NCBI GenBank assembly: GCA_036013505.1
Contig: CP107851.1
Coordinates: 8,046,001-8,110,000, forward strand
Direction: 5' to 3'
From: Streptomyces sp. NBC_00510
GTDB taxonomy: Bacteria > Actinomycetota > Actinomycetes > Streptomycetales > Streptomycetaceae
DNA: 64,000 bases
This document shows positions 1 through 64,000 of the stretch, in pieces. Position 1 is the first letter of the stretch. The number at the start of each line of letters is the position of its first letter. The notes beneath the pieces are model-generated. The model did not search any database. It saw only the letters and a program-made list of their open reading frames with translations, and had not been told where the DNA came from. The translations under genes and the position numbers were made by a program.

Positions 1-2
1 TC

Positions 3-59
3 CGACTCGCCGCACAGGTGGCCGTCGCGTGGACGGAACGCGGCGCACATCACATCTGA
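3..59 (+). CDS. possible 3' end of an upstream gene (partial)
   Basis: One frame entering from the left edge reads 18 sense codons and stops with TGA at 57-59. Its third positions are mostly G or C, as expected for a coding frame here, and the next gene starts 41 bases later on the same strand. The fragment is too short to assign a family, and the call rests only on frame and codon bias. Confidence 0.3.
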   Translation, partial: RLAAQVAVAWTERGAHHI

Positions 60-99
60 TCGCCCGGCCGGGCCCCGGCGCCCTCGGTACGGTGAGCGG

Positions 100-876
100 G
101 TGCCGAAAAACGAGAACCTGTTCTCCTCCGCGGCGGCCTGGCGCCGCCGGGCCGCCTCGCGTCTGGTGCACCGCGGCTGGCGGTGGGTCCAGGACGCGGG
201 TGCCGTCTCCGCCGAGCTCCCCGGCCCGCTGCGCTTCGGCCGGATCGGCGCGGGCACCCGGCTGGCGTTCCCGCAGGGGACGATCTTCGGCGAGCGCTGG
301 ATCCACCTCGGCGAGTGCTGCATCATCGGCGAACAGGTCACCCTGACGGCCGGGATGATGCCCGGCCTCGACCTCGGCCCCGACCCCGTCGTCCGGCTCG
401 GCAACGGCGTCGTCCTCGGCCGCGGCAGCCACGTGATCGCCTCCCGGCCGGTCGTGTTCGGCGACGACGTCTACTGCGGGCCGTACGTCTACGTGACGAG
501 CGACAACCACTCCTACGACGACCCGCACGAGCCCATCGGCCGCCAGTGGCCGCGCTCGGCGCCCGTGGAGATCGGCTCGGGGAGCTGGCTCGGCGCGGGC
601 GCGGTGGTCCTGCCGGGGGCGCGGATCGGGCGGAACGTCGTCGTCGCGGCGGGGGCGATCGTGCGGGGCGAGGTCCCCGACCACTCGGTGGTGGCGGGCG
701 CGCCGGCGCGGGTCGTCCGGCGCTGGACACCCGAGCGGGGGTGGGAGCCGCCGCTGCGGACGCCCGCCCCGGTGCCGGTGCCCGCCGGCGCGACCCACCA
801 GCAGCTGGCCGCGCTCGCGGGGCTCGACCCGGAACTCCTCTCAGGGCTGGAGGAGAAGCTCACCTCCGAGGCCTGA
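100..876 (+). CDS. hexapeptide-repeat (left-handed beta-helix) acyltransferase
   Basis: A 258-residue protein of the LbH/hexapeptide acyltransferase superfamily (maltose/galactoside O-acetyltransferase type), which transfers acyl groups from an acyl-CoA to a sugar or similar acceptor in the cytoplasm. The middle of the protein carries hexad repeats, a DNHSYDD loop holding the likely catalytic His, and a C-terminal run of helix turns ending in VVAGAPARVVRRW, the usual end of this fold. An N-terminal extension of about 60 residues and a C-terminal tail of about 50 lie outside the helix. The start is GTG at 100; no strong ribosome site is visible. The acceptor cannot be read from the sequence, and its neighbours are not a sugar cluster. 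Confidence 0.8.
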   Translation: MPKNENLFSSAAAWRRRAASRLVHRGWRWVQDAGAVSAELPGPLRFGRIGAGTRLAFPQGTIFGERWIHLGECCIIGEQVTLTAGMMPGLDLGPDPVVRLGNGVVLGRGSHVIASRPVVFGDDVYCGPYVYVTSDNHSYDDPHEPIGRQWPRSAPVEIGSGSWLGAGAVVLPGARIGRNVVVAAGAIVRGEVPDHSVVAGAPARVVRRWTPERGWEPPLRTPAPVPVPAGATHQQLAALAGLDPELLSGLEEKLTSEA

Positions 877-958
877 CCGGTCCGGGCGTCCGCGGCGTTT
901 CTTGCCGAACCGGCATGGAACGTTGCCTCCCGCCCGCGGCCGGCGTGATCGTGCGGTC

Positions 959-2032
959 ATGGACGACAACAACAGCGAGAACCGCGACGACAACACCGAG
1001 GTACCGGGCGGCGTGTGGGACGTGGTGGTCGTCGGGGGAGGCGCCGCCGGTCTGTCCGGCGCGCTGACCCTGGCACGCGTACGGCGGTCGGTGCTGGTGA
1101 TCGACGCGGGCGAGCCCCGCAACGCCCCGGCCGCCGCGGCACACGGCCTGCTGGGCCGCGACGGCGTCGCCCCGCTGGAACTGCTGCGCAAGGGGCGGGA
1201 GGAGGTCGCCTCCTACGGGGGCCGCGTCGTCAGCGGCCGCGTCACGGACATCCAGCGCGACGGCTGCCGGTTCGTGGTCGTGTGCGGGGACGGGCGGCGG
1301 GTGGCGGCGCGGCGGGTGCTGGTGACCTCCGGCCTGGTCGACGAGCTGCCGGACGTGCCCGGGCTGGCGCAGCGGTGGGGCAGGGACGTGCTGCACTGCG
1401 TGTTCTGCCACGGCTGGGAGGCGCGGGACACCGCGGTCGGGGTCCTCGGGAGCTTCCACCAGGCCCTGCTGTTCCGGCAGTTGTCGCAGGACGTGACGCT
1501 GCTCCTCGCACCCGGCGCCGATCTGACGCCCGATCAGTGGGAACAGCTCGCCGGTCTGGGCGTCGGCGTCGTCGAGGGCGTGGTGACCGGTCTGGAGACC
1601 GACGACGCGGACCGGCTGGCGGGGGTGCGCCTCGGCTCCGGGCACGTGGTGCCGGTCCGCGTGCTCGCGGTCGCCCCGCGCTTCACGGCACGGGCGTCCT
1701 TCCTCGGCGGTCTCGGCCTGACCGTGCGGGAGCATCCGGCGGGCTTCGGGGAGCAACTCGCGGTGGACGCCTCCGGCTTCACTGGCGTCGACGGCGTGTG
1801 GGCCGCGGGGAACGTCAGCGACCTGATGGCGGGCGTCCCTGCTGCCGCGGCGGCCGGGACGACCGCGGCCGCCGCGATCGTCATGGACCTGTTGACGGAC
1901 GACGCCCGTGCGGCGGCCCGGGCCCGCCGGCCCGCCGGCGCCGAGGTGTTCGGCGGGCGGATGGAGGCGGAGGTCACGCGGCGCGTGCTCGGCGCGCGCC
2001 GGCACGGCCTGGACCCGCTGCCGGGAGCGTGA
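959..2032 (+). CDS. thioredoxin-reductase-like FAD/NAD(P)-dependent oxidoreductase
   Basis: A 357-residue flavoprotein of the thioredoxin reductase-like class. An N-terminal VVVVGGGAAGLSG motif binds FAD, a redox-type CVFC pair followed by HGWE lies near residue 145, and a second nucleotide-binding glycine segment (VGVLGS) follows it. The C-terminal motif with DGVWAAGNV matches the FAD site of this family. The classic CATC active site is replaced by CVFC, a form common in actinobacterial stand-alone flavoprotein reductases, so the partner need not be thioredoxin. I chose ATG 959; an in-frame TTG at 902 would add 19 low-similarity residues. It stands alone between divergent or convergent genes. 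Confidence 0.85.
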   Translation: MDDNNSENRDDNTEVPGGVWDVVVVGGGAAGLSGALTLARVRRSVLVIDAGEPRNAPAAAAHGLLGRDGVAPLELLRKGREEVASYGGRVVSGRVTDIQRDGCRFVVVCGDGRRVAARRVLVTSGLVDELPDVPGLAQRWGRDVLHCVFCHGWEARDTAVGVLGSFHQALLFRQLSQDVTLLLAPGADLTPDQWEQLAGLGVGVVEGVVTGLETDDADRLAGVRLGSGHVVPVRVLAVAPRFTARASFLGGLGLTVREHPAGFGEQLAVDASGFTGVDGVWAAGNVSDLMAGVPAAAAAGTTAAAAIVMDLLTDDARAAARARRPAGAEVFGGRMEAEVTRRVLGARRHGLDPLPGA

Positions 2033-2060
2033 CTCCCCCGTCGCCCCGGTCGCCCCGGCC

Positions 2061-2633
2061 TCAGGCGGTGCGGGCCCGCAGATGGGCTCGCTCGCCCTGC
2101 CGCCCGAACAGGACGAGCAGTTCGACGGGGTCCTCGCCGTCGGGGCCGAGCCGGTGCGGGACGTGGGTGTCGAATTCGGCGGCCTCGCCCGGCTTCAGCA
2201 CCACGCGCCGGTCGCCGAGGAGCAGCAGCAGGCGTCCGGCCAGGACGTAGACCCATTCGAAGCCCTCATGGGTCTTCAACTCGGGCTCCGTACCCGGATG
2301 CGGCGGGATCAGCAGCTTGTGCGCCTGGATCCCGCCGGGTCGGCTCAGCGGCACGTACGTCAGGCCGTCGCGGGTGACCGGCCGGAGGTGGATGCGGGGA
2401 TCGCCGGTACCGGGCGCGCCGACGAGCTCGTCGAGCGGCACCGCGTGGACCTCCGCCAGGGTCAGCAGCAGCTCCAGGGTCGGCTTGCGGCTCCCGCCCT
2501 CGAGGCGGGACAGGGTGCTCTCGTTGATCCCCGTCCGCTCGGCCAGCTCGGCCAGGGTCATGCCGCGGCGGCGCCGCAGCTCCCGCAGCCGGGGCCCGAC
2601 GGCGTCCAGCACCTCTTTCCTCGTGACGTCCAT
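2061..2633 (-). CDS. XRE-family regulator with C-terminal cupin domain
   Basis: A 190-residue transcription factor. An N-terminal helix-turn-helix of the XRE/SinR type (MTLAELAERTGINESTLSRL, about residues 25-45) is followed by a cupin domain (about 105-180) with an H.GFEWVYVLAG.L strand and the HVPHRL segment. Family members bind a small ligand in the cupin and repress neighbouring transport or metabolic genes. The ATG at 2633 follows a TGAGGG box; an ATG 15 codons upstream is less likely. It lies downstream of the DMT exporter gene on the same strand, behind an inverted repeat that probably is its operator. The ligand is unknown. Confidence 0.88.
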   Translation of the reverse strand: MDVTRKEVLDAVGPRLRELRRRRGMTLAELAERTGINESTLSRLEGGSRKPTLELLLTLAEVHAVPLDELVGAPGTGDPRIHLRPVTRDGLTYVPLSRPGGIQAHKLLIPPHPGTEPELKTHEGFEWVYVLAGRLLLLLGDRRVVLKPGEAAEFDTHVPHRLGPDGEDPVELLVLFGRQGERAHLRARTA

Positions 2634-2640
2634 TCCCTCA

Positions 2641-2680
2641 GGTTGCCGAGACGGCATGGGGGATTGCAAGCGCGGCAACC
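2641..2680. promoter_or_regulatory. inverted repeat, candidate operator of the XRE-cupin gene
   Basis: GGTTGCCG at 2641-2648 is matched exactly by its reverse complement CGGCAACC at 2673-2680, with a 24-base spacer. It sits immediately 5' of the XRE-cupin start on the minus strand, in the short gap after the EamA gene. An autoregulatory site is an inference from position and symmetry. Confidence 0.45.
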
Positions 2681-2700
2681 GGCGGGCCGGCCGTACGTCG

Positions 2701-3564
2701 TCAGCCCGCCGCCAGCAGGACCGATCCCGCCAGGGCGAGGCCGGCGCCGGCGGCCTGGACGGGGCGGAGCCGCTCGCCGAGGACGCCCCGGGCGGCGAGG
2801 GCGGTGACGACGGGGTAGAGGGAGGCCAGCACGGCCGCCACCGCGACGGGGCCGTGGTGCGCCGCCAAGGCGTAGGAGCCGTTGGCCGCCACGTCCGCGA
2901 GGCCCACGAAGGACAGCGCGGGCAGGCTGCGCCACACCGTCGGCAGGCCGCCCTCGGGGAGCGACGGCGCGCCCCGCCGCACGGAGACCGCGAGGGCAGC
3001 CCCGCCCACGGCGACGTTGCAGACGCGCTGGACGAACAGCGCCAGGAAGAGCCCGGTCACGGTGTGGGACGCCTCCGCCACGAGCGACATGACCGCGCCG
3101 AAACCGAAGGCCGCGACCAGGGTCATGACCACCGCCTGCCGCTGTACGGGCGCCCCGCGCAACTCGGGCCCGCCGGCCAGGACGATGCCCACGACGGCCA
3201 CCGCGATGCCCGCGTACTGCACGGTCCCGGGGCGTTCTCCGAGCAGCAGCCCCACGCTCACCGGGACCGCCACCCCCACCGTGGCCAGCGGCGAGACGAC
3301 GCCCATGGGGCCGAGGGCGAGCGCGCGGTAGAAGCAGAGCATGGCGACCGGGCCGATCAGGCCCGCGGCCACCGCGAACCACAGGCGCGGGGAGGCCTCG
3401 CTCCAGCCGCCCGTCGCGACGACGACCGCGCCCAGCACGACGGCGGCCACGCCCTGGGAGACGACGACCACGGTGAGCGCCGGGAAACGGCGGGTGAGGA
3501 GCCCGCCGCCGAAGTCGGCGAGACCCCACAGCAGGCTGGTGGCCAGGGCGAAGACCGCGGTCAT
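2701..3564 (-). CDS. EamA/DMT-superfamily exporter
   Basis: A 287-residue integral membrane protein with about ten hydrophobic segments arranged as two EamA repeats (SLLWGLADFGGG at the N-terminus; a second half ending GAGLALAGSVLLAAG). The drug/metabolite transporter superfamily exports amino acids, nucleosides or other metabolites, and the substrate cannot be read from sequence. ATG 3564 is preceded by GGGAG at good spacing; an upstream in-frame ATG would add a non-hydrophobic leader overlapping the repeat-rich promoter. It is divergent from the XRE-cupin gene at 3660 and upstream of another XRE-cupin gene at 2633, so it is the obvious target of one or both. Confidence 0.88.
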   Translation of the reverse strand: MTAVFALATSLLWGLADFGGGLLTRRFPALTVVVVSQGVAAVVLGAVVVATGGWSEASPRLWFAVAAGLIGPVAMLCFYRALALGPMGVVSPLATVGVAVPVSVGLLLGERPGTVQYAGIAVAVVGIVLAGGPELRGAPVQRQAVVMTLVAAFGFGAVMSLVAEASHTVTGLFLALFVQRVCNVAVGGAALAVSVRRGAPSLPEGGLPTVWRSLPALSFVGLADVAANGSYALAAHHGPVAVAAVLASLYPVVTALAARGVLGERLRPVQAAGAGLALAGSVLLAAG

Positions 3565-3576
3565 GGGGCTCCCTCG

Positions 3577-3623
3577 CAGTACAGTACGGTGAACAGTGCA
3601 GTACACCCCACAGTAGTGCAGTG
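3577..3623. promoter_or_regulatory. iterated CAGT repeats in a divergent promoter
   Basis: Between the divergent EamA and XRE genes, CAGTACAGTAC (3577-3587) recurs as CAGTGCAGTAC (3594-3604) exactly 17 bases on, and a looser CAGTAGTGCAGTG (3611-3623) another 17 bases on. Six CAGT tetramers fall within 46 bases. A partial dyad GTGAACAGTGCAGTACAC covers 3590-3607. The arrangement looks like phased operator units for the adjacent XRE protein (inference). Confidence 0.5.
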
Positions 3624-3659
3624 AAGTGAACTCCTGCATTCATCATATTGGACGGTACG

Positions 3660-4232
3660 GTGCCGGACCTCGACCTGATCGCCCAGTCGCTCGCGCGCAA
3701 CGTCAAGCGCCTGCGCCTGGAGCGGGGCTACAGCCTCGACGCGCTCGCCGCCCGCGCCGGCGTCAGCCGCGGCATGCTGATCCAGATCGAGCAGGCGCGC
3801 ACCAACCCGAGCCTGGGCACCATCGTCCGCATCGGGGACGCGCTCGGCGCGAGCCTGGTGAACCTGCTGGACTACGCGGACGGGCCCAAGGTGCGGCTGG
3901 TCCCCGCCGACCAGGCCGTCGAGTTGTGGAGCACCCCCGCCGGCAGCCGCGGTCTGCTGCTGGCCGGCGGGCAGGCGCCGGGACCGCTGGAGATGTGGTC
4001 CTGGCGGATCATGCCGGGCGAGGGCCACGACTCGGACGCGCACCCACCCGGCACCGTCGAACTGATCCGCGTGGACCAGGGCGAGCTCACCCTCGTCGTC
4101 GACGGGCAGGAGCACCTCGTGCCCGCCGGGACGACCGCGAGCTTCGAGGCCGCGGCGCCGCACGGCTACCGCAACCGGGGCACCGAGGTGACGGAGATGA
4201 CGCTGGCCATCTCCGTCCCCGCCCCCCAGTGA
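3660..4232 (+). CDS. XRE-family regulator with C-terminal cupin domain
   Basis: A 190-residue regulator with an N-terminal XRE helix-turn-helix (SLDALAARAGVSRGMLIQIE, about residues 24-43) and a cupin domain over the last 90 residues. It shares architecture but little sequence with the regulator at 2633, so they are not recent duplicates. GTG 3660 has a GGAC box about eight bases upstream; an in-frame TTG at 3648 is the alternative and would add four residues. It is divergent from the EamA exporter across a promoter with repeated CAGT units, the standard arrangement for a local repressor or ligand-responsive activator. The ligand is not evident. Confidence 0.87.
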   Translation: MPDLDLIAQSLARNVKRLRLERGYSLDALAARAGVSRGMLIQIEQARTNPSLGTIVRIGDALGASLVNLLDYADGPKVRLVPADQAVELWSTPAGSRGLLLAGGQAPGPLEMWSWRIMPGEGHDSDAHPPGTVELIRVDQGELTLVVDGQEHLVPAGTTASFEAAAPHGYRNRGTEVTEMTLAISVPAPQ

Positions 4233-4260
4233 GACGGCACCGCCAACTCCCGGGATTTGT

Positions 4261-4273
4261 TAGCGTTCCGGAC
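4261..4273 (+). promoter_or_regulatory. -10 element of a likely leaderless promoter
   Basis: TAGCGT at 4261-4266 is followed by seven bases and then the ATG at 4274, with no ribosome site between. This spacing puts the transcription start at or next to the start codon. No convincing -35 box is visible. Confidence 0.4.
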
Positions 4274-4831
4274 ATGCGCGCACCCATCGGCACCTTCACC
4301 GACGTCCACCCCGCAGTGGAGCAGCTCGACCTGCTGCCGGCCCCCGTCGCGGCCGCACTGACCGCCTGGAGCGGGCAGGTGCCCGTCGAGGAGCTGCTGC
4401 TGGTCGACACCGACCCCGAGAAGGCCGACACCGCGGTCTTCACCGAGACGTACGGGGTCGCCCTGGAGCAGTCCGCGAACTGCGTGGTGGTCGCGGGCAA
4501 GCGCGGCGGGGAGGTGACGCTCGCCGCCTGCGTCGTCCTCGCCACCACGCGCGCCGACGTGAACGGCCTCGTGCGGCGTCATCTCGGCGTCCGCAAGGCC
4601 TCGTTCGCGCCGATGGACACCGCCGTGGGCGAGAGCGGCATGGAGTACGGCGGCATCACCCCGATCGGGCTGCCCGCCGACTGGCCGCTGCTGGTCGACG
4701 CAGCGGTCGCGGACACGCCGTACGTGATCATCGGCAGCGGCCGCCGGCGCGGCAAACTGCTCGTGCCCGGCAAGGCGCTGGCCTCGCTGCCCGGCGTGGA
4801 ACTGCTGGAAGGGCTGGGACTCCCCGCGTGA
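4274..4831 (+). CDS. YbaK/EbsC-family aminoacyl-tRNA deacylase
   Basis: A 185-residue protein of the YbaK/ProX family, stand-alone editing enzymes that hydrolyse mischarged tRNA (typically Cys- or Ala-tRNA(Pro)) in the cytoplasm. It shows the family's conserved segments: an invariant Lys in VVAGKRGGE (about residue 77), KASFAP, and GGITPIGLP near residue 135. Length matches the family. The start ATG 4274 is probably leaderless. Its 3' end overlaps the next gene by four bases (GTGA), so the two are translationally coupled. The exact tRNA substrate cannot be told from sequence. Confidence 0.9.
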   Translation: MRAPIGTFTDVHPAVEQLDLLPAPVAAALTAWSGQVPVEELLLVDTDPEKADTAVFTETYGVALEQSANCVVVAGKRGGEVTLAACVVLATTRADVNGLVRRHLGVRKASFAPMDTAVGESGMEYGGITPIGLPADWPLLVDAAVADTPYVIIGSGRRRGKLLVPGKALASLPGVELLEGLGLPA

Positions 4832-5646
4832 CGGAGCTGCTGGACCGCCTGGAGCGCTACTACGACGCCGTGCCCCGCGCGGGCGCCCGCGCCGAGGAGC
4901 ACGGCCCGCTCACCCTCTTCGTGCGCGAGGGCGTCGGCTGGCCCTTCTACGCCCGCCCGACGCCCGGCGCCGACGGCACCGTCGGCCGGGCCGACGTCGA
5001 CCGGGTCCGGGCCCGCCAGCGCGAGCTGGGCGTGCCCGAGTGCTTCGAGTGGGTCGCGGAGACCACCCCCGGCCTCCGGGAGGCGGCGCAGGCGTCCGGC
5101 CTGGCCGTGCACGAGCACCCGCTGATGGTGCTGGATCCGCTCGTCCCGTCACCGCCGCCGGAACTCCCCGCGGACGTCGGCGTACGGCTGCTCCGGCCCG
5201 GCGACCCCGCGCTGCCCAGCGCGCTCACCGTCCCGCACCTGGCCTTCGCGCAGCCCGGCACCGCCATCGGCACCGCCGGGCGGGCGGAACTCGCCGCCGC
5301 GCTCCCGCTGCACGCCGCCCCGGGACTCGTCGCGACCGCGGAGGCCCGCCTGCGGGCCGGGCTCACCGTCCACGCCGCGGCCGTCGAGGACGGCACCGCG
5401 CTGTGCGCGGGCCAGTACAACCCCGTGGGCGAGGTCTGCGAGATCGTCGGCGTCGGCACCCTGCCCAGCGCCCGCCGCCGCGGCCTGGCCCTCGCGGTCA
5501 CCGGCGCGCTCGTCGCCGACGCCCGCGAACGCGGGCTGACCACGGTGTTCCTCTCCGCGGGGGACGAGGACGTCGCCCGGATCTACGCCCGGCTCGGCTT
5601 CCGCCGGGTCGCGACGGCGCTCATCGCGGAGCCGTCCGTCCCCTGA
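4828..5646 (+). CDS. GNAT-family N-acetyltransferase
   Basis: A 272-residue protein whose C-terminal half (about 110-265) is a GNAT fold: the motif A region EIVGVGTLPSARRRGLA carries the RxxGxA-type pyrophosphate loop for acetyl-CoA, and IYARLGFRRV is the motif B helix-turn. The N-terminal 100 residues are a less conserved, degenerate GNAT-like domain, so the protein may be a double-GNAT. GTG 4828 overlaps the YbaK stop, giving an operon of two. Its 3' end overlaps the convergent GNAT gene by 26 bases. The acceptor substrate is unknown. Confidence 0.85.
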   Translation: MTELLDRLERYYDAVPRAGARAEEHGPLTLFVREGVGWPFYARPTPGADGTVGRADVDRVRARQRELGVPECFEWVAETTPGLREAAQASGLAVHEHPLMVLDPLVPSPPPELPADVGVRLLRPGDPALPSALTVPHLAFAQPGTAIGTAGRAELAAALPLHAAPGLVATAEARLRAGLTVHAAAVEDGTALCAGQYNPVGEVCEIVGVGTLPSARRRGLALAVTGALVADARERGLTTVFLSAGDEDVARIYARLGFRRVATALIAEPSVP

Positions 5647-6151
5647 CGGGCCGCCCGGACGGGGCGGGCGAAAGGTCCAGCGACAGCGGGATCGAGTGCT
5701 CGGCGAACCCCAGGCTGCGGTACAGCGGCTCCGCCTCCGGGGTCGCGTGCAGGTCGACGCGGGTCACGCCCTGCTCCGCGAACCACGCGAGCAGGGCCTG
5801 CGTCGTCGCCCGCGCGTACCCCAGGCCGCGGTAACGGGTGTCGGTGCAGACGTTGAAGACGAAGCCGAACCGGCCCGCCGGGTGCCCCGGCGCGGGCAGC
5901 CGCTCCTCGACCCGGCCCACCGCGCACGCCGCCAGGTGCGGCCCGTCCGCGACCGCGGGGTCGCCGTCCACCACGAACGCCCCCAGCCATCTCGCGCCGC
6001 CCCCGCCGAGCTGCTCGCGCGCCCGCTCCTCGGCGGCCGCCTCCCACGGACCGGGCTCGTCCCGCCCGCTCATGGCCAGGAACATCAGCCGCCGCAGCCG
6101 TACCAGCTCGGCGGCGTCATCGGGTCGGGCAGGGCGTACGGGACCGGGCAT
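5621..6151 (-). CDS. GNAT-family N-acetyltransferase
   Basis: A 176-residue single-domain GNAT. Acetyl-CoA-binding motif A is visible as FNVCTDTRYRGLGYAR, followed by a helix and the C-terminal EPLYRSLGF motif typical of the fold. It starts at ATG 6151 and runs toward the coupled GNAT gene on the plus strand, overlapping its last 26 bases tail to tail. It is not closely similar to that neighbour, so the pair is not a tandem duplication. The substrate is unknown. Confidence 0.86.
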   Translation of the reverse strand: MPGPVRPARPDDAAELVRLRRLMFLAMSGRDEPGPWEAAAEERAREQLGGGGARWLGAFVVDGDPAVADGPHLAACAVGRVEERLPAPGHPAGRFGFVFNVCTDTRYRGLGYARATTQALLAWFAEQGVTRVDLHATPEAEPLYRSLGFAEHSIPLSLDLSPAPSGRPVRGRTAPR

Positions 6152-6221
6152 GTGCGCACGCTACAACAGGGCATCAGGCCGTACGCAGCGGATTTCCGAC
6201 ACCTCTGGGGAGCCCCGGCGG

Positions 6222-6629
6222 CTAGCCGAGCCGGGGGATCTCGATCGCGGGGCAGCGGTCCATGACCATGAGCGGGCCCGCGCCCCGGGTGCGCTCGTAC
6301 GCGTCCTCGTCGATCACGCCGAGCTGGTACCAGACCGCCTTCGCGCCGATCGCGACGGCCTCGTCCGCGACGGCACCGGCCAGGTCGGAGTTGACGAAGA
6401 CGTCCACCACGTCGACCGGGAACGGGATGTCGGCCAGCGAGGCGTAACCCTGCTCGCCGTGCACGGTCTCGGCCTTCGGGTGCACCGGCACCACGCGCTT
6501 GCCGTACCGCTGCAGCACCGCGGCGACGCCGTACGCCGCCCGTGAGGCGTTGTTGGACAGCCCCACCACGGCCCAGGTGTCGCCGAGGCCGGTCAGGATC
6601 TTCCGAACCGTCGCGTCGTCTCCGTACAC
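6222..6629 (-). CDS. CoA-binding domain protein (YccU-like)
   Basis: A 135-residue protein made of one Rossmann CoA-binding domain of the YccU/succinyl-CoA-synthetase-alpha type. It shows WAVVGLSNN near residue 20, the GKRVVPVHPK strand, DVVDVFVNSD, and AKAVWYQLGV near residue 97. Proteins of this family bind CoA but have no settled reaction. The GTG at 6629 has a GGGAGGA ribosome site five bases upstream, which fixes the start against a longer frame beginning at 6860. It is divergent from the YigZ-like gene. Confidence 0.88.
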   Translation of the reverse strand: MYGDDATVRKILTGLGDTWAVVGLSNNASRAAYGVAAVLQRYGKRVVPVHPKAETVHGEQGYASLADIPFPVDVVDVFVNSDLAGAVADEAVAIGAKAVWYQLGVIDEDAYERTRGAGPLMVMDRCPAIEIPRLG

Positions 6630-6702
6630 GTCGTCCTCCCTCGATTCCGATCCGCAGCAGTCAACCAGAGGACGCACCTGACTGTTCCCGTAGGGTGGCG
6701 GG

Positions 6703-7332
6703 GTGGTGGAGCGGTATCTGACGATCGGGCGAGAGCACGTCCACGAGAGCGAGATCAAGCGCTCGCGGTTCCTGTGCGCACTGGCGCCGGTGCCCGGTGA
6801 GGAGGCGGCGCAGGAGTTCATCGCCCGTGTCCGCAAGGAGCACGCCGGGGCGACGCACAACTGCTACGCGTACGTGATCGGCGCCGAGGGCCGGATCCAC
6901 AAGGCGAGCGACGACGGCGAGCCGGGCGGCACCGCCGGCACCCCGATGCTGCAGGTGCTGCTGCGCCGAGAGGTCCGCGACGTCGTCGCCGTCGTCACCC
7001 GCTACTACGGCGGCATCCAGCTGGGCGCGGGCGGTCTGGTCCGCGCCTACGGGGGTGCCGTGTCGGCGGCGCTCGACGAGCTCGGCACGGTCGAGCGGCA
7101 GAAGCTCGCGCTGGTCACCGTCGTCGCCGACCACCAGCGGGCCGGGCGCATCGAGAACGACCTGCGCGCCGCCGGCCGCACCGTACGAGGCGTCGCCTAC
7201 GGCGCGGCGGAGGTGCGCATCGAGCTGGGCGTGCCGGAGGAGGAACTGGCGGCCTTCCGGAGCTGGCTCGCCGACGCCTCCGCCGGGACCGCGGGCGTCG
7301 AGGTGTCGGGCAGCGCTTTCGTGGACGTGTAG
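6703..7332 (+). CDS. YigZ/IMPACT-family protein (UPF0029)
   Basis: A 209-residue protein with the UPF0029 signature (SDDGEPGGTAGTPML, about residues 66-80) and a following RYYGGIQLGAGGL segment, then a C-terminal ferredoxin-like domain. The family includes yeast IMPACT/YIH1, a regulator of the Gcn2 kinase, and bacterial YigZ, whose biochemical role is not established. The GTG at 6703 comes six bases after a TAGGGT hexamer (6691-6696) without a clear ribosome site, so the mRNA may be leaderless. It is convergent with the kinase gene, 22 bases apart. Confidence 0.9.
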   Translation: MVERYLTIGREHVHESEIKRSRFLCALAPVPGEEAAQEFIARVRKEHAGATHNCYAYVIGAEGRIHKASDDGEPGGTAGTPMLQVLLRREVRDVVAVVTRYYGGIQLGAGGLVRAYGGAVSAALDELGTVERQKLALVTVVADHQRAGRIENDLRAAGRTVRGVAYGAAEVRIELGVPEEELAAFRSWLADASAGTAGVEVSGSAFVDV

Positions 7333-7354
7333 CGGCCTGGGCCCGTCCGGGAGG

Positions 7355-8965
7355 TCACTCGGGGTTCACGTAGGTGACCTTGCCCTTGACGGTGGCCTCG
7401 ATGAAGCAGGTGCGGTAGTCGTCGACCCGGTAGTAGTACAGGGACGGCTTGTCGCTGATGATGTCGGGCTTGACGATCACGTAACTCATCTTCGGGTGTT
7501 CGACCTTGCAGTCCTTGTCCGCGCGGCCCATCAGGACCGGGAGCGTGTCCCAGCTGACGGTCTTGAGGTCGATGACCGTGTCGTCGGGATCGATGGTGCC
7601 CTTGCTGCCCCACTCCGACACCTCGCCGTCGCGGTACATGTAGCCGTCGTACACCGCGGTGTCCGACTTCTTCGGTGCCTTGAAGATCGCGTAGTCCTCG
7701 TAGAGGGTCAGGTCGACCACCTTGGTCCCGCCCGAGACCGACTTCACGACGTCCGCCATCGAGCGGCCCCCGGCCACCGAGAGCAGCTTCTCGGGCGCCG
7801 CCGTGCCGGGGGTGCCGGGGCCGGAGGAGTGCGTGCCCTTCGGGGTCCCCGTGCGGCCGCCCTTCTCCTTCGCGTCGGCGTCTCCGCCGTGGAGCCCCGG
7901 GACGAGGGTGTACAGCAGGACGCCCGCGACCCCCACGGCCACGACGGCGGTGGCGGCGGCCACGACCCGCCCGGCACGGCCGCCGCGCCGGGCCGAGGGG
8001 AGCGGGGTGGGGCGGGTCGGCGGCTGCGGGGGGTGGTACGGGTGGGGCGCCATCGGCGGGTACGAGGCCGGGGCGGGCCCGAAACCGGGGGGCGCCGCGT
8101 CCACGGGCGCGGGAGCGGGCGGCGTGCCGCGCTCGACGTCGGCCAGCATCCGGTCCAGCCGGTCTGCGTCGGGCCGGGCGGCGGCGTCCCGTACGAGCAG
8201 GGCGGTGAGCACGGGGGCCAGCGGCCCCGACCGCACCGGGGGCGGCAGGGGCTCGTCGAGGACGGCGACGAGCGTGGCGATGCTGGTCTCGCGGCGCAGC
8301 GGGTGGACGCCCTCCACCGCGACGTACAGCAGCATGCCGAGCGACCACAGGTCGGAGGCGGGGTTGCCCTCCTCACCGCGGATGCGCTCGGGGGCGATGT
8401 ACTCGGGCGAGCCGATGAGGCCGCCGGTGGTCGTCAGCCGGGTCGAGTCGCGGAGCGTGGCGATGCCGAAGTCGGTGAGGACCGGCGTCATGTCCGGCCG
8501 CAGCAGCACGTTCGCGGGCTTCACGTCGCGGTGGTGGACCCCGACCGCGTGCGCGGCGCGCAGCCCGGCCAGCACGCCGCGGCCGACCGTGGCCGCCTCC
8601 GGCGGGGTCAGCGGGCCACGGGCCAGCCGGTCCTGCAGGGAGCCGCCGGTCACCAGCTCCATCACGAGCCACGGGTGCGGGAGGTCCGTCCTGTCCACGA
8701 TGTGGTGGATCGTGGCGACATTGGGGTGGTGCACCCGGGCCAGCGCGCGGGCCTCGCGCAGTACGCGCTCCCGCAGTTTCGCCGCCGCCTCGGGGTCGGT
8801 CTCGGCCAAGTCCGGGTCGGGCGGCCGTACTTCCTTCAGGGCGACCTCGCGGTGCAGGGCGGTGTCGAGGGCCCGCCAGACCAGGCCCATGCCGCCGCCG
8901 CCCAGTCGTTCCAGCAGTTCGAAGCGGCCGTCGATCAGTCGTCTGCCGGAGTCGCTCGCCGTCAT
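7355..8965 (-). CDS. membrane-anchored serine/threonine protein kinase (PknB-like)
   Basis: A 536-residue Hanks-type kinase. The catalytic domain (about 15-275) has the glycine loop LGGGGMG, the ATP-binding Lys in VALKE (K44), the catalytic HRDVKPAN loop, DFG and APE. A proline-rich juxtamembrane stretch follows, then one transmembrane helix (about 330-350) and an extracellular domain of about 180 residues with paired cysteines and no PASTA repeats, so it does not look like a peptidoglycan-sensing PknB proper. ATG 8965 is chosen over an ATG ten codons upstream. It is divergent from sbcD across 192 bases. Its substrate and signal are unknown. Confidence 0.92.
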   Translation of the reverse strand: MTASDSGRRLIDGRFELLERLGGGGMGLVWRALDTALHREVALKEVRPPDPDLAETDPEAAAKLRERVLREARALARVHHPNVATIHHIVDRTDLPHPWLVMELVTGGSLQDRLARGPLTPPEAATVGRGVLAGLRAAHAVGVHHRDVKPANVLLRPDMTPVLTDFGIATLRDSTRLTTTGGLIGSPEYIAPERIRGEEGNPASDLWSLGMLLYVAVEGVHPLRRETSIATLVAVLDEPLPPPVRSGPLAPVLTALLVRDAAARPDADRLDRMLADVERGTPPAPAPVDAAPPGFGPAPASYPPMAPHPYHPPQPPTRPTPLPSARRGGRAGRVVAAATAVVAVGVAGVLLYTLVPGLHGGDADAKEKGGRTGTPKGTHSSGPGTPGTAAPEKLLSVAGGRSMADVVKSVSGGTKVVDLTLYEDYAIFKAPKKSDTAVYDGYMYRDGEVSEWGSKGTIDPDDTVIDLKTVSWDTLPVLMGRADKDCKVEHPKMSYVIVKPDIISDKPSLYYYRVDDYRTCFIEATVKGKVTYVNPE

Positions 8966-9157
8966 GGCGGTTATCGTACGGGCGGGCGGGGACACGGCTT
9001 GACCGACCTTGCCCGAATTCGGACTCCCGCGGCGCGCTGACAGTGGTGGCCGATAGCCTGCTCTCGGAGCCTACGGGACCGGTGGGGACACCGGGGCCCG
9101 TGCGGAGCATGCGGAACGTGAGCCGGAGGAACGGAACATGCGGGCGGGAGAGCCACG

Positions 9158-10318
9158 GTGAGGTTGCTGCACACCTCCGACTGGCATCTGGGGCGGTCCT
9201 TCCACCGGGTCGGGCTGCTCGACGCCCAGGCGGCGTTCATCGACCACCTGGTGGCGACGGTGCGGGCGGAGCGCGTCGACGCCGTCCTCGTCGCCGGCGA
9301 CGTCTACGACCGGGCGCTGCCGTCGCTGCCCGCCGTCGAGCTCTTCGACGACGTGCTGCACCGGCTCGCCGACCTCGGCGTGCCCACGGTGATGATCTCC
9401 GGCAACCACGACTCGGCCCGCCGGCTCGGCGTGGCCTCCGGGCTCATCGACCGCGCCGGGATCCACCTGCGGACCGACCCGGCCGGGTGCGCGACGCCGG
9501 TCGTGCTCGCCGACGCGCACGGGCCGGTCGCCCTGTACGGGCTGCCCTACCTCGAACCCGCCCTGGTGCGGGAGGAGTTCACCCTCGACCGGGCCGGGCA
9601 CACCGAAGTGCTGAGCGCCGCCATGGCGCGGGTCCGCGCCGACCTGGCCGCACGCCCCGCGGGCACCCGCTCGGTCGTGCTGGCGCACGCCTTCGTCGCG
9701 GGCGGCGCGCCCAGCGACAGCGAGCGGGACATCACCGTCGGCGGCGTGGCGGCCGTGCCCGCGGGCGTCTTCGACGGTGTCGACTACGTGGCCCTCGGCC
9801 ACCTCCACGGCTGCCAGACGATCACCGACCGCGTCCGCTACTCCGGCTCCCCGCTGGCGTACTCCTTCTCCGAGGCCGACCACCGCAAGAGCATGTGGCT
9901 GGTCGACCTCGGCGCCGACGGCTCCGTGGCCGCCGAGCGGGTCGACTGCCCCGTGCCCCGGCCGCTCGCCCGGATCCGCGGCCGCATCGAGGAACTTCTG
10001 GAGGACCCGGCGCACGAACGGCACGAGGACTCCTGGGTCGAGGCCACCCTCACCGACCCGCACCGCCCGCACGAGCCCATGGCCCGCCTGCGCAAACGCT
10101 TCCCGCACGCCCTCGCGCTGGCCTTCGAGCCCGAGCGTACGGACGCCGACCCCCACGCCTCGTACGCGCAGCGCCTGCGCGGCCGCTCCGACCGGCAGAT
10201 CGCCGAGGATTTCGTGGCCCACGTCCGCGGCACCGGGCCCGACACCGCGGAGCGGGGCGTCCTGCGGGACGCGTTCGACGCGGTCCGTAGCGATGCCGTA
10301 CGGGCGGAGACCGACTGA
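9158..10318 (+). CDS. sbcD: exonuclease SbcCD, nuclease subunit D
   Basis: A 386-residue Mre11/SbcD-type metallophosphoesterase, the nuclease subunit that with SbcC opens DNA hairpins and protein-blocked ends. All metal motifs are present in order: HTSDWHLG at residue 5, GDVYD near 48, GNHD near 82, an AHAF His near 175, and GHLH near 212; the C-terminal capping domain is complete. The start is GTG 9158. Its TGA overlaps an ATG (TGATG) that should open sbcC, but here opens an 84-codon chimeric ORF produced by duplication of the junction. Confidence 0.95.
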   Translation: MRLLHTSDWHLGRSFHRVGLLDAQAAFIDHLVATVRAERVDAVLVAGDVYDRALPSLPAVELFDDVLHRLADLGVPTVMISGNHDSARRLGVASGLIDRAGIHLRTDPAGCATPVVLADAHGPVALYGLPYLEPALVREEFTLDRAGHTEVLSAAMARVRADLAARPAGTRSVVLAHAFVAGGAPSDSERDITVGGVAAVPAGVFDGVDYVALGHLHGCQTITDRVRYSGSPLAYSFSEADHRKSMWLVDLGADGSVAAERVDCPVPRPLARIRGRIEELLEDPAHERHEDSWVEATLTDPHRPHEPMARLRKRFPHALALAFEPERTDADPHASYAQRLRGRSDRQIAEDFVAHVRGTGPDTAERGVLRDAFDAVRSDAVRAETD

Positions 10319-10587
10319 TGCGCCTGCACCGTCCGGCCTTCACGGCCCTCGGGTCGTTCGCCGTCAGCCGCGCGGCCGGCGCGCGGTGGGGCGATCGGCC
10401 GTGCGGCGATCATGCCGCCGTCGTGCCCGGCCCCACCGTGGGCGGTGGGCGGGCGGCGGGTGCCCGGCGCCGCGTGCGGCCGGGCACCGGGCCCGACACC
10501 GCGGAGCGGGGCGTCCTGCGGGACGCGTTCGACGCGGTCCGTAGCGATGCCGTACGGGCGGAGACCGACTGATGCGCCTGCACCGTC
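10229..10587 (+). repeat. 105-bp perfect direct repeat at the sbcD/sbcC junction
   Basis: Bases 10229-10333 and 10483-10587 are identical over 105 positions and lie 254 bases apart. Each copy holds the last 30 sbcD codons, the TGATG overlap and the first 16 bases of sbcC. Beyond the identity, 10334-10369 still resembles the true sbcC start (10588-10623) at roughly three of four bases; after that the spacer no longer resembles sbcC. It therefore looks like a tandem duplication whose inner part has diverged or been replaced while the ends stayed identical. Confidence 0.85.
10318..10572 (+). CDS. 84-aa chimeric ORF: degenerate SbcC start fused to SbcD tail
   Basis: The ORF opens at the ATG overlapping the sbcD stop. 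Its first 18 residues resemble the SbcC N-terminus (MRLHRPAFTALGSFAVSR against MRLHRLTLTAFGPFAGSH). About 38 Arg/Gly/Ala-rich residues with no recognisable fold or P-loop follow. The last 29 residues are identical to the SbcD C-terminus, and its stop overlaps the sbcC ATG. The frame is open throughout and preserves translational coupling from sbcD to sbcC. It is probably a by-product of the junction duplication rather than a functional protein, though it may serve to relay ribosomes to sbcC. Confidence 0.45.
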   Translation: MRLHRPAFTALGSFAVSRAAGARWGDRPCGDHAAVVPGPTVGGGRAAGARRRVRPGTGPDTAERGVLRDAFDAVRSDAVRAETD

Positions 10588-13574
10588 TGACCCTGACCGC
10601 CTTCGGGCCGTTCGCCGGCAGCCACACCGTGGACTTCGACGAGCTGTCCTCGGCCGGGCTGTTCCTGCTGCACGGTGCGACCGGCGCCGGCAAGACCTCC
10701 GTGCTCGACGGGGTGTGCTTCGCCCTGTACGGCGGGGTCCCCGGCAGCCGGCAGGGCAACCGGCTGCGCAGCGACCACGCCGAGGAGGACACGCTCACCG
10801 AGGTCGTGCTCGACCTGACCGTGGGCGGACGGCGGCTGGAGATCACCCGGCGCCCCGAGCAGCCGCGCCCCAAGAAGCGTGGCACCGGCTTCACGATGGA
10901 GAAGGCCGTCACCCTGCTGCGCGAGCACACGGCGGGGGAGTGGCGGGCGCTCAGCAAGTCCCACCAGGAGGCCGGCGAGGAGCTGAAGCAGCTCATCGGC
11001 ATGAGCCGGGAGCAGTTCTGCCAGGTCGTGCTGCTGCCCCAGGGCGAGTTCGCGACCTTCCTGCGGGCCACCGCCACCGACCGGGCCGCCCTGCTCGGCA
11101 AGCTCTTCGACACCGGCCGCTTCAAGGCCGTCGAGGAGTGGCTGCGGGCCCGGCGGCGGGCCGCCGAGCAGCGGGTCGCCGCCGGGGACGACGAACTGCA
11201 GCGGCTCGCCGAGCGCATGGGCCAAGCGGCCGGTGACGACCCGGAGGCCCTGGTCGGGCCGCTGCCGGAGGGTGTCGCGGCCGGTGACCCGGAACTGGCC
11301 CCGCACATCCTGCGCTGGGCGGCCGTGCTGGCCGTCACCGCACACGAACGCGTCGACGTCGCCGACCTCGCCGTGACCGCCGCCGAGGGCGCGCACGAGC
11401 AGGCTCAGCGCGAGGCCGAAGCGGTACGCGAACTCGCCGTCCGGCAGCGCCGGCACGCCGCGGCCGAGCGCCGCGCCCGCGACATGGCCGGCGAGCGCGA
11501 GACCCGCGCCCGCGAACAGCGGCTGCTGGAGACGGCGGAGCGGGCCGCGACCGTGGTGCCCGCCCTGGAACTGCGCGAGCGGGCCGCCGCCCGGCAGGCC
11601 CGTGCGGCCGTCGAGGAGCGCACCGCCCGCGCGGGCCTGCCCGCCGAGCAGTACGAGGCGGGCGCCGAACAGCTCGCGGAGCACGAGAACCGGCTCCGCG
11701 AGGAGCTGGGCGGCCTCGCCGACGCCGGCCGGGCCGAGCAGCGCGCCGCCGAACTGGCCCACGACCGCGGGCGCGTGGAGCGCGAGGCCGCCGAGGACGA
11801 GCGGCTGATCGCCGACACGGCCGCCTGGCTGGACGGCTGGGAGGCCGCGCGCCTCGGCCACGAACGCGCCGTCGACACCGCCCAGTCCGCCGCCACCCGC
11901 GCCGCCGAGCTCTCCGGCGTCCTCGACCGGGCCCGCCGCCGCCTCGACGCCGCCCGCGAACGCGACACCCACGCCACCGCGCTGCTCGCCGCGCAGGACC
12001 GGCTGCGCGCCGCACGCGACGCCGCCGCCGACGCCCGCGACCACTGGCAGGACGTGCGCGAGGCCCGCATCAACGGCATCGCCGCCGAACTGGCCGCGCA
12101 GCTCAGCCCCGGTGAGGGCTGCCTTGTCTGCGGCGCCACCGAGCACCCGCACCCCGCCCGCCCCACCGGCCGCCAGGTGGGCCGCGCCGACGAGGAGGCC
12201 GCGCAGGAGGCCCAGCAGCGGGCCGCCGCCACCCGGGACACCGCGCAGGATCAGGTCGTACGCCTCACCGCGGCCCACGATGCGGCCCTCGCCGCCGCGG
12301 GACCGGAGCCGCAGCCCGAACTCGCCGCCGCGCACGCCGCGTTGGAGGAGGAGCACCGGTCCGCCGTGCGGGCCGCCGCGCGAGCCCCCGAGGCGCGCCA
12401 GGCGCTCGACCGGGCCCTGGCGGAGCACGCCCGCCGCTCCGCGGACCGCAACGAGGCCGAGAACCGGCTCGCCTCCCTCACCACCCGCCGGGAGCTCCTC
12501 GACCAGGAGGACGCCGAGCTCACCGCCCGGCTGGCGCGGGCCCGCGGGCCGTACGCCACCGTCGCCGAGCGCCGCGCCCGGCTCGCGGCGGACGCCGAGC
12601 GCGCCGCCACCGCGGCCGGGGCCGCCCGCGCCGGGCAGGACTCCGCCCGCGCGCTGAAGGAGGCGGACTCCGACCTGGCCGACGCCGCCTACAAGGCCGG
12701 TTTCCCCACGCCCGAGGCGGCGGCCGACGCCGTACAGCCGGAGACGGAACTGCGGCGGCTGCGGCAACGGGCGGAGGAGTGGCGCCGCGAGGAGGCCGCG
12801 GTCACCGCCGAACTCACCGCCCTGGACCTGGCCGAGGCCGCCGCGCTGCCGCCGGCCGACCCCGACGCGGCCCGGCGGGCCGTCGAGACCGCCACCGTAC
12901 GGCTGCGCGGGGCCGCCGCCCGCCAGTCCGCCGCGCACACCACCCGCGACGCCCTCGACCGGCTGCGGGCCGAGGCGCTGCGCCGTACCAGGGCGCTCGC
13001 CCCGGCCCGCGAGGAGTACGCGCGGCTGCGACGCCTGGCGGACCTGGCCACCGGCGCCGGGGAGAACACGCTGCGCATGGAGCTGGAGACCTATGTGCTC
13101 GCCGCCCGGCTGGAACAGGTCGCGGCCGCGGCCAGCGTCCGGCTGCACCGGATGTCCGCCGGGCGCTACACCCTCGTTCACACCGACGCCCGTGCCTCAC
13201 GCAACGTCAAGTCGGGCCTGGGACTGATGGTCGTGGACGCCTGGACGGGCACCGAGCGCGACACCGCCACGCTCTCCGGCGGCGAGACCTTCTTCGCCTC
13301 CCTCGCCCTCGCCCTCGGTCTCGCGGACGTCGTCACGGACGAGTCGGGCGGCGCCCGCCTCGACACGCTCTTCGTCGACGAGGGCTTCGGCAGCCTCGAC
13401 GAGCAGACCCTGGACGAGGTGCTGGACGTCCTCGACGGCCTGCGCGAACGGGACCGCGCCGTCGGCATCGTCAGTCACGTGGCCGAGCTCCGGCAGCGCG
13501 TCCCCGCCCAGTTGCAGGTGGTCAAGGGGCAGCGGGGGTCAGCCCTGCGCCACCGCACGGCGGGCGAGCGGTGA
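10572..13574 (+). CDS. sbcC: exonuclease SbcCD, ATPase subunit C
   Basis: A 1000-residue SMC/Rad50-like ATPase that partners SbcD. It has an N-terminal Walker A GATGAGKTS (residues 35-43), a Q-loop region rich in Gln, long Ala/Glu/Arg-rich coiled coils (about 180-500 and 540-830), a zinc-hook CLVCG near residue 517, the ABC signature LSGGE near 900 and Walker B LFVDEGFGSLD near 933. The architecture is complete and full length. Start ATG 10572 overlaps the stop of the chimeric ORF. The 3' end overlaps the AsnC-type gene on the other strand by 36 bases. Confidence 0.95.
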   Translation: MRLHRLTLTAFGPFAGSHTVDFDELSSAGLFLLHGATGAGKTSVLDGVCFALYGGVPGSRQGNRLRSDHAEEDTLTEVVLDLTVGGRRLEITRRPEQPRPKKRGTGFTMEKAVTLLREHTAGEWRALSKSHQEAGEELKQLIGMSREQFCQVVLLPQGEFATFLRATATDRAALLGKLFDTGRFKAVEEWLRARRRAAEQRVAAGDDELQRLAERMGQAAGDDPEALVGPLPEGVAAGDPELAPHILRWAAVLAVTAHERVDVADLAVTAAEGAHEQAQREAEAVRELAVRQRRHAAAERRARDMAGERETRAREQRLLETAERAATVVPALELRERAAARQARAAVEERTARAGLPAEQYEAGAEQLAEHENRLREELGGLADAGRAEQRAAELAHDRGRVEREAAEDERLIADTAAWLDGWEAARLGHERAVDTAQSAATRAAELSGVLDRARRRLDAARERDTHATALLAAQDRLRAARDAAADARDHWQDVREARINGIAAELAAQLSPGEGCLVCGATEHPHPARPTGRQVGRADEEAAQEAQQRAAATRDTAQDQVVRLTAAHDAALAAAGPEPQPELAAAHAALEEEHRSAVRAAARAPEARQALDRALAEHARRSADRNEAENRLASLTTRRELLDQEDAELTARLARARGPYATVAERRARLAADAERAATAAGAARAGQDSARALKEADSDLADAAYKAGFPTPEAAADAVQPETELRRLRQRAEEWRREEAAVTAELTALDLAEAAALPPADPDAARRAVETATVRLRGAAARQSAAHTTRDALDRLRAEALRRTRALAPAREEYARLRRLADLATGAGENTLRMELETYVLAARLEQVAAAASVRLHRMSAGRYTLVHTDARASRNVKSGLGLMVVDAWTGTERDTATLSGGETFFASLALALGLADVVTDESGGARLDTLFVDEGFGSLDEQTLDEVLDVLDGLRERDRAVGIVSHVAELRQRVPAQLQVVKGQRGSALRHRTAGER

Positions 13575-13988
13575 CGAGTAGACGACGCTCGTCGTCACCG
13601 AGCCCAGGCCCGAGACGCGGCCGGTGATCTCCTCCAGGTGACGCATCGAGCGGGCGGTGACCTTCATGATGAAGCAGTCGTCGCCCGTCACATGGTGGGC
13701 CTCCAGGATCTCCGGGGTCGACTCCAGCAGATCGTGGAACGGCTTGTAGTTGCCGTGCGGGTAGCGCAGCCGGACGAACGCCATGATCGGGCGGCCGATC
13801 CGCTCCAGGTCCACGACGGCCGTGTACGCCGTGATCACCCCCGCCTCCTCCAGCCGCCGGACCCGCTCGGTCACCGCGCTCGGTGACATCGACACGGCAC
13901 GCGCCAGTTCGGCGTAGCTGGCCCGGCCGTCGTGCTGCAGGGCGTCCAGGATGCGCCAGTCGGTGGCGTCGAGGGAATCCACGGTCAT
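13539..13988 (-). CDS. Lrp/AsnC-family transcriptional regulator
   Basis: A 149-residue feast/famine regulator: an N-terminal winged helix-turn-helix (ILDALQHDGRASYAELARAV, SPSAVTERVRRLEEAG) and a C-terminal RAM ligand-binding domain (VRLRYPHGNY; GDDCFIMKV). ATG 13988 is favoured over the upstream ATG at 14126, which would run through the divergent promoter. It faces the rhodanese gene across 94 bases and is the likely regulator of that gene. Its tail overlaps the end of sbcC. The amino-acid effector is not predictable from sequence. Confidence 0.92.
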   Translation of the reverse strand: MTVDSLDATDWRILDALQHDGRASYAELARAVSMSPSAVTERVRRLEEAGVITAYTAVVDLERIGRPIMAFVRLRYPHGNYKPFHDLLESTPEILEAHHVTGDDCFIMKVTARSMRHLEEITGRVSGLGSVTTSVVYSSPLARRAVAQG

Positions 13989-14069
13989 GCCCCCTGGGTA
14001 CCAGTGATTTCCCCGGCCGGGCAAGACGGACGCCGGGGAACGACCCTTCAGGCCGGCGTCGGCGGCTCG

Positions 14070-14082
14070 TAGATTTGCCGCC
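14070..14082 (+). promoter_or_regulatory. -10 element of a likely leaderless promoter (rhodanese gene)
   Basis: TAGATT at 14070-14075 lies seven bases before the ATG at 14083 and no ribosome site intervenes, so transcription probably begins at the start codon. No good -35 is seen, consistent with dependence on an activator such as the divergent AsnC-type protein. Confidence 0.45.
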
Positions 14083-14595
14083 ATGACGACACAGACCGCT
14101 GCCCCCGCCTCCGCCCCGGCAGACAACCCCGTGCTGCGCGTCCCGCCCGCCGCTCCGGCCGACGCCGCCGCGTACTTCGCCGCGAGCCTCGCCCTTCACG
14201 CCGACGTGTCCGACGTCGCGGCCGCCCTCGCCACGGCGGCGGAGAGCGGCACCGGACCCGGCTTCGTCGTCGTCGACTCCCGTTCCACCCAGGCCTGGGA
14301 GCAGGGCCACGTCCCGGGCGCCGTCCACCTGCCCACCGCGGACGTCCCCCGGCTCGCCGCGGCCTTCCTCGACCGCGACGTGCCCGTCGTCGTGTACTGC
14401 TGGGGGCCCGGCTGCAACGGCGCCACCCGCGCCGCGCACGCCCTGGCGAGCCTCGGCTACCGGGTCAAGGAGATGCTCGGCGGCATGGAGTACTGGATCC
14501 GTGAGGGCTTCGCCCACGAGACGGCCGACGGCACCTCGCGGCGCCCGGCCGATCCGCTGACCGCGCCCGTGGGCGGCGACGACTGCGGCTGCTGA
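14083..14595 (+). CDS. rhodanese-domain protein (sulfurtransferase-like)
   Basis: A 170-residue protein with one rhodanese domain (about 60-150): FVVVDSRSTQAWEQGHVPGA is the conserved DxR...HxPGA block, and the active-site loop starts at Cys in VYCWGPGCNGATRAA, near residue 106. The loop is wider than in classical thiosulfate sulfurtransferases and carries a second Cys, a form seen in small rhodanese-like proteins of actinobacteria; the C-terminus ends DDCGC. It may carry a persulfide or act in redox signalling. It is divergent from an AsnC-type regulator and convergent with an ATP-grasp gene through a shared palindrome. Confidence 0.85.
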   Translation: MTTQTAAPASAPADNPVLRVPPAAPADAAAYFAASLALHADVSDVAAALATAAESGTGPGFVVVDSRSTQAWEQGHVPGAVHLPTADVPRLAAAFLDRDVPVVVYCWGPGCNGATRAAHALASLGYRVKEMLGGMEYWIREGFAHETADGTSRRPADPLTAPVGGDDCGC

Positions 14596-14618
14596 GGCCG
14601 CCGCGCGGCGGCCTCAGC
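14591..14618. terminator. 28-bp perfect palindrome spanning two convergent stop codons
   Basis: Every base from 14591 to 14604 pairs with its mirror in 14605-14618, giving a 14-bp GC-rich arm without a loop. The TGA of the rhodanese gene (14593-14595) and the TGA of the opposite ATP-grasp gene (14614-14616) both lie inside the arms. It should act as a bidirectional terminator for the two convergent transcripts. Confidence 0.7.
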
Positions 14619-15426
14619 GGACGACGGAGACGGCCGGGCGCAGGAACCGGCGGTCCCGCGGCCCCCACCCGGCGAGCGGCGCCGCGGCCCGCAGGACGAC
14701 GTCCAGCGCGGCGTCGGCGTCGCAGGCGTAGTGCCCGCTCGCCCAGGCCGCGTTGGCCTCGACCACCGCCCAGCCGTCAGCGGTCCTGCCGACGTCGACC
14801 ACGACCGCGCCGGGCAGTTCCGGCACGCCGGGTGCGAACAGCCGTCGGGCGAAGTCCCGGACCTCGCCGGCCGCCGGGTCGCCGTCCAGGGGCGCCACGT
14901 CCAGGTCACCGCGGGCCGCGTAGCGGCTGCCCGTGACGACCTCGCCGTCCAGCAGGAACAGCCGGTACTCGACGGCGAACGCCACGATGTCGCTCACCAG
15001 CACGGGAGCGTCGTCGTCCACCGCGTCCGGACCGGGCAGGCCGCTGCCGTCGGGGTACACACGGGCCGGGAAGCTCTTGTCGTTCGGCGGCTTCACGAAG
15101 GCGGGCCGGCGCAGCCCGCGGGCCTCCGCCAGGGTGGTGAACTCGACCCGCCGCCCCACGAGTTCGCACGGCAGCCGGGCCAGCCAGTCCTCGTCGGCCT
15201 CCAGCAGCCCCAGGCCCAGGTCCGCCGCCACCGCGTCCGCGAAGAGCGGCCCCGCGTACAGCGACGGGCCCACGGCGTCGAGCGCGTCCTGCGGCACCCG
15301 CCACGTGGGGAGGGTACGCGTCGCCATGCCGCGCCGGTGGGCGGCCGCGGCGAGCGCGTGGCCGGTGGCGGTCACGCGCGGCGAGAGGAAGAGGGTCCGG
15401 GACGGGTGCACGGTGTTCACGGTCAC
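14614..15426 (-). CDS. ATP-grasp domain protein (R2K-like)
   Basis: A 270-residue protein resembling the R2K clade of ATP-grasp enzymes, which form amide or ester bonds by ATP-driven carboxylate activation. The visible core includes FVKPPNDKSFPARVY (nucleotide-binding Lys, about residue 110), VEYRLFLLDGEV, and the C-terminal VVVDVGRTADGWAVVEANAAW metal-binding strand with Glu-Ala-Asn. GTG 15426 is used as the start; a second GTG two codons on is possible. Its substrate is unknown. It ends inside the palindrome shared with the rhodanese gene and lies downstream of a GNAT gene on the same strand. Confidence 0.82.
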   Translation of the reverse strand: MTVNTVHPSRTLFLSPRVTATGHALAAAAHRRGMATRTLPTWRVPQDALDAVGPSLYAGPLFADAVAADLGLGLLEADEDWLARLPCELVGRRVEFTTLAEARGLRRPAFVKPPNDKSFPARVYPDGSGLPGPDAVDDDAPVLVSDIVAFAVEYRLFLLDGEVVTGSRYAARGDLDVAPLDGDPAAGEVRDFARRLFAPGVPELPGAVVVDVGRTADGWAVVEANAAWASGHYACDADAALDVVLRAAAPLAGWGPRDRRFLRPAVSVVR

Positions 15427-15471
15427 CGATGGTGGCGCACCCGGCGGGTGACGCGAGCGCGCATTACGCCG

Positions 15472-16005
15472 TCACACCACCCCGGCCGGCCGCAGCTCGT
15501 ACGCCCACTGGGCGTCCCGGTCCGCGACCCGCCCGAAACCGGCCCGCTCCAGCACCCGTTGCGAGGCGCGGTTGCCCGGATCCGTGGTCGCCAGCACGGT
15601 GCGCACCTCGGCACGGCTCAGCGCCCACCGGGACAGCACCAGCACGGCGTCCGTCGCCCAGCCCACGCCGCGCGCGGACTCCGACAGGTCGTAGCCGATC
15701 TCCACCAGGCCGTCGACGGCGGAGGGCGGACCGTGGAAGCCGATGCCGCCGAGCGCGAGGCCGTCGTCGGTCCGCTGGATCACGAACAGCCCCCACCCCG
15801 GGGCGTACACCGCGGCGGCCGCCGCGATCGTCAACATCCCGGCCGCGATGATCGTGCCCTCGCCCGGCCCGCCGTCGATCCACTCCAGCCCGGCCGGCTT
15901 GCCGTCGGCCAGCTGCGCCGCTTCCTCCGGCAGTTGCTCCCTCAGCACCACCCGCCCGTGCGTCAGCACCAGGCGGCCGTCTTCCCGCGCAGCATTCGGA
16001 ATCAT
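15472..16005 (-). CDS. GNAT-family N-acetyltransferase (RimJ-like)
   Basis: A 177-residue acetyltransferase of the RimJ/RimL-like GNAT group: VVLREQLPEEAAQL at the N-terminus, EIGYDLSESARGVGWATDA as motif A with the acetyl-CoA loop, and NRASQRVLERAGF as the C-terminal helix and turn. I used ATG 16005, which lies downstream of a GGGGGTG box; an ATG seven codons upstream is possible. It is followed on the same strand by the ATP-grasp gene after 45 bases, so the two may be co-transcribed. The acceptor is unknown. Confidence 0.85.
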   Translation of the reverse strand: MIPNAAREDGRLVLTHGRVVLREQLPEEAAQLADGKPAGLEWIDGGPGEGTIIAAGMLTIAAAAAVYAPGWGLFVIQRTDDGLALGGIGFHGPPSAVDGLVEIGYDLSESARGVGWATDAVLVLSRWALSRAEVRTVLATTDPGNRASQRVLERAGFGRVADRDAQWAYELRPAGVV

Positions 16006-16182
16006 CCGCGTGACACCCCCATGCACCTCACCCTATCCACCCCGCCGCTCCCCGCGGGCGGGTCCCCGCGCCGGGGCGGGCATCGGAGGAAGGCACCGGG
16101 CGGCGACGTGCCCCGCGGGAAATCCGCGGGCTTCCGGCGGTCCGGCGTGGCACGATCGGTGCCGCTCAGGGGAGGGATGCGC

Positions 16183-16779
16183 ATGGGGCTCGACTACACC
16201 TACGAGATCGTCCTGCCGGCCAGGAACGTCGCCGCCGCGCTGGCGGAGCTGGTGACGCTGGCGCCGCCGGCCTCGCATGTGCCGCCGCTGACGGTCACCC
16301 TGCCCGGCGGGGAAGGCATCGTCGTCCCGTTCACCTCCCACTTCCGGAGTGAGCCGGTGGACTGCTCCAGGAGCGACACGCTGAAGCTCGACACCTCGAT
16401 CATGTTCGGGGTGGACGACGCCGTACGCGCGTTCCTGGAGACCCGCGACCCCGAGCCCGACGCGCTCGGGAGGGTCCCGATCGGCTACGTCTATCTGACG
16501 GTCCGGTTCGCGCCCGCGCTCCACCCCCACTACGCGACGCTGGAGTTCACGGCGGCGACCACCGGGATGAGCCTGATGTTCGAGCGGTCCGCGAGCGTCA
16601 GATCGGTGTTCACCGGCCTCACGGCCGCAGCCGGCGGAGTGTGCTGCCTGCTCGACACCGAGACCGGCGTCCACCGCATGGACTGGCTGAACGGCCGGCC
16701 GGTCCGGGAGACCGTCCCCGGCCCCCGCTTCGCCGACTACCCGGCGCTCGTGGCGGCCTGGCCCGACCCGGAGCGGTGA
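16183..16779 (+). CDS. conserved hypothetical protein
   Basis: A 198-residue soluble protein beginning MGLDYTYEIVLPARNV. It has no signal peptide or membrane helix, and I cannot assign a family. Alternating strands such as IGYVYLTVRF and YATLEFTAATTGMS suggest a mixed alpha/beta fold. Similar small proteins are common next to acetyltransferases in streptomycetes, but that gives no function. The GGGGAGGG box at 16169-16176 favours ATG 16183 over an ATG six bases earlier. It stands alone, convergent with the DUF885 gene. Confidence 0.7.
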   Translation: MGLDYTYEIVLPARNVAAALAELVTLAPPASHVPPLTVTLPGGEGIVVPFTSHFRSEPVDCSRSDTLKLDTSIMFGVDDAVRAFLETRDPEPDALGRVPIGYVYLTVRFAPALHPHYATLEFTAATTGMSLMFERSASVRSVFTGLTAAAGGVCCLLDTETGVHRMDWLNGRPVRETVPGPRFADYPALVAAWPDPER

Positions 16780-16792
16780 AGCGGCGGTGTCC

Positions 16793-16832
16793 GTCGTCCC
16801 CCCGGGCGGGTCCCGGAGGGACGAGGGACGAC
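16793..16832. terminator. nested hairpin between convergent genes
   Basis: GTCGTCCC (16793-16800) pairs with GGGACGAC (16825-16832), and an inner CCGGG/CCCGG stem (16802-16806 with 16812-16816) lies in the loop. It fills the gap between two convergent genes and may end both transcripts. Confidence 0.4.
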
Positions 16833-16837
16833 ACGGC

Positions 16838-18514
16838 CTAGAGCTTCGAGAGCTCGTCGACGAGGTCGTCCAGGCCCAGGGAGCCCTGCGACAGCGCGGC
16901 CATGTGCCAGGCCTTGGGGTCGAAGGAGTCGCCGTGGGCCTTGCGGGCGGCCTCGCGCCCGGCGAGCCAGGCGCGCTCGCCCAGCTTGTAGCCGATGGCC
17001 TGCCCCGGCATGCCGAGGTAGCGGATGATCTCGCTGTCGAGCATGGCGTCGCTGAGCCCGTTGAAGCGCCCGAAGAACTCACGCCCCAGCTCCGGCGTCC
17101 AGGTCTCGCCCGGGCGGTACGGGCTGTCCCGCGGGATCTCCAGCTCCAGGTGCATGCCGATGTCCAGGATGACGCGGGTGGCCCGCAGCATCTGCGCGTT
17201 GAGGTAGCCCAGCCGGCGCCCCGCGTCCGTCAGGAAGCCGAGTTCGTCCATGAGGCGCTCGGCGTACAGGGCCCAGCCCTCCGCGTTGGCGCTGACCTGG
17301 CCGAGGGTGGCCTGGTAGCGGCTGAGCCGGTCCGCGACGTACACCCACTGCGCGAGCTGCAGGTGGTGGCCGGGGACGCCCTCGTGGTACCAGGTGCTGA
17401 CCAGGTCCCAGACGGGGAACCGCTCGCGGCCCAGGGTGGGCAGCCAGGTGCGGCCCGGGCGGGAGAAGTCCAGGGAGGGGGCCGTGTAGTACGGCGCGGC
17501 GGCGCTGCCGGGCGGGGCGATGCGGGACTCGACGTGCTTGACGGGCTCGGCCAGGTCGAAGTGGGTGCCGTCGAGCGCGGCCATGGCCTCGTCCATCAGG
17601 CCCTGCAGCCAGTCGCGGACCGCGTCGACGCCGTCGACGGCCTCGCCGGCCTCGTCCAGGTGGGCCAGCGCCTCCAGCGGGGTGGAGCCGGGCAGCACCT
17701 TCTCCGCCTCGACGCGCATCTCGGCGTCGAGGCGCCGGAATTCCTCCCAGCCCCAGGCGTACGCCTCGTCCAGGTCGAGGTCGGAGCCGGTCCAGTAGCG
17801 GGCCCAGCGGGCGTACCGCTCGCGGCCGACGGCGTCCGGGGTGCCCTCGACGGCGGGGGCGTAGGTGTCGCGCAGCCAGTCGCGCAGGCCTGCGACGGCG
17901 GCGGCGGCGTCGGCGGCACCGCCGTCGAGCTCGGACCGCAGGGCCTGCGGGCCCTCCTTCACGAACTGCGCGAACCAGCTCGCTCCTGCGTCCTCGCCCA
18001 GCCACTCACCGAGCTGCTCGATGACCGTGGTGACCTGGCGCGGCCCGGCCGGCAGCTTGCGGGCGACGCCCTCCTCCAGGGAGGCCCGGTAGCCCGCCAG
18101 GGCCTCCGGGACCGCGCGCAGCCGGGCGGCGACGGCGGCCCAGTCCTCGTCCGTCCCGGTCGGCATCAGCATGAAGACGCCGCGCACCGCGTGGACGGGG
18201 GAGTGCAGGTTGCTCACGGCCCGCAGGCCCTCACCCGCCTCGTGCACGGCCAGCTCGGCGGTGAGCCGCTCGCGCAGCAGCCGGGCGCAGCGGCGCTCGT
18301 CGTCGTCCGTCGCCTCGGCCACGTCGACGTCGGCCAGGGTGCGGCGGGCGAGCCCGGCCTGGGCCTCCAGGCCGGCGGGGCTGAAGTCGGGGAGCCGGTC
18401 CTGACCGGTCCGCACCCCCAGGTACGTGGCGGTGATGGGGTCGAGTTCGGTGACCGCGTCGACGTACGCGTCGGCGATCTGGCGGGGCAGCGCGCTGCCG
18501 GTGGTGTCGGGCAT
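16838..18514 (-). CDS. DUF885-family protein, putative metal-dependent carboxypeptidase-like hydrolase
   Basis: A 558-residue protein of the DUF885 family. It contains an HEGVPGHHLQ segment (about residue 377) that fits an HExxxH-type zinc site, with a downstream NAEGWALYAERLMDELG helix supplying the likely third ligand, as in M32-like or gluzincin folds. No signal peptide is apparent. The ATG at 18514 has AGGA seven bases upstream; an ATG 14 codons upstream at 18556 is an alternative. It follows the AsnC-type gene closely on the same strand, so the two form an operon. Peptidase activity is inferred from the fold, not shown. Confidence 0.82.
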   Translation of the reverse strand: MPDTTGSALPRQIADAYVDAVTELDPITATYLGVRTGQDRLPDFSPAGLEAQAGLARRTLADVDVAEATDDDERRCARLLRERLTAELAVHEAGEGLRAVSNLHSPVHAVRGVFMLMPTGTDEDWAAVAARLRAVPEALAGYRASLEEGVARKLPAGPRQVTTVIEQLGEWLGEDAGASWFAQFVKEGPQALRSELDGGAADAAAAVAGLRDWLRDTYAPAVEGTPDAVGRERYARWARYWTGSDLDLDEAYAWGWEEFRRLDAEMRVEAEKVLPGSTPLEALAHLDEAGEAVDGVDAVRDWLQGLMDEAMAALDGTHFDLAEPVKHVESRIAPPGSAAAPYYTAPSLDFSRPGRTWLPTLGRERFPVWDLVSTWYHEGVPGHHLQLAQWVYVADRLSRYQATLGQVSANAEGWALYAERLMDELGFLTDAGRRLGYLNAQMLRATRVILDIGMHLELEIPRDSPYRPGETWTPELGREFFGRFNGLSDAMLDSEIIRYLGMPGQAIGYKLGERAWLAGREAARKAHGDSFDPKAWHMAALSQGSLGLDDLVDELSKL

Positions 18515-18562
18515 GGTCACATCCTGGTACGGAGCGGCCTGCTCCGTCATCACCATTGACGA

Positions 18563-19045
18563 TCATATTCCTGACGTGGGCGGGAGCAGCGGGCCGCAGT
18601 CCCAGTGCTGGAAGATCAACCGGGTCTCCACGCGCGCGACTTCGGGCCGCGAGGTGAACTCGTCGACGACCAGCCGCTGGAGGTCGCCGGTGCTCGCCAC
18701 GGCCACGTGGACGAGGTAGTCGTCGGGCCCGGTGAGGTGGAACAGCGCCCGGGACTCGGGCAGTGCCCGCACCCGTTCCACGAACGGGCCGATCAGCTCC
18801 CGGCGGTGCGGCCGCACCTGCACCGCCAGCAGTGCCTCCAGCGGCCGCCCGAGCCGGGCCGGGTCGACCCGCAGCTCATGGCCGAGGATCACCCCGGTGC
18901 GGCGCAGCCGGCCGACCCGGTCCAGGCAGGTGGACGGGGCCACGCCCACGGCCGCGGCGAGGTCCTTGTACGTCGTCCGTGCGTCGTTCTGCAGGAGCCG
19001 CAGAATCTCGAGGTCGACCGGATCCAGAAGCACAGAATCGGACAT
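18563..19045 (-). CDS. Lrp/AsnC-family transcriptional regulator
   Basis: A 160-residue feast/famine regulator with a winged helix-turn-helix (ILRLLQNDARTTYKDLAAAV; APSTCLDRVGRLRRTG) and a RAM domain (LLAVQVRPHRRE; GPDDYLVHVAV). It lies divergent from a PLP-dependent lyase of the gamma-lyase family with 59 bases between the starts, and upstream of the DUF885 gene. The layout suggests that it controls the lyase in response to an amino acid, probably a sulfur amino acid, by analogy with Lrp-type regulators next to such enzymes (inference). Confidence 0.92.
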   Translation of the reverse strand: MSDSVLLDPVDLEILRLLQNDARTTYKDLAAAVGVAPSTCLDRVGRLRRTGVILGHELRVDPARLGRPLEALLAVQVRPHRRELIGPFVERVRALPESRALFHLTGPDDYLVHVAVASTGDLQRLVVDEFTSRPEVARVETRLIFQHWDCGPLLPPTSGI

Positions 19046-19104
19046 CGGCCGAAGTTAACACGGGCTCTCCCCGCTACGGACCGGTAGCTGTTCAGCATCG
19101 GGCC

Positions 19105-20307
19105 ATGGACACGACAGCATCGGCGCCCACCCGCGCCCTCGCCACCGAGGCCGTGCACGCCGGCCGCGAAGACCTCGCGGACCTCGGCCTGCACGCCGTT
19201 CCCCTGGACCTGTCCACCACCTACCCCTCGCGGGACAGCCGCGCCGAGGCCGCCCGGCTGGACGACTTCGCCGTGACCGGTGCCGCGCTGACCGGCCCGC
19301 CGGTCTACTCCCGGCTCGACAACCCCACCGTCGCCCGCTTCGAGGCGGCGCTGGCCCGGCTGGAGGGCGCCGAGGCCGCGGTGGCCTTCGCCAGCGGCAT
19401 GGCCGCCCTCACCGCCACCCTGCTGGCCCGTGCCTCCATGGGGCTGCGCCACGTGGTGGCCGTCCGCCCGCTGTACGGCTGCAGCGACCACCTCCTGACC
19501 GGGGGCCTGATCGGCACCGAGGTGACCTGGACCGACCCGGCTGGGGGTACCCCCGACGCAGTCAGGGGGAGGATCGCCGACGCCATCCGCCCCGACACCG
19601 GCCTGGTGATCGTGGAGACCCCCGCCAACCCGACGCTGGCCGAGGTCGACCTGCGGGCCGTCGCCCACTCCTGCGGCGAGGTGCCGCTGCTGGTCGACAA
19701 CACCTTCGCCACGCCCGTCCTGCAGCGCCCGCTGGAGAGCGGCGCCAGGATCGTGCTGCACAGCGCCACCAAGTACCTGGGCGGCCACGGCGACGTCCTG
19801 GGCGGGGTCATCGCCTGTGACGAGGAGTTCGCCCGCGTGCTGCGCAAGGTGCGCTTCGCCACCGGCGGGGTGCTGCACCCCCTGGCGGGCTACCTGCTGC
19901 TGCGCGGGCTGTCCACGCTGCCGGTCCGGGTGAAGGCCGCCTCGGCGACGGCGGCCGCGCTGGCCGAGCGGCTGGCCGCCGACCCGCGGGTGGCGAAGGT
20001 GCACTACCCGCGGATCGGCGGCGCCATGGTCGCGTTCGAGGTCCAGGGCGACCCGCACGAGGTGATCGCCGGGGTCCGGCTGATCACCCCGGCGGTCAGC
20101 CTCGGGAGCGTCGACACCCTCATCCAGCACCCGGCCTCGATCAGCCACCGCATCGTCGACGAGGGCGACCGCCACAGCTCGGGGGTCAGCGACCGGCTGC
20201 TGCGGCTGTCCGTCGGCCTGGAGGACGTCGAGGACCTGTGGGAGGACCTCGACATCGCGCTCAGCGCAGCGACACGCTCGCGCCGGCCGGTGACAGCGTC
20301 GCGGTGA
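19105..20307 (+). CDS. PLP-dependent trans-sulfuration enzyme (cystathionine/methionine gamma-lyase-like)
   Basis: A 400-residue enzyme of the Cys/Met metabolism PLP family. It shows PVYSRLDNPT near residue 70, the cofactor-stacking region FASGMAA near 95, the Asp in VDNTFATP near 200, and the PLP Lys in HSATKYLGGHGD near 220. The C-terminal ITPAVSLGSVDTLIQHPAS motif is typical of gamma-lyases and synthases. Which of cystathionine gamma-lyase, gamma-synthase or methionine gamma-lyase it is cannot be fixed from sequence. ATG 19105 is the first start after the divergent promoter. Its last 47 bases overlap the convergent ACT-GNAT gene. Confidence 0.9.
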   Translation: MDTTASAPTRALATEAVHAGREDLADLGLHAVPLDLSTTYPSRDSRAEAARLDDFAVTGAALTGPPVYSRLDNPTVARFEAALARLEGAEAAVAFASGMAALTATLLARASMGLRHVVAVRPLYGCSDHLLTGGLIGTEVTWTDPAGGTPDAVRGRIADAIRPDTGLVIVETPANPTLAEVDLRAVAHSCGEVPLLVDNTFATPVLQRPLESGARIVLHSATKYLGGHGDVLGGVIACDEEFARVLRKVRFATGGVLHPLAGYLLLRGLSTLPVRVKAASATAAALAERLAADPRVAKVHYPRIGGAMVAFEVQGDPHEVIAGVRLITPAVSLGSVDTLIQHPASISHRIVDEGDRHSSGVSDRLLRLSVGLEDVEDLWEDLDIALSAATRSRRPVTASR

Positions 20308-21640
20308 TGACCAGCGTGCCGTCCTCGACCTGGTAGTCCAGCGGCAGACCCAGGCGGCGCATCGTCGCGACCATCCCGGTGTTGGTCGCCCGGGTCACCG
20401 CGTACACGCTCCCGCACCCCGCGTCGACGGCCTGGGCGACCAGGCGGCGCAGCAGCTCGAGGCCGATGCCGCGGCGCTGCCAGGCGTCCTCGACCAGCAG
20501 GGCGACCTCGGTCTCGTCGCCGTCCCACAGCAGGTGGCCGAGGGCGACGAGCCGGCCGGAGACGGTCTGCACGGCGAGCGTCTGCCCGAAGCGGGGGCTG
20601 AGCAGGTGGGTCAGATAGCGGTCCACGTCCGCGACGGGGCCGTGGTAACGGCGCGTCAGGGTCCTGGCGGAGCAGCGCTCGTGGAGCTCGCGGGCGGCCT
20701 CGAGGTCCTCGGGGCCCGCCCGGCGGACGGTGATCTCGTTGCCCTCGGGCAGGGTGAGCACCGCCCGGTCCTCCGGGACCCTGGTGCCCAGGTGCGCGTC
20801 GAGCTCGACGAGCGCGCGGGCGCGGGCGAACTCGGTCGGGGTGAACGGGAGGTAGGCGCGTTCCACGGTGATGGTGCCTCCGGCCGGATCGCGCAGCCGC
20901 ATGATGGTGCCCTCCAGGGTGTCCTCGGTGTCCTCGGCGGGATCGGGGCCGGCCGTACCGGGCGGGGTGGACCTTATCGTGCAGCGGCCGAACAACTGGC
21001 GTAGTGCCAGGGGTAGTTCGGCGGCGTCCATGGCGGTGCGGGTGGCGAGGTTCAGCACCCGGGTCGGGGTGTCGACCAGGTCGTGGGCGTCGGCCCGCTC
21101 GATCCAGGTGTCGCGCCCGCCCCCGCCGCCCACGGCCCGCGTCAGGTCGCCCGGGGCGAGTGCGGCCGGGGCGCGGACCAGGAACTCGTCCACGGTGCCC
21201 TCGGCCAGCGGGTGCGTCTGGAGCGTGAGGATGTCCACGCCCCGCCCGGCCAGCGCCGTGCAGAGGGCGGCCAGGCTGCCCGGCGTGTCGCGCACGGTGG
21301 TGCGCACCCGCCACAACGTGGTCTGCGGGTCGGGTCCGGTGGCGGCGGAGCTTTCCCCCGGCTCCGTCGTACGGCTCCCGCTGTGGCTCCCGGCTGTCGG
21401 CGGTGAATGACCGTGATGGCGTGCCCACCATGTGTGGAACCCGGCCGTGGCGACGAGCGCGGCGGCCGACAGGCACAACAGGGCCGGGCCGTCGGGGGCG
21501 TGCCCGACGAGATTGGCGATGAGGTCGGCGGTGGCCACGGCCACGAAGAGCGCGGCGAGTTCGATGACGTCGCGGCGCCAGTGGTGCCGCCGGCCCGCGA
21601 AGGCGGCGGGGGCGGTCGTGGCGGAAGTCAGTTCTCGCAT
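20261..21640 (-). CDS. membrane-anchored ACT-domain/GNAT fusion protein
   Basis: A 459-residue protein with an uncommon layout. Residues 25-70 form two hydrophobic segments (IELAALFVAVATADLIANLV; LLCLSAAALVATAGFHTWW), a low-complexity linker follows, residues 110-160 resemble an ACT regulatory domain (RVRTTVRDTPGSLAALCTAL), and the C-terminal 160 residues are a GNAT domain with the VEDAWQRRGIGLELL acetyl-CoA loop. ACT domains bind amino acids, so an amino-acid-gated acetyltransferase at the membrane is plausible. ATG 21640 is chosen because the longer frame runs into promoter sequence. The target is unknown. Confidence 0.8.
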   Translation of the reverse strand: MRELTSATTAPAAFAGRRHHWRRDVIELAALFVAVATADLIANLVGHAPDGPALLCLSAAALVATAGFHTWWARHHGHSPPTAGSHSGSRTTEPGESSAATGPDPQTTLWRVRTTVRDTPGSLAALCTALAGRGVDILTLQTHPLAEGTVDEFLVRAPAALAPGDLTRAVGGGGGRDTWIERADAHDLVDTPTRVLNLATRTAMDAAELPLALRQLFGRCTIRSTPPGTAGPDPAEDTEDTLEGTIMRLRDPAGGTITVERAYLPFTPTEFARARALVELDAHLGTRVPEDRAVLTLPEGNEITVRRAGPEDLEAARELHERCSARTLTRRYHGPVADVDRYLTHLLSPRFGQTLAVQTVSGRLVALGHLLWDGDETEVALLVEDAWQRRGIGLELLRRLVAQAVDAGCGSVYAVTRATNTGMVATMRRLGLPLDYQVEDGTLVITATLSPAGASVSLR

Positions 21641-21716
21641 GCAAACACCATGCCGAACTCGTGTTGCGTGATCACGAACGCGTTGTGACCGACGGGTAAA
21701 GGGTGTCCCATGTCGG

Positions 21717-22238
21717 TTAACTCCCCCTTTCAACAGTTCCGTCCTGCGACAATCGGCGTAGGCATCGGCCGTAGCGCCGCGCGATGCCACGCTGAGTGAC
21801 GCGTCCCAGGGGGCCCAGTAGACGCACGTACCACGCCCCCGGTCCACTGAAGGCCGTGACATCCAGCCACACGGACCCGTCCGGCGCGAGGCTCACCACG
21901 AACGCCTCCTCCCCGCGTTCCGGGTGGCCGGGGAGCGTCCCGTAGGCGAACCCCACGCGCTCCGGGCCGCGTTCCGCCCACACCACCTCGCACGGCGCGC
22001 GCAGGGGGCCGATCCGCAGGGGCACGCGCACCCCCGGTGCCGCGTCCGGGGTGCCGGCGGGCACCCGCAGTCCGGTCGCCCGGTGCATCCGCCACCCCAT
22101 CAGCGCCCGCCCGGCCGCGGCCAGCACCTGGGGGCCCTCGCCGAGCCGGATCCGCTCGTGCAGGTGGTGGAACCCCGGCGGCGTGGGCCCGCCGGTCCGC
22201 GTCATCCCGACCTGCTCATAGGTGAAACCACCCGTCAC
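21717..22238 (-). CDS. DUF1990-family protein
   Basis: A 173-residue protein of the DUF1990 family: FTYEQVG near the N-terminus, PPGFHHLHERIRLGEG, the characteristic GFAYGTLPGHPERGEEAF block near residue 110, and a conserved C-terminal Arg/Tyr helix. No function is established for the family. GTG 22238 is preceded by GGGGAGG at eight bases, which is better than the farther-upstream starts in a 242-codon frame. It lies downstream of the membrane GNAT gene's promoter region on the same strand, with a 243-base non-coding stretch behind it. Confidence 0.85.
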   Translation of the reverse strand: MTGGFTYEQVGMTRTGGPTPPGFHHLHERIRLGEGPQVLAAAGRALMGWRMHRATGLRVPAGTPDAAPGVRVPLRIGPLRAPCEVVWAERGPERVGFAYGTLPGHPERGEEAFVVSLAPDGSVWLDVTAFSGPGAWYVRLLGPLGRVTQRGIARRYGRCLRRLSQDGTVERGS

Positions 22239-22481
22239 GGCGCCGTCCTCCCCGTCCGTCAGCCCGCGGAGCACCCTCCCCGGTCGCTCCACGAGGTCTC
22301 GAAATCGCCGTATTGACGATTTGCACATGCTAAGCCCCCGGGACGCCGCCCGCATCCGCAGATCCCGGCAGCCCGTAGGCGAACCGGACCGCCGCCGTGC
22401 CCCCGCCTCCACGGCGCGTCCCCCGCGGCCTCCTCCGGGCGGCACCGGTCCGGGACGTGACTCACGCGGTGCCGCTCCCGG

Positions 22482-23075
22482 CTACCCGGCGGCCCGCCGG
22501 TAGGTGCAGACGTTGACGCCCTTGTCGCTGGTGACCGTGGAGACCAGTGCGAAGGTGCGCAGTCCGCCGTCCTCGGGGAAGACCGACTTGCCGCCGCCGA
22601 GGAGCACGGGCATGACCATGAGGCGGAGTTCGTCGACCAGGTCCTCGCTCAGCAGGGTGCGTGCCAGCGTCGGGCTGCCCATGACGACGACGTCGCCGCC
22701 GGGGGCCTCCCGCAGTTCCTTGATCCGGGCGACGGCTTCCCCGCCGGGGATGCGGGTGGTGTTGTGCCAGGTCAGCTCGGAGTCGCCGAGCGTGCCGGAC
22801 ACGACGTACTTCGGGAGCGCGTTCATCCGGTCCGCGAAGGGGTCACCGGCCCGCTCGGGCCACGCGCCGGCCATCGCCGCCCAGGTGCGGCGCCCGTACA
22901 GCAGCGCGTCGGCCTTGCCCACCGCCTCGTCGAAGGCGCCGCCCACGACCTCCGGGTCGAAGAAGGGGTGCGTCCAACCGCCGTTGGCGAAGCCGCCGTC
23001 GGTGTCCTCGTCCGGTCCGCCCGGCGCCTGCACCACGCCGTCGAGGCTGATGAACTCGGTGATCACGATGCGCAT
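22482..23075 (-). CDS. DHFR-like (RibD C-terminal) reductase
   Basis: A 197-residue protein of the RibD C-terminal/dihydrofolate reductase-like family: ITEFISLDGVVQAPGG at the N-terminus, LLYGRRTWAAM near 60, GGDVVVMGSPTLARTLL near 125 and LRLMVMPVLLGGGKSVF near 150 are the family's NADPH- and substrate-binding strands. Members reduce pterin or pyrimidine substrates; this one has no riboflavin or folate neighbour, so its substrate is unknown. ATG 23075 follows a GGAG box. It is divergent from the truncated alpha/beta-hydrolase fragment. Confidence 0.87.
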   Translation of the reverse strand: MRIVITEFISLDGVVQAPGGPDEDTDGGFANGGWTHPFFDPEVVGGAFDEAVGKADALLYGRRTWAAMAGAWPERAGDPFADRMNALPKYVVSGTLGDSELTWHNTTRIPGGEAVARIKELREAPGGDVVVMGSPTLARTLLSEDLVDELRLMVMPVLLGGGKSVFPEDGGLRTFALVSTVTSDKGVNVCTYRRAAG

Positions 23076-23228
23076 GGGACTCGCTCCTCGTCTTCGTCGT
23101 CGCTCGCTGCGGTCACGGCAAGGGAGACCGTCGCACTGCCCCGAAATCATCGCGCCCAGGAGGCGAGGCGAGGTGACCTGGACCACATCCCTGCGGATCG
23201 AGACGGAATCCGACCGCCGCCGACCGAC

Positions 23229-23540
23229 TGTGATCGCCAGGACCTGTTCCCGCAGTATTTCTGCCCGGACGTCGCAACGGAGGAGGCACGGGTACTGGCC
23301 GCCGTCCAGGGACCCAGCGACGTGGCCCGCTTCGGCTTCGTGTCGGGACCGCCGGCCTGGCGCGAGCACCCGTGCCACTACGTCGTCGCGGAGGACGACC
23401 AGATCATCCCGCCGGACCTGGAACGCTTCGTGGCCGAGCGCATGGGGGCCGCGACGGTATCGGTGCCCGGCGCCGGCCATCTGGTCATGGTCTCCCAGCC
23501 GCGGGCCGTGGCGGACGTGATCCTGGCGGCCGCCCGCTGA
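23229..23540 (+). pseudogene. C-terminal relic of an alpha/beta hydrolase
   Basis: About 103 codons ending at TGA 23540 read as the C-terminal third of an alpha/beta-fold hydrolase: PPAWREHPCHYVVAEDDQ carries the acid-bearing strand, IPPDLERFVAERMGA the following helix, and PGAGHLVMVSQP the catalytic His. The nucleophile elbow and N-terminal two thirds are absent, and no usable start or ribosome site lies before the fragment, so it is treated as a decayed remnant. The frame itself remains open. Confidence 0.75.
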
Positions 23541-23548
23541 GCACCGGA

Positions 23549-23578
23549 CGCCCGGCGGCGCGCTCGCACCGCCGGGCG
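23549..23578. terminator. 10-bp stem hairpin between convergent units
   Basis: CGCCCGGCGG (23549-23558) pairs perfectly with CCGCCGGGCG (23569-23578) around a 10-base loop. It lies between the hydrolase relic and the end of the PhoD gene on the other strand and can serve either. Confidence 0.6.
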
Positions 23579-23611
23579 CCGGCCCGTCGCGGCCCCCGCT
23601 GCCGTCCGAGG

Positions 23612-25195
23612 CTACTGGCCGACCAGACCCGCCCGGAGCACCTTCGTGAACAGCACCGAGCCGTCCTGCTCGCGCAGCCGCACCGTCATGTCCCCGGAGT
23701 GGCCGTCGATGTCGACCTGCCCGAAGAACTGGTAGCCCTCGGCGGGCGAGACGTTCGAAGCCGTCGGGGCCTTCACGAAGACCCGCTCCGGGCCGAAGGT
23801 GCCGTCCAGCGCGCTCGCCGGGAAGGCACCCGCGTTCAGCGGACCGGAGACGAACTCCCAGAACGGCTCGAAGTCCGTGAACGCCGCGCGCGAGGGCTGG
23901 TAGTGCTGCGCCGAGGTGTGGTGGACGTCGGCGGTCAGCCACACCGTGCCCGTGATCCTGCGGTGCTTGACGAACCGCAGCAGTTCGGCGATCTGCAGCT
24001 CGCGGCCGAGCGGCGCGCCGGGGTCGCCCTGCGCGACGGCCTCGATGTTCGGCCGGCCCTCCGTGGTGTCGGGCACCACCAGCCCGAGCGGCATGTCGGC
24101 GGCGATCACCTTCCACACCGCCCGCGACCGCGACAGCTCCCGCTTCAGCCACTCCAACTGCTCACGGCCGAGGATGCCTTGCGGGTCGTGGGCCTGGTCG
24201 TCGGGGGAGTTGGCGTTGCGGTACGTGCGCATGTCGAGGACGAAGACGTCCAGCAGGGGACCCTGCCGCAGCACCCGGTACACCCGGCCGGCGCCGTCCG
24301 GCCGCAGCGAGGAGAGGGGGAAGTACTCGGCGAACGCCCGCCGCGCCCGGGCCGCGAGGACGTCCACGCTCTTCTCGGTGTAGCGCGGGTCCGAGGCGGC
24401 GATCACCTCGCCGGGGTACCAGTTGTTGCGGACCTCGTGGTCGTCCCACTGGATGACCGACGGCACTCGGGCGTTGAAGCGCCGCAGGTTCTCGTCGAGC
24501 AGGTTGTAGCGGAAGTTGCCGCGGAACTCGGCCAGCGTCTCGGCGACCTTGGACTTCTCCGCCGTGGTGACGTTGCGGTATGCGCTGCCGTCGGGGAGGG
24601 CCTGGGTCGCCGCGATGGGGCCGTCGGCGTAGATGTTGTCACCGCTGCACAGGAAGAAGTCCGGGTCCACCGCGCCCATCGCGTCGAAGATGCGGTAGCC
24701 GCCGATGTCGGGGTTGATGCCCCAGCCCTGCCCGGCCAGGTCGCCCGACCACACGAAGCGCACCCCGCCGTGCCGTCCGTCCGGCGCCGTGCGGAAGGTG
24801 CCCGTGACCGGCGCGCCGGTGCGGCGGGGGTCGTCGGGGTCGGCCAGCAGCACCCGGTAGTGGACCTGCTCGCCGGACGGCAGGCCGTGCAGCCGGGTCA
24901 CCCCGGTGAAGTCGGTGCCGGGGCCGACCACCGGGCCGTGGAAGCGCCGGGTGTGCCGGAACGACTCGGTCGCCGAGGTCTCCACCACCATCCGCGCCGG
25001 CCGGTCCGCGCGCACCCACACCAGGCCGCCCGACGCGGTCACGTCGCCGGTCTGCACCCCCGACGTCGCCGCCGGCCTCCCCGGCAGGGCCAGTGCGGGC
25101 GCGGCCCCCGCGGGCACCAGCAGCGCCCCGGAGGCCGCCAGCCCGCCCCTCAGCACCGACCGCCGCCCGACCGTGCTCCCGGATCCGTCCGCCAT
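23612..25195 (-). CDS. Tat-exported PhoD-family alkaline phosphatase
   Basis: A 527-residue secreted phosphodiesterase/phosphatase of the PhoD family, which uses Ca/Fe to release phosphate outside the cell. A twin-arginine signal (GRRSVLRGGLAASGALLV) begins at residue 10. The PhoD_N beta domain follows, then the metallophosphatase core with VWSGDLAGQG near 150, FFLCSGDNIYADG near 180, QWDDHEVRNNW near 255 and TADVHHTS near 430. ATG 25195 has a GGGAGG box. It is divergent from the Hsp90-like operon across a 279-base gap. Phosphate-starvation control is likely, but I see no convincing PHO box. Confidence 0.93.
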   Translation of the reverse strand: MADGSGSTVGRRSVLRGGLAASGALLVPAGAAPALALPGRPAATSGVQTGDVTASGGLVWVRADRPARMVVETSATESFRHTRRFHGPVVGPGTDFTGVTRLHGLPSGEQVHYRVLLADPDDPRRTGAPVTGTFRTAPDGRHGGVRFVWSGDLAGQGWGINPDIGGYRIFDAMGAVDPDFFLCSGDNIYADGPIAATQALPDGSAYRNVTTAEKSKVAETLAEFRGNFRYNLLDENLRRFNARVPSVIQWDDHEVRNNWYPGEVIAASDPRYTEKSVDVLAARARRAFAEYFPLSSLRPDGAGRVYRVLRQGPLLDVFVLDMRTYRNANSPDDQAHDPQGILGREQLEWLKRELSRSRAVWKVIAADMPLGLVVPDTTEGRPNIEAVAQGDPGAPLGRELQIAELLRFVKHRRITGTVWLTADVHHTSAQHYQPSRAAFTDFEPFWEFVSGPLNAGAFPASALDGTFGPERVFVKAPTASNVSPAEGYQFFGQVDIDGHSGDMTVRLREQDGSVLFTKVLRAGLVGQ

Positions 25196-25474
25196 CCTGA
25201 CCTCCCACGTCGCAGCCGCGTACGCCGGAATGCGTCCGCCCCACGTTCCTACGCGCGCCGCGTGCCGTCGATCCGAACGCCCAGTGAACAACCACCCCGC
25301 GCCGTACGGCGGCGCCCACCCCCTCCGCGCGCCCCCACGTGAGCCCCGTGCGACGAAACCCCCTGGTAACCACGGGCTCCGCCGCCATACGATGTCCCGA
25401 ATCCGGCGGCCGCGATCACCCGATCGCCCTACCCGCGCCCCGTCATCCCTCCCCGGGAATGCACCGGCGCTTCC

Positions 25475-27316
25475 ATGATGACTGCAGATCAGACACCGCA
25501 CGCCTTCCAGGTCGACCTGCGCGGCCTGGTGGACCTCCTCTCCCACCACCTCTACTCCAGCCCCAAGGTCTACCTGCGCGAACTGCTGCAGAACGGCGTC
25601 GACGCGATCACCGCCCGCCGGGCCGAACAGCCCGACGCCCCCGCCAGGGTGCACCTGCACGCCGAGGGCGGCCGGCTGCGCGTGACGGACACCGGCGTCG
25701 GCCTCACCGAGTCCGACGTGCACGACCTGCTCGCCACCATCGGCCGCAGCTCCAAGCGCGACGGGCTGGAGAGCGCCCGCTCGGAGTTCCTCGGCCAGTT
25801 CGGCATCGGGCTGCTCGCCTGCTTCGTCGTCGCAGCGGAGATCCGCGTCGTCAGCCGGTCCGCCCGTACCCCGGACGCCCCGCCCGTCGAGTGGACCGCC
25901 CGTGACGACGGCTCGTACACCGTCCGCACGCTGCCGCGGCAGGACCACCCCGAGCCCGGTACGACCGTCCACCTGACCGCCCGGCCGGGCGCCGCGGAGT
26001 GGCTGGCCGAGGAGCGCGTGCTCGCCCTCGCCAAGGACTTCGGGTCCCTGCTGCCGTACGACGTGCGGGTCGGCGACACGCCCGTCACCGAGCGTCCGCC
26101 GGTCTGGGAGCGCCCGCACCCCGGGCAGGCGGCCCGCCGGGTCGCGCTCGCCCGGCACTGCCACGAGCAGTTCGGCTTCACCCCGCTCGACGTCATCGAC
26201 CTCGACGTCCCCCTCGCGGGCGTGCGCGGCGTCGGCTACGTCCTGCCCGCCGCGGTCAGCCCCGCCCAGCGCGCCGGGCACCGCGTCCACCTCAAGGGCA
26301 TGCTGCTCACCGACCGGGCCGACGAACTCCTGCCGGAGTGGGCCTTCTTCGTCCGCTGCGTGATCGACACCGACAGCCTGCGCCCCACCGCGTCCCGGGA
26401 GAGCCTGTACGCCGACGAGACGCTCGCCGCCGTCCGCGAGGCCCTCGGCGAACGCATCCGCGGCTGGCTGACCGAACTTGCCGCGGGCGACCGGGAACGG
26501 CTCGCCCAGTTCCTCGCCGTCCACCACCTCGGCGTCAAGTCGCTCGCCCGGCACGACGCCGGGATGCTCCGCACGATGCTGCCGTGGCTGCCGTTCGAGA
26601 CCACCGACGGGCAGCTGTCGCTCGAGGAGTTCGCCCGCCGCCACCCCGTCGTCCACTTCACCCGCACCGTCGAGGAGTACCGGCAGGTCGCCGCGATCGC
26701 CTCCGCGCAGGGCATCGGCGTCGTCAACGGCGGCTACACCTACGACGCCGACCTGGTCGAGCTGCTGCCGACCGTGCGTCCGGGCACCGCCGTCGCCGAA
26801 CTCGACGCGGACACCGTGACCGCGCACCTCGACCCCGTCGACCCGGCCGAGGAACTCGCGCTGTCCGGCTTCCTCGCCGCGGCCCGCGCCCGGCTCGACC
26901 CGCTCGGCTGCGACGTGTCGCTGCGCACCTTCCACCCCGTCACCGTCCCCGCCCTGCACCTGGACGACCGGGCCGCCCGCCACGAACGCGCCCGCGCCGA
27001 GGAGGAGGAGCAGGCCGACGAGCTGTGGGCGGGCATCCTCGGCTCCCTGCGCGGCGGCGCCCCGCGCGCCCGGCTCGTCCTGAACCACCTCAACCCGCTG
27101 GTCCGGCGGATCAGCGGGTTCACCGACCACGAACTCGTCGGCACCGCCGCCGAGGCGCTGTACGGCCAGGCCCTGCTGATGGCCCAGCGCCCGCTGCGCC
27201 CCGCCGACTCCGCGCTCCTCAACCGCGCCTTCCTCGGCCTGCTGCAGTGGGCGGCGCAGACCGCGGACAGCCCCGCGGGCAAGCCCGCCGACGCCGAACA
27301 GGAGGACGGCCGATGA
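25475..27316 (+). CDS. Hsp90-family (HtpG-like) ATPase/chaperone
   Basis: A 613-residue GHKL/Hsp90-family protein. The Bergerat ATPase fold is complete: LRELLQNGVDAI (N-box Glu/Asn, about residue 38), VTDTGVGL (G1, near 72), GQFGIGLLACFVVA (G2, near 107) and PGTTVHLTA (near 168). A middle domain with a VDLDVPLAGVRGVGYVLP strand and a conserved Arg in the TASRESLY loop is present. The C-terminal dimerisation part is shorter than in E. coli HtpG and there is no MEEVD-like tail. It overlaps the TPR gene by four bases (ATGA), so the two are co-translated. Confidence 0.92.
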   Translation: MMTADQTPHAFQVDLRGLVDLLSHHLYSSPKVYLRELLQNGVDAITARRAEQPDAPARVHLHAEGGRLRVTDTGVGLTESDVHDLLATIGRSSKRDGLESARSEFLGQFGIGLLACFVVAAEIRVVSRSARTPDAPPVEWTARDDGSYTVRTLPRQDHPEPGTTVHLTARPGAAEWLAEERVLALAKDFGSLLPYDVRVGDTPVTERPPVWERPHPGQAARRVALARHCHEQFGFTPLDVIDLDVPLAGVRGVGYVLPAAVSPAQRAGHRVHLKGMLLTDRADELLPEWAFFVRCVIDTDSLRPTASRESLYADETLAAVREALGERIRGWLTELAAGDRERLAQFLAVHHLGVKSLARHDAGMLRTMLPWLPFETTDGQLSLEEFARRHPVVHFTRTVEEYRQVAAIASAQGIGVVNGGYTYDADLVELLPTVRPGTAVAELDADTVTAHLDPVDPAEELALSGFLAAARARLDPLGCDVSLRTFHPVTVPALHLDDRAARHERARAEEEEQADELWAGILGSLRGGAPRARLVLNHLNPLVRRISGFTDHELVGTAAEALYGQALLMAQRPLRPADSALLNRAFLGLLQWAAQTADSPAGKPADAEQEDGR

Positions 27317-30300
27317 GCACCCAGGACCCGGCGGTCGAGACCGTACGCCGCGCCCTGCACCACAACCGGGAGGAGCCCGAGGGCCGCGCCCGCAACGCCG
27401 GCGCGGAGCGGCTCGTCGCCGAGGCCGAGGCCACCGGGGACACCCAGCTGCTCCTCGAGGCCCTGTTCAACCTCGCCAACGCCTATGCGTACAGCAGCGA
27501 GAAGGACAAGTTCTTCGTGCCCTTCGCCCGTCTGCTGCGCATGTGGGACGAGCGGCCCGGCGACTTCGACGGCGCGAACACCCACCACCTGCACTGGATC
27601 TTCAAGTGGGTGGCCAACGGCATGCTCGACCAGCCCGACGTCCCGCTCGCCTCCATCGAGAAGTGGCACCGCGAGATGGAGCACCGCTACCGCCTCGCCG
27701 GTCACTCCGAACGTGCCGTCCGCCAGGGCGAGTTCCGCATCGCCCGGCACCTCGGTGACACCGCCCGCGCCGAGGCCGCCCATGCCGCCTGGCTCGCCGC
27801 CGACCGCGACGGCATGGCCGACTGCCACGCCTGCGAACTCCACGGCCAGGGCAGCTGGCAGGTGGAACGCGGCCGTGACGACGAGGCGCTGAGCGCCTGG
27901 GAGCCGGTCCTGACGGGGCAGTACACCTGCGCCCACGAACCGCACAACGTGCTGGCGTCCTCGCTGCTGCCGCTGGTCCGGCTCGGCCGGCTCGACGAGG
28001 CACGCGCCCACCACCTGCGCGGCCACCGCCTGGTGCGCTCCATGGAGAGCATGCGCGGCGCGGTCTCCTCCCACGTCGAGTTCTGCGCCCTGACCGGCAA
28101 CGAGGCACGGGCCCTGGAGATCCTCGCCGAGCACCCCGCGTACTTCACCGACACCGGCGACCCCGACACGCTCATGGACCACCTGGTCGTCACCGCGGTC
28201 CTGATGCGCCGCCTGCTCGCCCTCGGCCACGCCGACGGCGGCGTCCCCGGCCCGGCCGGCACCGAGTGGACCGCCCGCACGCTGCTCGCCCACGCCGAGC
28301 GCGAGGCCGCCGCCGTCGCCGCGCGCTTCGACGCCCGCAACGGCAACGACGCCGTCAGCCGCCGCATGCGCGAGCGCCTCGGCGCCGAGCCCCTCGTGGA
28401 GCGGCTCCCGCTGGGCGTCCGGGCCCGGCAGCGCCTGACCGCGCCCGCCCGTCCGCAGCCCGCACCGGCCGCCGGAGCGGCCGCCGTGCCCGCGGGCGCG
28501 GCGGACGTCCCCGCACTGCTCGCCGATGCCCGCAGGCTCAGCGCCGCCCAGCACCCCGACGCGGGCGCCGCATGGGCCGCCGCGGGCTGTGCCGCGGACA
28601 GCACCGGCACCGCCCTGGACGACCTGGCCCGCGCCGAGATCGCCGACCACGCCGGCATCGACGCCTTCGCCGACCCCGGCAGCGCCGTACCGCTCTTCGA
28701 CACCGCCGCCGGCCTGTTCGAGGCGGCCGGCAAGCCCGGCGAAGCCGCGGCCTGCCGTGCCCGCGCCGCCTACGCGGTGGCCGTCGCGGAACAAAGTGCC
28801 CGGGCCCTGACCGCGCTCGACGCGGCCGTCGACGCACTGCGCGAGCTGCACGGCACCGGCCGGGCCACCGCCCGCCAGCTCACCGGGGCCTGGCTGGCCC
28901 GGTTCCACCTCCGGCCGCCCGGCGCCGAGGGCGAGGCGGAACTGCTGCGGATCATCGCCTTCGCGCAGGAGCACCGCGACGAGGACCGGATGGCCGGACG
29001 GCTCGCCGACGCGATCGCGCTGCACGCCCGCCACACCGCCGCGCGCGGCGACGTCGCGACCTCCGCCGAGCTCTTCGCGCGGGCCGCCCGCCTCCACCAC
29101 GAGGCCGGAACCCCGTGGCACGCCGCCGAACCCGAGGCGCTCCTCGCCGACCTCTCCCTCCAGCGGGACGACCACACCACCGCGGAGCGGTCCGCCCGCG
29201 CCGCGCTGGAGGACGGCGCCGCGGCCCTGGGCCCCGTGCACCGGGCCCACCTGCACACCGTGCTCGCCGCCGCGCTCGCCGCCCGCGGAGCCGACGCCGA
29301 GGCCGCCGACCACGCCCTGGAGGGCGCCCACTGGGCCGACGAGGGCGACATGTCCGAGGAGCTCGGCGCCTGGGCACGGCTCGTGCTCGGCGGGGCGCTG
29401 CTGCGCCAGGACAGGTCCGCCGAGGCCGCCACCGTCCTGGAGACCGCCCTGCCCGACCTGGTGCGCGCCCACCACGACGGGCGCGTCGTCCAGGCCCGCT
29501 GGTGGCTGGGGGACGCGCTGCGCGACCTGGACGAGCCGCGCGCCGCCGCCGAGCAGTTCCTGCTCGCCGCGGGGATCGCGCAGGGCTGGGAGGAGCAGCA
29601 GGACCACGCCGTCCTCGCGAACCTCGCCGCGGACTCCCTGGAACGGGCCGGCCTGGCCGGCGAGGCCGGCGAGGCGTACACCCGCGCCGGTGAGCTCTGG
29701 CGTGCCCTGGAGCGTCCCGTCCCCCTCGTCCGCTCGCTGCGTGCCCGGGCCTGGCTCGCCCTCCACGACGGCCAGGGCGGTCTCGGCGTGGGCCGCTCGG
29801 TGATGGCCGAGGCCGTCGCGGTGGCCGAGGAGGCGCTGGCCGCGGCGACGGCGGCCGGTGACGGGGACGCCGCGGCGCACCTGCGCGCCGAACTGGCGGG
29901 GACCCACCGGCAGACCGGCGAACTGGTCGTCCGCTCCTGCCCCGGCGAGCCCGGCGAGGACGACACGGACGGCTCGGCGCGCGCCGCGTACGAGGAGGGC
30001 CTGGCCTGCGCGGAACGCGCGATCGCGGTCTTCGAACCGGGTCCCGCGCGCAGCGCGGCCCAGCTGATGGCCGCCTGGCTCGAGGCCGATCTGGGACGGC
30101 ACACCGCGGCCGCGGAGCGGGCCCGGGCCGTGATCGCCCTGTACGGGGGCGAGGACGGCGGTCAGGAGGACGAGGTCGCCGAGCAGCGGCGGGCCGAGGC
30201 GCGCTCCGTCCTCGAATACGTCGGCGAGCGGTCCGCCGGACCCGAGGAGGCGCAGGGCGGGCAAGCGCAGGGCGGGCAGGCACCGGCCGGGCAGGCGTAG
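27313..30300 (+). CDS. large TPR/helical-repeat protein coupled to the Hsp90-like gene
   Basis: A 995-residue soluble protein built almost entirely of helical pairs in the TPR style (for example LFNLANAYAYSSEKDKF near residue 50, and repeated LADAI, LARAA and AEQFLLAAGIAQ helices). It ends in a low-complexity tail with repeats of AQGGQ and PAGQ. No enzymatic motif is seen. TPR proteins often bind chaperones as scaffold or client adaptors, and the ATGA overlap with the Hsp90-like gene makes a chaperone-cochaperone pair the simplest reading (inference). The start ATG 27313 is fixed by that overlap. Confidence 0.85.
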   Translation: MSTQDPAVETVRRALHHNREEPEGRARNAGAERLVAEAEATGDTQLLLEALFNLANAYAYSSEKDKFFVPFARLLRMWDERPGDFDGANTHHLHWIFKWVANGMLDQPDVPLASIEKWHREMEHRYRLAGHSERAVRQGEFRIARHLGDTARAEAAHAAWLAADRDGMADCHACELHGQGSWQVERGRDDEALSAWEPVLTGQYTCAHEPHNVLASSLLPLVRLGRLDEARAHHLRGHRLVRSMESMRGAVSSHVEFCALTGNEARALEILAEHPAYFTDTGDPDTLMDHLVVTAVLMRRLLALGHADGGVPGPAGTEWTARTLLAHAEREAAAVAARFDARNGNDAVSRRMRERLGAEPLVERLPLGVRARQRLTAPARPQPAPAAGAAAVPAGAADVPALLADARRLSAAQHPDAGAAWAAAGCAADSTGTALDDLARAEIADHAGIDAFADPGSAVPLFDTAAGLFEAAGKPGEAAACRARAAYAVAVAEQSARALTALDAAVDALRELHGTGRATARQLTGAWLARFHLRPPGAEGEAELLRIIAFAQEHRDEDRMAGRLADAIALHARHTAARGDVATSAELFARAARLHHEAGTPWHAAEPEALLADLSLQRDDHTTAERSARAALEDGAAALGPVHRAHLHTVLAAALAARGADAEAADHALEGAHWADEGDMSEELGAWARLVLGGALLRQDRSAEAATVLETALPDLVRAHHDGRVVQARWWLGDALRDLDEPRAAAEQFLLAAGIAQGWEEQQDHAVLANLAADSLERAGLAGEAGEAYTRAGELWRALERPVPLVRSLRARAWLALHDGQGGLGVGRSVMAEAVAVAEEALAAATAAGDGDAAAHLRAELAGTHRQTGELVVRSCPGEPGEDDTDGSARAAYEEGLACAERAIAVFEPGPARSAAQLMAAWLEADLGRHTAAAERARAVIALYGGEDGGQEDEVAEQRRAEARSVLEYVGERSAGPEEAQGGQAQGGQAPAGQA

Positions 30301-30399
30301 GCCCGGCCGCCGGCACGGTCCCGACCGAGAAGGAGCAGGCCGCGGAGGGTTAGTCTGAATGGTGGCTTTTGCCGTTTCCCGGCACGCGAGGAGGCCACC

Positions 30400-32241
30400 G
30401 TGACAGCCGAAGCCCTCCAGTCCGATTTCGCACCGGCCGACGGCCGCTACCTGCCGATCGCCGCCCACGGGCTCATCGGCGACCTGCGCAGCGCCGCGCT
30501 CGTCGGCACGAACGGCACCATCGACTGGTACTGCTCCGGGCGCTTCGACGCCCCCAGCGTCTTCGCCTCGATCCTCGACGCCGACCGGGGCGGCAGCTTC
30601 GAGCTGGCCGCGGACGTGCCCGCGCGCACCAAGCAGTTCTACTTCCCCGACACCAACGTGCTGATCACCCGGTTCTTCGCCGAGGACGGCATGGGCGAGG
30701 TGCAGGACTTCATGCCGGTGGTCGACGACTCCCACGAGGCCGACCGGCACCGCCTGATCCGCCGCGTGGTCTGCGTGCGGGGCGTGCTGCCGTTCCGGAT
30801 GCGGGTGGCCCCGCGGTTCGAGTACGGCAGCGTGCCGCACACCGTCCACATGAACGGGATGCAGGCGCTCTTCGCCACCCCGGCCCAGACCCTCGCCCTC
30901 ACCTGCTCGGTGCCGCTGGAGAACGACGGCCGGGACGTGTGGGCCCAGTTCAAGCTCTCCGAGGGCGAGACCGCCGTCTTCGCCCTGGACCAGGTCGGCG
31001 ACGGTGTCGGCCCCCGCGGCTGCCCGCTGACCGAGGCGGAGGACCAGTTCGAGAAGACCGTGCGCTACTGGCGCCACTGGCTCTCCCAGTCGAAGTACCG
31101 CGGACGCTGGCGCGAGATGGTGCACCGGTCCGCGCTGACCCTGAAGCTGCTCACCTACGCGCCGACCGGCGCCATCATCGCCGCGCCCACCACCAGCCTC
31201 CCCGAGCGCATCGGCGGGGAGCGCAACTGGGACTACCGCTACGTCTGGATCCGCGACGCGGCCTTCTGCGTCTACGCGCTGCTCCGGCTGGGCTTCACCG
31301 ACGAGGCCGAGGCCTTCATGAACTTCCTGTCGGACCGCATCTGCATGGGGGGACCCCGCTGCACCGCCGGCCCGCTGCAGATCATGTACGGCATCGACGG
31401 CCGCTCCGAGCTGCCCGAACGGGAGCTGGACCACCTGGAGGGGTACGCGGGTTCCGCGCCGGTCCGGGTGGGCAACAACGCCGTCCATCAACTCCAGCTG
31501 GACATCTACGGCGAGCTCATCGACTCCCTCTACCTGTACGACAAGTGGGGCAAGCCGATCTCCAGCAGCCACTGGGACACCGTCTGCGAACTCGTGGACT
31601 GGGTCTGCGACAACTGGGACCAGCCCGACGAGGGCATCTGGGAGACCCGCGGCGGCCGCAAGAACTTCCTGTACTCCCGTGTGATGTGCTGGGTGGCGAT
31701 CGAGCGCGGCATCCGCATGGCGAACCACCGCGGCCTGCCCGCCAACCGGGAGCGCTGGTACGGCGCCCGCGACGCCATCTACCGGCGGATCATGAGGAAC
31801 GGCTGGTCGCAGGCGCGCGGCGCGTTCACCCAGAGCGAGGGCGAGGACGTGCTGGACGCGTCGGTGCTGATGATGCCGCTGTCCAAGTTCATCTCGCCGA
31901 CCGACCCCAAGTGGCTCTCGACGCTCGACGCCCTCGGCAAGGACCTGGTCTCCGACTCCCTGGTCTACCGCTACGACCCCCTGTCGAGCCCGGACGGCCT
32001 CCCCGGCGACGAGGGCACCTTCTCCATCTGCTCCTTCTGGTACGTCGAGGCCCTCACCCGCGCCGGGCGCGAGGACGAGGCGCGCCTGGCCTTCGAGAAG
32101 ATGCTCACGTATGGCAACCACCTCGGCCTGTACGCCGAGGAGATCGACCGCGCCGGCGAACTGCGCGGCAACTTCCCGCAGGCCTTCACTCACCTGGCCC
32201 TGATCAGTGCCGCCTTCAACCTGGACCGGGCGCTGGGCTAG
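30400..32241 (+). CDS. GH15-family glycoside hydrolase (glucoamylase/trehalase-like)
   Basis: A 613-residue cytoplasmic enzyme of glycoside hydrolase family 15. An N-terminal beta-sandwich (LIGDLRSAALVGTNGTIDWY, about residue 25) leads into the (alpha/alpha)6 barrel. EGIWETRGG near residue 410 carries one catalytic Glu, and GDEGTFSICSFWYVEAL near 535 the second. Many actinobacterial members are trehalases or alpha-glucosidases rather than secreted glucoamylases, and no signal peptide is present here. The GTG at 30400 follows a GAGGAGG box. Trehalose or maltodextrin turnover is likely, but the substrate is not proven by sequence. Confidence 0.92.
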   Translation: MTAEALQSDFAPADGRYLPIAAHGLIGDLRSAALVGTNGTIDWYCSGRFDAPSVFASILDADRGGSFELAADVPARTKQFYFPDTNVLITRFFAEDGMGEVQDFMPVVDDSHEADRHRLIRRVVCVRGVLPFRMRVAPRFEYGSVPHTVHMNGMQALFATPAQTLALTCSVPLENDGRDVWAQFKLSEGETAVFALDQVGDGVGPRGCPLTEAEDQFEKTVRYWRHWLSQSKYRGRWREMVHRSALTLKLLTYAPTGAIIAAPTTSLPERIGGERNWDYRYVWIRDAAFCVYALLRLGFTDEAEAFMNFLSDRICMGGPRCTAGPLQIMYGIDGRSELPERELDHLEGYAGSAPVRVGNNAVHQLQLDIYGELIDSLYLYDKWGKPISSSHWDTVCELVDWVCDNWDQPDEGIWETRGGRKNFLYSRVMCWVAIERGIRMANHRGLPANRERWYGARDAIYRRIMRNGWSQARGAFTQSEGEDVLDASVLMMPLSKFISPTDPKWLSTLDALGKDLVSDSLVYRYDPLSSPDGLPGDEGTFSICSFWYVEALTRAGREDEARLAFEKMLTYGNHLGLYAEEIDRAGELRGNFPQAFTHLALISAAFNLDRALG

Positions 32242-32999
32242 GCCCGTTCCGTTCCGTGCCGGACCCACACGTTGGGCTCCACGTACACGGCGTGGTCGTG
32301 CGCGGTGTCGCAGTGCACGGGCACCAGGGCGCCGGGCACCTCGACGGCGCCGTCGCGGTCGAAGGGGAGCCCCGTCCAGCGCCGCCACTGGGCCAGCGTC
32401 CCGCTGACCGTCATGGAGGCCGGCGCGACCTTCACGACGACGCCGCCCGCCCTGACGTGCACCCGCAGCCAGGGGTCCTCGGGGAGCCCGTCCTCGCGCA
32501 GCAGGCCGACGTAGTCGGTCATGGGGAGCCGCGGACGCAGGTGCTTGGCCGTGGGTCGGACCGGGGCGAGCAGCGCGTCGTGGTCCAGGTCGCGCGCGGT
32601 GTCGCGCAGCGCGGCCACCATGCGGTGCGACAGGCCGCGTCCCAGGTACCCGGTGTCGATGGTGATCTCCAGCGCGCTGACGGCCGTCGCCGGGCTCCCG
32701 TCGCGCAGGTCGGTGTACGCCCACACCAGGACGCGGTCCCAGCCCTGGTCGGGCGTTTCCTCGCGGCCCTCGCGGGAGGCGTCGAAGGGGACGGCGAACC
32801 CGCGCGCCACGACGCGGTCGCCGTCGGTGGCGACGACGCAGTACCGCGGGAAGTCCTCGGCCACCCGGTGCAACAGGGCCCCGGCGACCGGGTCCTGGGG
32901 GACGAAGGCCGGCCAGTTCTCGGTGATCTCCCAGAGCCGGGGGGCCAGGGCGGGGCGCTCGGCGAGCGGGGTGATGCGGAGGGTGCCGGTGTCGTTCAC
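32238..32999 (-). CDS. GNAT-like N-acetyltransferase
   Basis: A 253-residue protein with a GNAT-like core (about 60-165): VSALEITIDTGYLGRGLSHR supplies the acetyl-CoA loop, flanked by strands such as CVVATDGDRVVARGF. A C-terminal beta-rich extension (VHVRAGGVVVKVAPASM) is outside the GNAT fold. GTG 32999 is taken as the start; an in-frame GTG at 33026 is possible. It overlaps the end of the GH15 gene by four bases tail to tail. The substrate is unknown. Confidence 0.75.
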   Translation of the reverse strand: MNDTGTLRITPLAERPALAPRLWEITENWPAFVPQDPVAGALLHRVAEDFPRYCVVATDGDRVVARGFAVPFDASREGREETPDQGWDRVLVWAYTDLRDGSPATAVSALEITIDTGYLGRGLSHRMVAALRDTARDLDHDALLAPVRPTAKHLRPRLPMTDYVGLLREDGLPEDPWLRVHVRAGGVVVKVAPASMTVSGTLAQWRRWTGLPFDRDGAVEVPGALVPVHCDTAHDHAVYVEPNVWVRHGTERA

Positions 33000-33049
33000 G
33001 AGGCCGCACCCTGCCAGACGCGTCACCGCCGCGGCATCCCGATTTCCCC

Positions 33050-34288
33050 TCAGGCCGCCCGGCCCACGTCCGAGCGGCCCACGTCCGAGCGGGCCACGAC
33101 CGCGGCGGCGGCGCGGCGGCCGACCGCCACGGCGCCCCGGCCCCAGGTCCCGGAACCGGCGCCCCGGGCCACCGCGGTGAGCGGTACGGCGGCGAGCAGC
33201 AGCAGGCAGCCCAGGACGGCGCCCATCACCGGGAAGCCCAGCCGGGCGCCGAGCAGTGCGCCGGCCAGCGGTCCGCAGGCCACCCCGAGCGAGGACGCGG
33301 AACCGGCGTACACCGCCCAGCGGCCGCGCGGGTCGAGCGTGGCGGCCAGGCCGATCAGGTACGAGAGCACCACCGGGTAGACGGTGTTCCACAGCACCTC
33401 GCCGACCGCGAAGGCGACCGCGCCGCGGGCCGAGGCGCTGGCCGCCACGCACACGGCGATCACGACCGTGCCCAGGCCGACGGGCACCGCGCGCCCGAGG
33501 CGGGTGCCGAGGGCCCCCGCGGCCACGACGCCGAGCAGCCCGCCCCCGAGGGCGACCGCGAACACCATGCCCACCGCGGCCTCCGACAGGCCCACGCGGT
33601 CCAGCCCGATGCGTTCGCTCACCCCCCACAGCGCGTTCTGCGCCAGTGACCAGCACAGCATCGACGCCGCGAGCACGATCCCGGCGACCGGGTGCGGCAG
33701 CGGCAGCCCGGTCGGCCGCGCCGCGGCCGTGGTCCGCGGGCACGGCCGCGCGGGCAGCCGCCGGGTCAGCGGGAGGACGAGCAGGGCGGTCGCGGCGATG
33801 GCCGCGAACGGCAGGGCGTGGCCCCCGCCGAGCCGCGGCAGGACGAGGTAGAGCGCCCCGGCCGCCGCCGAGGTGGTCAGCAGCGCGAGCACCGTGACCC
33901 GGTGGGGCTCCCGTTCACCGGCGATGCCGACGGCGGCCACCGCGGTCGACGTACCGGACCCGAAGCCGCCGGCGACGCAGCCGAGGACCACCAGGGGCAG
34001 GTGGCCGGTGGCCGCGGCCGTCGTGAAGCCGCCCGCGATCAGCAGCAGGCCGTACCGGGCCAGCCGCGCCCGGCCGATCCGGTCGACCCGCGAGGCCAGC
34101 GTGAACCCGGCGCAGGCCGAGCCGAGCAGCAGCGTGCTGCCGACCGCCCCGGCCTGGGAACCGCTCAGGGCAAGACCGGTGGTGAGACGGCCGACGACGG
34201 TCGGCATGAGGTACGGCGCGAGGTAGCCGGCGCAGAAGAGCGCGACGAGCGGCAGCAGGGCGCGCGAGGGCGCGGTCCGCGAAGACAT
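33050..34288 (-). CDS. MFS transporter
   Basis: A 412-residue major facilitator with about twelve transmembrane segments and the motif-A-like loop SRVDRIGRARLARYG after TM2. The halves are joined by a short Pro/Arg-rich linker. The last ten residues hold a short SDVGR duplication encoded by a 15-bp tandem repeat. ATG 34288 has a CAGGA box. The substrate is unknown; sugar- or drug-efflux type permeases share this length. It is upstream of the GNAT gene on the same strand but no shared operon is evident. Confidence 0.9.
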   Translation of the reverse strand: MSSRTAPSRALLPLVALFCAGYLAPYLMPTVVGRLTTGLALSGSQAGAVGSTLLLGSACAGFTLASRVDRIGRARLARYGLLLIAGGFTTAAATGHLPLVVLGCVAGGFGSGTSTAVAAVGIAGEREPHRVTVLALLTTSAAAGALYLVLPRLGGGHALPFAAIAATALLVLPLTRRLPARPCPRTTAAARPTGLPLPHPVAGIVLAASMLCWSLAQNALWGVSERIGLDRVGLSEAAVGMVFAVALGGGLLGVVAAGALGTRLGRAVPVGLGTVVIAVCVAASASARGAVAFAVGEVLWNTVYPVVLSYLIGLAATLDPRGRWAVYAGSASSLGVACGPLAGALLGARLGFPVMGAVLGCLLLLAAVPLTAVARGAGSGTWGRGAVAVGRRAAAAVVARSDVGRSDVGRAA

Positions 34289-34972
34289 GGGCGTTCCTGG
34301 GTGAGGGACGGCCGAAGGCACGGCGAGCAGGTGGGGGAAGTGCGCCTATCGACGGACAGGAACGCGCGGAACCATGTGTATCAAGCAACGAGGCCCGACG
34401 ATAAGGGGGTATTCCCCACTCAAACCCGCTGTTGCCGAATCGAGATCAAACGCTCGCGCGGAGCACACGTACACAGCTCCCGATGTCGCCCGCCGACAGG
34501 CGGCACTGCTCGGTGTGGCCCTCGACGGCGCGGAAGACCTCCGGGCGCCCACCGGCGCCGAGGCGCCGGCGCTGGGCCGGCAGGCGGCGGTCACCACCGT
34601 GATCGGCTTCGTCTGCTGGTACGCGGGCGTCCAGCGGATCGGCGCCGAGCGGGCCACGCTCTGCTCCGGGCTGACCCGGTCTCCGCCGCGCCGACCGCGC
34701 CGCTCGCCGGCGTCGGCGCGTACGGCACCGGGCAGCCGGCCGGCAGCCTGCTGGTCGCGGGCGGGGTCGCGCTCGGCGCGGGCGTGCGCCACGTCACACC
34801 CGGGGATCCGGAACGGGCGGGAACTCCCGCCCTGCGCCGGTAGTTCGACAAGTACGGGCCGTGCGCGGAGCGCCGGTCCGGCCAGCGGCCCCGACCGGGG
34901 GCCCCCGTCCCGGTCGGGGTCTTCATCGTGGGGCCGCGGGAGGCCTCCTCGCCCCCCGCGGCCCACCGGGCC
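34289..34972. other. 684-bp intergenic stretch
   Basis: No intact gene is visible here. The first 150 bases, upstream of the MFS start, are the most AT-rich in the neighbourhood and contain a short GGGG-GTATT-CCCC symmetry. The middle holds a frameshifted EamA fragment. The last 180 bases up to the NCS2 stop show only scattered short GC repeats. Confidence 0.5.
34584..34783 (+). pseudogene. frameshifted C-terminal remnant of an EamA transporter
   Basis: The first frame reads AAVTTVIGFVCWYAGVQRIG and GAERATLCSGL, the start of the last EamA half. After about 34674 homology continues in another frame with DPVSAAPTAPLAGVGAYGTG and LLVAGGVALGAG, the closing helices of a DMT transporter. The single-base shift and the missing N-terminal two thirds mark a dead gene. 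It is unrelated in detail to the intact EamA gene at 3564. Confidence 0.65.
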
Positions 34973-36424
34973 CTACTTGACCCCGAGCAACTGTTCGAGC
35001 GGGTCGATCGCGAAGTAGACGACGAAGAGCGCCGACACCGCCCACAGCAGCCAGTGCACCTGACGGGCCTTGCCCAGCACGGCCTTGAGCAGCACGAAGG
35101 CGATGAATCCGGCACCGATGCCGTTGGTGATCGAATACGTGAAGGGCATCACGGCGATCGTCAGGAAGGCCGGGATGGCGATCTCGAAGTCGTCCCAGCC
35201 GATGTTCTTGACCTGGGTCATCATCAGGAAGCCGACCGCGACCAGCGCCGGTGCCGCCGCCTGGAGCGGCACGATCGTCAGCAGCGGGCTCAGGAAGAGC
35301 GCCACCGCGAACAGGCCGCCGGTGACCAGGTTGGCGAAGCCCGTACGCGCCCCCTCGCCGACCCCCGCCGCCGACTCGATGTAGGCGGTGTTCGAGGACG
35401 CGGAGGCCGCGCCGCCCGCGACCGCCGCGGCACCGTCGATGAGCAGGACCCGGCCCAGGTTCGGGACCTTGCCCTCCTCGTCCAGCAGGCCCGCCTCGGC
35501 CGTGATGCCGACGACCGTGCCCATGGTGTCGAAGAAGTCCGACAGGATGAGGGTGAAGACCAGCAGCACCACCGTGATGAAGCTGACCTCGGCGAAGGCG
35601 CCGAAGAGGCTGAAGTGGCCCAGCAGCCCGAAGTCCGGTGCGGCGAACACGTCGTCGGGCACCTTGGGCGTGGTCAGCCCCCAGCTCTTCACGTCCGCGA
35701 CGGCGTCGACCACGATCGCCAGCACCGTCATGGCGACGATGCTGATCAGGATCGCGCCCTTCACCTTCCGGGCCAGCAGGGCGATCGTCAGCAGCACCCC
35801 CAGGCAGAAGACGAGCACCGGCCAGCCCGACAACGCCCCGCCGCCGCCCAGCTGCACGGGGACCGTGGTGTTCGCGGCGTCCGGGATGCGGCTGACGAAG
35901 CCGGCGTCCACGAAGCCGATGAAGGCGATGAACAGGCCGATGCCCACGCTGATCGCCTGCTTCAACGCCTGGGGTATCGCGTGCATCACCGCCTCGCGGA
36001 GCCCGGTCACCACCAGGACGCAGATGACCAGGCCCTCGATGACGATCAGGCCCATCGCGTCGTCCCAGCTCATCATGGGCGCGATCTGGAAGGCGACCAC
36101 CGCGTTGAGGCCGAGGCCCGCCGCGATGGCCAGCGGCAGGTTGCCGCCGACGCCCATGACGATCGTCATGACCGCCGCCACCAGCGCGGTGGCGGTGACC
36201 AGTTGACCTGTCGACAGGACGTGGCCGAACTTGTCCTTCGCGCTCCCCAGGATGATCGGGTTCAGCACGAGGATGTAGGCCATCGTGAAGAACGTGGCGA
36301 AACCGCCGCGGACTTCGCGGCCGAAGGTCGACCCGCGCTCCCCGATGCGGAAGTAGCGGTCCAGTGCGTTGTGCGGTGGTGGTGGCGGAGAGCCCTTCGC
36401 CACGTCGGTGGCCTGAGCGGACAT
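34973..36424 (-). CDS. NCS2-family purine (guanine/hypoxanthine) permease
   Basis: A 483-residue AzgA-like NCS2 permease with 12-14 membrane segments: TFGREVRGGFATFFTMAYIL near residue 35, NPIILG, GLGLNAVVAF near 110, the helix VLLVFTLILSDFFDTMGTVV near 295, and SSNTAYIESAAGVGEGARTG near 345, the substrate-site signature of this branch. It imports guanine, hypoxanthine or adenine with protons. The ATG at 36424 follows GAGGAG. It is divergent from the ECF41 sigma gene across 203 bases. No purine riboswitch is recognisable. Confidence 0.93.
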   Translation of the reverse strand: MSAQATDVAKGSPPPPPHNALDRYFRIGERGSTFGREVRGGFATFFTMAYILVLNPIILGSAKDKFGHVLSTGQLVTATALVAAVMTIVMGVGGNLPLAIAAGLGLNAVVAFQIAPMMSWDDAMGLIVIEGLVICVLVVTGLREAVMHAIPQALKQAISVGIGLFIAFIGFVDAGFVSRIPDAANTTVPVQLGGGGALSGWPVLVFCLGVLLTIALLARKVKGAILISIVAMTVLAIVVDAVADVKSWGLTTPKVPDDVFAAPDFGLLGHFSLFGAFAEVSFITVVLLVFTLILSDFFDTMGTVVGITAEAGLLDEEGKVPNLGRVLLIDGAAAVAGGAASASSNTAYIESAAGVGEGARTGFANLVTGGLFAVALFLSPLLTIVPLQAAAPALVAVGFLMMTQVKNIGWDDFEIAIPAFLTIAVMPFTYSITNGIGAGFIAFVLLKAVLGKARQVHWLLWAVSALFVVYFAIDPLEQLLGVK

Positions 36425-36627
36425 GGTGCTCCTCGGGGTCGGTACGGCAACCGGGTAAACCTGCTGGAGGCTGGGGGGATTGTGTACGCCGGAACGTCCG
36501 CTCGGGTTTTGAATCCGTTTCCTTGTGTTAACGAATCGGCACCGCTCGGCGCCCCACCCGGACTCCGGCGTCGAAACCGGCGCGCAGCGGCGTCCCGCCT
36601 GGACATGCCCGCCCGCCGTCCGGTGGG

Positions 36628-37554
36628 ATGGGGACCGTGGGCGACCAGGACAGCGCGGCGGAGGTCTTCGAGCGGCACCGGCCCCTGCTCACGGGGGTCG
36701 CGTACCGCATGCTCGGCCGCTTCGCCGACGCCGAGGACGTCGTGCAGGAGGCCTGGCCGCGCTGGGCCGCCGCCGACCGTGCGACCGTACGCGACCCGCG
36801 GGCCTTCCTGGTGACCGCCACGACCCGGCTCGCCATCGACCGCCTGCGGCACCTGCGGTCGCGCCGCGAGTCCTACCCCGGTCCCTGGCTCCCCGAGCCC
36901 GTCGCCACCGACTTCGAGCACACCGTGCCCGACGCCGCCGAACGCGTCGTCCTCGCCGAGTCCGTCTCGCTCGCGGTCCTCGTCCTGCTGGAGTCGCTCT
37001 CCCCGTTGGAGCGCGCCGTGTTCGTGCTGCGCGAGGCCTTCGCGTTCCCGTACGCGCAGATCGCCGCGGTCCTCGACCGGACCGAGCCCGCGGTACGCCA
37101 GCTCGCCGGCCGCGCCCGCCGCCACGTCGAGGACAAGCGCCCCCGCTACGACGCCGACCCCGCCGAGACCGCCCGGGTCACCGAGCGCTTCCTCGCCGCC
37201 GCGGTGGGCGGTGACCTCCAGGGACTGCTCGCCCTGCTCGCCCCCGACGTGCGCCTCCTCGGCGACGGCGGCGGCGTGCAACGCGCCCCGCTCCGGGTCA
37301 TCGAGACCGCCGGCAAGGTCGGCCGCTTCCTGCACGCCATCGCGCCCACCCCGATCGCCGAACCCGCCTTCGCCTTCCGCGAGGTGAACGGCGTCCCGTC
37401 GATCGTCGTCACCTCGCGCGGCCGCCCCCACACCGTGTTCAGCCTGGAGGTCACCGACGGCCTCGTCTCCACGGTCTACCTGCTCACCAACCCCGGCAAG
37501 CTCACCGGTGTCGCCACCCCGGCCCCCGCCCTCCGCGACACGGGCACGGCCTGA
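36628..37554 (+). CDS. ECF41-type sigma factor with SnoaL-like C-terminal domain
   Basis: A 308-residue sigma-70-family factor of the ECF41/SigJ group. Region 2 (LTGVAYRMLGRFADAEDVV, QEAWPRWAA) and region 4 (LSPLERAVFVLREAFAFPY, VRQLAGRARRHV) bind core polymerase and promoter. The C-terminal SnoaL-like domain carries the group's DGGG motif near 212 and a variant TNPGKL near 286, where NPDKL is usual; this domain modulates activity in place of an anti-sigma factor. ATG 36628 is used; GTG 36637 has a better-placed GGGATGGGG. The carboxymuconolactone-decarboxylase or oxidoreductase partner normally beside ECF41 genes is absent. Confidence 0.92.
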   Translation: MGTVGDQDSAAEVFERHRPLLTGVAYRMLGRFADAEDVVQEAWPRWAAADRATVRDPRAFLVTATTRLAIDRLRHLRSRRESYPGPWLPEPVATDFEHTVPDAAERVVLAESVSLAVLVLLESLSPLERAVFVLREAFAFPYAQIAAVLDRTEPAVRQLAGRARRHVEDKRPRYDADPAETARVTERFLAAAVGGDLQGLLALLAPDVRLLGDGGGVQRAPLRVIETAGKVGRFLHAIAPTPIAEPAFAFREVNGVPSIVVTSRGRPHTVFSLEVTDGLVSTVYLLTNPGKLTGVATPAPALRDTGTA

Positions 37555-37741
37555 CCGCCGTGGCGCACGGGACGGCCGCCCTCCGGCCCTGGGGCAGCAG
37601 AAAGTAATGCGGGGGTCGAGAACACCAAGCCCACCTCCCCACGGACTTCCTGCCGAGGCACTCCGACAGGCGGTTCGACGCCGTCGGTTAGGGTGCCCCG
37701 GGGGCGGGGGCACCACGAGCGACGCGAGGCGGGGAGCGGCT

Positions 37742-39583
37742 GTGCACGATCATCCGGAGGGCCACGAGGGCGGGGCGCGCCTGGAGGCGGAGGGCGAAGT
37801 GGCCACGGCGCGCATCGCGCTGGCCGGGGGCGACCTCGAGCACGCCGCCCGGCACTTGGAGGACGCGCTGGCGCGTGACCCCGCACTCCCCGAGACCCAC
37901 GAGGCCATGGCCGAGTTCGCCGCGCGCGTCGGGGGCGCGGAGGCGGCGCTGACGTACTTCGCCCCCGAGGAACGGGCGTTCATCGGCACCGTGGCCGCGC
38001 GCGGCCACCTCTGCGCGGTCGCGGGCCACTGGGACGAGGCCGTCGGCCTGCTCGCCCAGTGCGCCGGGCACGAGCCGCAGCGGCCCTGGCTGGAGGTCGC
38101 GTGGCTGCGCCGCCCCGACATCGCGGAGCTCGTCGCGCCGGACACGGTGGCCCGGGCGGCCGCGCGCGTCGCGCCGCAACTGCCCGACCCGGTGGAGGAG
38201 GAGCGGCGCGGCCCGCTGCTGCCGCTGCTCGACCTGGTCCGCGCGAGTGCCGCGCGCCACCCCGACCACACGATGCTGCTCTGGTGCGGTTCCACGCTCG
38301 CCCGCCGCATGGGCGGCTCCGAGGAGGCCGTGGGCTGGGCACGGCGCTCGTACGAGCTCGAACCCTCCCACCCCGCCGCGGTGATGCTCGGCTACGCGCT
38401 GCGCAGCGCCGGCCGCCCCGAGGAGGCGCTGGAGGTCTGGCAGGTCGAGGTCGCCCGCGACCCCTGCGACCTCGACCTGTACGTCGACGTCGCCGAGTTG
38501 CTGGGGTCGCTCGGCCGTCCCGCCGAGGGCGTGGCGTGGGCCGAGCGGGCGCTGGCCGCCGACCCCTCGCACCCCAAGGCGGGACCCGCGGCGCACGCGC
38601 TGCGCCACGCGGTCCAGCCGGACCTGCGGCACCTGGTGGCCCTCGCCGACCATCTGCGGGCCGAACCCGGACACGGCTACGCCGCGGACCTGCTCGGTCG
38701 GCTGAGCCAGGGGACGCCGTGGCTGAACTGGATACCCGGCGGCAACGAGGCCGTGGTCAGCCTGCTGCACCAGGCGCTCGGGCAGTCCGTGCCCGCGGAC
38801 GCCGGACTGACGCTCACCGTCTCCGCCCTGGAACCACCGAGCGCGCTGCTCGCGCTGCGCGCCGCCTATCCGAACGCGGTCACCGAGATCCAGTCCGTGC
38901 CCGAGCCGGACCTGCGGACCGCCCCGCGCCCCGTAGAGGTCGCGCTCTGGGCCTACGAGGGCACGACCGCGCGGCCCGCCGTCCGTCCGCCCTCCCCGGA
39001 GGCGGCCGAAGCGGTGCGCCGCCTGGCCTGGCACGGCTGGCCGCACCTGGTCGCCGCCTACGACGACGCGGTGGCGCTCTCCGGGCTCGACGCCGAGGAC
39101 CTGCTCGGCGTGCTCGTCCATCCGCCGGCCCCGCGCGAGGACGAGCTGGGCCGCGCGCTCGCCGCCCAGGCCCCCGACCTGTGGATACGGTGCGTGCAGG
39201 TGTGGGCGTGCCTGGGTCTGGCGCACCACCGCAGCGACGAGCCCTGGGCCGTCTCGCGGCGCCGTGCGCTCCTCGTGGACGTGCTGGACAACGCCGAGGA
39301 CTGGGTGTGCGAGGCGGCCGCGCTCGCGATCGTCGCGACCGCCTGGACCGACCCCGCCGTGCGCAAGGACGCGGCCGAACTCGTCGGCCGCCGCCTGCTG
39401 GACGCACTGGAGGCGAGGCGGACCCGCGTCGTCACCCTGACCTGGTCGCTGTGCCACCTCGCCCTCGCCACCCCGGAGCTGATCCCGCAGGTCGCCGCTC
39501 TCGCCACCGACGTGCTGCGCACGATCGACGCGGAGGACGTCGGCGGGGCCGCGGAGACCGGGGAGGCGGCCGGCCGGGAGTAG
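37742..39583 (+). CDS. TPR-containing hypothetical protein
   Basis: A 613-residue cytoplasmic protein. The N-terminal 350 residues contain TPR-like helix pairs (LAGGDLEHAARHLEDALARD; SLGRPAEGVAWAERALAADP), and the C-terminal part is helical with no catalytic motif I recognise, including a HEAT-like stretch near residues 500-590. GTG 37742 has GGGGAG six bases upstream; the longer frame starting at 37508 overlaps the sigma gene and is unlikely. It follows the sigma-factor gene in the same direction after 187 bases. Its role is unknown. Confidence 0.8.
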   Translation: MHDHPEGHEGGARLEAEGEVATARIALAGGDLEHAARHLEDALARDPALPETHEAMAEFAARVGGAEAALTYFAPEERAFIGTVAARGHLCAVAGHWDEAVGLLAQCAGHEPQRPWLEVAWLRRPDIAELVAPDTVARAAARVAPQLPDPVEEERRGPLLPLLDLVRASAARHPDHTMLLWCGSTLARRMGGSEEAVGWARRSYELEPSHPAAVMLGYALRSAGRPEEALEVWQVEVARDPCDLDLYVDVAELLGSLGRPAEGVAWAERALAADPSHPKAGPAAHALRHAVQPDLRHLVALADHLRAEPGHGYAADLLGRLSQGTPWLNWIPGGNEAVVSLLHQALGQSVPADAGLTLTVSALEPPSALLALRAAYPNAVTEIQSVPEPDLRTAPRPVEVALWAYEGTTARPAVRPPSPEAAEAVRRLAWHGWPHLVAAYDDAVALSGLDAEDLLGVLVHPPAPREDELGRALAAQAPDLWIRCVQVWACLGLAHHRSDEPWAVSRRRALLVDVLDNAEDWVCEAAALAIVATAWTDPAVRKDAAELVGRRLLDALEARRTRVVTLTWSLCHLALATPELIPQVAALATDVLRTIDAEDVGGAAETGEAAGRE

Positions 39584-39599
39584 CGGGCGGCGACGCCCG

Positions 39600-40346
39600 C
39601 TACAGGCCGCCGGCGACGCGCAGCACCGCGCCCGTGGTGTATGAGGCGTCCGGCGACATCAGCCACGCCACCGCGCCGGCGACCTCGTCCGGCTCACCGG
39701 GCCGCCGCATGGGCACGCGGTCCGGATTGCGCCAGGGCCGCTCGGGGTCGCCCATCGCGGCGTGGATGTCGGTCACGATCATGCCGGGCTGGACGGAGTT
39801 GACGCGCACGCCATCCGGGGCGAGCTCCTTGGCGAGGCCCACGGTCAGCGCGTCGACCGCCGCCTTGCTGGCGGCGTAGTGCACGTACTCCCCGGGGCCG
39901 CCGAGCGTCGCGGCACCGGAGGAGATGTTGACGATCGCGCCGCCCTGGCCGCCGTACCGGGTGGACATCCCCAGCGCCGCGCGGCGGGCGCACATGATCG
40001 CGCCCATCACGTTGACGTCGATCACCCGGCGCATGACCTCGACCGGGGTCTCGGTGAACCGGCCCAGCGGCCCGGTGACGCCCGCGTTGTTGACCAGCCC
40101 GGTCACCGCGCCGAGCTGTTCGCCCACGGTGTCGAAGAGCGTGTCCACCTGTCCGGCGTCGCTGGTGTCGACGCGCACCACGACGCAGCGGGCGCCCGCG
40201 TCCCGGACCTTGCGGGCGACGTCCTCGGCGGCGCCGGCGTCCTTCTCGTAACCGATGCCGACGGCGTGCCCCTCGCGGGCCAGCCGCAGGGCGACCGCCG
40301 CGCCGATGCCGCGGCCGCCTCCGGTGACCACCGTGACCGGACCCAT
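39600..40346 (-). CDS. SDR-family oxidoreductase
   Basis: A 248-residue classical short-chain dehydrogenase/reductase. The cofactor loop TGGGRGIG is at residues 8-15, NNAG near 90, a Ser near 140 (NISSGAA) and YAASK near 157 for catalysis, and the C-terminal DASYTTGAVLRVAGGL is typical of FabG-like 3-oxoacyl reductases and related dehydrogenases. No Arg or Asp selector gives a safe NAD/NADP call. ATG 40346 follows GAGGGAG. It is convergent with the TPR gene and divergent from the GntR gene. The substrate is unknown. Confidence 0.91.
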   Translation of the reverse strand: MGPVTVVTGGGRGIGAAVALRLAREGHAVGIGYEKDAGAAEDVARKVRDAGARCVVVRVDTSDAGQVDTLFDTVGEQLGAVTGLVNNAGVTGPLGRFTETPVEVMRRVIDVNVMGAIMCARRAALGMSTRYGGQGGAIVNISSGAATLGGPGEYVHYAASKAAVDALTVGLAKELAPDGVRVNSVQPGMIVTDIHAAMGDPERPWRNPDRVPMRRPGEPDEVAGAVAWLMSPDASYTTGAVLRVAGGL

Positions 40347-40478
40347 GCCAGCTCCCTCATTCGACGTGATCACGAACGCTACCAGCGCGCGAACGCCCCA
40401 TGACGGGCCCGTGACGGGCGCGAACACCTCGTGAACAGCGCGCGGCCGTGCCCGCCGGACGCGGCCGGGCCCCTGAGT

Positions 40479-40514
40479 ATTGGTCTTGACCAAGTCGGAG
40501 GGCAGCTCTATCGT
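40479..40514 (+). promoter_or_regulatory. dre-like operator overlapping the GntR-gene promoter
   Basis: TGGTCTTGACCA (40481-40492) differs from the DasR consensus core TGGTCTAGACCA at one central base. Its right half is the -35 hexamer TTGACC (40486-40491), followed 17 bases later by the -10 TATCGT (40509-40514). A short palindrome CTTTAATAAAG lies at 40534-40544 in the leader. A DasR-like repressor bound here would block polymerase. Confidence 0.6.
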
Positions 40515-40606
40515 CGCCTAGTAGTGCAAGAACCTTTAATAAAGAGCCGTTCGGAAACAAGGCTGAACAAACCCCGGACGGCGTCAGGCCGATTGCGGAG
40601 GACAGG

Positions 40607-41371
40607 GTGGGGACCACGCAGCTCGAGACCGTGCCGGAGCCCAAGTACTGGCACCTCAAGACCGTCCTCATCGACGCCCTCGACTCCGAGTTCGCGGTCG
40701 GTGAGATCCTGCCCAACGAGCGTGAGCTCGCCGCCCGTTTCGGTGTCGCCCGGGCGACCCTGCGCCAGGCCCTGGAGCAGTTGGAGCTGGAGGGCCGCCT
40801 GCAGCGCCGCCGCGGTGTCGGCACCACGGTCGCCCCGCCGCGTGTGGGCGTCTCGGTGGGCCCGTCGAGCGGCAGCTGGCCCGGCGCCGCGGGTGACGCG
40901 TGGCGGACCGTGGGGTGCGTCGAGGCCGTCGCCCCCGCAGCGGTCGCCGAGGTGCTCGGCACCGACGCCGACGAGGCGGTGCACACCGTCCGACGGGTCC
41001 GCGCGATGGGCGGCCAGTCCGTCGCCACCGAACTGCTCTACGTCCCCCGGGCCTCCGTCCCCGGCCTCGCCGGCGACCTGACGCCGACCGGCCACGCCCC
41101 CGCAGTCCTGCGGGAGTTGCACGGCCTCGGGCTCGACGGCGACGACCGGGCCGTGGAGCTGGGCTCGGCCCGCGCCGAGGACGCCAAGCAGCTCGACCGG
41201 CTGCCCGGCGCACCCGTGCTGGTCGTCACCACCCGTTACTTCAGCGGGGGGCGCGTCGCGGCCGTGGCCGTCGCCACCTACCGCGCCGACACCTGCCGGC
41301 TGACCTTCGGCGACAGCGGCGCGATGGAGATCACCCACCACGGCCAGGAGCGGCACGCCGCCGCGTCGTGA
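40607..41371 (+). CDS. GntR-family (HutC/DasR-like) transcriptional regulator
   Basis: A 254-residue regulator with an N-terminal winged helix-turn-helix (LPNERELAARFGVARATLRQ; EGRLQRRRGVGTTVAPP) and a C-terminal UTRA-type effector domain, which in DasR binds amino-sugar phosphates. Its recognition helix resembles that of DasR, and a dre-like palindrome lies in its own promoter, so it is likely autoregulated or under DasR control (inference). GTG 40607 is the first start after the promoter. The next gene on the other strand is a secreted S33-type hydrolase, a possible target. Confidence 0.9.
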   Translation: MGTTQLETVPEPKYWHLKTVLIDALDSEFAVGEILPNERELAARFGVARATLRQALEQLELEGRLQRRRGVGTTVAPPRVGVSVGPSSGSWPGAAGDAWRTVGCVEAVAPAAVAEVLGTDADEAVHTVRRVRAMGGQSVATELLYVPRASVPGLAGDLTPTGHAPAVLRELHGLGLDGDDRAVELGSARAEDAKQLDRLPGAPVLVVTTRYFSGGRVAAVAVATYRADTCRLTFGDSGAMEITHHGQERHAAAS

Positions 41372-41408
41372 ACCCGGCTCCGCCGTCCGTCCCGTCCGGT
41401 CCGTCCGG

Positions 41409-43031
41409 TCAGTAGAAGCGGCCCGTGTTGGCGTCCTCGGCGCCATCACGGCCGGAGGGCACGGGCAGCGGGTGCCCGGAGCAGCGGACGTCCCGGTCCC
41501 CGGCGGCGCCGGAGACCAGGTAGCGGTCGACGCGCGCGGTGACGCACTCGTTCCAGAAGCTGATCAGGCCGTGGGAGCCCCGCCCCTCCTCGGTGATCAT
41601 CCGGGAGCCCGGCAGCCTGCGGTGCAGTTCGACCGCGCCCTCGTACGGTGTGGCCGCGTCCCGCTCCGACTGGACGATCAGCACCGGCGGCAGCCCCGAC
41701 CCGGGGCGCGCCCCGACGTCCACCGCCCGCCCGCCCTGGACCGGCCACGAGGCGCAGGGCAGGTTCAGCCAGGCGTTCGCCCAGGTCTCGAAGGGACGCT
41801 GGCGCGCGACCCGTGAGTTGTCGCGGTCCCACACGCTCCAGTCGCGCGGCCACGCCCCGTCCGAGCACTCCACCGCCAGGTAGACCGCTTCGCTGTTCTC
41901 CTCGTCCTTGGCCTGCCCGGGGTCCGGGGCGGCCGCGGTGACGAGCGGCTCGTCGTCGCCGCGCAGGTAGCGCGAGAGCAGATGGGCGAAGGAGGCCCAG
42001 CGCTGGTCGTAGTAGGCGGCCTGCACCGCCGCCGAGTGCAGTTCGCCGGCGCCCACCTTGCCGGCCGGGCGCTTGCCGAGCATCCGCATCGCCCGGTCGA
42101 AGCTGGCCTGCACGCGCCCGGGTGTCGCGCCGAGGCCGTACACGCGGTCGTGCCCGGCGGCCCAGGCGCGCCAGTCCGCCCAGCGGCGCTCGAAGGCCAC
42201 GTCCTGCGCGAGGTTGGCGCCGTACCAGACACCGCGCGGGTCGGGGTTGACGACGCTGTCCACGACCATGCGGCGCACGTGCGAGGGGAAGAGGGTGGCG
42301 TACACCGCGCCCAGGTACGTCCCGTAGGAGACGCCGTAGTAGTTGAGGCGCGGCTCGCCCAGGGCGGCGCGGATGACGTCGAGGTCCCGTGCCAGGTCCG
42401 CGGTGCGCATGTTCCGCAGCAGCGCGCCGCCCCGCGCACCGCAGTTCTCGGCCGTGCGCCGGGCCTCCGCGCGCTTGGCGGCCTTCACCGCGGCGGTGGG
42501 CACCCGCGGATCGGGGCCGGGGGAGCGCTGGTGGCCGGCCGGGTCCTGGCAGGACAGCGGCGCGGAGTGGCCGACCCCGCGGGGGTCGAAGCCCACCAGG
42601 TCGTACGTCCTGGCCGCGGTCTCCCAGACCTTGCGGGTGACCGCGCCCACGCCGGGCCGGCCCACCGCGGGGAACCACAGCCCCGACGACCCGGGGCCGC
42701 CCGGGTTGAACACCAGGGCACCCTGGCGCACCGAGGCCGGGCCCGCCGCGCGCAGGCGGCTCACCAGCAGGCCGATCGTCGCACCGCCCGGCTCCGCGTA
42801 GTCCACGGGCACCCGGACGGTGCCGCACTGCACGGGCGCCTTGAGCCCGCTGTCCGCCGGGCACGCCCCGAAGACGATCCCGGTGGCCCCGGCCGCCCGG
42901 GCCGCGACCGTGGCCCCCGCCATCCGCAACTGCTCGGCGACCAGGGGATCCGGGGAGTGCCCGGCGGCCGGGGCGGTCGCCGCGCCGGCCGCCAGCACCA
43001 AGGACACTGCCAGGACCACTGCTCGCCGCAC
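41409..43031 (-). CDS. secreted S33-family alpha/beta hydrolase (tripeptidyl aminopeptidase type)
   Basis: A 540-residue exported serine peptidase/hydrolase of the S33 family, the type represented by Streptomyces tripeptidyl aminopeptidases. It has an N-terminal hydrophobic signal (AVVLAVSLVLAAGAATA), an oxyanion loop FNPGGPGSSG, the nucleophile elbow GVSYGTYLG near residue 234, the acid in QSERDAATP and the catalytic His in GRGSHGLI. Conserved cysteines CGTVRVP and NLPCASWP support the extracellular location. GTG 43031 is the start at the signal peptide. It is convergent with the GntR gene at 37 bases. Confidence 0.91.
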   Translation of the reverse strand: MRRAVVLAVSLVLAAGAATAPAAGHSPDPLVAEQLRMAGATVAARAAGATGIVFGACPADSGLKAPVQCGTVRVPVDYAEPGGATIGLLVSRLRAAGPASVRQGALVFNPGGPGSSGLWFPAVGRPGVGAVTRKVWETAARTYDLVGFDPRGVGHSAPLSCQDPAGHQRSPGPDPRVPTAAVKAAKRAEARRTAENCGARGGALLRNMRTADLARDLDVIRAALGEPRLNYYGVSYGTYLGAVYATLFPSHVRRMVVDSVVNPDPRGVWYGANLAQDVAFERRWADWRAWAAGHDRVYGLGATPGRVQASFDRAMRMLGKRPAGKVGAGELHSAAVQAAYYDQRWASFAHLLSRYLRGDDEPLVTAAAPDPGQAKDEENSEAVYLAVECSDGAWPRDWSVWDRDNSRVARQRPFETWANAWLNLPCASWPVQGGRAVDVGARPGSGLPPVLIVQSERDAATPYEGAVELHRRLPGSRMITEEGRGSHGLISFWNECVTARVDRYLVSGAAGDRDVRCSGHPLPVPSGRDGAEDANTGRFY

Positions 43032-43242
43032 GAGGGACGCCCTTTCGCCGGCCGCGCCCGCCGGCGCGGCACGCTCGCCGATGCGACGGATCGTCGGCTG
43101 GTCGGACAAACCGGCCAAGCAGACAGGCCGGTGAGCCGCGGAATTTCGCCCGTATTGCCCTGGCCGGTGGTCCGAGTGGCCGGCGGTGGGGCCGGCCGGT
43201 GGTGGTGCGGTCGGGTGATGCGGCCCGGCGCGCGTCGCGCGC

Positions 43243-44400
43243 TCAGCGACCGAGCAGCGAGGTCCTGGCCACCGCGAACAACTGCTCCTCGACGTGGTCC
43301 AGCGCCAGTCGCAGTGCCCCCGTGGCCACCGCCTCGTGCCCCAGCGCCGACAGCGCCACCTCCGGCGGCCGCAGGCAGTAGCGCGCCAACTCCGTGCGAA
43401 GCGGCTCCAGTACGCCGTCGAGTCCGGCCGCCCAGCCGCCGATCACCACCAGTTCCGGGTCTATCGCCTGCACCAGCGCCGCCACGTCGTGCACCAGGCG
43501 CTGCAGGAACCGGTCGAAGGCCTCCCGCGCCTGGACGTCGCCCGACCTCGCGAGCGCGAACACCTCGGCCACCGCGGACTCGTCCAGCGGGTGCAGCGGT
43601 GTCCCCGTCGTGGACAGCAGCCGTTCCGGCCGGGCCTCCCGCCCCAGCAGGTGCAGCGCCCCGATCTCGCCCGCCGCCCCGCCGAAGCCGCGGTGCAGCC
43701 GGCCCCCGATCAGCGACCCTGCTCCGGGGCTCAGCCCCGCCAGCACGAACACCACGTCGTCGGTGCCGACCGCCGCGCCCTTCCAGTGCTCGGCGACGGC
43801 GGCGGCGTTCGCGTCGTTCTCCACCAGGACGGGGCAGCGGAACGACCGGCGCAGCCGCTCGCCCAGCGGCAGCCCCGTCCAGCCGGGCAGCGCCGTGCTC
43901 AGCCGGACCGCGCCGTCGGTCTCCACGATCCCCGGGCTGCCCACGCCGACCGCCCACAGGGTGCTGCGGGCCACGCCGGCCTTGCGCAGCAGCTCGGCGA
44001 CGGTGCCGCGGACCCGCTCCAGGCGCTCCTCGGCCGGCAACGTGTCGGCGACGTCGTGCGCCAGCGACCCCAGGACGCGACCGCTGAGGTCCGACAGCAG
44101 CGTCCGGATCTCCCGGGCCCCGATCTCCACGCCCAGCAGGTGCCCCGCCTCCGCGTGGAAGCGGAACCTGCGCGCGGGACGGCCCTGCTTGCGCGCGTCA
44201 CCGGGCTCCTGCGGCGCCTCCACCACCAGGCCCGACTCCGTCAGGCCCTCGATCACGCCCTCGACGGTCGGCCGTGACAGCCCCGTCGTCTGCACCAGTT
44301 CGGTCAGGCTCACGGCGGGCTCGCCGCGCAGCGCATGGAGCACCACCGCGGAATTGATCCGCCGGAGCAGGGACGGGTCCCCGCCGGTGAGCCGCCCCAA
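43243..44400 (-). CDS. ROK-family transcriptional regulator
   Basis: A 385-residue repressor/ORF/kinase protein. An N-terminal winged helix-turn-helix (LTELVQTTGLSRPTVEGVIE, about residues 33-52) precedes a sugar-kinase-like core with LGVEIGAREIRTLL (ATP loop), VGSPGIV near 150, VENDANAAAVAEH near 200 and a changed zinc-site region AGEIGALHLL near 245; the usual GHM(...)CxCG Cys cluster is not seen. Such proteins sense a sugar and repress uptake genes. The TTG at 44400 has a strong GGGAGG box. It is adjacent to the GntR/S33 pair. Its targets are unknown. Confidence 0.9.
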   Translation of the reverse strand: MGRLTGGDPSLLRRINSAVVLHALRGEPAVSLTELVQTTGLSRPTVEGVIEGLTESGLVVEAPQEPGDARKQGRPARRFRFHAEAGHLLGVEIGAREIRTLLSDLSGRVLGSLAHDVADTLPAEERLERVRGTVAELLRKAGVARSTLWAVGVGSPGIVETDGAVRLSTALPGWTGLPLGERLRRSFRCPVLVENDANAAAVAEHWKGAAVGTDDVVFVLAGLSPGAGSLIGGRLHRGFGGAAGEIGALHLLGREARPERLLSTTGTPLHPLDESAVAEVFALARSGDVQAREAFDRFLQRLVHDVAALVQAIDPELVVIGGWAAGLDGVLEPLRTELARYCLRPPEVALSALGHEAVATGALRLALDHVEEQLFAVARTSLLGR

Positions 44401-44528
44401 CGTACGTCCTCCCAGCTTGCGCGCGTGTTGGCCGGATCGTACCCGTCCCGGCGGCCCGCGGCGAGTAGCTCCGGCACAGGGTTACTGACTCGATGTCAAG
44501 TGTCACAGGCGCGGGGTTTACTGGAGCC

Positions 44529-44975
44529 ATGGACCTGCCCGGCCACGTGGCCACCGTCGACGCGCTGCGCGCCCGCCCCTTCCCGGCGCGGCGCGAGCGC
44601 TGCGGCGCGGTCGACAGCGGCCCCGGCCACCACATAACGGACCTCCGGATCAGTGCGGACTTCTGGGACGCGGACGGTGACCCCGGGTACAGAGGGCAGG
44701 TCGAGGACGACATGGAGGCCGAGTGCCAGGCCCTGGTGGAGGTGTTCACGGAGCGCTGGGGCGCGCCGGAGACGGTCGACCTCGCCGCCCACCTCGAACG
44801 CTCCTTCCACGGTGAGCCGGTTCCGCCGCCGCTGGACACGCTGTGCGGCTACGCCTCCGAGGCATGGGCCTGGCGCGTCGGGGACCGCTGGATAGGGGTG
44901 TGCGTCGGCCAGGGGGACCCGGAGCTGCCCTTCCAGCTCGTCGCCGCCGTCGGCGACGCCGCGGCCGTACCGTGA
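44529..44975 (+). CDS. conserved hypothetical protein
   Basis: A 148-residue soluble acidic protein without recognisable motifs. It contains a CVGQGDPELPFQLVAAVG stretch near its C-terminus and several Trp residues (WAWRVGDRWIG), features shared with small immunity-like or SUKH/SMI1-type proteins, but the similarity is too weak to claim. The ATG at 44529 is preceded by TTTACT six bases upstream, possibly a leaderless -10. It is divergent from the ROK gene across 128 bases. Confidence 0.65.
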   Translation: MDLPGHVATVDALRARPFPARRERCGAVDSGPGHHITDLRISADFWDADGDPGYRGQVEDDMEAECQALVEVFTERWGAPETVDLAAHLERSFHGEPVPPPLDTLCGYASEAWAWRVGDRWIGVCVGQGDPELPFQLVAAVGDAAAVP

Positions 44976-45147
44976 CCGCGTCGCACTCCTCGACGCGGTA
45001 GCCGCACGCCCACTACCCTTTGTCCGCAACGGCCTGATGTGTCGTCATGTGCGACGACTCCCGCCCCGGGGCCCGGCACACACGGCGCGGACGGCTGACC
45101 CAGTGATTCCGGCGCCATGGCGCCGTGCCGTACCCGGGGGGCCCGTC

Positions 45148-46491
45148 ATGCCGAACCCGCACCTCCTCCACCGCGCCGCGCGAAGACTCCTCGCCGCCGC
45201 CTCCGCCCTGCTCCTGGGCGGCGCCACCGCCCTCGTCCTCGCCCCCGCGGCCTCCGCCGAGCCCGCCACCCCGGCCGGCTACCCCGCGGGGGCGAGCGCC
45301 ACCCGCCACTCCGGGCTCGCCTTCGATACGTGCACCGCGCCGCCGCTCACCACGATCCAGGCGTGGAACGCCTCCCCGTACCGCGCGCTCGGCGTGTACA
45401 TATCGGGCGTCAACCGCACCTGCGCCCAGCCGCAGCTCACCGCCTCCTGGGTGACCTCCGTCGCCCGGCTCAAGTGGCGCCTGCTGCCCATACACAAGGG
45501 CCTGCAGCCGCCCTGCGGCGCCCGGCCCGGCGACGCCAAGATCAGCACCACCCCCGGCTCCGCGCGGACCCAGGGCACCAGGGCGGCCGGCGAGGCCGTC
45601 GCCGCGGCCAAGGCCCTCGGCATGCAGCCCGGCAGTGCCCTCTACAACGACATCGAGAACTACGCCCAGAACGACGCCGCCTGCCGCACCGGCGTCCTCA
45701 CCTATCTGTCGGCCTGGACGAAGGAACTGCACCGGCTGGGCTACGTCTCCGGCGTCTACATGAACCTCAACCTCGGCGCCAAGCAGCTCGCCGACGTCTA
45801 CACCTCGGCCTCCTACGCCCGCCCCGACGCCCTGTGGATCGCCCGCTACGACGGCGCCGACACCCTCAAGGGCTGGACCGGCGTCGCCGACGCCAAGTGG
45901 CCCGTCCACCAGCGCGCGAAGCAGTACCGCGGCAGCCACGACGAGACCTACGGCGGCGTCACCGTGAACATCGACAACGACCGGCTCGACGCGCCCGTCG
46001 CCACCGTCGCCCTCGGCTACACGGTGACGAGTTCCACCGCCCTCAAGGCCCGCAGCGGCCCCTCGACGACCTATCCCGTCGTCACCACCCGTGCGCCCGG
46101 CTCCGCCCTGCGCGTCGTCTGCCAGGCCCCGGGCCTGAAGGTGGGCACCACCTCCGTGTGGGACAAGCTCACCGACGGCACCTACGTCAGCGACCACTAC
46201 GTCAGCACCCCCTCGGCCACGGGCTACAGCGCCCCCCTGCCCCGCTGCGTCCTGCCCTACCAGGTCACCGCGCCCGGCGGCCTCACCGAACGCAGCGGCC
46301 CCGGCACCTCCTACGCCGCCAAGGGCACCTCCCCGAACGGCGCCCTGGCCTGGGTCGTCTGCCAGAAGTCCGGCTCCAAGGTGGGCGCCACCAAGATCTG
46401 GAACCGCCTCGACAACGGCCGCTACGTCTCCGACCACTACGTCGCCACGCCCGGCACGACGGGCTACAGCAAGCCGATCCCGCGCTGTTGA
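45148..46491 (+). CDS. secreted DUF1906 glycoside-hydrolase-like protein with two SH3-like domains
   Basis: A 447-residue exported protein. A Sec signal (RRLLAAASALLLGGATALVL, APAASA) precedes a DUF1906/glycoside-hydrolase-25-like TIM barrel (about 55-280) with LAFDTCTAPP, ALYNDIENYAQ and ALWIARYDG strands holding acidic residues. Two bacterial-SH3-like repeats follow, each with an SGP...YP or YA turn and ending YVSDHYV, joined by a conserved Cys. The layout suits a cell-wall or peptidoglycan-binding enzyme. ATG 45148 has a GGGGGG box. The next gene is ribB; a terminator-like hairpin lies between. Confidence 0.87.
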   Translation: MPNPHLLHRAARRLLAAASALLLGGATALVLAPAASAEPATPAGYPAGASATRHSGLAFDTCTAPPLTTIQAWNASPYRALGVYISGVNRTCAQPQLTASWVTSVARLKWRLLPIHKGLQPPCGARPGDAKISTTPGSARTQGTRAAGEAVAAAKALGMQPGSALYNDIENYAQNDAACRTGVLTYLSAWTKELHRLGYVSGVYMNLNLGAKQLADVYTSASYARPDALWIARYDGADTLKGWTGVADAKWPVHQRAKQYRGSHDETYGGVTVNIDNDRLDAPVATVALGYTVTSSTALKARSGPSTTYPVVTTRAPGSALRVVCQAPGLKVGTTSVWDKLTDGTYVSDHYVSTPSATGYSAPLPRCVLPYQVTAPGGLTERSGPGTSYAAKGTSPNGALAWVVCQKSGSKVGATKIWNRLDNGRYVSDHYVATPGTTGYSKPIPRC

Positions 46492-46498
46492 GCGGGGA

Positions 46499-46521
46499 AA
46501 GCCCGTTCGGCGTACGGGCTT
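46499..46521 (+). terminator. 8-bp stem hairpin after the DUF1906 gene
   Basis: AAGCCCGT (46499-46506) pairs exactly with ACGGGCTT (46514-46521) over a 7-base loop, eight bases after the stop. It has no long U tract. It probably terminates the upstream gene rather than acting as a ribB leader, though a leader role is not excluded. Confidence 0.5.
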
Positions 46522-46589
46522 CTCAAGCTCCCCCGTTCGGTCACCGATGCATCCCGCAGGAAGCGTTACTGCGAGGAGAGGTTGGATCT

Positions 46590-47240
46590 GTGACGTCAGC
46601 ATCGGCGCCGCGCTCGGCTGCGGGCCTGGACGCGGTGGCGACCGCCGTCGGCGACCTGCGGGCCGGGCGGCCCGTCATCGTGGTCGACGACGAGGACCGC
46701 GAGAACGAGGGCGACCTGGTCATGGCGGCCGAGTTCGCCACCGCGGAGACCATGGGGTTCTTCGTCCGCTGGACCAGCGGCCTGATCTGCGCGCCCTTGG
46801 CGCCGGAGATCGCCGACCGCCTGGAACTGCCGCTGATGGTCCCGCCCGGCCCCGACCTCGACACGGCGGCGTACACCGTCTCCGTGGACGCGGTCGGCGT
46901 CGGCTCCGGGATCTCCGCCGCGGACCGGGCACGGACGGTACGGACGCTGGCCGGCCGGACGACCCGGCCCGACGAGCTGCACCGCCCCGGGCACGTCTTC
47001 CCCCTGCGCGCCCGCCCCGGGGGGATCGCCGAGCGGCGCGGGCACACCGAGGCCACCGTCGACCTGCTGCGCCTGGCCGGGTTGCCGCCGGTCGGAGTGA
47101 TCAGCGAGGTCTGCGAGGACGACGGTTCGGTCGCCCGCTTCGACCGGCTCCGGGCCTTCGCCGACCGGCACGGCCTGGCGCTCATCTCGATCGAGCAGTT
47201 GTCGAACGGGCCGCGCCTCGCGGACCCCGCGACGGTGTGA
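46590..47240 (+). CDS. ribB: 3,4-dihydroxy-2-butanone-4-phosphate synthase
   Basis: A 216-residue stand-alone RibB, which converts ribulose 5-phosphate to the four-carbon precursor of riboflavin. Family signatures are intact: [13 protein letters not shown] near residue 33, the substrate loop [10 protein letters not shown] near 131 and [14 protein letters not shown] near 150. It has no GTP cyclohydrolase II domain, so it is not a RibBA fusion. The GTG at 46590 follows GAGGAGAGG. It is followed within five bases by a HAD phosphatase, giving an operon. No FMN riboswitch is recognisable before it. Confidence 0.94.
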
Positions 47241-47244
47241 CCGG

Positions 47245-47931
47245 ATGAGCCGTGCGACGATCTTCGACCTGGACGACACGCTGGTCGACAGCGCGGACGC
47301 ATGGGTCCGTGTCTGCGCCGCCTTCGCCGCCCGCCACGGTCACCGCTGGCGGGCGCAGGACACCGCCGCCCTGCACGGCAACGGCGGCTGGGCGGCGTAC
47401 GTCGCCGGACTGTGCGGTGGCACGGCGAGCCCCGCCGAGGTGGTCCGGGCCTGCACCACCGCGGCGACCGGCGAGGTGGCCGCGGGCCGGGTCCGGGCGC
47501 TGCCCGGCGCCGTGGACCTGGTCCTCGAAGCCGGACGGCACGGCCCTGTGGGCCTGGCCACGGCCAGCCCGCGCCGCTTCGTCCTGGCGGTCCTCGACGG
47601 GCTGGGCCTGACGGGACGGCTCAGCGCCGTCGTGTGCGGGGAGGACGTGGCCCGGGGCAAACCCGCGCCCGACCCCTACCTGCGCGCGGCGGCCGAGATC
47701 GGCGTGCCGCCGTCCGGCTGTCTGGCCGTCGAGGACTCCCCGAACGGCATCCGCTCGGCGACCGCGGCCGGCATGCGCGTCCTCGCCGTCCCCCGGGGCG
47801 GCATGCCGCTGCCGACCGACGTCGCCCACCTGCCCGCAGCCCAGGCCCCCACCACCGCCGCCGCCCTCCCCCTCCTGACCCGCCTGCTCGCCGGTGCCCC
47901 CGGCCCCCTGGTGCCCGGGGGCACCCCGTGA
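47245..47931 (+). CDS. HAD-family phosphatase
   Basis: A 228-residue haloacid-dehalogenase phosphatase of the beta-phosphoglucomutase/GS1-like class. The DxDxT motif is [10 protein letters not shown] (Asp at 8 and 10), with motif II in LATASPRR near 105, the Lys in GKPAPDPYL near 138, and [10 protein letters not shown] near 160 for metal binding. It starts five bases after ribB, so the two are likely co-transcribed. That makes it a candidate for the missing pyrimidine-phosphate phosphatase step of riboflavin synthesis, although other small-molecule substrates fit the family equally well (inference). Confidence 0.9.
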
Positions 47932-48004
47932 GCGGCGCTGGGGACCGGGCGGGCGGTCATGGCTCGTGAGGCCTGCGGCCGGGACGAGGCGTACGCGACG
48001 GGCG

Positions 48005-48038
48005 GGCTCGCCGGGGACCTTCGGGTCCCCGGCGGGCC
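48005..48038. terminator. long UUCG-tetraloop hairpin between convergent genes
   Basis: CGCCGGGGACC (48009-48019) pairs perfectly with GGTCCCCGGCG (48024-48034) around a TTCG tetraloop; one wobble and three more pairs extend the stem to 48005/48038. It sits between the HAD gene and the convergent mug gene in a 212-base gap and is probably a bidirectional terminator. Confidence 0.7.
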
Positions 48039-48143
48039 GTGCGGATCCGGCAGGTCACCCAGGAGTCGACGAGGACCTCCGGCAGCCGCGGACGCCGACC
48101 GCACCCGGCCCTCGGCGTTATCGGGAGTTCGTCGGCGCGAGGA

Positions 48144-48704
48144 TCATTCCTGCGACGCGTCGCGGAGGCGGCCGTATTCCTCCGTCATCGCCTGCGTCGA
48201 CCAACCGGCGTTCAGGCCGCTGGGGTTGGGCAGGGCCCAGATCCGGGTGCCGCCGATCGTGCGCTCCTGGGGGCCGATGCGGGCGCGGGGCTCGGCGAAG
48301 GCGACGCGGTAGGCGGTGACGCCCACGACGGCGAGCCAGCGCGGCTCGTACCGCAGGACCCTCTCCGTCAACAGCCGCCCGCCCTCCAGCAGTTCGTCGC
48401 GGGTCAGTTCGTCGGCCCGGGCGGAGGCGCGCGCGACGACGTTGGTGATCCCCAGCCCGTATGCCGGGAGTTCGCCCTGCTCCGCGGGGTCGAGCCGGCG
48501 CGGGGTGAAGCCGCAGGCGTGCAGCACGGGCCAGAAGCGGTTGCCGGGGCGGGCGAAGTGGTGACCGGTGGCGGCCGACATCAGCCCGGGGTTGATGCCG
48601 CAGAAGAGCACCCGCAGGCCGCCGGCGATCACGTCGGGGATGACGCGGTCGCGGGCGGCCTCCAGCTCGTCCCGGGTGGGGCGGGTGCGCCTGACCGTGG
48701 TCAG
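48144..48704 (-). CDS. mug: G/U mismatch-specific (Mug-type) uracil-DNA glycosylase
   Basis: A protein of the Mug/TDG uracil-DNA glycosylase family that excises uracil or thymine from mismatches. FCGINPGLMSA near the N-terminus is the catalytic loop with the activating Asn, and LPNPSGLNAGW near residue 150 the minor-groove loop. The start is uncertain: no ATG, GTG or TTG lies in frame between the purB overlap and GTG 48632. Family members with longer N-termini match the region from 48704, where a CTG overlaps the purB stop as CTGA. The shorter option of 162 residues begins at 48632. Confidence 0.85.
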   Translation of the reverse strand: MTTVRRTRPTRDELEAARDRVIPDVIAGGLRVLFCGINPGLMSAATGHHFARPGNRFWPVLHACGFTPRRLDPAEQGELPAYGLGITNVVARASARADELTRDELLEGGRLLTERVLRYEPRWLAVVGVTAYRVAFAEPRARIGPQERTIGGTRIWALPNPSGLNAGWSTQAMTEEYGRLRDASQE

Positions 48705-50134
48705 AGGATGGCCCCGGGGGTGTAGGCGGCCGCCTGCGGGTGGCGCTCGGCGACCTCGCCGACCCGGCGCACGACCTCCGCGACCTGGTCCGCGGCCGCA
48801 CCCGTGAAGGAGAGGCGGTCGGCCATGAGCGCGTCCAATTGGGCGCGGTCCAGCGGGATGCGCTCGTCCTCGGCGAGCCGGTCCAGCAGCTCGTTGCGCT
48901 CCACGCCCTTCTCGCGCATGGCCAGCGCGGAGGCGACCGCGTGCTCCTTGATGACCTCGTGCGCCAGCTCGCGGCCGACGCCGGCCCGCACCGCGCCCAT
49001 GAGCACCTTCGTCGTGGCGAGGAACGGCAGGTAGCGGTCGAGCTCGCGGGCGATGACGGCCGGGAAGGCGCCGAACTCGTCCAGGACCGTCAGGAAGGTC
49101 TCCAGCAGGCCGTCGAAGGCGAAGAACGCGTCCGGCAGGGCCACCCGGCGCACGACCGAGCAGGAGACGTCGCCCTCGTTCCACTGGTCGCCGGCCAGCT
49201 CGCCCACCATCGACGCGTAGCCGCGCAGGATGACCGCCAGGCCGTTGACGCGCTCGCAGGAGCGGGTGTTCATCTTGTGCGGCATGGCCGAGGAGCCGAC
49301 CTGGCCGGGCTTGAAGCCCTCGGTGACCAGCTCGTGGCCGGCCATCAGGCGGATCGTCTTGGCGAGCGAGGACGGCGCGGCGGCCAGCTGTACCAGCGCG
49401 GTGACGGCGTCGTAGTCCAGCGAGCGCGGGTAGACCTGGCCGACGGAGGTGAAGACCTCGGAGAAGCCGAGGTGCGAGGCGATCCGCCGCTCCAGCTCGG
49501 CGAGCTTGGCGGTGTCGCCGCCGAGCAGGTCGAGCATGTCCTGCGCGGTGCCGACCGGGCCCTTGATGCCGCGCAGCGGGTAGCGGCCCAGCAGGTCCTC
49601 GACCCGCGCGAAGGCCACCAGCAGCTCGTCGGCCGTGGTCGCGAAGCGCTTGCCGAGGGTGGTGGTCTGGGCGGCCACGTTGTGCGAACGGCCGGCCATG
49701 ACCAGCTCCGCGTACTCGGCGGCGAGCCTGCCGAGCCGGGTCAGCACGGCGACGGTGCGGTCGCGCACGTGCTCCAGGGAGAGCCGGATCTGCAGCTGCT
49801 CGACGTTCTCGGTGAGGTCGCGCGAGGTCATGCCCTTGTGGACGTGCTCGTGCCCGGCGAGGGCGTTGAACTCCTCGATGCGCGCCTTGACGTCGTGCCG
49901 GGTGACCTTCTCCCGCTCGGCGATCGACGCCAGGTCGACCTGCTCCAGCACCCGCTCGTAGTCCGCGAGGGCCTGCTCCGGCACCTCGATCCCCAGGTCC
50001 TTCTGGGCCCGCAGCACAGCCAGCCACAGACGGCGCTCCAGCACCACCTTCTGCTCGGGGGACCACAGGGTGGCGAGCTCCGCGGAGGCGTAGCGGCCGG
50101 CCAGGACGTTGGGGATGCGGGGCTTGGAAGTCAC
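48701..50134 (-). CDS. purB: adenylosuccinate lyase
   Basis: A 477-residue enzyme of the fumarase/aspartase superfamily that cleaves SAICAR and adenylosuccinate in purine synthesis. It shows GHEHVHKGMTSRDLTEN near residue 70 (substrate-binding His), MAGRSHNVAAQTTTLG near 120 (catalytic His region), and the superfamily signature GSSAMPHKMN near 283. The GTG at 50134 sits eight bases after a TAGAAT -10 box, so the mRNA is probably leaderless. Mug follows with a four-base overlap. It is the only purine gene in this part of the window. Confidence 0.96.
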   Translation of the reverse strand: MTSKPRIPNVLAGRYASAELATLWSPEQKVVLERRLWLAVLRAQKDLGIEVPEQALADYERVLEQVDLASIAEREKVTRHDVKARIEEFNALAGHEHVHKGMTSRDLTENVEQLQIRLSLEHVRDRTVAVLTRLGRLAAEYAELVMAGRSHNVAAQTTTLGKRFATTADELLVAFARVEDLLGRYPLRGIKGPVGTAQDMLDLLGGDTAKLAELERRIASHLGFSEVFTSVGQVYPRSLDYDAVTALVQLAAAPSSLAKTIRLMAGHELVTEGFKPGQVGSSAMPHKMNTRSCERVNGLAVILRGYASMVGELAGDQWNEGDVSCSVVRRVALPDAFFAFDGLLETFLTVLDEFGAFPAVIARELDRYLPFLATTKVLMGAVRAGVGRELAHEVIKEHAVASALAMREKGVERNELLDRLAEDERIPLDRAQLDALMADRLSFTGAAADQVAEVVRRVGEVAERHPQAAAYTPGAIL

Positions 50135-50148
50135 GTAGCGAGATTCTA
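50135..50148 (-). promoter_or_regulatory. -10 element of the leaderless purB promoter
   Basis: On the minus strand, TAGAAT (50148-50143) is followed by eight bases and the GTG at 50134. A transcription start at the G of GTG fits the spacing. Upstream sequence CTGACC or GCTGAC gives only a weak -35 at 15-16 bases. Confidence 0.5.
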
Positions 50149-50358
50149 CTGCGCGTCGGCGCAGGTCAGCGCCCCACACCGGTCTATGCGCGTAGCGCCG
50201 TGGGTCCATCCGTCGCCGAGCCGACCGCCGAGGGCCACCCGGAAGTCCGTCGGCGGAGATCGTCCGGCTCTATCCTTCCGCCGTGAGAAGGCCCGGCGCG
50301 CGGACGCCGAGCGGCGAGCCGTGGGTCCGCCCGTCGTCAGGCGCCGCCGGACGTTGGC

Positions 50359-51129
50359 TCAGAGCTCGAACGGCACCAGTTCGGCGCGCTTGGGCGGAAG
50401 GCCGTCGCCGGAGGAGCGGCCGGTCAGGCGGCGGCCGATCCACGGAACGAGGTGCCGGCGCGTGAAGCGCAGGTCGGCGGTGCGGCGGGCGGGCCACGAC
50501 AGGGGCACGTACGTGGGCAGCGCCTCGGTCCAGTCGAACTGCGGGGTGTGCCCGAGGGTCTGCCAGACCGCCTCGGTGACGCGGCGGTGGCCCTCGCCGT
50601 CCAGGTGCAGCCGGTCGTCCGCCCACAGCCGCGGGTCGCCCAGCACATCGGCGCCGTACAGGTCCACGACGAGCGCGCCGTGCCGGGCGGCGAGGTCGTC
50701 GACGAAGCCGAACAGCTGCTCCATGCGGGGCAGGAACCGCGTCGCGACCGGGCCCCGGCGGGCCGGGCTGCGCATCAGCACCAGCTGCCGGCAGTTCGGC
50801 GTCAGCCGCTCGACGGCCTCCTCCAGCAGCGCGCACACCCTCGCCACGTCGCATTTGGGGCGCAGCACGTCGTTGAGCCCGCCCACCAGGGTCACCAGGT
50901 CGGCGTCCATCGAGGCGGCGGTCTCCACCTGCTCGTCCACGATCTGCTGGATGAGCTTCCCGCGTACCGCCAGGTTGGCGTAGCGGAAGCCCGGCGCGTG
51001 GGCGGACAGGCGTCCGGCGAGGAGGTCCGCCCAGCCCCGGTAGGAGCCGTCGGGGAGCGCGTCGGACATGCCTTCGGTGAAGGAGTCGCCGAGCGCGACG
51101 AAGCTGGTGTGGGTGGCGTTCATCTGCAT
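50359..51129 (-). CDS. SGNH/GDSL hydrolase
   Basis: A 256-residue esterase/lipase-type hydrolase of the SGNH family. Block I GDSFTEG (Ser at 16), block II around AVRGKLI (Gly), block III GGLND near 85 (Asn) and block V DRLHLDGEGH near 172 (Asp and His) are all present, so the active site is complete. No signal peptide is obvious, suggesting a cytoplasmic enzyme. The first ATG at 51129 is taken; an ATG two codons later is equally possible. Its substrate is not predictable. It lies alone between purB and the CNNM-type genes. Confidence 0.9.
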   Translation of the reverse strand: MQMNATHTSFVALGDSFTEGMSDALPDGSYRGWADLLAGRLSAHAPGFRYANLAVRGKLIQQIVDEQVETAASMDADLVTLVGGLNDVLRPKCDVARVCALLEEAVERLTPNCRQLVLMRSPARRGPVATRFLPRMEQLFGFVDDLAARHGALVVDLYGADVLGDPRLWADDRLHLDGEGHRRVTEAVWQTLGHTPQFDWTEALPTYVPLSWPARRTADLRFTRRHLVPWIGRRLTGRSSGDGLPPKRAELVPFEL

Positions 51130-51166
51130 GGCGCGCGTGATCCTACCGGGCCCGCGGACCGTCGCT

Positions 51167-52192
51167 TCAGGCGGCCGGTGCGTGGCCCACGAGCTCCTTC
51201 AGCACGTCCTCCATGGTGACCAGGCCGATGCCGCGGCCCTGGTCGTCGACGACCGCCGCCAGGTGCGCGCCGCTGGCCCGCATCGCCGCCAGGACGTCGT
51301 CCAGCGGGGTGGCCGCGACGACCCGGGTGATCCGGCGCAGGGCGCCCCGCGGGAAGGGCTGGTCGTGGCGGCTGGGGCCGAGGGCCAGGGCGTCCTTCAC
51401 GTGGAGGTAGCCCAGGATGCGGCAGGCGTCGTCGGTCACGGGGAAGCGCGAGAAGCCGGACCGCGCGGCCAGCCGCTCCAGCCCCGCCGGGGTCATCCCG
51501 AAGCGCGCGGACACCACGCGCTCCCACGGGACGACGACCGCGCGGACCGGGCGGCGGCCCAGTTCGAGGGCGTCCTGCAGGCGGATCGCGGCACGCTCGT
51601 CCAGCAGCCCGGCCTGGCCGGCGTCGGTCACCATCCGGGCCAGCTCGTCGTCCGAGAACACCGCCGCGACCTCGTCCTTCGGCTCGACCCGCAGCAGCTT
51701 CAGCAGCCCGTTCGCGAAGGCGTTGACCGTGAAGATCACCGGGCGCAGCGCCCGCGCCAGGGTGACCAGCGGGGGACCGAGGACGAGGGCGGTCCGCTCC
51801 GGGGCGGCGAGCGCGATGTTCTTCGGCACCATCTCGCCGAGCAGCATGTGCGCGTACGTGGCCAGGGTCAGGGCGATCGCGAACGACAGGGCGTGGATGG
51901 CGCCCTGCGGTACGTGCAGCAGGTGGAAGAGCGGCGCGAGCAGGTGCTCGATGGCCGGTTCCGCGACGATGCCCAGCACCAGGGTGCACAGCGTGATGCC
52001 CAGCTGGGCGGCGGCCATCAGCGGCGACAGGTGCTGCAACCCCCACAGCACGTGGCGCGCCCCGCGCTCCCCGGCCTCCGCGCGGGGCTCGATCTGGCTG
52101 CGCCGGACGGAGATCATCGCGAACTCGGCGCCGACGAAGAAGGCGTTCACGACCAGGGTCAGCGCGCCGATGAACAACTGCAGGAAGATCAT
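51167..52192 (-). CDS. CNNM/DUF21-CBS membrane protein (short form)
   Basis: A 341-residue protein of the CNNM/CorC (hemolysin C) family: an N-terminal DUF21 membrane domain with about four helices (VVNAFFVGAEFAMISVRRSQ; AAAQLGITLCTLVLG; LLGEMVPKNIAL) followed by a CBS pair (about 190-340, ending LVTMEDVLKELVG). It stops right after the second CBS domain and lacks the C-terminal CorC_HlyC domain. Family members act in magnesium/cobalt transport. Its ATG overlaps the stop of the longer paralogue upstream by four bases, so the pair is probably one complex or operon. Confidence 0.9.
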   Translation of the reverse strand: MIFLQLFIGALTLVVNAFFVGAEFAMISVRRSQIEPRAEAGERGARHVLWGLQHLSPLMAAAQLGITLCTLVLGIVAEPAIEHLLAPLFHLLHVPQGAIHALSFAIALTLATYAHMLLGEMVPKNIALAAPERTALVLGPPLVTLARALRPVIFTVNAFANGLLKLLRVEPKDEVAAVFSDDELARMVTDAGQAGLLDERAAIRLQDALELGRRPVRAVVVPWERVVSARFGMTPAGLERLAARSGFSRFPVTDDACRILGYLHVKDALALGPSRHDQPFPRGALRRITRVVAATPLDDVLAAMRASGAHLAAVVDDQGRGIGLVTMEDVLKELVGHAPAA

Positions 52193-53553
52193 CGCGCACC
52201 CGCCGTCCCGTCGTCCGCGTCCTGCGGGGCGAGCCCGTTCTGCGCGCGCGGCGCCGGCGAGATCAGCCGTACGTGCGCCGCGCGGTGGTGCGAGTCGTCG
52301 GTGACCTCGACCATCCAGCCGTTCACCTCGACGGTGTCGCCGGTGGCGGGGATCCGCCCGAGCCGCTCGGCGACCAGGCCGGCCAGTGTCTCGTAGGGGC
52401 CGTTCCCGGCCCGCAGGCCGATGTGCGCGAGCCGGTCGGTCCGCACCGCGCCGTCGGCGTCGTAGACGCGGCGGCCGGTGCGGTCCTGGTGGATGAAGGC
52501 CAGGTCGGGGGTCTCCTGCGGGTCGTGCTCGTCACGGACCTCGCCGACGACCTCCTCCACGATGTCCTCCAGGGTGACGACGCCCGCGGTGCCGCCGTAC
52601 TCGTCGATGACGACGGCCATGCTCATCGAGCCGGAGAGCCGGTCCAGCAGCCGGTCCACGCTGAGCGTCTCGGGGACCGGCACCGGCTCCCGCAGCAGCG
52701 GGGTGATGGGGTGGCCCTCGCGGCGTTCGTAGGGCACGGCCAGGACGTCCTTGATGTGGACGATGCCGATGACGTTGTCCAGGCCGCCCCGGTGCACGGG
52801 GAAGCGGGACAGCCCCGTGGCGCGGGTGATGTCGGCGACGTCCTGGCAGGTGGCGCCCTCCTCCAGGGCGACGACCTGGACGCGGGGGGTCATCACGTTC
52901 TCGGCCGTCAGCCCGGCCAGGCTCAGCGTCCGTACGAACAGCTCGGCGGTGTCGGCCTCCAGCGCGCCCGCCCGGGCGGAGTGCCGGGCGAGGGCCACCA
53001 GCTCCTCGGGGCTGCGGGCCGAGGCGAGCTCCTCGGTGGGTTCCATGCCCAGGCGGTGCAGCACACGGTTGGCGGTGTTGTTCAGGTGGCGGATCAGCGG
53101 GCCGAAGGCGGCGGTGAAGACCGTCTGGGGCGGGGCGACGGCCTTGGCCACCGGCAGCGGCCGGGAGATCGCCCAGTTCTTGGGGACGAGCTCGCCCACC
53201 ACCATGAGCACCACCGTGGAGATGCCGGTGCCGAGCACCAGGCCCAGTGACGCTGCGCCGCCGGCAGACATCCCCAGGGCGCGCAGCGGTCCCGCCAGCA
53301 GCTCGGCGATGGAGGCCTGCGCGAGCATGCCGATCACCAGGCCGGTGACGGTGATGCCGAGCTGGGCGCCCGACAGCTGCACCGTCAGGCTGCGCACGGC
53401 CCGCAGGGCCGCGGAGGCACCGCGCTCGCCCGCCTTCTCGGCCCGTTCCAGGTCGGTGCGCTCGACCGTGGTCAGGGAGAACTCCGCGGCGACGAAGACG
53501 GCGCAGGCCAGGGTCAGCAGCAGGGCGACGGCCAGGAGCAGCACTTCGGTCAT
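52189..53553 (-). CDS. CNNM/DUF21-CBS-CorC membrane protein (full form)
   Basis: A 454-residue hemolysin C/CorC-family protein. A DUF21 membrane domain (residues 1-195, with FVAAEFSLTTVERTDLERAE and VVGELVPKNWAI) precedes a CBS pair (about 210-335, VMTPRVQV and IGIVHIKDVLAV, ending YGGTAGVVTLEDIVEEVVGE), and then the CorC_HlyC domain (about 350-440, GNGPYETLAGLVAERLGRIP). Members are linked to divalent-cation efflux or homeostasis. ATG 53553 is chosen, the first Met before the DUF21 segment. It is the first gene of a pair with the shorter form. Confidence 0.92.
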   Translation of the reverse strand: MTEVLLLAVALLLTLACAVFVAAEFSLTTVERTDLERAEKAGERGASAALRAVRSLTVQLSGAQLGITVTGLVIGMLAQASIAELLAGPLRALGMSAGGAASLGLVLGTGISTVVLMVVGELVPKNWAISRPLPVAKAVAPPQTVFTAAFGPLIRHLNNTANRVLHRLGMEPTEELASARSPEELVALARHSARAGALEADTAELFVRTLSLAGLTAENVMTPRVQVVALEEGATCQDVADITRATGLSRFPVHRGGLDNVIGIVHIKDVLAVPYERREGHPITPLLREPVPVPETLSVDRLLDRLSGSMSMAVVIDEYGGTAGVVTLEDIVEEVVGEVRDEHDPQETPDLAFIHQDRTGRRVYDADGAVRTDRLAHIGLRAGNGPYETLAGLVAERLGRIPATGDTVEVNGWMVEVTDDSHHRAAHVRLISPAPRAQNGLAPQDADDGTAGAR

Positions 53554-53733
53554 CGGGACACCTCGGTCCCATGATCGGTCAGGCCGGGGTGGACCGCGCG
53601 CTGCAGGCGTGGGCGACGGGACCGGAGACGTGACGGACTCGCAGGGTCGTCCATACGCCCATCGTAGGAAGCGCGGGCGCAACGGACAGCCCGGGAACGC
53701 GGCCAGGGGGTGCGCCCCGACCCGCCCGGCGCG

Positions 53734-54165
53734 CTACCGGGTGCGCTGGAAGGGCTTGGTCCAGCGGCGCCAGTGGTGCTCGGGCGCGTAGCCCGCCGAG
53801 CGCCAGGCGTGGTGGGCGCGCTCGTTGCGCTCCAGCACCATGGCGTCGCCGCGCCGGCCGCCCAGCGCGGTGAAGCGCTCCTCGGCCGCCGCCAGCAGGG
53901 CCCGGGCGATGCCCTGCCGCCGCCGCTCGGGGTGGACCGCCAGCCGGTACAGATGACAGCGCCAGCCGTCGAAGCCCGCGATGACCGTGCCGACGAGCAC
54001 GCCGCCGTCCTCGGCGAGCAGCAGGGCCTCGGGGTCGCGTGCGATCAGGCGCGCCACACCCTCCGGGTCGTCACTGACGCTGGTGCCCTCGGCGGCCGTC
54101 TTCCAGAAGTCCAGCACCCGTTCGGCGTCGGCCGGTACCGCGCTGCGTATCCCGAGATCGTCCAT
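53734..54165 (-). CDS. GNAT-family N-acetyltransferase
   Basis: A 143-residue compact GNAT with a clear motif A: LYRLAVHPERRRQGIARALL near residue 70 holds the R-R-Q-G-I-A pyrophosphate loop, and HHAWRSAGYAPEHHW is the C-terminal motif B. It starts at ATG 54165. The family acetylates small molecules, aminoglycosides or proteins, and nothing here chooses among them. It sits in the same direction as the CNNM pair but 180 bases upstream, so it is probably a separate unit. Confidence 0.9.
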   Translation of the reverse strand: MDDLGIRSAVPADAERVLDFWKTAAEGTSVSDDPEGVARLIARDPEALLLAEDGGVLVGTVIAGFDGWRCHLYRLAVHPERRRQGIARALLAAAEERFTALGGRRGDAMVLERNERAHHAWRSAGYAPEHHWRRWTKPFQRTR

Positions 54166-54223
54166 GAGGGTCAGCCAACCAGCCCCCCGGCCCGGGCGGC
54201 GAGCGTATTACGCTTCCCCGCTC

Positions 54224-55156
54224 TTACCCGTGCCCTTCGCGCGGCTCGTCGCGGCGCAGTTCCTCGATCACCGGGGCGAACGCCTCCATGGAGGGTTCCA
54301 GCACCGTGACGTAGCTGAAGCCGAAGCGCTCGCGGCCCCGCCGCAGCTGTTCCGCGATCTCCGCGACCGTGCCGACGAGCAGCGTCGGCAGGTCGAGCAG
54401 CTCCTTCTCGTCCAGGTGCGGCGCGTGCGGGGCGAACCCCCCGGCCGCCGCCCCGCGGTCCTCGGTGATCACGACCCGCTGGACGAGGACGTTGAACTCC
54501 GGGTCGGTGCCGTACGACGTGGCGAAGCCGCGCGCGGTGGCGACCCGCTCCTCCACGGTCGCGGCGGACAGCAGCCGCAGCGAGCCGTCGTCCTTGGCCG
54601 GGTCGGCCTCGGCGCCGGTGAAGGCGACGACGGCCGCGTGCCGTGCCGCGAGGCGCAGCATGCGCGGGCCGTTCCCGCCCAGGAGCAGCGGGGTCGGCGG
54701 CGCACCGGCGCCGTCCGTTCCGCCCGTTCCCGTTCCATCCGTTTCGTGCGGTCCCGCGAGCAGCCCGGTCAGCACCTCGACGGTGCGTTCCAGGTGGTCG
54801 ACCCGGTCGCGGGCGGTGCCGTAGGCCAGGCCCGCGCGTTCGAACTCGGCGCGCACGTAGCCCGCGCCGAGGCCCAGCTCCAGGCGGCCGCCGGTGAGCC
54901 GGGCGGTGGTGGCGACCTCGCGGGCGAGCAGGACCGGGTTCCAGAACGCCGCGTTGAGCACGAAGGTCCCCAGCCGTGGACGCCGCGTGGCGTTCGCCGC
55001 CGCGACCAGCGAGGGGAACGGCGCGGGCCAGTCCAGGTGGTCCGGCACCTGGAGGACGTCGTAGCCGAGCGCCTCCACCCGGCGGCACTTGCGCTCCCAC
55101 GCGTCGCCCTGCGCGGGCTCGAGCAGATTCACACCGAACCGGAACCGTCGCGCCAT
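54224..55156 (-). CDS. F420-dependent LLM-class oxidoreductase
   Basis: A 310-residue luciferase-like monooxygenase-fold enzyme of the F420-using actinobacterial subgroup: FRFGVNLLEPAQ at the N-terminus, VLQVPDHLDWPAPFPSLVAA near 40, LELGLGAGYVRAEFERAG near 95 and PPTPLLLGGNGPRMLRLAAR near 160 are the family's substrate and cofactor strands. A short Gly/Thr-rich insert breaks the barrel near 145. ATG 55156 follows GAGGGGG. The substrate is unknown. It lies just downstream of the ABC exporter genes but in its own unit or at the operon end. Confidence 0.9.
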   Translation of the reverse strand: MARRFRFGVNLLEPAQGDAWERKCRRVEALGYDVLQVPDHLDWPAPFPSLVAAANATRRPRLGTFVLNAAFWNPVLLAREVATTARLTGGRLELGLGAGYVRAEFERAGLAYGTARDRVDHLERTVEVLTGLLAGPHETDGTGTGGTDGAGAPPTPLLLGGNGPRMLRLAARHAAVVAFTGAEADPAKDDGSLRLLSAATVEERVATARGFATSYGTDPEFNVLVQRVVITEDRGAAAGGFAPHAPHLDEKELLDLPTLLVGTVAEIAEQLRRGRERFGFSYVTVLEPSMEAFAPVIEELRRDEPREGHG

Positions 55157-55215
55157 GACCGCCCCCTCGTCCGCACCCGTCCGCCGGTCGACGACCTTCC
55201 CCGCCCCCGGGCCGC

Positions 55216-57783
55216 TCACTCGTGGGCGATCGCGGCGAGGACGTTCATCCTGGAGGCGCGCAGGGCCGGCAGCAACGCCGCGACCAGGCCGACCACCACG
55301 GAACCGGCCATGACCGCACCCACCGTGGTCCACGGGACGGTGAACGCCCGCATGCCCTCCAGCGCCAGCACCTCGTGCGTGACCAGACCCCAGACCAGCC
55401 CCAGGGCGAGCCCCAGCACCGCCCCGAAGACCGCGATCACCACGGACTCCAGCCGGATCATCCGGCGCAGTTGCAGCCGCGACAGCCCGATCGCCCTGAG
55501 CAGCCCGATCTCCCGGGTGCGCTCGATCACCGACAGGGCGAGGGTGTTGACGACGCCCAGCACGGCGATGATGATCGCCAGCCCGAGCAGGGCGTACACC
55601 AGGTTCAGCAGCACGGAGATCTGGGTGCGCACCAGCTTCTTGTAGTCGGCCTGGTCACGGACCTCCACCTGCGGGTACGGCTTCAGGGCCCGCTCCAGGT
55701 TCGCCCGCAGCGTGGGCTTGTCGGTGCCGGGGGCGGCGTTCACGTAGAGCGCGGCGTCCTGGCCGCGGGGGAGGAACCGCTCGGCGGTTGCCAGGCCCAT
55801 GGTGAGGGTGGCGTCGTCGCCGAGCAGGGTGCTCTGGCTGGTGGTCAGCGCGCGCAGGGTGAACGTCGTGGAGCGGCCGTCGACGAAGCGCACGGGGATG
55901 CGGCTGCCCACGCGCAGACCGTGGTGGGCGGCGTACGTCGCGGAGAGCGAGAGGCTGTCGCGGGCCAGGGCGTGCGCCGTGTCGCCCGCGGCGTAGTCCA
56001 GGTTGAGCGCCCGGTCCGCGCCGGGGCCGATCGCGGTCCCCGTCAGCTCGGTCGTGCGGTGGTCGGGCAGGGTCATCAGGACGGAGACGTACCGCACCCG
56101 CACCACCTCCCCGGCCCCGCGCACCTTCCGCACGCGGTCGGTGATCTCCGGGGAGAACGGCGCGAACTGGTCGCCCTGCACGACGTAGTCCGCGCCCAGG
56201 GCCCGGTCGATCTCGTGGTCGAAGGAGCTCGCCATCGAGGTGCCGGCGATGGACATGCCCGTGACCAGGGCCAGCCCGATCATCAGCGCGCCGGCGGTCG
56301 CGCCGGTGCGGCGCGGGTTGCGCAGCGCGTTGCGCTGGCTCAGCCGCCCCACCGGCCCGAACACGTGGGGGAACGCCCCGCCCAGCACCCGGATCACCGG
56401 CCGTACCAGCAGCGGCCCCACGACCACCGCCGCGATCAGCGAAAGACCGATGCCGATCCCCAGGAACGTCGCGGCGTCACCGGTGCTCCCGGCCACCGCC
56501 GCCCCGCTCAGCGCCCCCGCGGCCACCAGTGTCGCGACCGTGCCGCCCACCGCCCGCGACCGCAGGCTCCGCGCGCTCCCGGCGACCTCGGCGTCGGACA
56601 GCGCCGCCATGGGGGAGACCCGTGCCGCCCGGCGCGCCGGCAGGTAGGCCGCGACCAGCGTCACCAGCAGGCCGACGGCGTACGCGGCGACCGGCACGCG
56701 CCAGCGGATGACCATCTCGGCGGTGTCGACGTTCATCCCGAACACCCCGAGCAGCCGGATCAGCCCCGCCGCCGTGCCGACCCCGCACAGCAGGCCCAGG
56801 GTGGAGCCGACCAGCCCGAGCAGCAGCGCCTCCACCAGCACCGACCGCCGCACCTGCCCGCGGTCCGCCCCGAGCGCGCGCAGCAGGCCGAGCTCCCGGG
56901 TGCGCTGGGCGATCAGCATCGAGTAGGTGTTGACGATCAGGAAGACGCCGACCAGGACCGCGACCCCGGCGAAGCCCAGCATCACGTACTTGATCACGTC
57001 CAGGAAGGTCGCCAGGCTCTCCACCGCCGACTTCGCCTGCTCGGCCTGGGTCGTGTACGTGTAGCGCGGACCGAGCGCGGCGGCGATCCGGTTCTTCAGC
57101 ACGTCGTCGGAGACCCCGGGCGCGGCGTCGGCCTGCACCGAGGTGGCGACACCGGTCCGGCCCAGCAGGCGCGACTGCGAGGTGGGGGTGTCGACGAACA
57201 GCAGGGCGGCGCCGGGATTGGTCGTGGTGAAGGTGGCGATGCCCACGAGGCGGACCGGGAACGCGCCCGGCTGCGCCAGTACCCGCAGCCGGTCGCCGAT
57301 CTCCAGGTGACGCTTCGCCGCGGTGTCGGCGTCGATCAGCGCCTCGTCGGGGCCGTGCGGCGCGTGCCCGCTGGTCAGCCGGACGGGACTGCGCGGGTTC
57401 CCCGACCAGTTGGTGGCCAGGGTGGGCGCGCCCGTGGTCGGGCCGACCGGCTGGTCCTCGGCGTCGACCACGGTGGTGTTGCGGACGGTGACGTCGATCC
57501 GTGCGTCGGCGACGCCCCGTACCGCCTTCACCCGGTCCAGCAGGGACGCCGGCAGGGTGCGCACCTGGCCGGAGGCGAACTGCTGGTCCTCGCTGAAGGC
57601 CTCCGGGGGGCCCACCGTCACGTCGGCGGCCGTCGAGGCGAACAGGCGGTCGAAGGTGCGGTTGACGGTGTCGGAGAAGATCATGCTGCCGGTGACGAAG
57701 GCCACCGACAACAGGACGGCGAGCGCGCTGAGCAGCAGCCGGCCCTTGTGGGCCAGGAAGCTGCGCAGCGTCGCCCGGAGCAT
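55216..57783 (-). CDS. FtsX/MacB-type ABC transporter permease
   Basis: An 855-residue permease with the FtsX layout duplicated: an N-terminal helix (LLLSALAVLLSVAFVTGSMI), a large extracellular domain (MacB_PCD-like, about 45-250), three helices (GFAGVAVLVGVFLIVNTYSM...), a second extracellular domain (about 510-690) and three final helices ending AALLPALRASRMNVLAAIAHE. It exports or mechanically senses substrates at the cell surface; lipoprotein release and antimicrobial-peptide resistance are known roles. It follows its ATPase gene by ten bases on the same strand. Confidence 0.93.
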   Translation of the reverse strand: MLRATLRSFLAHKGRLLLSALAVLLSVAFVTGSMIFSDTVNRTFDRLFASTAADVTVGPPEAFSEDQQFASGQVRTLPASLLDRVKAVRGVADARIDVTVRNTTVVDAEDQPVGPTTGAPTLATNWSGNPRSPVRLTSGHAPHGPDEALIDADTAAKRHLEIGDRLRVLAQPGAFPVRLVGIATFTTTNPGAALLFVDTPTSQSRLLGRTGVATSVQADAAPGVSDDVLKNRIAAALGPRYTYTTQAEQAKSAVESLATFLDVIKYVMLGFAGVAVLVGVFLIVNTYSMLIAQRTRELGLLRALGADRGQVRRSVLVEALLLGLVGSTLGLLCGVGTAAGLIRLLGVFGMNVDTAEMVIRWRVPVAAYAVGLLVTLVAAYLPARRAARVSPMAALSDAEVAGSARSLRSRAVGGTVATLVAAGALSGAAVAGSTGDAATFLGIGIGLSLIAAVVVGPLLVRPVIRVLGGAFPHVFGPVGRLSQRNALRNPRRTGATAGALMIGLALVTGMSIAGTSMASSFDHEIDRALGADYVVQGDQFAPFSPEITDRVRKVRGAGEVVRVRYVSVLMTLPDHRTTELTGTAIGPGADRALNLDYAAGDTAHALARDSLSLSATYAAHHGLRVGSRIPVRFVDGRSTTFTLRALTTSQSTLLGDDATLTMGLATAERFLPRGQDAALYVNAAPGTDKPTLRANLERALKPYPQVEVRDQADYKKLVRTQISVLLNLVYALLGLAIIIAVLGVVNTLALSVIERTREIGLLRAIGLSRLQLRRMIRLESVVIAVFGAVLGLALGLVWGLVTHEVLALEGMRAFTVPWTTVGAVMAGSVVVGLVAALLPALRASRMNVLAAIAHE

Positions 57784-57793
57784 TGGCCGGTGC

Positions 57794-58579
57794 CTAGCCG
57801 TGCTTCCGCAGCGCGTCGAACCGCTTGAGCTGTTCCAGGACGCCGTCCGCGGTGGGCCCGTGCATCTCGTCGACGATCCGTCCGTCGCCCAGGAAGAGCA
57901 CCAGGTCCGACCAGGCCGCCGCGGTGGGGTCGTGGGTCACCATCACCACGGTCTGGCCGAGGGCGTCCACGGCCTCGCGGAGGAAGCCGAGCACCTCGGC
58001 GCCCGCCTGCGAGTCCAGGTTGCCGGTCGGCTCGTCGGCGAAGATCAGCTGCGGCCGGGAGGCCAGGGCGCGCGCGCACGCCACACGCTGCTGCTGGCCG
58101 CCCGACAACTGTGCGGGACGGTGCCCCAGCCGGTCGCGCAGACCCAGGGTGTCGATCACCCGGTCCACCCACTCCCGGTCGGGTTTGCGGCCGGCGATGT
58201 CCATGGGCAGCGTGATGTTCTCGGCGGCCGTCAGCGTCGGCAGCAGGTTGAACGCCTGGAAGACGAAGCCGACCTGATCGCGGCGGAGCCGGGTCAGTTC
58301 GCGTTCCGCCAGACGGGTGATCTCGGTCTCGCCGATCCAGACCTGCCCCGAGGTGACCGAGTCCAGCCCCGCCAGGCAGTGCATGAGCGTGGACTTGCCG
58401 GAGCCGGAGGGCCCCATGACGGCCGTGAAGCGGCCGCGGGCGATCTCCACGTCCACCGCGTCCAGCGCCACCACCTGTGTCTCGCCCGTCCCGTACGCCT
58501 TCGTCAGCGCGGTCGCCCGCGCTGCGGGCTCCGCTCCCGCCTCGATGCCCTCTGTGTCCGCTGCCGTCCATGTCGACAC
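57794..58579 (-). CDS. ABC transporter ATP-binding protein (LolD/MacB type)
   Basis: A 261-residue ATPase. Walker A GPSGSGKST is near residue 55, the Q-loop FQAFNLLPT near 100, the signature LSGGQQQRV near 155, Walker B LIFADEPTGNLD near 177 and the H-loop VTHD near 212, all matching the LolD/MacB/FtsE group. The start GTG 58579 has a GGGGGG box five bases upstream. It is followed by the FtsX-type permease and is divergent from a lipoprotein gene across 242 bases, so all three may belong to one envelope export module (inference). Confidence 0.95.
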   Translation of the reverse strand: MSTWTAADTEGIEAGAEPAARATALTKAYGTGETQVVALDAVDVEIARGRFTAVMGPSGSGKSTLMHCLAGLDSVTSGQVWIGETEITRLAERELTRLRRDQVGFVFQAFNLLPTLTAAENITLPMDIAGRKPDREWVDRVIDTLGLRDRLGHRPAQLSGGQQQRVACARALASRPQLIFADEPTGNLDSQAGAEVLGFLREAVDALGQTVVMVTHDPTAAAWSDLVLFLGDGRIVDEMHGPTADGVLEQLKRFDALRKHG

Positions 58580-58821
58580 GCTTGCCCCCCAAGATGAGGA
58601 AGTGCGTACTTGTCCGTATGCGACCCGAGCGTAGGTCGTCGGGTGCGGTGCCGCATCGTCCCGGAGGGTGAGCGCCGGGGCGCGCGGGCGGCCGCCGTGC
58701 GACCGCGAGTTCGTCCGGCCGAAACCGGCCGGCCGTCCCGGTACGTCTGTAGGTGCACCCGTCCCGGGCACGGTGTGGCCGGGACGGGGACGAGGACCAG
58801 TACCGAGGGGGGACCGAATCG

Positions 58822-59412
58822 ATGGTGCACGCACGTATCCGGACCGGGTCCGGTGACCGCAGGCGCACGCGGGCCCGGGCGGTGGCGCCCGTGGTGGCGC
58901 TGCTGGCCCTGGCGCTCCAGGGGTGTCAGGACCCGGCGGCCGACGACGCCGGCGACAAGCCGTCCGCGACCGCGCCGGGCACCCCGGGCGCGGCGGGGTC
59001 GTCCGCGGCGTCCGGGGGGCAGCCGTCCGCGTCGCCGCCGGGCGGGACGGCCGGCGACCCGTGCGCCCTGGTGACGCAGGAGGAGGCCGAGCGGCTCGCC
59101 GGTACGGCCCTCAAACCCGGTCAGGACCTGGAGGGGACCTGCACCTACCCCGCGCCGGAGTCCGGCCCGACGGCCCAGGTCGAGATCTTCGCGGGGGAGT
59201 CGGGGAAGAACTACTACGACGCCGAGCGCGGGCTCGGCCACGAACTGAAGCCGCTCGACGGCATCGGCGACGAGGCCTGGCTGGAGGACGGATCGGTCTT
59301 CCTGCGGGTGTCCGGGCAGTGGGTCGCGATCCGGCTGGTCCGCAACGAGGAGCCGTCCCGGTTCGACAAGCCGCTCGAGGAACTGGCACGCACGGTGGCG
59401 GGCCGCCTCTGA
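58822..59412 (+). CDS. putative DUF3558-like lipoprotein
   Basis: A 196-residue lipoprotein: charged N-terminus, hydrophobic h-region (VAPVVALLALALQGC) and a lipobox LQGC with Cys near residue 34, then a Pro/Ser/Ala-rich spacer and a folded domain from about residue 75 that resembles DUF3558 (DPCALVTQEEAERLAG; GTCTYPAPE), with two Cys likely forming a disulfide. It has no known function. ATG 58822 follows GGGGGGA. It is divergent from the ABC exporter and could be its cargo or partner. Confidence 0.82.
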   Translation: MVHARIRTGSGDRRRTRARAVAPVVALLALALQGCQDPAADDAGDKPSATAPGTPGAAGSSAASGGQPSASPPGGTAGDPCALVTQEEAERLAGTALKPGQDLEGTCTYPAPESGPTAQVEIFAGESGKNYYDAERGLGHELKPLDGIGDEAWLEDGSVFLRVSGQWVAIRLVRNEEPSRFDKPLEELARTVAGRL

Positions 59413-59440
59413 ACGCGCTCCCCGCGCTCCCCGCGCTTCC

Positions 59441-59478
59441 CGTGCGCCCCGGAGCCCCGTCGGGCCCCGGGGCGCACG
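59441..59478 (+). terminator. long GC hairpin after the lipoprotein gene
   Basis: Twelve bases at 59441-59452 pair with 59467-59478, then after one mismatch four more (59454-59457 with 59462-59465) around a CGTC loop. It lies 29 bases after the stop, behind a short cgctcccc-type tandem repeat, and separates this gene from the toxin-antitoxin promoter. Confidence 0.65.
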
Positions 59479-59507
59479 GGCCCCGGGTGGATGCGCCCGG
59501 GAGCCGC

Positions 59508-59543
59508 TTGTCACTGCTAGTGCATCGGCGCTAGCTTGAGGGT
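59508..59543 (+). promoter_or_regulatory. toxin-antitoxin promoter with GCTAG repeats
   Basis: TTGTCA (59508-59513) and TAGCTT (59532-59537) form a promoter with an 18-base spacer. Within and beside it, GCTAG occurs at 59516-59520 and 59530-59534, and CACT-GCT-AGTG (59512-59522) is an inverted repeat. The start ATG at 59544 is six bases after the -10, so the transcript may be leaderless. Repression by the RHH antitoxin is the expected reading. Confidence 0.5.
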
Positions 59544-59771
59544 ATGGCCAAGACGCAGTTGAACGTGCGGGTGGACGAGACCACCGCCGCGGCCGCCCGT
59601 GAGCGGGCCGCGCAGCGGGGCGTCAGCGTCAACCGGTACATCGAGGAACTCGTCCGGAAGGACGCGGGGGAAGCGGGCCGCAGCTTCGTCGAGGCCGCCG
59701 CCGACTTCATGCAGCGCTACGAGTCCGTCTTCGCCGAGGAGTTCGGCGCGGAGCGCGAAGGACGCCGTTGA
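59544..59771 (+). CDS. RHH-type (Arc/MetJ) antitoxin
   Basis: A 75-residue ribbon-helix-helix DNA-binding protein. The beta strand TQLNVRVDETTAAA and helices from ARERAAQRGVSVNRYIEELV are the RHH domain (about residues 4-42). A C-terminal helix (SFVEAAADFMQRYESVFAEE) would wrap the toxin. It overlaps the next gene by four bases (GTTGACC, with the TGA of this gene inside the TTG start). As antitoxin it should neutralise the Fic-like protein and repress the pair's promoter. Confidence 0.85.
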   Translation: MAKTQLNVRVDETTAAAARERAAQRGVSVNRYIEELVRKDAGEAGRSFVEAAADFMQRYESVFAEEFGAEREGRR

Positions 59772-60139
59772 CCCTGCAGATCGACCTCGCCTGGCTGCTC
59801 ATGGTCGCGGAGCACAACACCCCCGGTGACCCCCAGGTGACCGACTGGGGCGCCCTCGTCGCCGCGGTCGGCCGCCACCAGGCGGAGATATTCGGCGTCC
59901 CCGTCTACGCCGACCCCCACGAGCGAGCCGCGTGCCTGCTGCAACTGCTGGTCCACGTACCGGCCCTGGAGCGGTCCAACGCGCTCTTCGCCTCCGCGGT
60001 CGCCTACGCCTACCTGGTGGCCAGCGGCCTGAAGGTCGCCACGTCCCCCGAACGGGTCCGAGACCTGGCCCGGCTGGTCAAGGGCGGCACCGCCGACGTG
60101 CACGAGATCGCCGACGAGCTGCGCTCCTGGTGCGTCTGA
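59768..60139 (+). CDS. Fic/Doc-like toxin component with degenerate Fic motif
   Basis: A 123-residue helical protein of the Doc/Fic-like toxin type found paired with RHH antitoxins in Streptomyces. The segment HVPALERSNALFASAVAYAY near residue 59 occupies the place of the Fic loop (HPFxxGNKR), keeping His and the following Ala-rich helix but losing the Gly-Asn-Lys core. AMPylation or kinase-type Fic catalysis is therefore doubtful. The start TTG 59768 overlaps the antitoxin stop. It ends four bases before a convergent gene. Confidence 0.7.
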   Translation: MTLQIDLAWLLMVAEHNTPGDPQVTDWGALVAAVGRHQAEIFGVPVYADPHERAACLLQLLVHVPALERSNALFASAVAYAYLVASGLKVATSPERVRDLARLVKGGTADVHEIADELRSWCV

Positions 60140-60143
60140 GGGG

Positions 60144-60740
60144 CTACGCCCACTGGCGTCCGACCGGCACCTCGGACAGGTGCGGGGCCGACAGGTGCAG
60201 CACCTCGTAGCGGTCCGGATCGGTGACGTCGGCGGGCGGCGTCCGGTCCCAGAGCGTGAAGAGCACGGTCTCCCAGTGGCGCGGGTCCACGGCCAGGACG
60301 GTGGCGTGGACGCCCGCCGTGGCGGCGCGCTCCTCCCACGCCTCCAGCTCCCGGGCCACCGGCTCGCGCGGGTCGGCCCCGGCGGGGATCCGGCGGCGCA
60401 GGCGGCTCGCCGCGCCCGGCGGGGTCCCGAAGGCGGGCCCCGGACGGTAGGCGACGCCCGTCCAGTGGCTGACGTCCGGGCGTCCGAAGTCGTCGACGAT
60501 GCCGCCGAAGCCGCCCCCGCCCCACAGGAAGCGGTTCATGCCGCCGGTGTCGTCCCAGAGGTAGAAGGGCGCGTACTCGTTGACAGGGAAGCCCTCCGTG
60601 CCGCGCTCGCGGATCAGGTAGGCCTTGAAGCCCAGGCCCTCGTAGGCGTCCGTGAGCCGGCCGCGCCCGGCGACCCGGTCGCGGATGACCTTCATGTCGT
60701 AGTCGGCGGGCAGCGTGATCCCGTACTGCATCGCGTACAT
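60144..60740 (-). CDS. DUF4865-family protein
   Basis: A 198-residue protein of the DUF4865 family, beginning MYAMQYGITLPADYDM and continuing with FKAYLIRERG, EYAPFYLWDD and LWGGGGFGGIVDDFGRPDV, strands reminiscent of a dimeric alpha/beta-barrel or monooxygenase-like fold. The family's function is not known. ATG 60740 follows AGGGGG. It is directly downstream of the TetR gene on the same strand, 58 bases apart, so it is likely the regulator's main target. Confidence 0.86.
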   Translation of the reverse strand: MYAMQYGITLPADYDMKVIRDRVAGRGRLTDAYEGLGFKAYLIRERGTEGFPVNEYAPFYLWDDTGGMNRFLWGGGGFGGIVDDFGRPDVSHWTGVAYRPGPAFGTPPGAASRLRRRIPAGADPREPVARELEAWEERAATAGVHATVLAVDPRHWETVLFTLWDRTPPADVTDPDRYEVLHLSAPHLSEVPVGRQWA

Positions 60741-60798
60741 GTGTCCCCCTGGGTGTCGTACCGGTGTGCCGGATCGGCGGAGGGCCGGTGGGGCCCGC

Positions 60799-61362
60799 TC
60801 AGGCGCGCTGTGTCAGCAGGGCCAGCGCGCCGCTGACCGCCTGGTCGAAGGGCGCGGCCGAGCCGGCCGCCCGGGCGAGCACGTAGCCGCCCTGGAGCAC
60901 GGCCACGAGCGCGGCCGCGATGTCGCCGGTGTCGAGACCGGGCGCGATCTCCCCGCGCGCCTGGCCCTCGGCGAGCACGTCCGCGAGCCGGCCGCGCAGC
61001 CACTCGAAGGTCTCGTCGAGCGGCGCCCGCAGCTGCGGGCTGGCCACGACCTCCGGGTCCTGGGTGAGCCGCCCGATCGGGCAGCCCCGCAGCACGTCGC
61101 GTTCGCGGCGCAGATAGCGCGAGACCCGCTCGACCGCCGTGCCCGGGTCGGCGAGTTCGCGCTCGGCGGTCTGCCGCATCTGCTCGGCGGTACGGCGCAC
61201 GGCGGCGAGCGCGAGGTCCGGCTTGCCGGAGAAATGGTGGTACATGCTGCCCTGGCCGACGCCGGAGCGCTGCTGGATGGCCTTCGGGCTGGTGCCGACG
61301 TAGCCGCGCTCCCAGAGCAGTTCGCGGGTGCTCTCGATCAGGCGTTCCGACGTCGTCTCCAT
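60799..61362 (-). CDS. TetR/AcrR-family regulator
   Basis: A 187-residue repressor: an N-terminal helix-turn-helix (SPKAIQQRSGVGQGSMYHHF, about residues 25-44) and a helical ligand-binding domain ending GALALLTQRA. ATG 61362 is supported over upstream starts because the longer frame crosses its own operator. The gene lies upstream of DUF4865 and downstream of a methyltransferase in the same direction. Its effector is unknown; a hydrophobic substrate of DUF4865 would fit the family. Confidence 0.91.
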   Translation of the reverse strand: METTSERLIESTRELLWERGYVGTSPKAIQQRSGVGQGSMYHHFSGKPDLALAAVRRTAEQMRQTAERELADPGTAVERVSRYLRRERDVLRGCPIGRLTQDPEVVASPQLRAPLDETFEWLRGRLADVLAEGQARGEIAPGLDTGDIAAALVAVLQGGYVLARAAGSAAPFDQAVSGALALLTQRA

Positions 61363-61376
61363 GCCGGCAGTGTACA

Positions 61377-61388
61377 TACCAGTAGGTA
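61377..61388. promoter_or_regulatory. candidate TetR operator
   Basis: TACC-AGTA-GGTA at 61377-61388 is a 4-4-4 inverted repeat flanked by partly matching GTACA and ACAGA. It is 15 bases upstream of the TetR start on the minus strand, the place expected for autoregulation. Confidence 0.4.
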
Positions 61389-61408
61389 CAGAGCGGTGGA
61401 GCCAGCGC

Positions 61409-62086
61409 TCAAGCGGGGCGGCGCGCGGTGGCCAGGATGTGCGGGGCGCTCGGCACGGGCAGGGTGAGGCCCTTGGCGCGCTCCGGAACACGGAAGCGGC
61501 GCAGCTCCAGCACCTCGAAGCCGGCCGCCTCGACCGCGGTGAGCGTGTCCCGCCCGGTCCGGCAGCCGCCGAACAGCAGCGGCCACACGGTGCGGTCCAC
61601 CGCCCACTGCAGCGCCGCGTGCGCTCGGCCCTCGGCCCGGCAGTGCTCCAGCAGCCGCAGTTCCCCGCCCGGGCGCAGTACCCGGTGGAGCTCGGCCAGG
61701 GCGCGCTTCTGGTCGCGTACGGAGCACAGCACCAGCGAGGCGACCGCCGCGTCGAAGGCCTCGCTCTTGACCGGCAGCGCCTCGGCGACCCCGGGTACGA
61801 CGTCCACCGGCACCTCGGCGTGCTGCGCGGCGTCGACGGCCAGCCGGCGCAGATGCCGTTCCGGCTCGATCGCCACGACCTCGGCGACGGTGCGCGGGTA
61901 GTGACGGAAGTTCAGCCCCGAGCCCGCGCCGATCTCGATGACCCGGCCGGTGAGTCCCGCGAGCACGGCCCGCCGGTGCGCGCCGAAGCCCGCGCGGGCG
62001 TCCATCACCGGGCCGCAGCGGGCGTAGAAGCGGGCGAACAGCGGGTGGTGGACGGCTTCGCCCGTCACGCCGGTACGGCTCCTCAT
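61409..62086 (-). CDS. class I SAM-dependent methyltransferase
   Basis: A 225-residue methyltransferase. Motif I VIEIGAGSGLNFRHYP is near residue 43, motif II VVAIEPERHLR near 65 and post-motif AVASLVLCSVRDQKRALAEL near 110, with LRPGGELRLLEHC near 132; it belongs to the UbiE/arsenite-methyltransferase-like group used for small molecules. A His-rich N-terminus (HHPLFARFYARCGPVMD) resembles those of YjbA-like proteins. ATG 62086 follows AAGGGGG. The acceptor is unknown. The TetR gene follows downstream. Confidence 0.9.
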   Translation of the reverse strand: MRSRTGVTGEAVHHPLFARFYARCGPVMDARAGFGAHRRAVLAGLTGRVIEIGAGSGLNFRHYPRTVAEVVAIEPERHLRRLAVDAAQHAEVPVDVVPGVAEALPVKSEAFDAAVASLVLCSVRDQKRALAELHRVLRPGGELRLLEHCRAEGRAHAALQWAVDRTVWPLLFGGCRTGRDTLTAVEAAGFEVLELRRFRVPERAKGLTLPVPSAPHILATARRPA

Positions 62087-62186
62087 GGCCGGACCCCCTT
62101 CGTCTCGGCACCCCTCACTCCGATTCTGCCGCTTCGGAGCCCGCCCCAAGCCTCCCCGTTCCGGGGCACATCCGGCGTGTCGCCCA

Positions 62187-62220
62187 CCGTCCGCCCCGGG
62201 AAGCCGTCGGGGCCGGACGG
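62187..62220 (-). terminator. hairpin after bioD
   Basis: CCGTCCG-CCCC (62187-62197) pairs with GGGG-CC-GGACGG (62209-62220) with one bulged C and an 11-base loop, ten bases beyond the bioD stop. It likely ends the biotin transcript. Confidence 0.5.
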
Positions 62221-62229
62221 CGGTGCGGG

Positions 62230-62961
62230 TCAGGCGGGGTCGGCGGGTGCCCAGTACGAGGTGAAGGCGGAGGCGTCCCAGATGCCGCCGATGCGGGGGG
62301 AGAGCCAACCGGGTGCCGCCTGCCGGAAGTCGGCGGGGTCGAGGGCGGCCGCGCCGGCGGGCAGGGCGCCCACGAGCGGGGCGCCGGTGACCTCGGGCAG
62401 GTCGAGGAGGTTGCAGCGGGCGGCCAGGTCCGCTTCGTCCGGCCAGCTGCCGATGACGACGCCCGCGCACTTCAGGTCCCGTGCCTTCAGCGCCTCCGCC
62501 GTCAGCGCGGCACCGTTGAGGGTGCCGAGCCCGGCCGGGGCGACCACGAGCACCGGGGCCGCGAGCATCCGTGCCGCGTCCGCCAGCGTCGAGCCCGTGT
62601 CGTCGAGACGGACGAGCAGCCCGCCCGCGCCCTCGACGAGGACGATGTCGTGCACCGCCGCCAGCTTCGCCGCCGCCTCCGCGATGTCGGCCGGGCCCAC
62701 CGGGGCGAGTCCGGAGCGCCGTGCGGCCGTGGCGGGCGCCAGCGGCTCGGGGTACCGGGCCAGTTCGACGCCGGTGACCTCGGGGCCGGCGAGCCGGGTG
62801 ACCTCGGCGGCGTCGCCCGGCTCGCCGGGGCCCACCCCGGTCTGCGCGGGCTTCAGGTAGGCGACGCTGTACTCGCCGAGCAGCACCGTCGCCGCGATCG
62901 CGGCCGTCGTCACCGTCTTGCCGATCTCCGTGCCCGTACCGGTCACGAACAACACCGTCAT
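62230..62961 (-). CDS. bioD: dethiobiotin synthase
   Basis: A 243-residue ATP-dependent carboxylase-like enzyme that closes the ureido ring of dethiobiotin. The P-loop [10 protein letters not shown] is at residues 7-16, the substrate-binding LKPAQTG near 36, [11 protein letters not shown] near 108 and an [17 protein letters not shown] strand near 134, all as in BioD. Length is normal. Its ATG overlaps the bioA stop by four bases, so bioA and bioD are co-translated. Confidence 0.95.
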
Positions 62962-64000
62962 GCCGCCTCCGCCGCCGCGCGCACCGCCGCGCAGATGCGC
63001 GCGACGTCCTCGTCCCCCGTGACGTACGGGGGCATCGTGTAGATCAAGTCCCGGAACGGCCGCAACCATACCCCGCTGCGGGCGGCGGCCCGCGTCGCGG
63101 CGGCGAGGTCGACCTGGTGGTCGAGCTGGACGACACCGATCGCGCCCAGCACCCGCACGTCGCGTACCCCGGGGAGGCCGGCGGCGGGCGCGAGCCCCTC
63201 GCGCAGCCCGGCCTCGATCCGCTTGACCTCCTGAGCCCAGTCCTGGCCGAGCAGCAGGTCGAGCGAGGCGCAGGCGACGGCCGCGGCCAGCGGGTTGCCC
63301 ATGAAGGTCGGGCCGTGGGCGAGCACCGGCACCTCGCCCCGGGAGATCCCGTCGGCGACGCGCGCGGTGCACAAGGTGGCGGCCATCGTGAGGTAGCCCC
63401 CGGTCAGGGCCTTGCCGACGCACATCACGTCCGGCGAGACGCCCGCCTGGTCGGCGGCGAACAGCGTCCCGGTCCGCCCGAAGCCGGTGGCGATCTCGTC
63501 GAACACCAGCAGCACGTCGTGCTCGTCGCAGGCCTCGCGCAGCACCCGCAGGTAGGCGGGGGAGTGGAAGGTCATGCCGCCCGCGCCCTGCACGACGGGC
63601 TCGACGACGACCGCGGCGAGCTCGTGCGCGTGAGCGGCGATCGTCTCCCGCAGGTGGCCGGCGTACGCCTCCTCGTACGCGGCCGGCGGCGCGTCCGCGA
63701 AGACCTGCCGGGGCAGGACGCCGGACCACAGCCCGTGCATGCCGCCCTCGGGGTCGCAGACGGACATCGGCTGCCACGTGTCGCCGTGGTAGCCGCCGCG
63801 CCAGGTCATCAGGCGCTGCTTCTCCGGCCGCCCGAGCGAACGCCAGTACTGCAGGCACATCTTGACCGCGACCTCGACCGACACCGAGCCGGAGTCGGCG
63901 AGGAAGACGTGCCGCAGCGGATCGGGGGTGATCTCGACCAGGCGGGCGGCGAGCCGCACGGCGGGCTCGTGGGTGAGCCCGCCGAACATCACGTGGCTCA
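62958..64000 (-). CDS. bioA: adenosylmethionine-8-amino-7-oxononanoate aminotransferase (5' end beyond window)
   Basis: The C-terminal 347 codons of a class III PLP aminotransferase. It shows [20 protein letters not shown], the [11 protein letters not shown] motif with the cofactor Asp, and the Lys in GKALTGGYL near 63410. The YHGDT and [11 protein letters not shown] segments are those of BioA, which transfers the SAM amino group to make 7,8-diaminopelargonate. The N-terminal portion, including the start, lies to the right of the window. It overlaps bioD, giving a bioA-bioD order on the minus strand. Confidence 0.93.

Follow-up and report, generated by a model that had tools for sequence, protein, structure and literature searches.

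A bacterial Hsp90 lineage paired with a helical-repeat protein in Streptomyces and other bacteria

Eukaryotic Hsp90 works with TPR co-chaperones (Hop/Sti1, FKBP51/52 and PP5), while the usual picture of bacterial Hsp90 is that of a lone chaperone working with DnaK, and TPR co-chaperones are seen as a eukaryotic addition. In most descriptions HtpG has no TPR co-chaperones, and no bacterial Hsp90 is known to us that carries a tail of the eukaryotic EEVD type. Bacterial HtpG proteins have been divided into Groups A, B and C, with those of gamma-proteobacteria, Firmicutes and Actinobacteria falling into Groups A and C and with a PLN signature before xSRE marking Group A, the canonical HtpG; in S. 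coelicolor, the two HTPG genes belong to separate groups (Chen et al. 2006, PMC1525184). The words TPR, tetratricopeptide, operon and adjacent do not occur in that text. The lineage described below falls outside Group A, as Group C does, and is probably this "HTPG Group C", as we infer from its taxonomic spread and missing PLN set against the description of that group.

The window analysed here is the whole stretch of 64,000 nucleotides at positions 8046001-8110000 of the 10.1-Mb genome of Streptomyces sp. NBC_00510, which is a single contig. The earlier note had described an Hsp90-like ATPase gene overlapping the gene of a 995-residue helical-repeat protein, and this description is accurate in its coordinates, with both the ATGA overlap and an AGGAGG motif present (Table 1). 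The genes scanned on either side of the pair are unremarkable: upstream lies a divergent gene for a PhoD-type phosphatase, downstream one for a GH15 enzyme. No HAIR/HspR operator was found in the window at up to 3 mismatches from the consensus.

Table 1. Coordinates of the gene pair and its parts within the window.
Feature	Positions	Strand	Basis
Hsp90-family ATPase, 613 aa, of the NCBIfam NF010683 "HSP90 family protein" lineage (PRK14083), not canonical HtpG	25475..27316	+	Profile scores, tree, fold
AGGAGG, Shine-Dalgarno-like, within the 3' end of the Hsp90 gene, 7 bases ahead of the partner start	27300..27305	+	Sequence
ATGA, shared stop/start (4-base overlap of the Hsp90 and partner genes)	27313..27316	+	Sequence; overlap seen in 78/80 named relatives
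Partner, 995-aa all-helical TPR-type superhelical protein	27313..30300	+	ORF, predicted structure, fold search
Partner N-terminal block, residues 4-358, conserved core with CxxC (C171, C174), C206, W95/K98 and D340-R342	27322..28386	+	Alignments; region aligned by the short Paenibacillus and Listeria partners
Partner linker, predicted disordered, residues 376-393	28438..28491	+	pLDDT <50
Partner C-terminal TPR-like repeat array, residues 399-974	28507..30234	+	Predicted structure; conservation below that of the N-terminal block; whole-partner length differs among relatives

The window Hsp90 clearly belongs to NF010683, matching it in profile searches with 855 bits over residues 6-597 (cut-off 455), while it fails the cut-off of the canonical HtpG model NF003555 (181 bits, cut-off 371). 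NF010683 is, however, defined by the Hsp90 alone, and the partner has no model in Pfam, NCBIfam or PADLOC. The ATP-site residues E36, N40, D72, G76, G107/G110/G112 and T163 are present together with R308 of the middle domain. E36, N40, D72, G76, T163 and R308 are in register with E34, N38, D80, G84, T174 and R336 of E. coli HtpG, and the ATPase site is intact, as proposed earlier. On the HtpG profile of 614 positions the protein covers 3-598, and residues 12-596 of its AlphaFold model, which is of moderate quality (pLDDT 73, pTM 0.56), align with full-length TRAP1 chains (7exp_B: Z 21.6, rmsd 10.5, 496 aligned), an alignment that beyond residue 445 rests on few rows. Because of this profile coverage and fold alignment no Hsp90 domain is absent, and the protein has N, middle and C-terminal domains. 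The earlier claim of a short C-terminus without a TPR-docking tail therefore holds for the tail but not for the length: no part is missing, whereas the protein ends in EQEDGR with no EEVD-like motif, and EEVD, EVD or VD endings occur in none of the tails of 84 relatives.

Canonical HtpG has the same catalytic residues and three-domain length as the window Hsp90 but is only 21-30% identical to it and falls on a separate branch, and PLN ahead of SRE is replaced by PTA in the window protein. Its PTASRE has P and T where all 22 canonical HtpGs that we compared have L and N (PLNxSRE), and most partner-linked Hsp90s likewise read PTASRE instead of PLNxSRE. All 36 partner-linked Hsp90s retain the ATP-site residues, save that T163 is S in Pseudanabaena. 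A tree of 58 Hsp90s, comprising the 22 canonical HtpGs (20 from the same phylum plus E. coli and Rhizobium) and the 36 partner-linked proteins with Pseudanabaena counted in, splits these two sets with 100/100 support. The rows closest to the window Hsp90 are from Streptomycetaceae, and the branching order inside the partnered side is unsure because long branches and uneven letter make-up were flagged. A geldanamycin-resistant "HtpG" of S. hygroscopicus with an N92L-type change is described in two papers (PMC3603443, PMC4060131). We considered it as a lineage member on account of this change and dropped the link because 6 of the 22 canonical HtpGs share the leucine at that column.

Searching this genome with the canonical HtpG model returned just the two Hsp90s of the window pair and of a second pair described below, both below cut-off, and no canonical htpG. 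Five pair-carrying relatives, in contrast, do hold a second, htpG-like gene in addition to their pair; these genes score 175-192 bits against NF010683 and share 64-70% identity with a canonical HtpG from an actinobacterium. Profile scores, genome search and tree all point to a separate Hsp90 lineage and in this respect favour the earlier proposal of a system distinct from classical HtpG. As a control we scanned 24 likely next-gene ORFs, wrong-frame alternatives included, behind 14 canonical htpG genes and found no TPR family among the matches listed (25 of 43 Pfam families), nor do the E. coli and Rhizobium records have an annotated TPR gene beside canonical htpG. It could be argued from the Hsp90 fold and the ATPase residues that the locus simply holds a second HtpG of the usual kind, which came to lie in one operon with a TPR gene by chance. 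With the NF003555 cut-off failed, the 100/100 split, the outcome of this control and a helical-repeat neighbour recurring across three phyla, we regard this as very improbable, and conservation of the pair already contradicts it.

The partner of the window Hsp90 has no match in Pfam, NCBIfam or PADLOC at E <=1. Its AlphaFold model (42 relatives) is confident and nearly all helix (pLDDT 91.6, pTM 0.86), with an N-terminal block (hereafter N-block) at about residues 4-358, a disordered linker and a long superhelix as delimited in Table 1. A Foldseek search of the PDB matched this model to generic repeat proteins only, OGT and LGN with their TPR domains among them. The label of a giant TPR-like protein is therefore apt for the fold, an all-helical superhelix, but not for the sequence, to which no TPR family model was matched; 12 of 18 partners scanned match Pfam TPR_12 at E <=0.1. 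Over 42 relatives the N-block is the better conserved part, with a mean majority frequency of 0.79 and 58 of 355 positions invariant, against 0.64 and 21 of 577 positions for the C-terminal array. Residues invariant across 24 N-blocks, Paenibacillus and Listeria included, are among others W95, K98, G148, C171, C174, C206, P210, D340 and R342.

In the best 80 loci from a scan of named genomes—75 titled Streptomyces, the remainder Actinacidiphila, Promicromonospora, Nocardiopsis and two "Actinobacteria bacterium", a sample biased to close kin because these loci are the closest matches—a partner relative lies directly downstream of the Hsp90 in every case, with the partner extending past the contig end in 9 of them. 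Stop and start overlap in 78 of the 80 loci (by four bases in 58, by one in 16 and by eight in 4), and the two others have a gap of 19 bases and one scored as 250 (L115). An earlier neighbour test of loci L018-L037 had reached just 1.5 kb past a partial match. A less biased sample of the class, 296 genomes, holds 42 Hsp90 places above the NF010683 cut-off in 36 genomes, and 41 of these 42 places are adjoined by a partner relative; the partner was sought in 45 genomes, the 36 with this Hsp90 and 9 Hsp90-negative Streptomycetaceae. Together with the E. coli carriers described below, these counts extend the pairing of the two genes as neighbours well beyond this species.

The 42nd Hsp90 (G419, L159 4093-5979) scores 454 bits alone and 479.7 when its neighbours in frame are included, and overlaps by ATGA a different TPR gene (L159 5976-6866). 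The product of this gene has no N-block match, and TPR_2 and TPR_8 come out barely above their cut-offs. In this divergent Hsp90 the partner has apparently been replaced by a TPR protein without detectable similarity. No partner relative was found in 8 of the 9 Hsp90-negative Streptomycetaceae. The ninth has an orphan partner (G171, L157 2305-5520, minus strand), and another genome has an extra orphan partner N-block fused to a YbjN domain (G466, L158 5169-7016, plus strand), each with no Hsp90 in the fetched stretch.

The Hsp90 and partner genes occur, duplicate and change place together. A second pair lies 5 Mb away in the same genome (G000:C1:3071693-3076365; L007:7679-12435), with an Hsp90 67% and a partner 39% identical to those of the window and a partner start that again overlaps the Hsp90 stop; its flanking ORFs matched none in the other loci compared. 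For the flanking ORFs of the window, matches were seen in no more than 2 of 81 other loci. Elsewhere flanks are shared, with ORFs beside the pairs of L038, L047, L071 and L089 matching ORFs in up to 65 other loci. These shared flanks are recG upstream (L047) and a DAK2/FakA-like gene downstream (L071, matched in 59 other loci, some contigs being cut), both antisense to the pair in these loci. The matches to recG and DAK2 are adjacent, 43 to 567 bases apart, in all 9 pair-negative Streptomycetaceae and also in this genome (286 bases), where both pairs sit elsewhere. In the other 18 pair-positive genomes the pair is found between recG and DAK2 in 11, rearranged beside recG in 1 and elsewhere in 6. 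Distances among Hsp90s and among partner N-blocks are correlated over 21 pairs (r 0.95, a value reached by 0 of 5000 permutations), which is partly expected because common ancestry alone yields some of it.

Evidence from outside the Actinomycetota consists of a handful of records, and the NF010683 cut-off is also exceeded in 2 of 14 named control genomes; we count both against a two-part machine. The Hsp90s of Paenibacillus and Listeria lie above that cut-off (715 and 799 bits) and are followed by one 353-aa gene and by two genes of 324 and 320 aa, respectively, which match the window partner only in residues 22-355 (best E 8e-24 and 2e-18). In the Listeria record (L120), the short N-block partners stand in tandem behind the Hsp90 at 7815-8789 and 8821-9783, and an SMI1/KNR4 gene comes next. 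Records of Salmonella, Xanthomonas and P. aeruginosa show an Hsp90-like gene and then a gene of 764-774 aa, with Salmonella and Pseudomonas Hsp90s of 286 and 293 bits falling below the cut-off. A query made of the Hsp90-like gene plus most of the partner gene matches 245 of 5426 complete E. coli genomes, each over at least 80% of its length; in the one E. coli locus that we opened, the pair sits between fdhD and yiiG, two genes that are direct neighbours in K-12 MG1655. On a Pseudanabaena plasmid, a TPR gene lies two genes beyond an Hsp90-like gene. The 877-aa Hsp90-like protein of this plasmid is longer than the others (L121 5213-10795), and the locus, with TIR-domain, TPR, VWA and AAA genes, looks like one of conflict type.

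Whether the partners of different phyla are related was addressed by profile comparison. Full-length actinobacterial (A2) and proteobacterial (A4) partners gave a negative result in hhalign (prob 6.8). The N-blocks, with actinobacteria and Bacillota in one profile, matched those of proteobacteria over 140 columns with CxxC in register (prob 85.2, score 49.2, E 6e-6), against a best score of 25.8 in 60 column shuffles, 24.5 and 24.2 for reversed profiles, at most 24.3 for N-blocks against C-terminal arrays and 34.7 for the actinobacterial against the proteobacterial arrays. This similarity appears only with the most diverse profile, and a less diverse one from the named loci (A2N) reached prob 5.4 and score 27.9 against the proteobacterial N-blocks. 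By these comparisons, the actinobacterial and proteobacterial partner N-blocks are likely homologous.

We take the P. aeruginosa locus (L123) to be PA1068/PA1069, going by the bra/liv gene order and by a published remark on its operon. According to this remark the PA1069 gene appears operonic with an Hsp90 gene, and the same paper reports PA1069 as absent from the proteomes of efhP mutants at high calcium (PMC4053335). The locus is a proteobacterial version of the pair, though with an Hsp90 below the family cut-off and a partner that is at most distantly related to that of the window. In two further papers, PA1069 goes down on heat shock of PAO1 (log2 -1.98) while htpG goes up (2.83) (PMC4957987), and PA1069 is among the proteins co-precipitated with BatR (PMC13411936). 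The proposed Hsp90-partner machine would probably not be a general heat-shock chaperone. No description of a cross-phylum Hsp90-partner pair was found in the literature, which as a search of open-access papers is weak evidence of absence. The Hsp90 lineage itself is known, and its helical-repeat partner as the defining feature is, as far as we found, not described; the idea of a pair is not wholly new, with the bacterial Hsp90 groups separated in 2006 and the operon remark on PA1069 published.

A GHKL ATPase switch coupled to a TPR sensor could also be the core of a conflict or phage-defence module, and several observations would suit such a role: the pair is patchily present as a unit, the ATPase domain of the window Hsp90 has a local match to PADLOC TmtA (E 1.9e-8), a TIR-domain gene adjoins the Hsp90-like gene of Pseudanabaena and the SMI1/KNR4 gene follows those of Listeria. 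However, a search for effector domains came up empty for both proteins of the window pair and for the other partners scanned, the partner has no PADLOC match, and the settings that we worked out (recG/DAK2 and fdhD/yiiG) are housekeeping regions rather than defence islands. Among viral contigs, one query (A1) found no relative and another (A5) two weak ones. Taken together, we consider a defence function improbable. The plasmid search matched 303 records, 290 of them over less than 80% of the query, and of the 40 matches listed many are annotated as htpG and many are unannotated. One 6.6-kb "Bacteriophage sp." record (MT837560.1, L124) contains an Hsp90-partner pair at 1915-6485 and is probably bacterial DNA filed as phage; Hsp90-like stretches in short "Listeria phage" and "Escherichia phage" records are perhaps host DNA.

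Our preferred reading, to which we assign a probability of about 0.55, is that the pair encodes a two-component Hsp90 machine in which the partner would bind or serve the Hsp90 as a co-chaperone or client adaptor dedicated to it. The conserved N-block with its W/K, CxxC, C206 and DxRNG signature would dock on the Hsp90 or govern its ATPase cycle, and the variable C-terminal TPR-like array would take up particular clients. We place the N-block on the Hsp90-facing side because no other part is as conserved and the short Bacillota partners align to it, and the array on the client-facing side because it is variable and missing from those short partners. Such a machine would have the same kinds of parts as the eukaryotic Hsp90-TPR systems, an Hsp90 and a helical partner of TPR type, but with a different interface in place of docking between MEEVD tail and TPR clamp; the bacterial Hsp90 lacks EEVD, the window partner matches no TPR model, and common descent of the partners is not evidenced.

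Co-translation and co-occurrence suit any obligate functional link, including that between a chaperone and a dedicated client, and count against the co-chaperone reading, just as the commonness of TPR-like proteins and the two orphan partners count against a two-part machine. The main rival holds that the Hsp90 is a private chaperone that chiefly folds or holds the neighbouring helical-repeat protein, which would do the real work in, e.g., scaffolding or signalling. The one-to-one pairing and gene overlap would be expected from such an arrangement, as would partner relatives lacking an adjacent Hsp90 in two genomes (G171 and G466) and the appearance of PA1069 without PA1068 in proteomics and co-immunoprecipitation, as far as the published excerpts go. 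An adaptor family is nevertheless better suited by an N-block that is more conserved than the rest and aligned by the Bacillota partners, and by the G419 neighbour being a TPR protein without detectable similarity. The orphans further suggest that the partner can fold without this Hsp90, and overall we regard the private-chaperone explanation as unlikely, if less so than a role in defence.

Extending the co-chaperone reading to the whole lineage is a more tentative step, which we rate at a little under even odds. The partnered Hsp90 would then be an ancient lineage over Actinomycetota, Bacillota and Pseudomonadota (perhaps also Cyanobacteriota) that is obligately two-part with a TPR-type partner, the CxxC N-block being a new Hsp90-docking domain and the array a swappable client selector. 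An Hsp90-TPR partnership would have evolved without a MEEVD tail, and one lineage would have had its partner replaced by an unrelated TPR protein. In the bacteria examined, the near-constant partner gene beside a little-studied branch of Hsp90 suggests a two-part machine as opposed to the lone chaperone of the textbooks. If true, a widespread bacterial Hsp90 with its helical-repeat partner would offer a simple model, made of two genes, for the steering of Hsp90 by repeat proteins.
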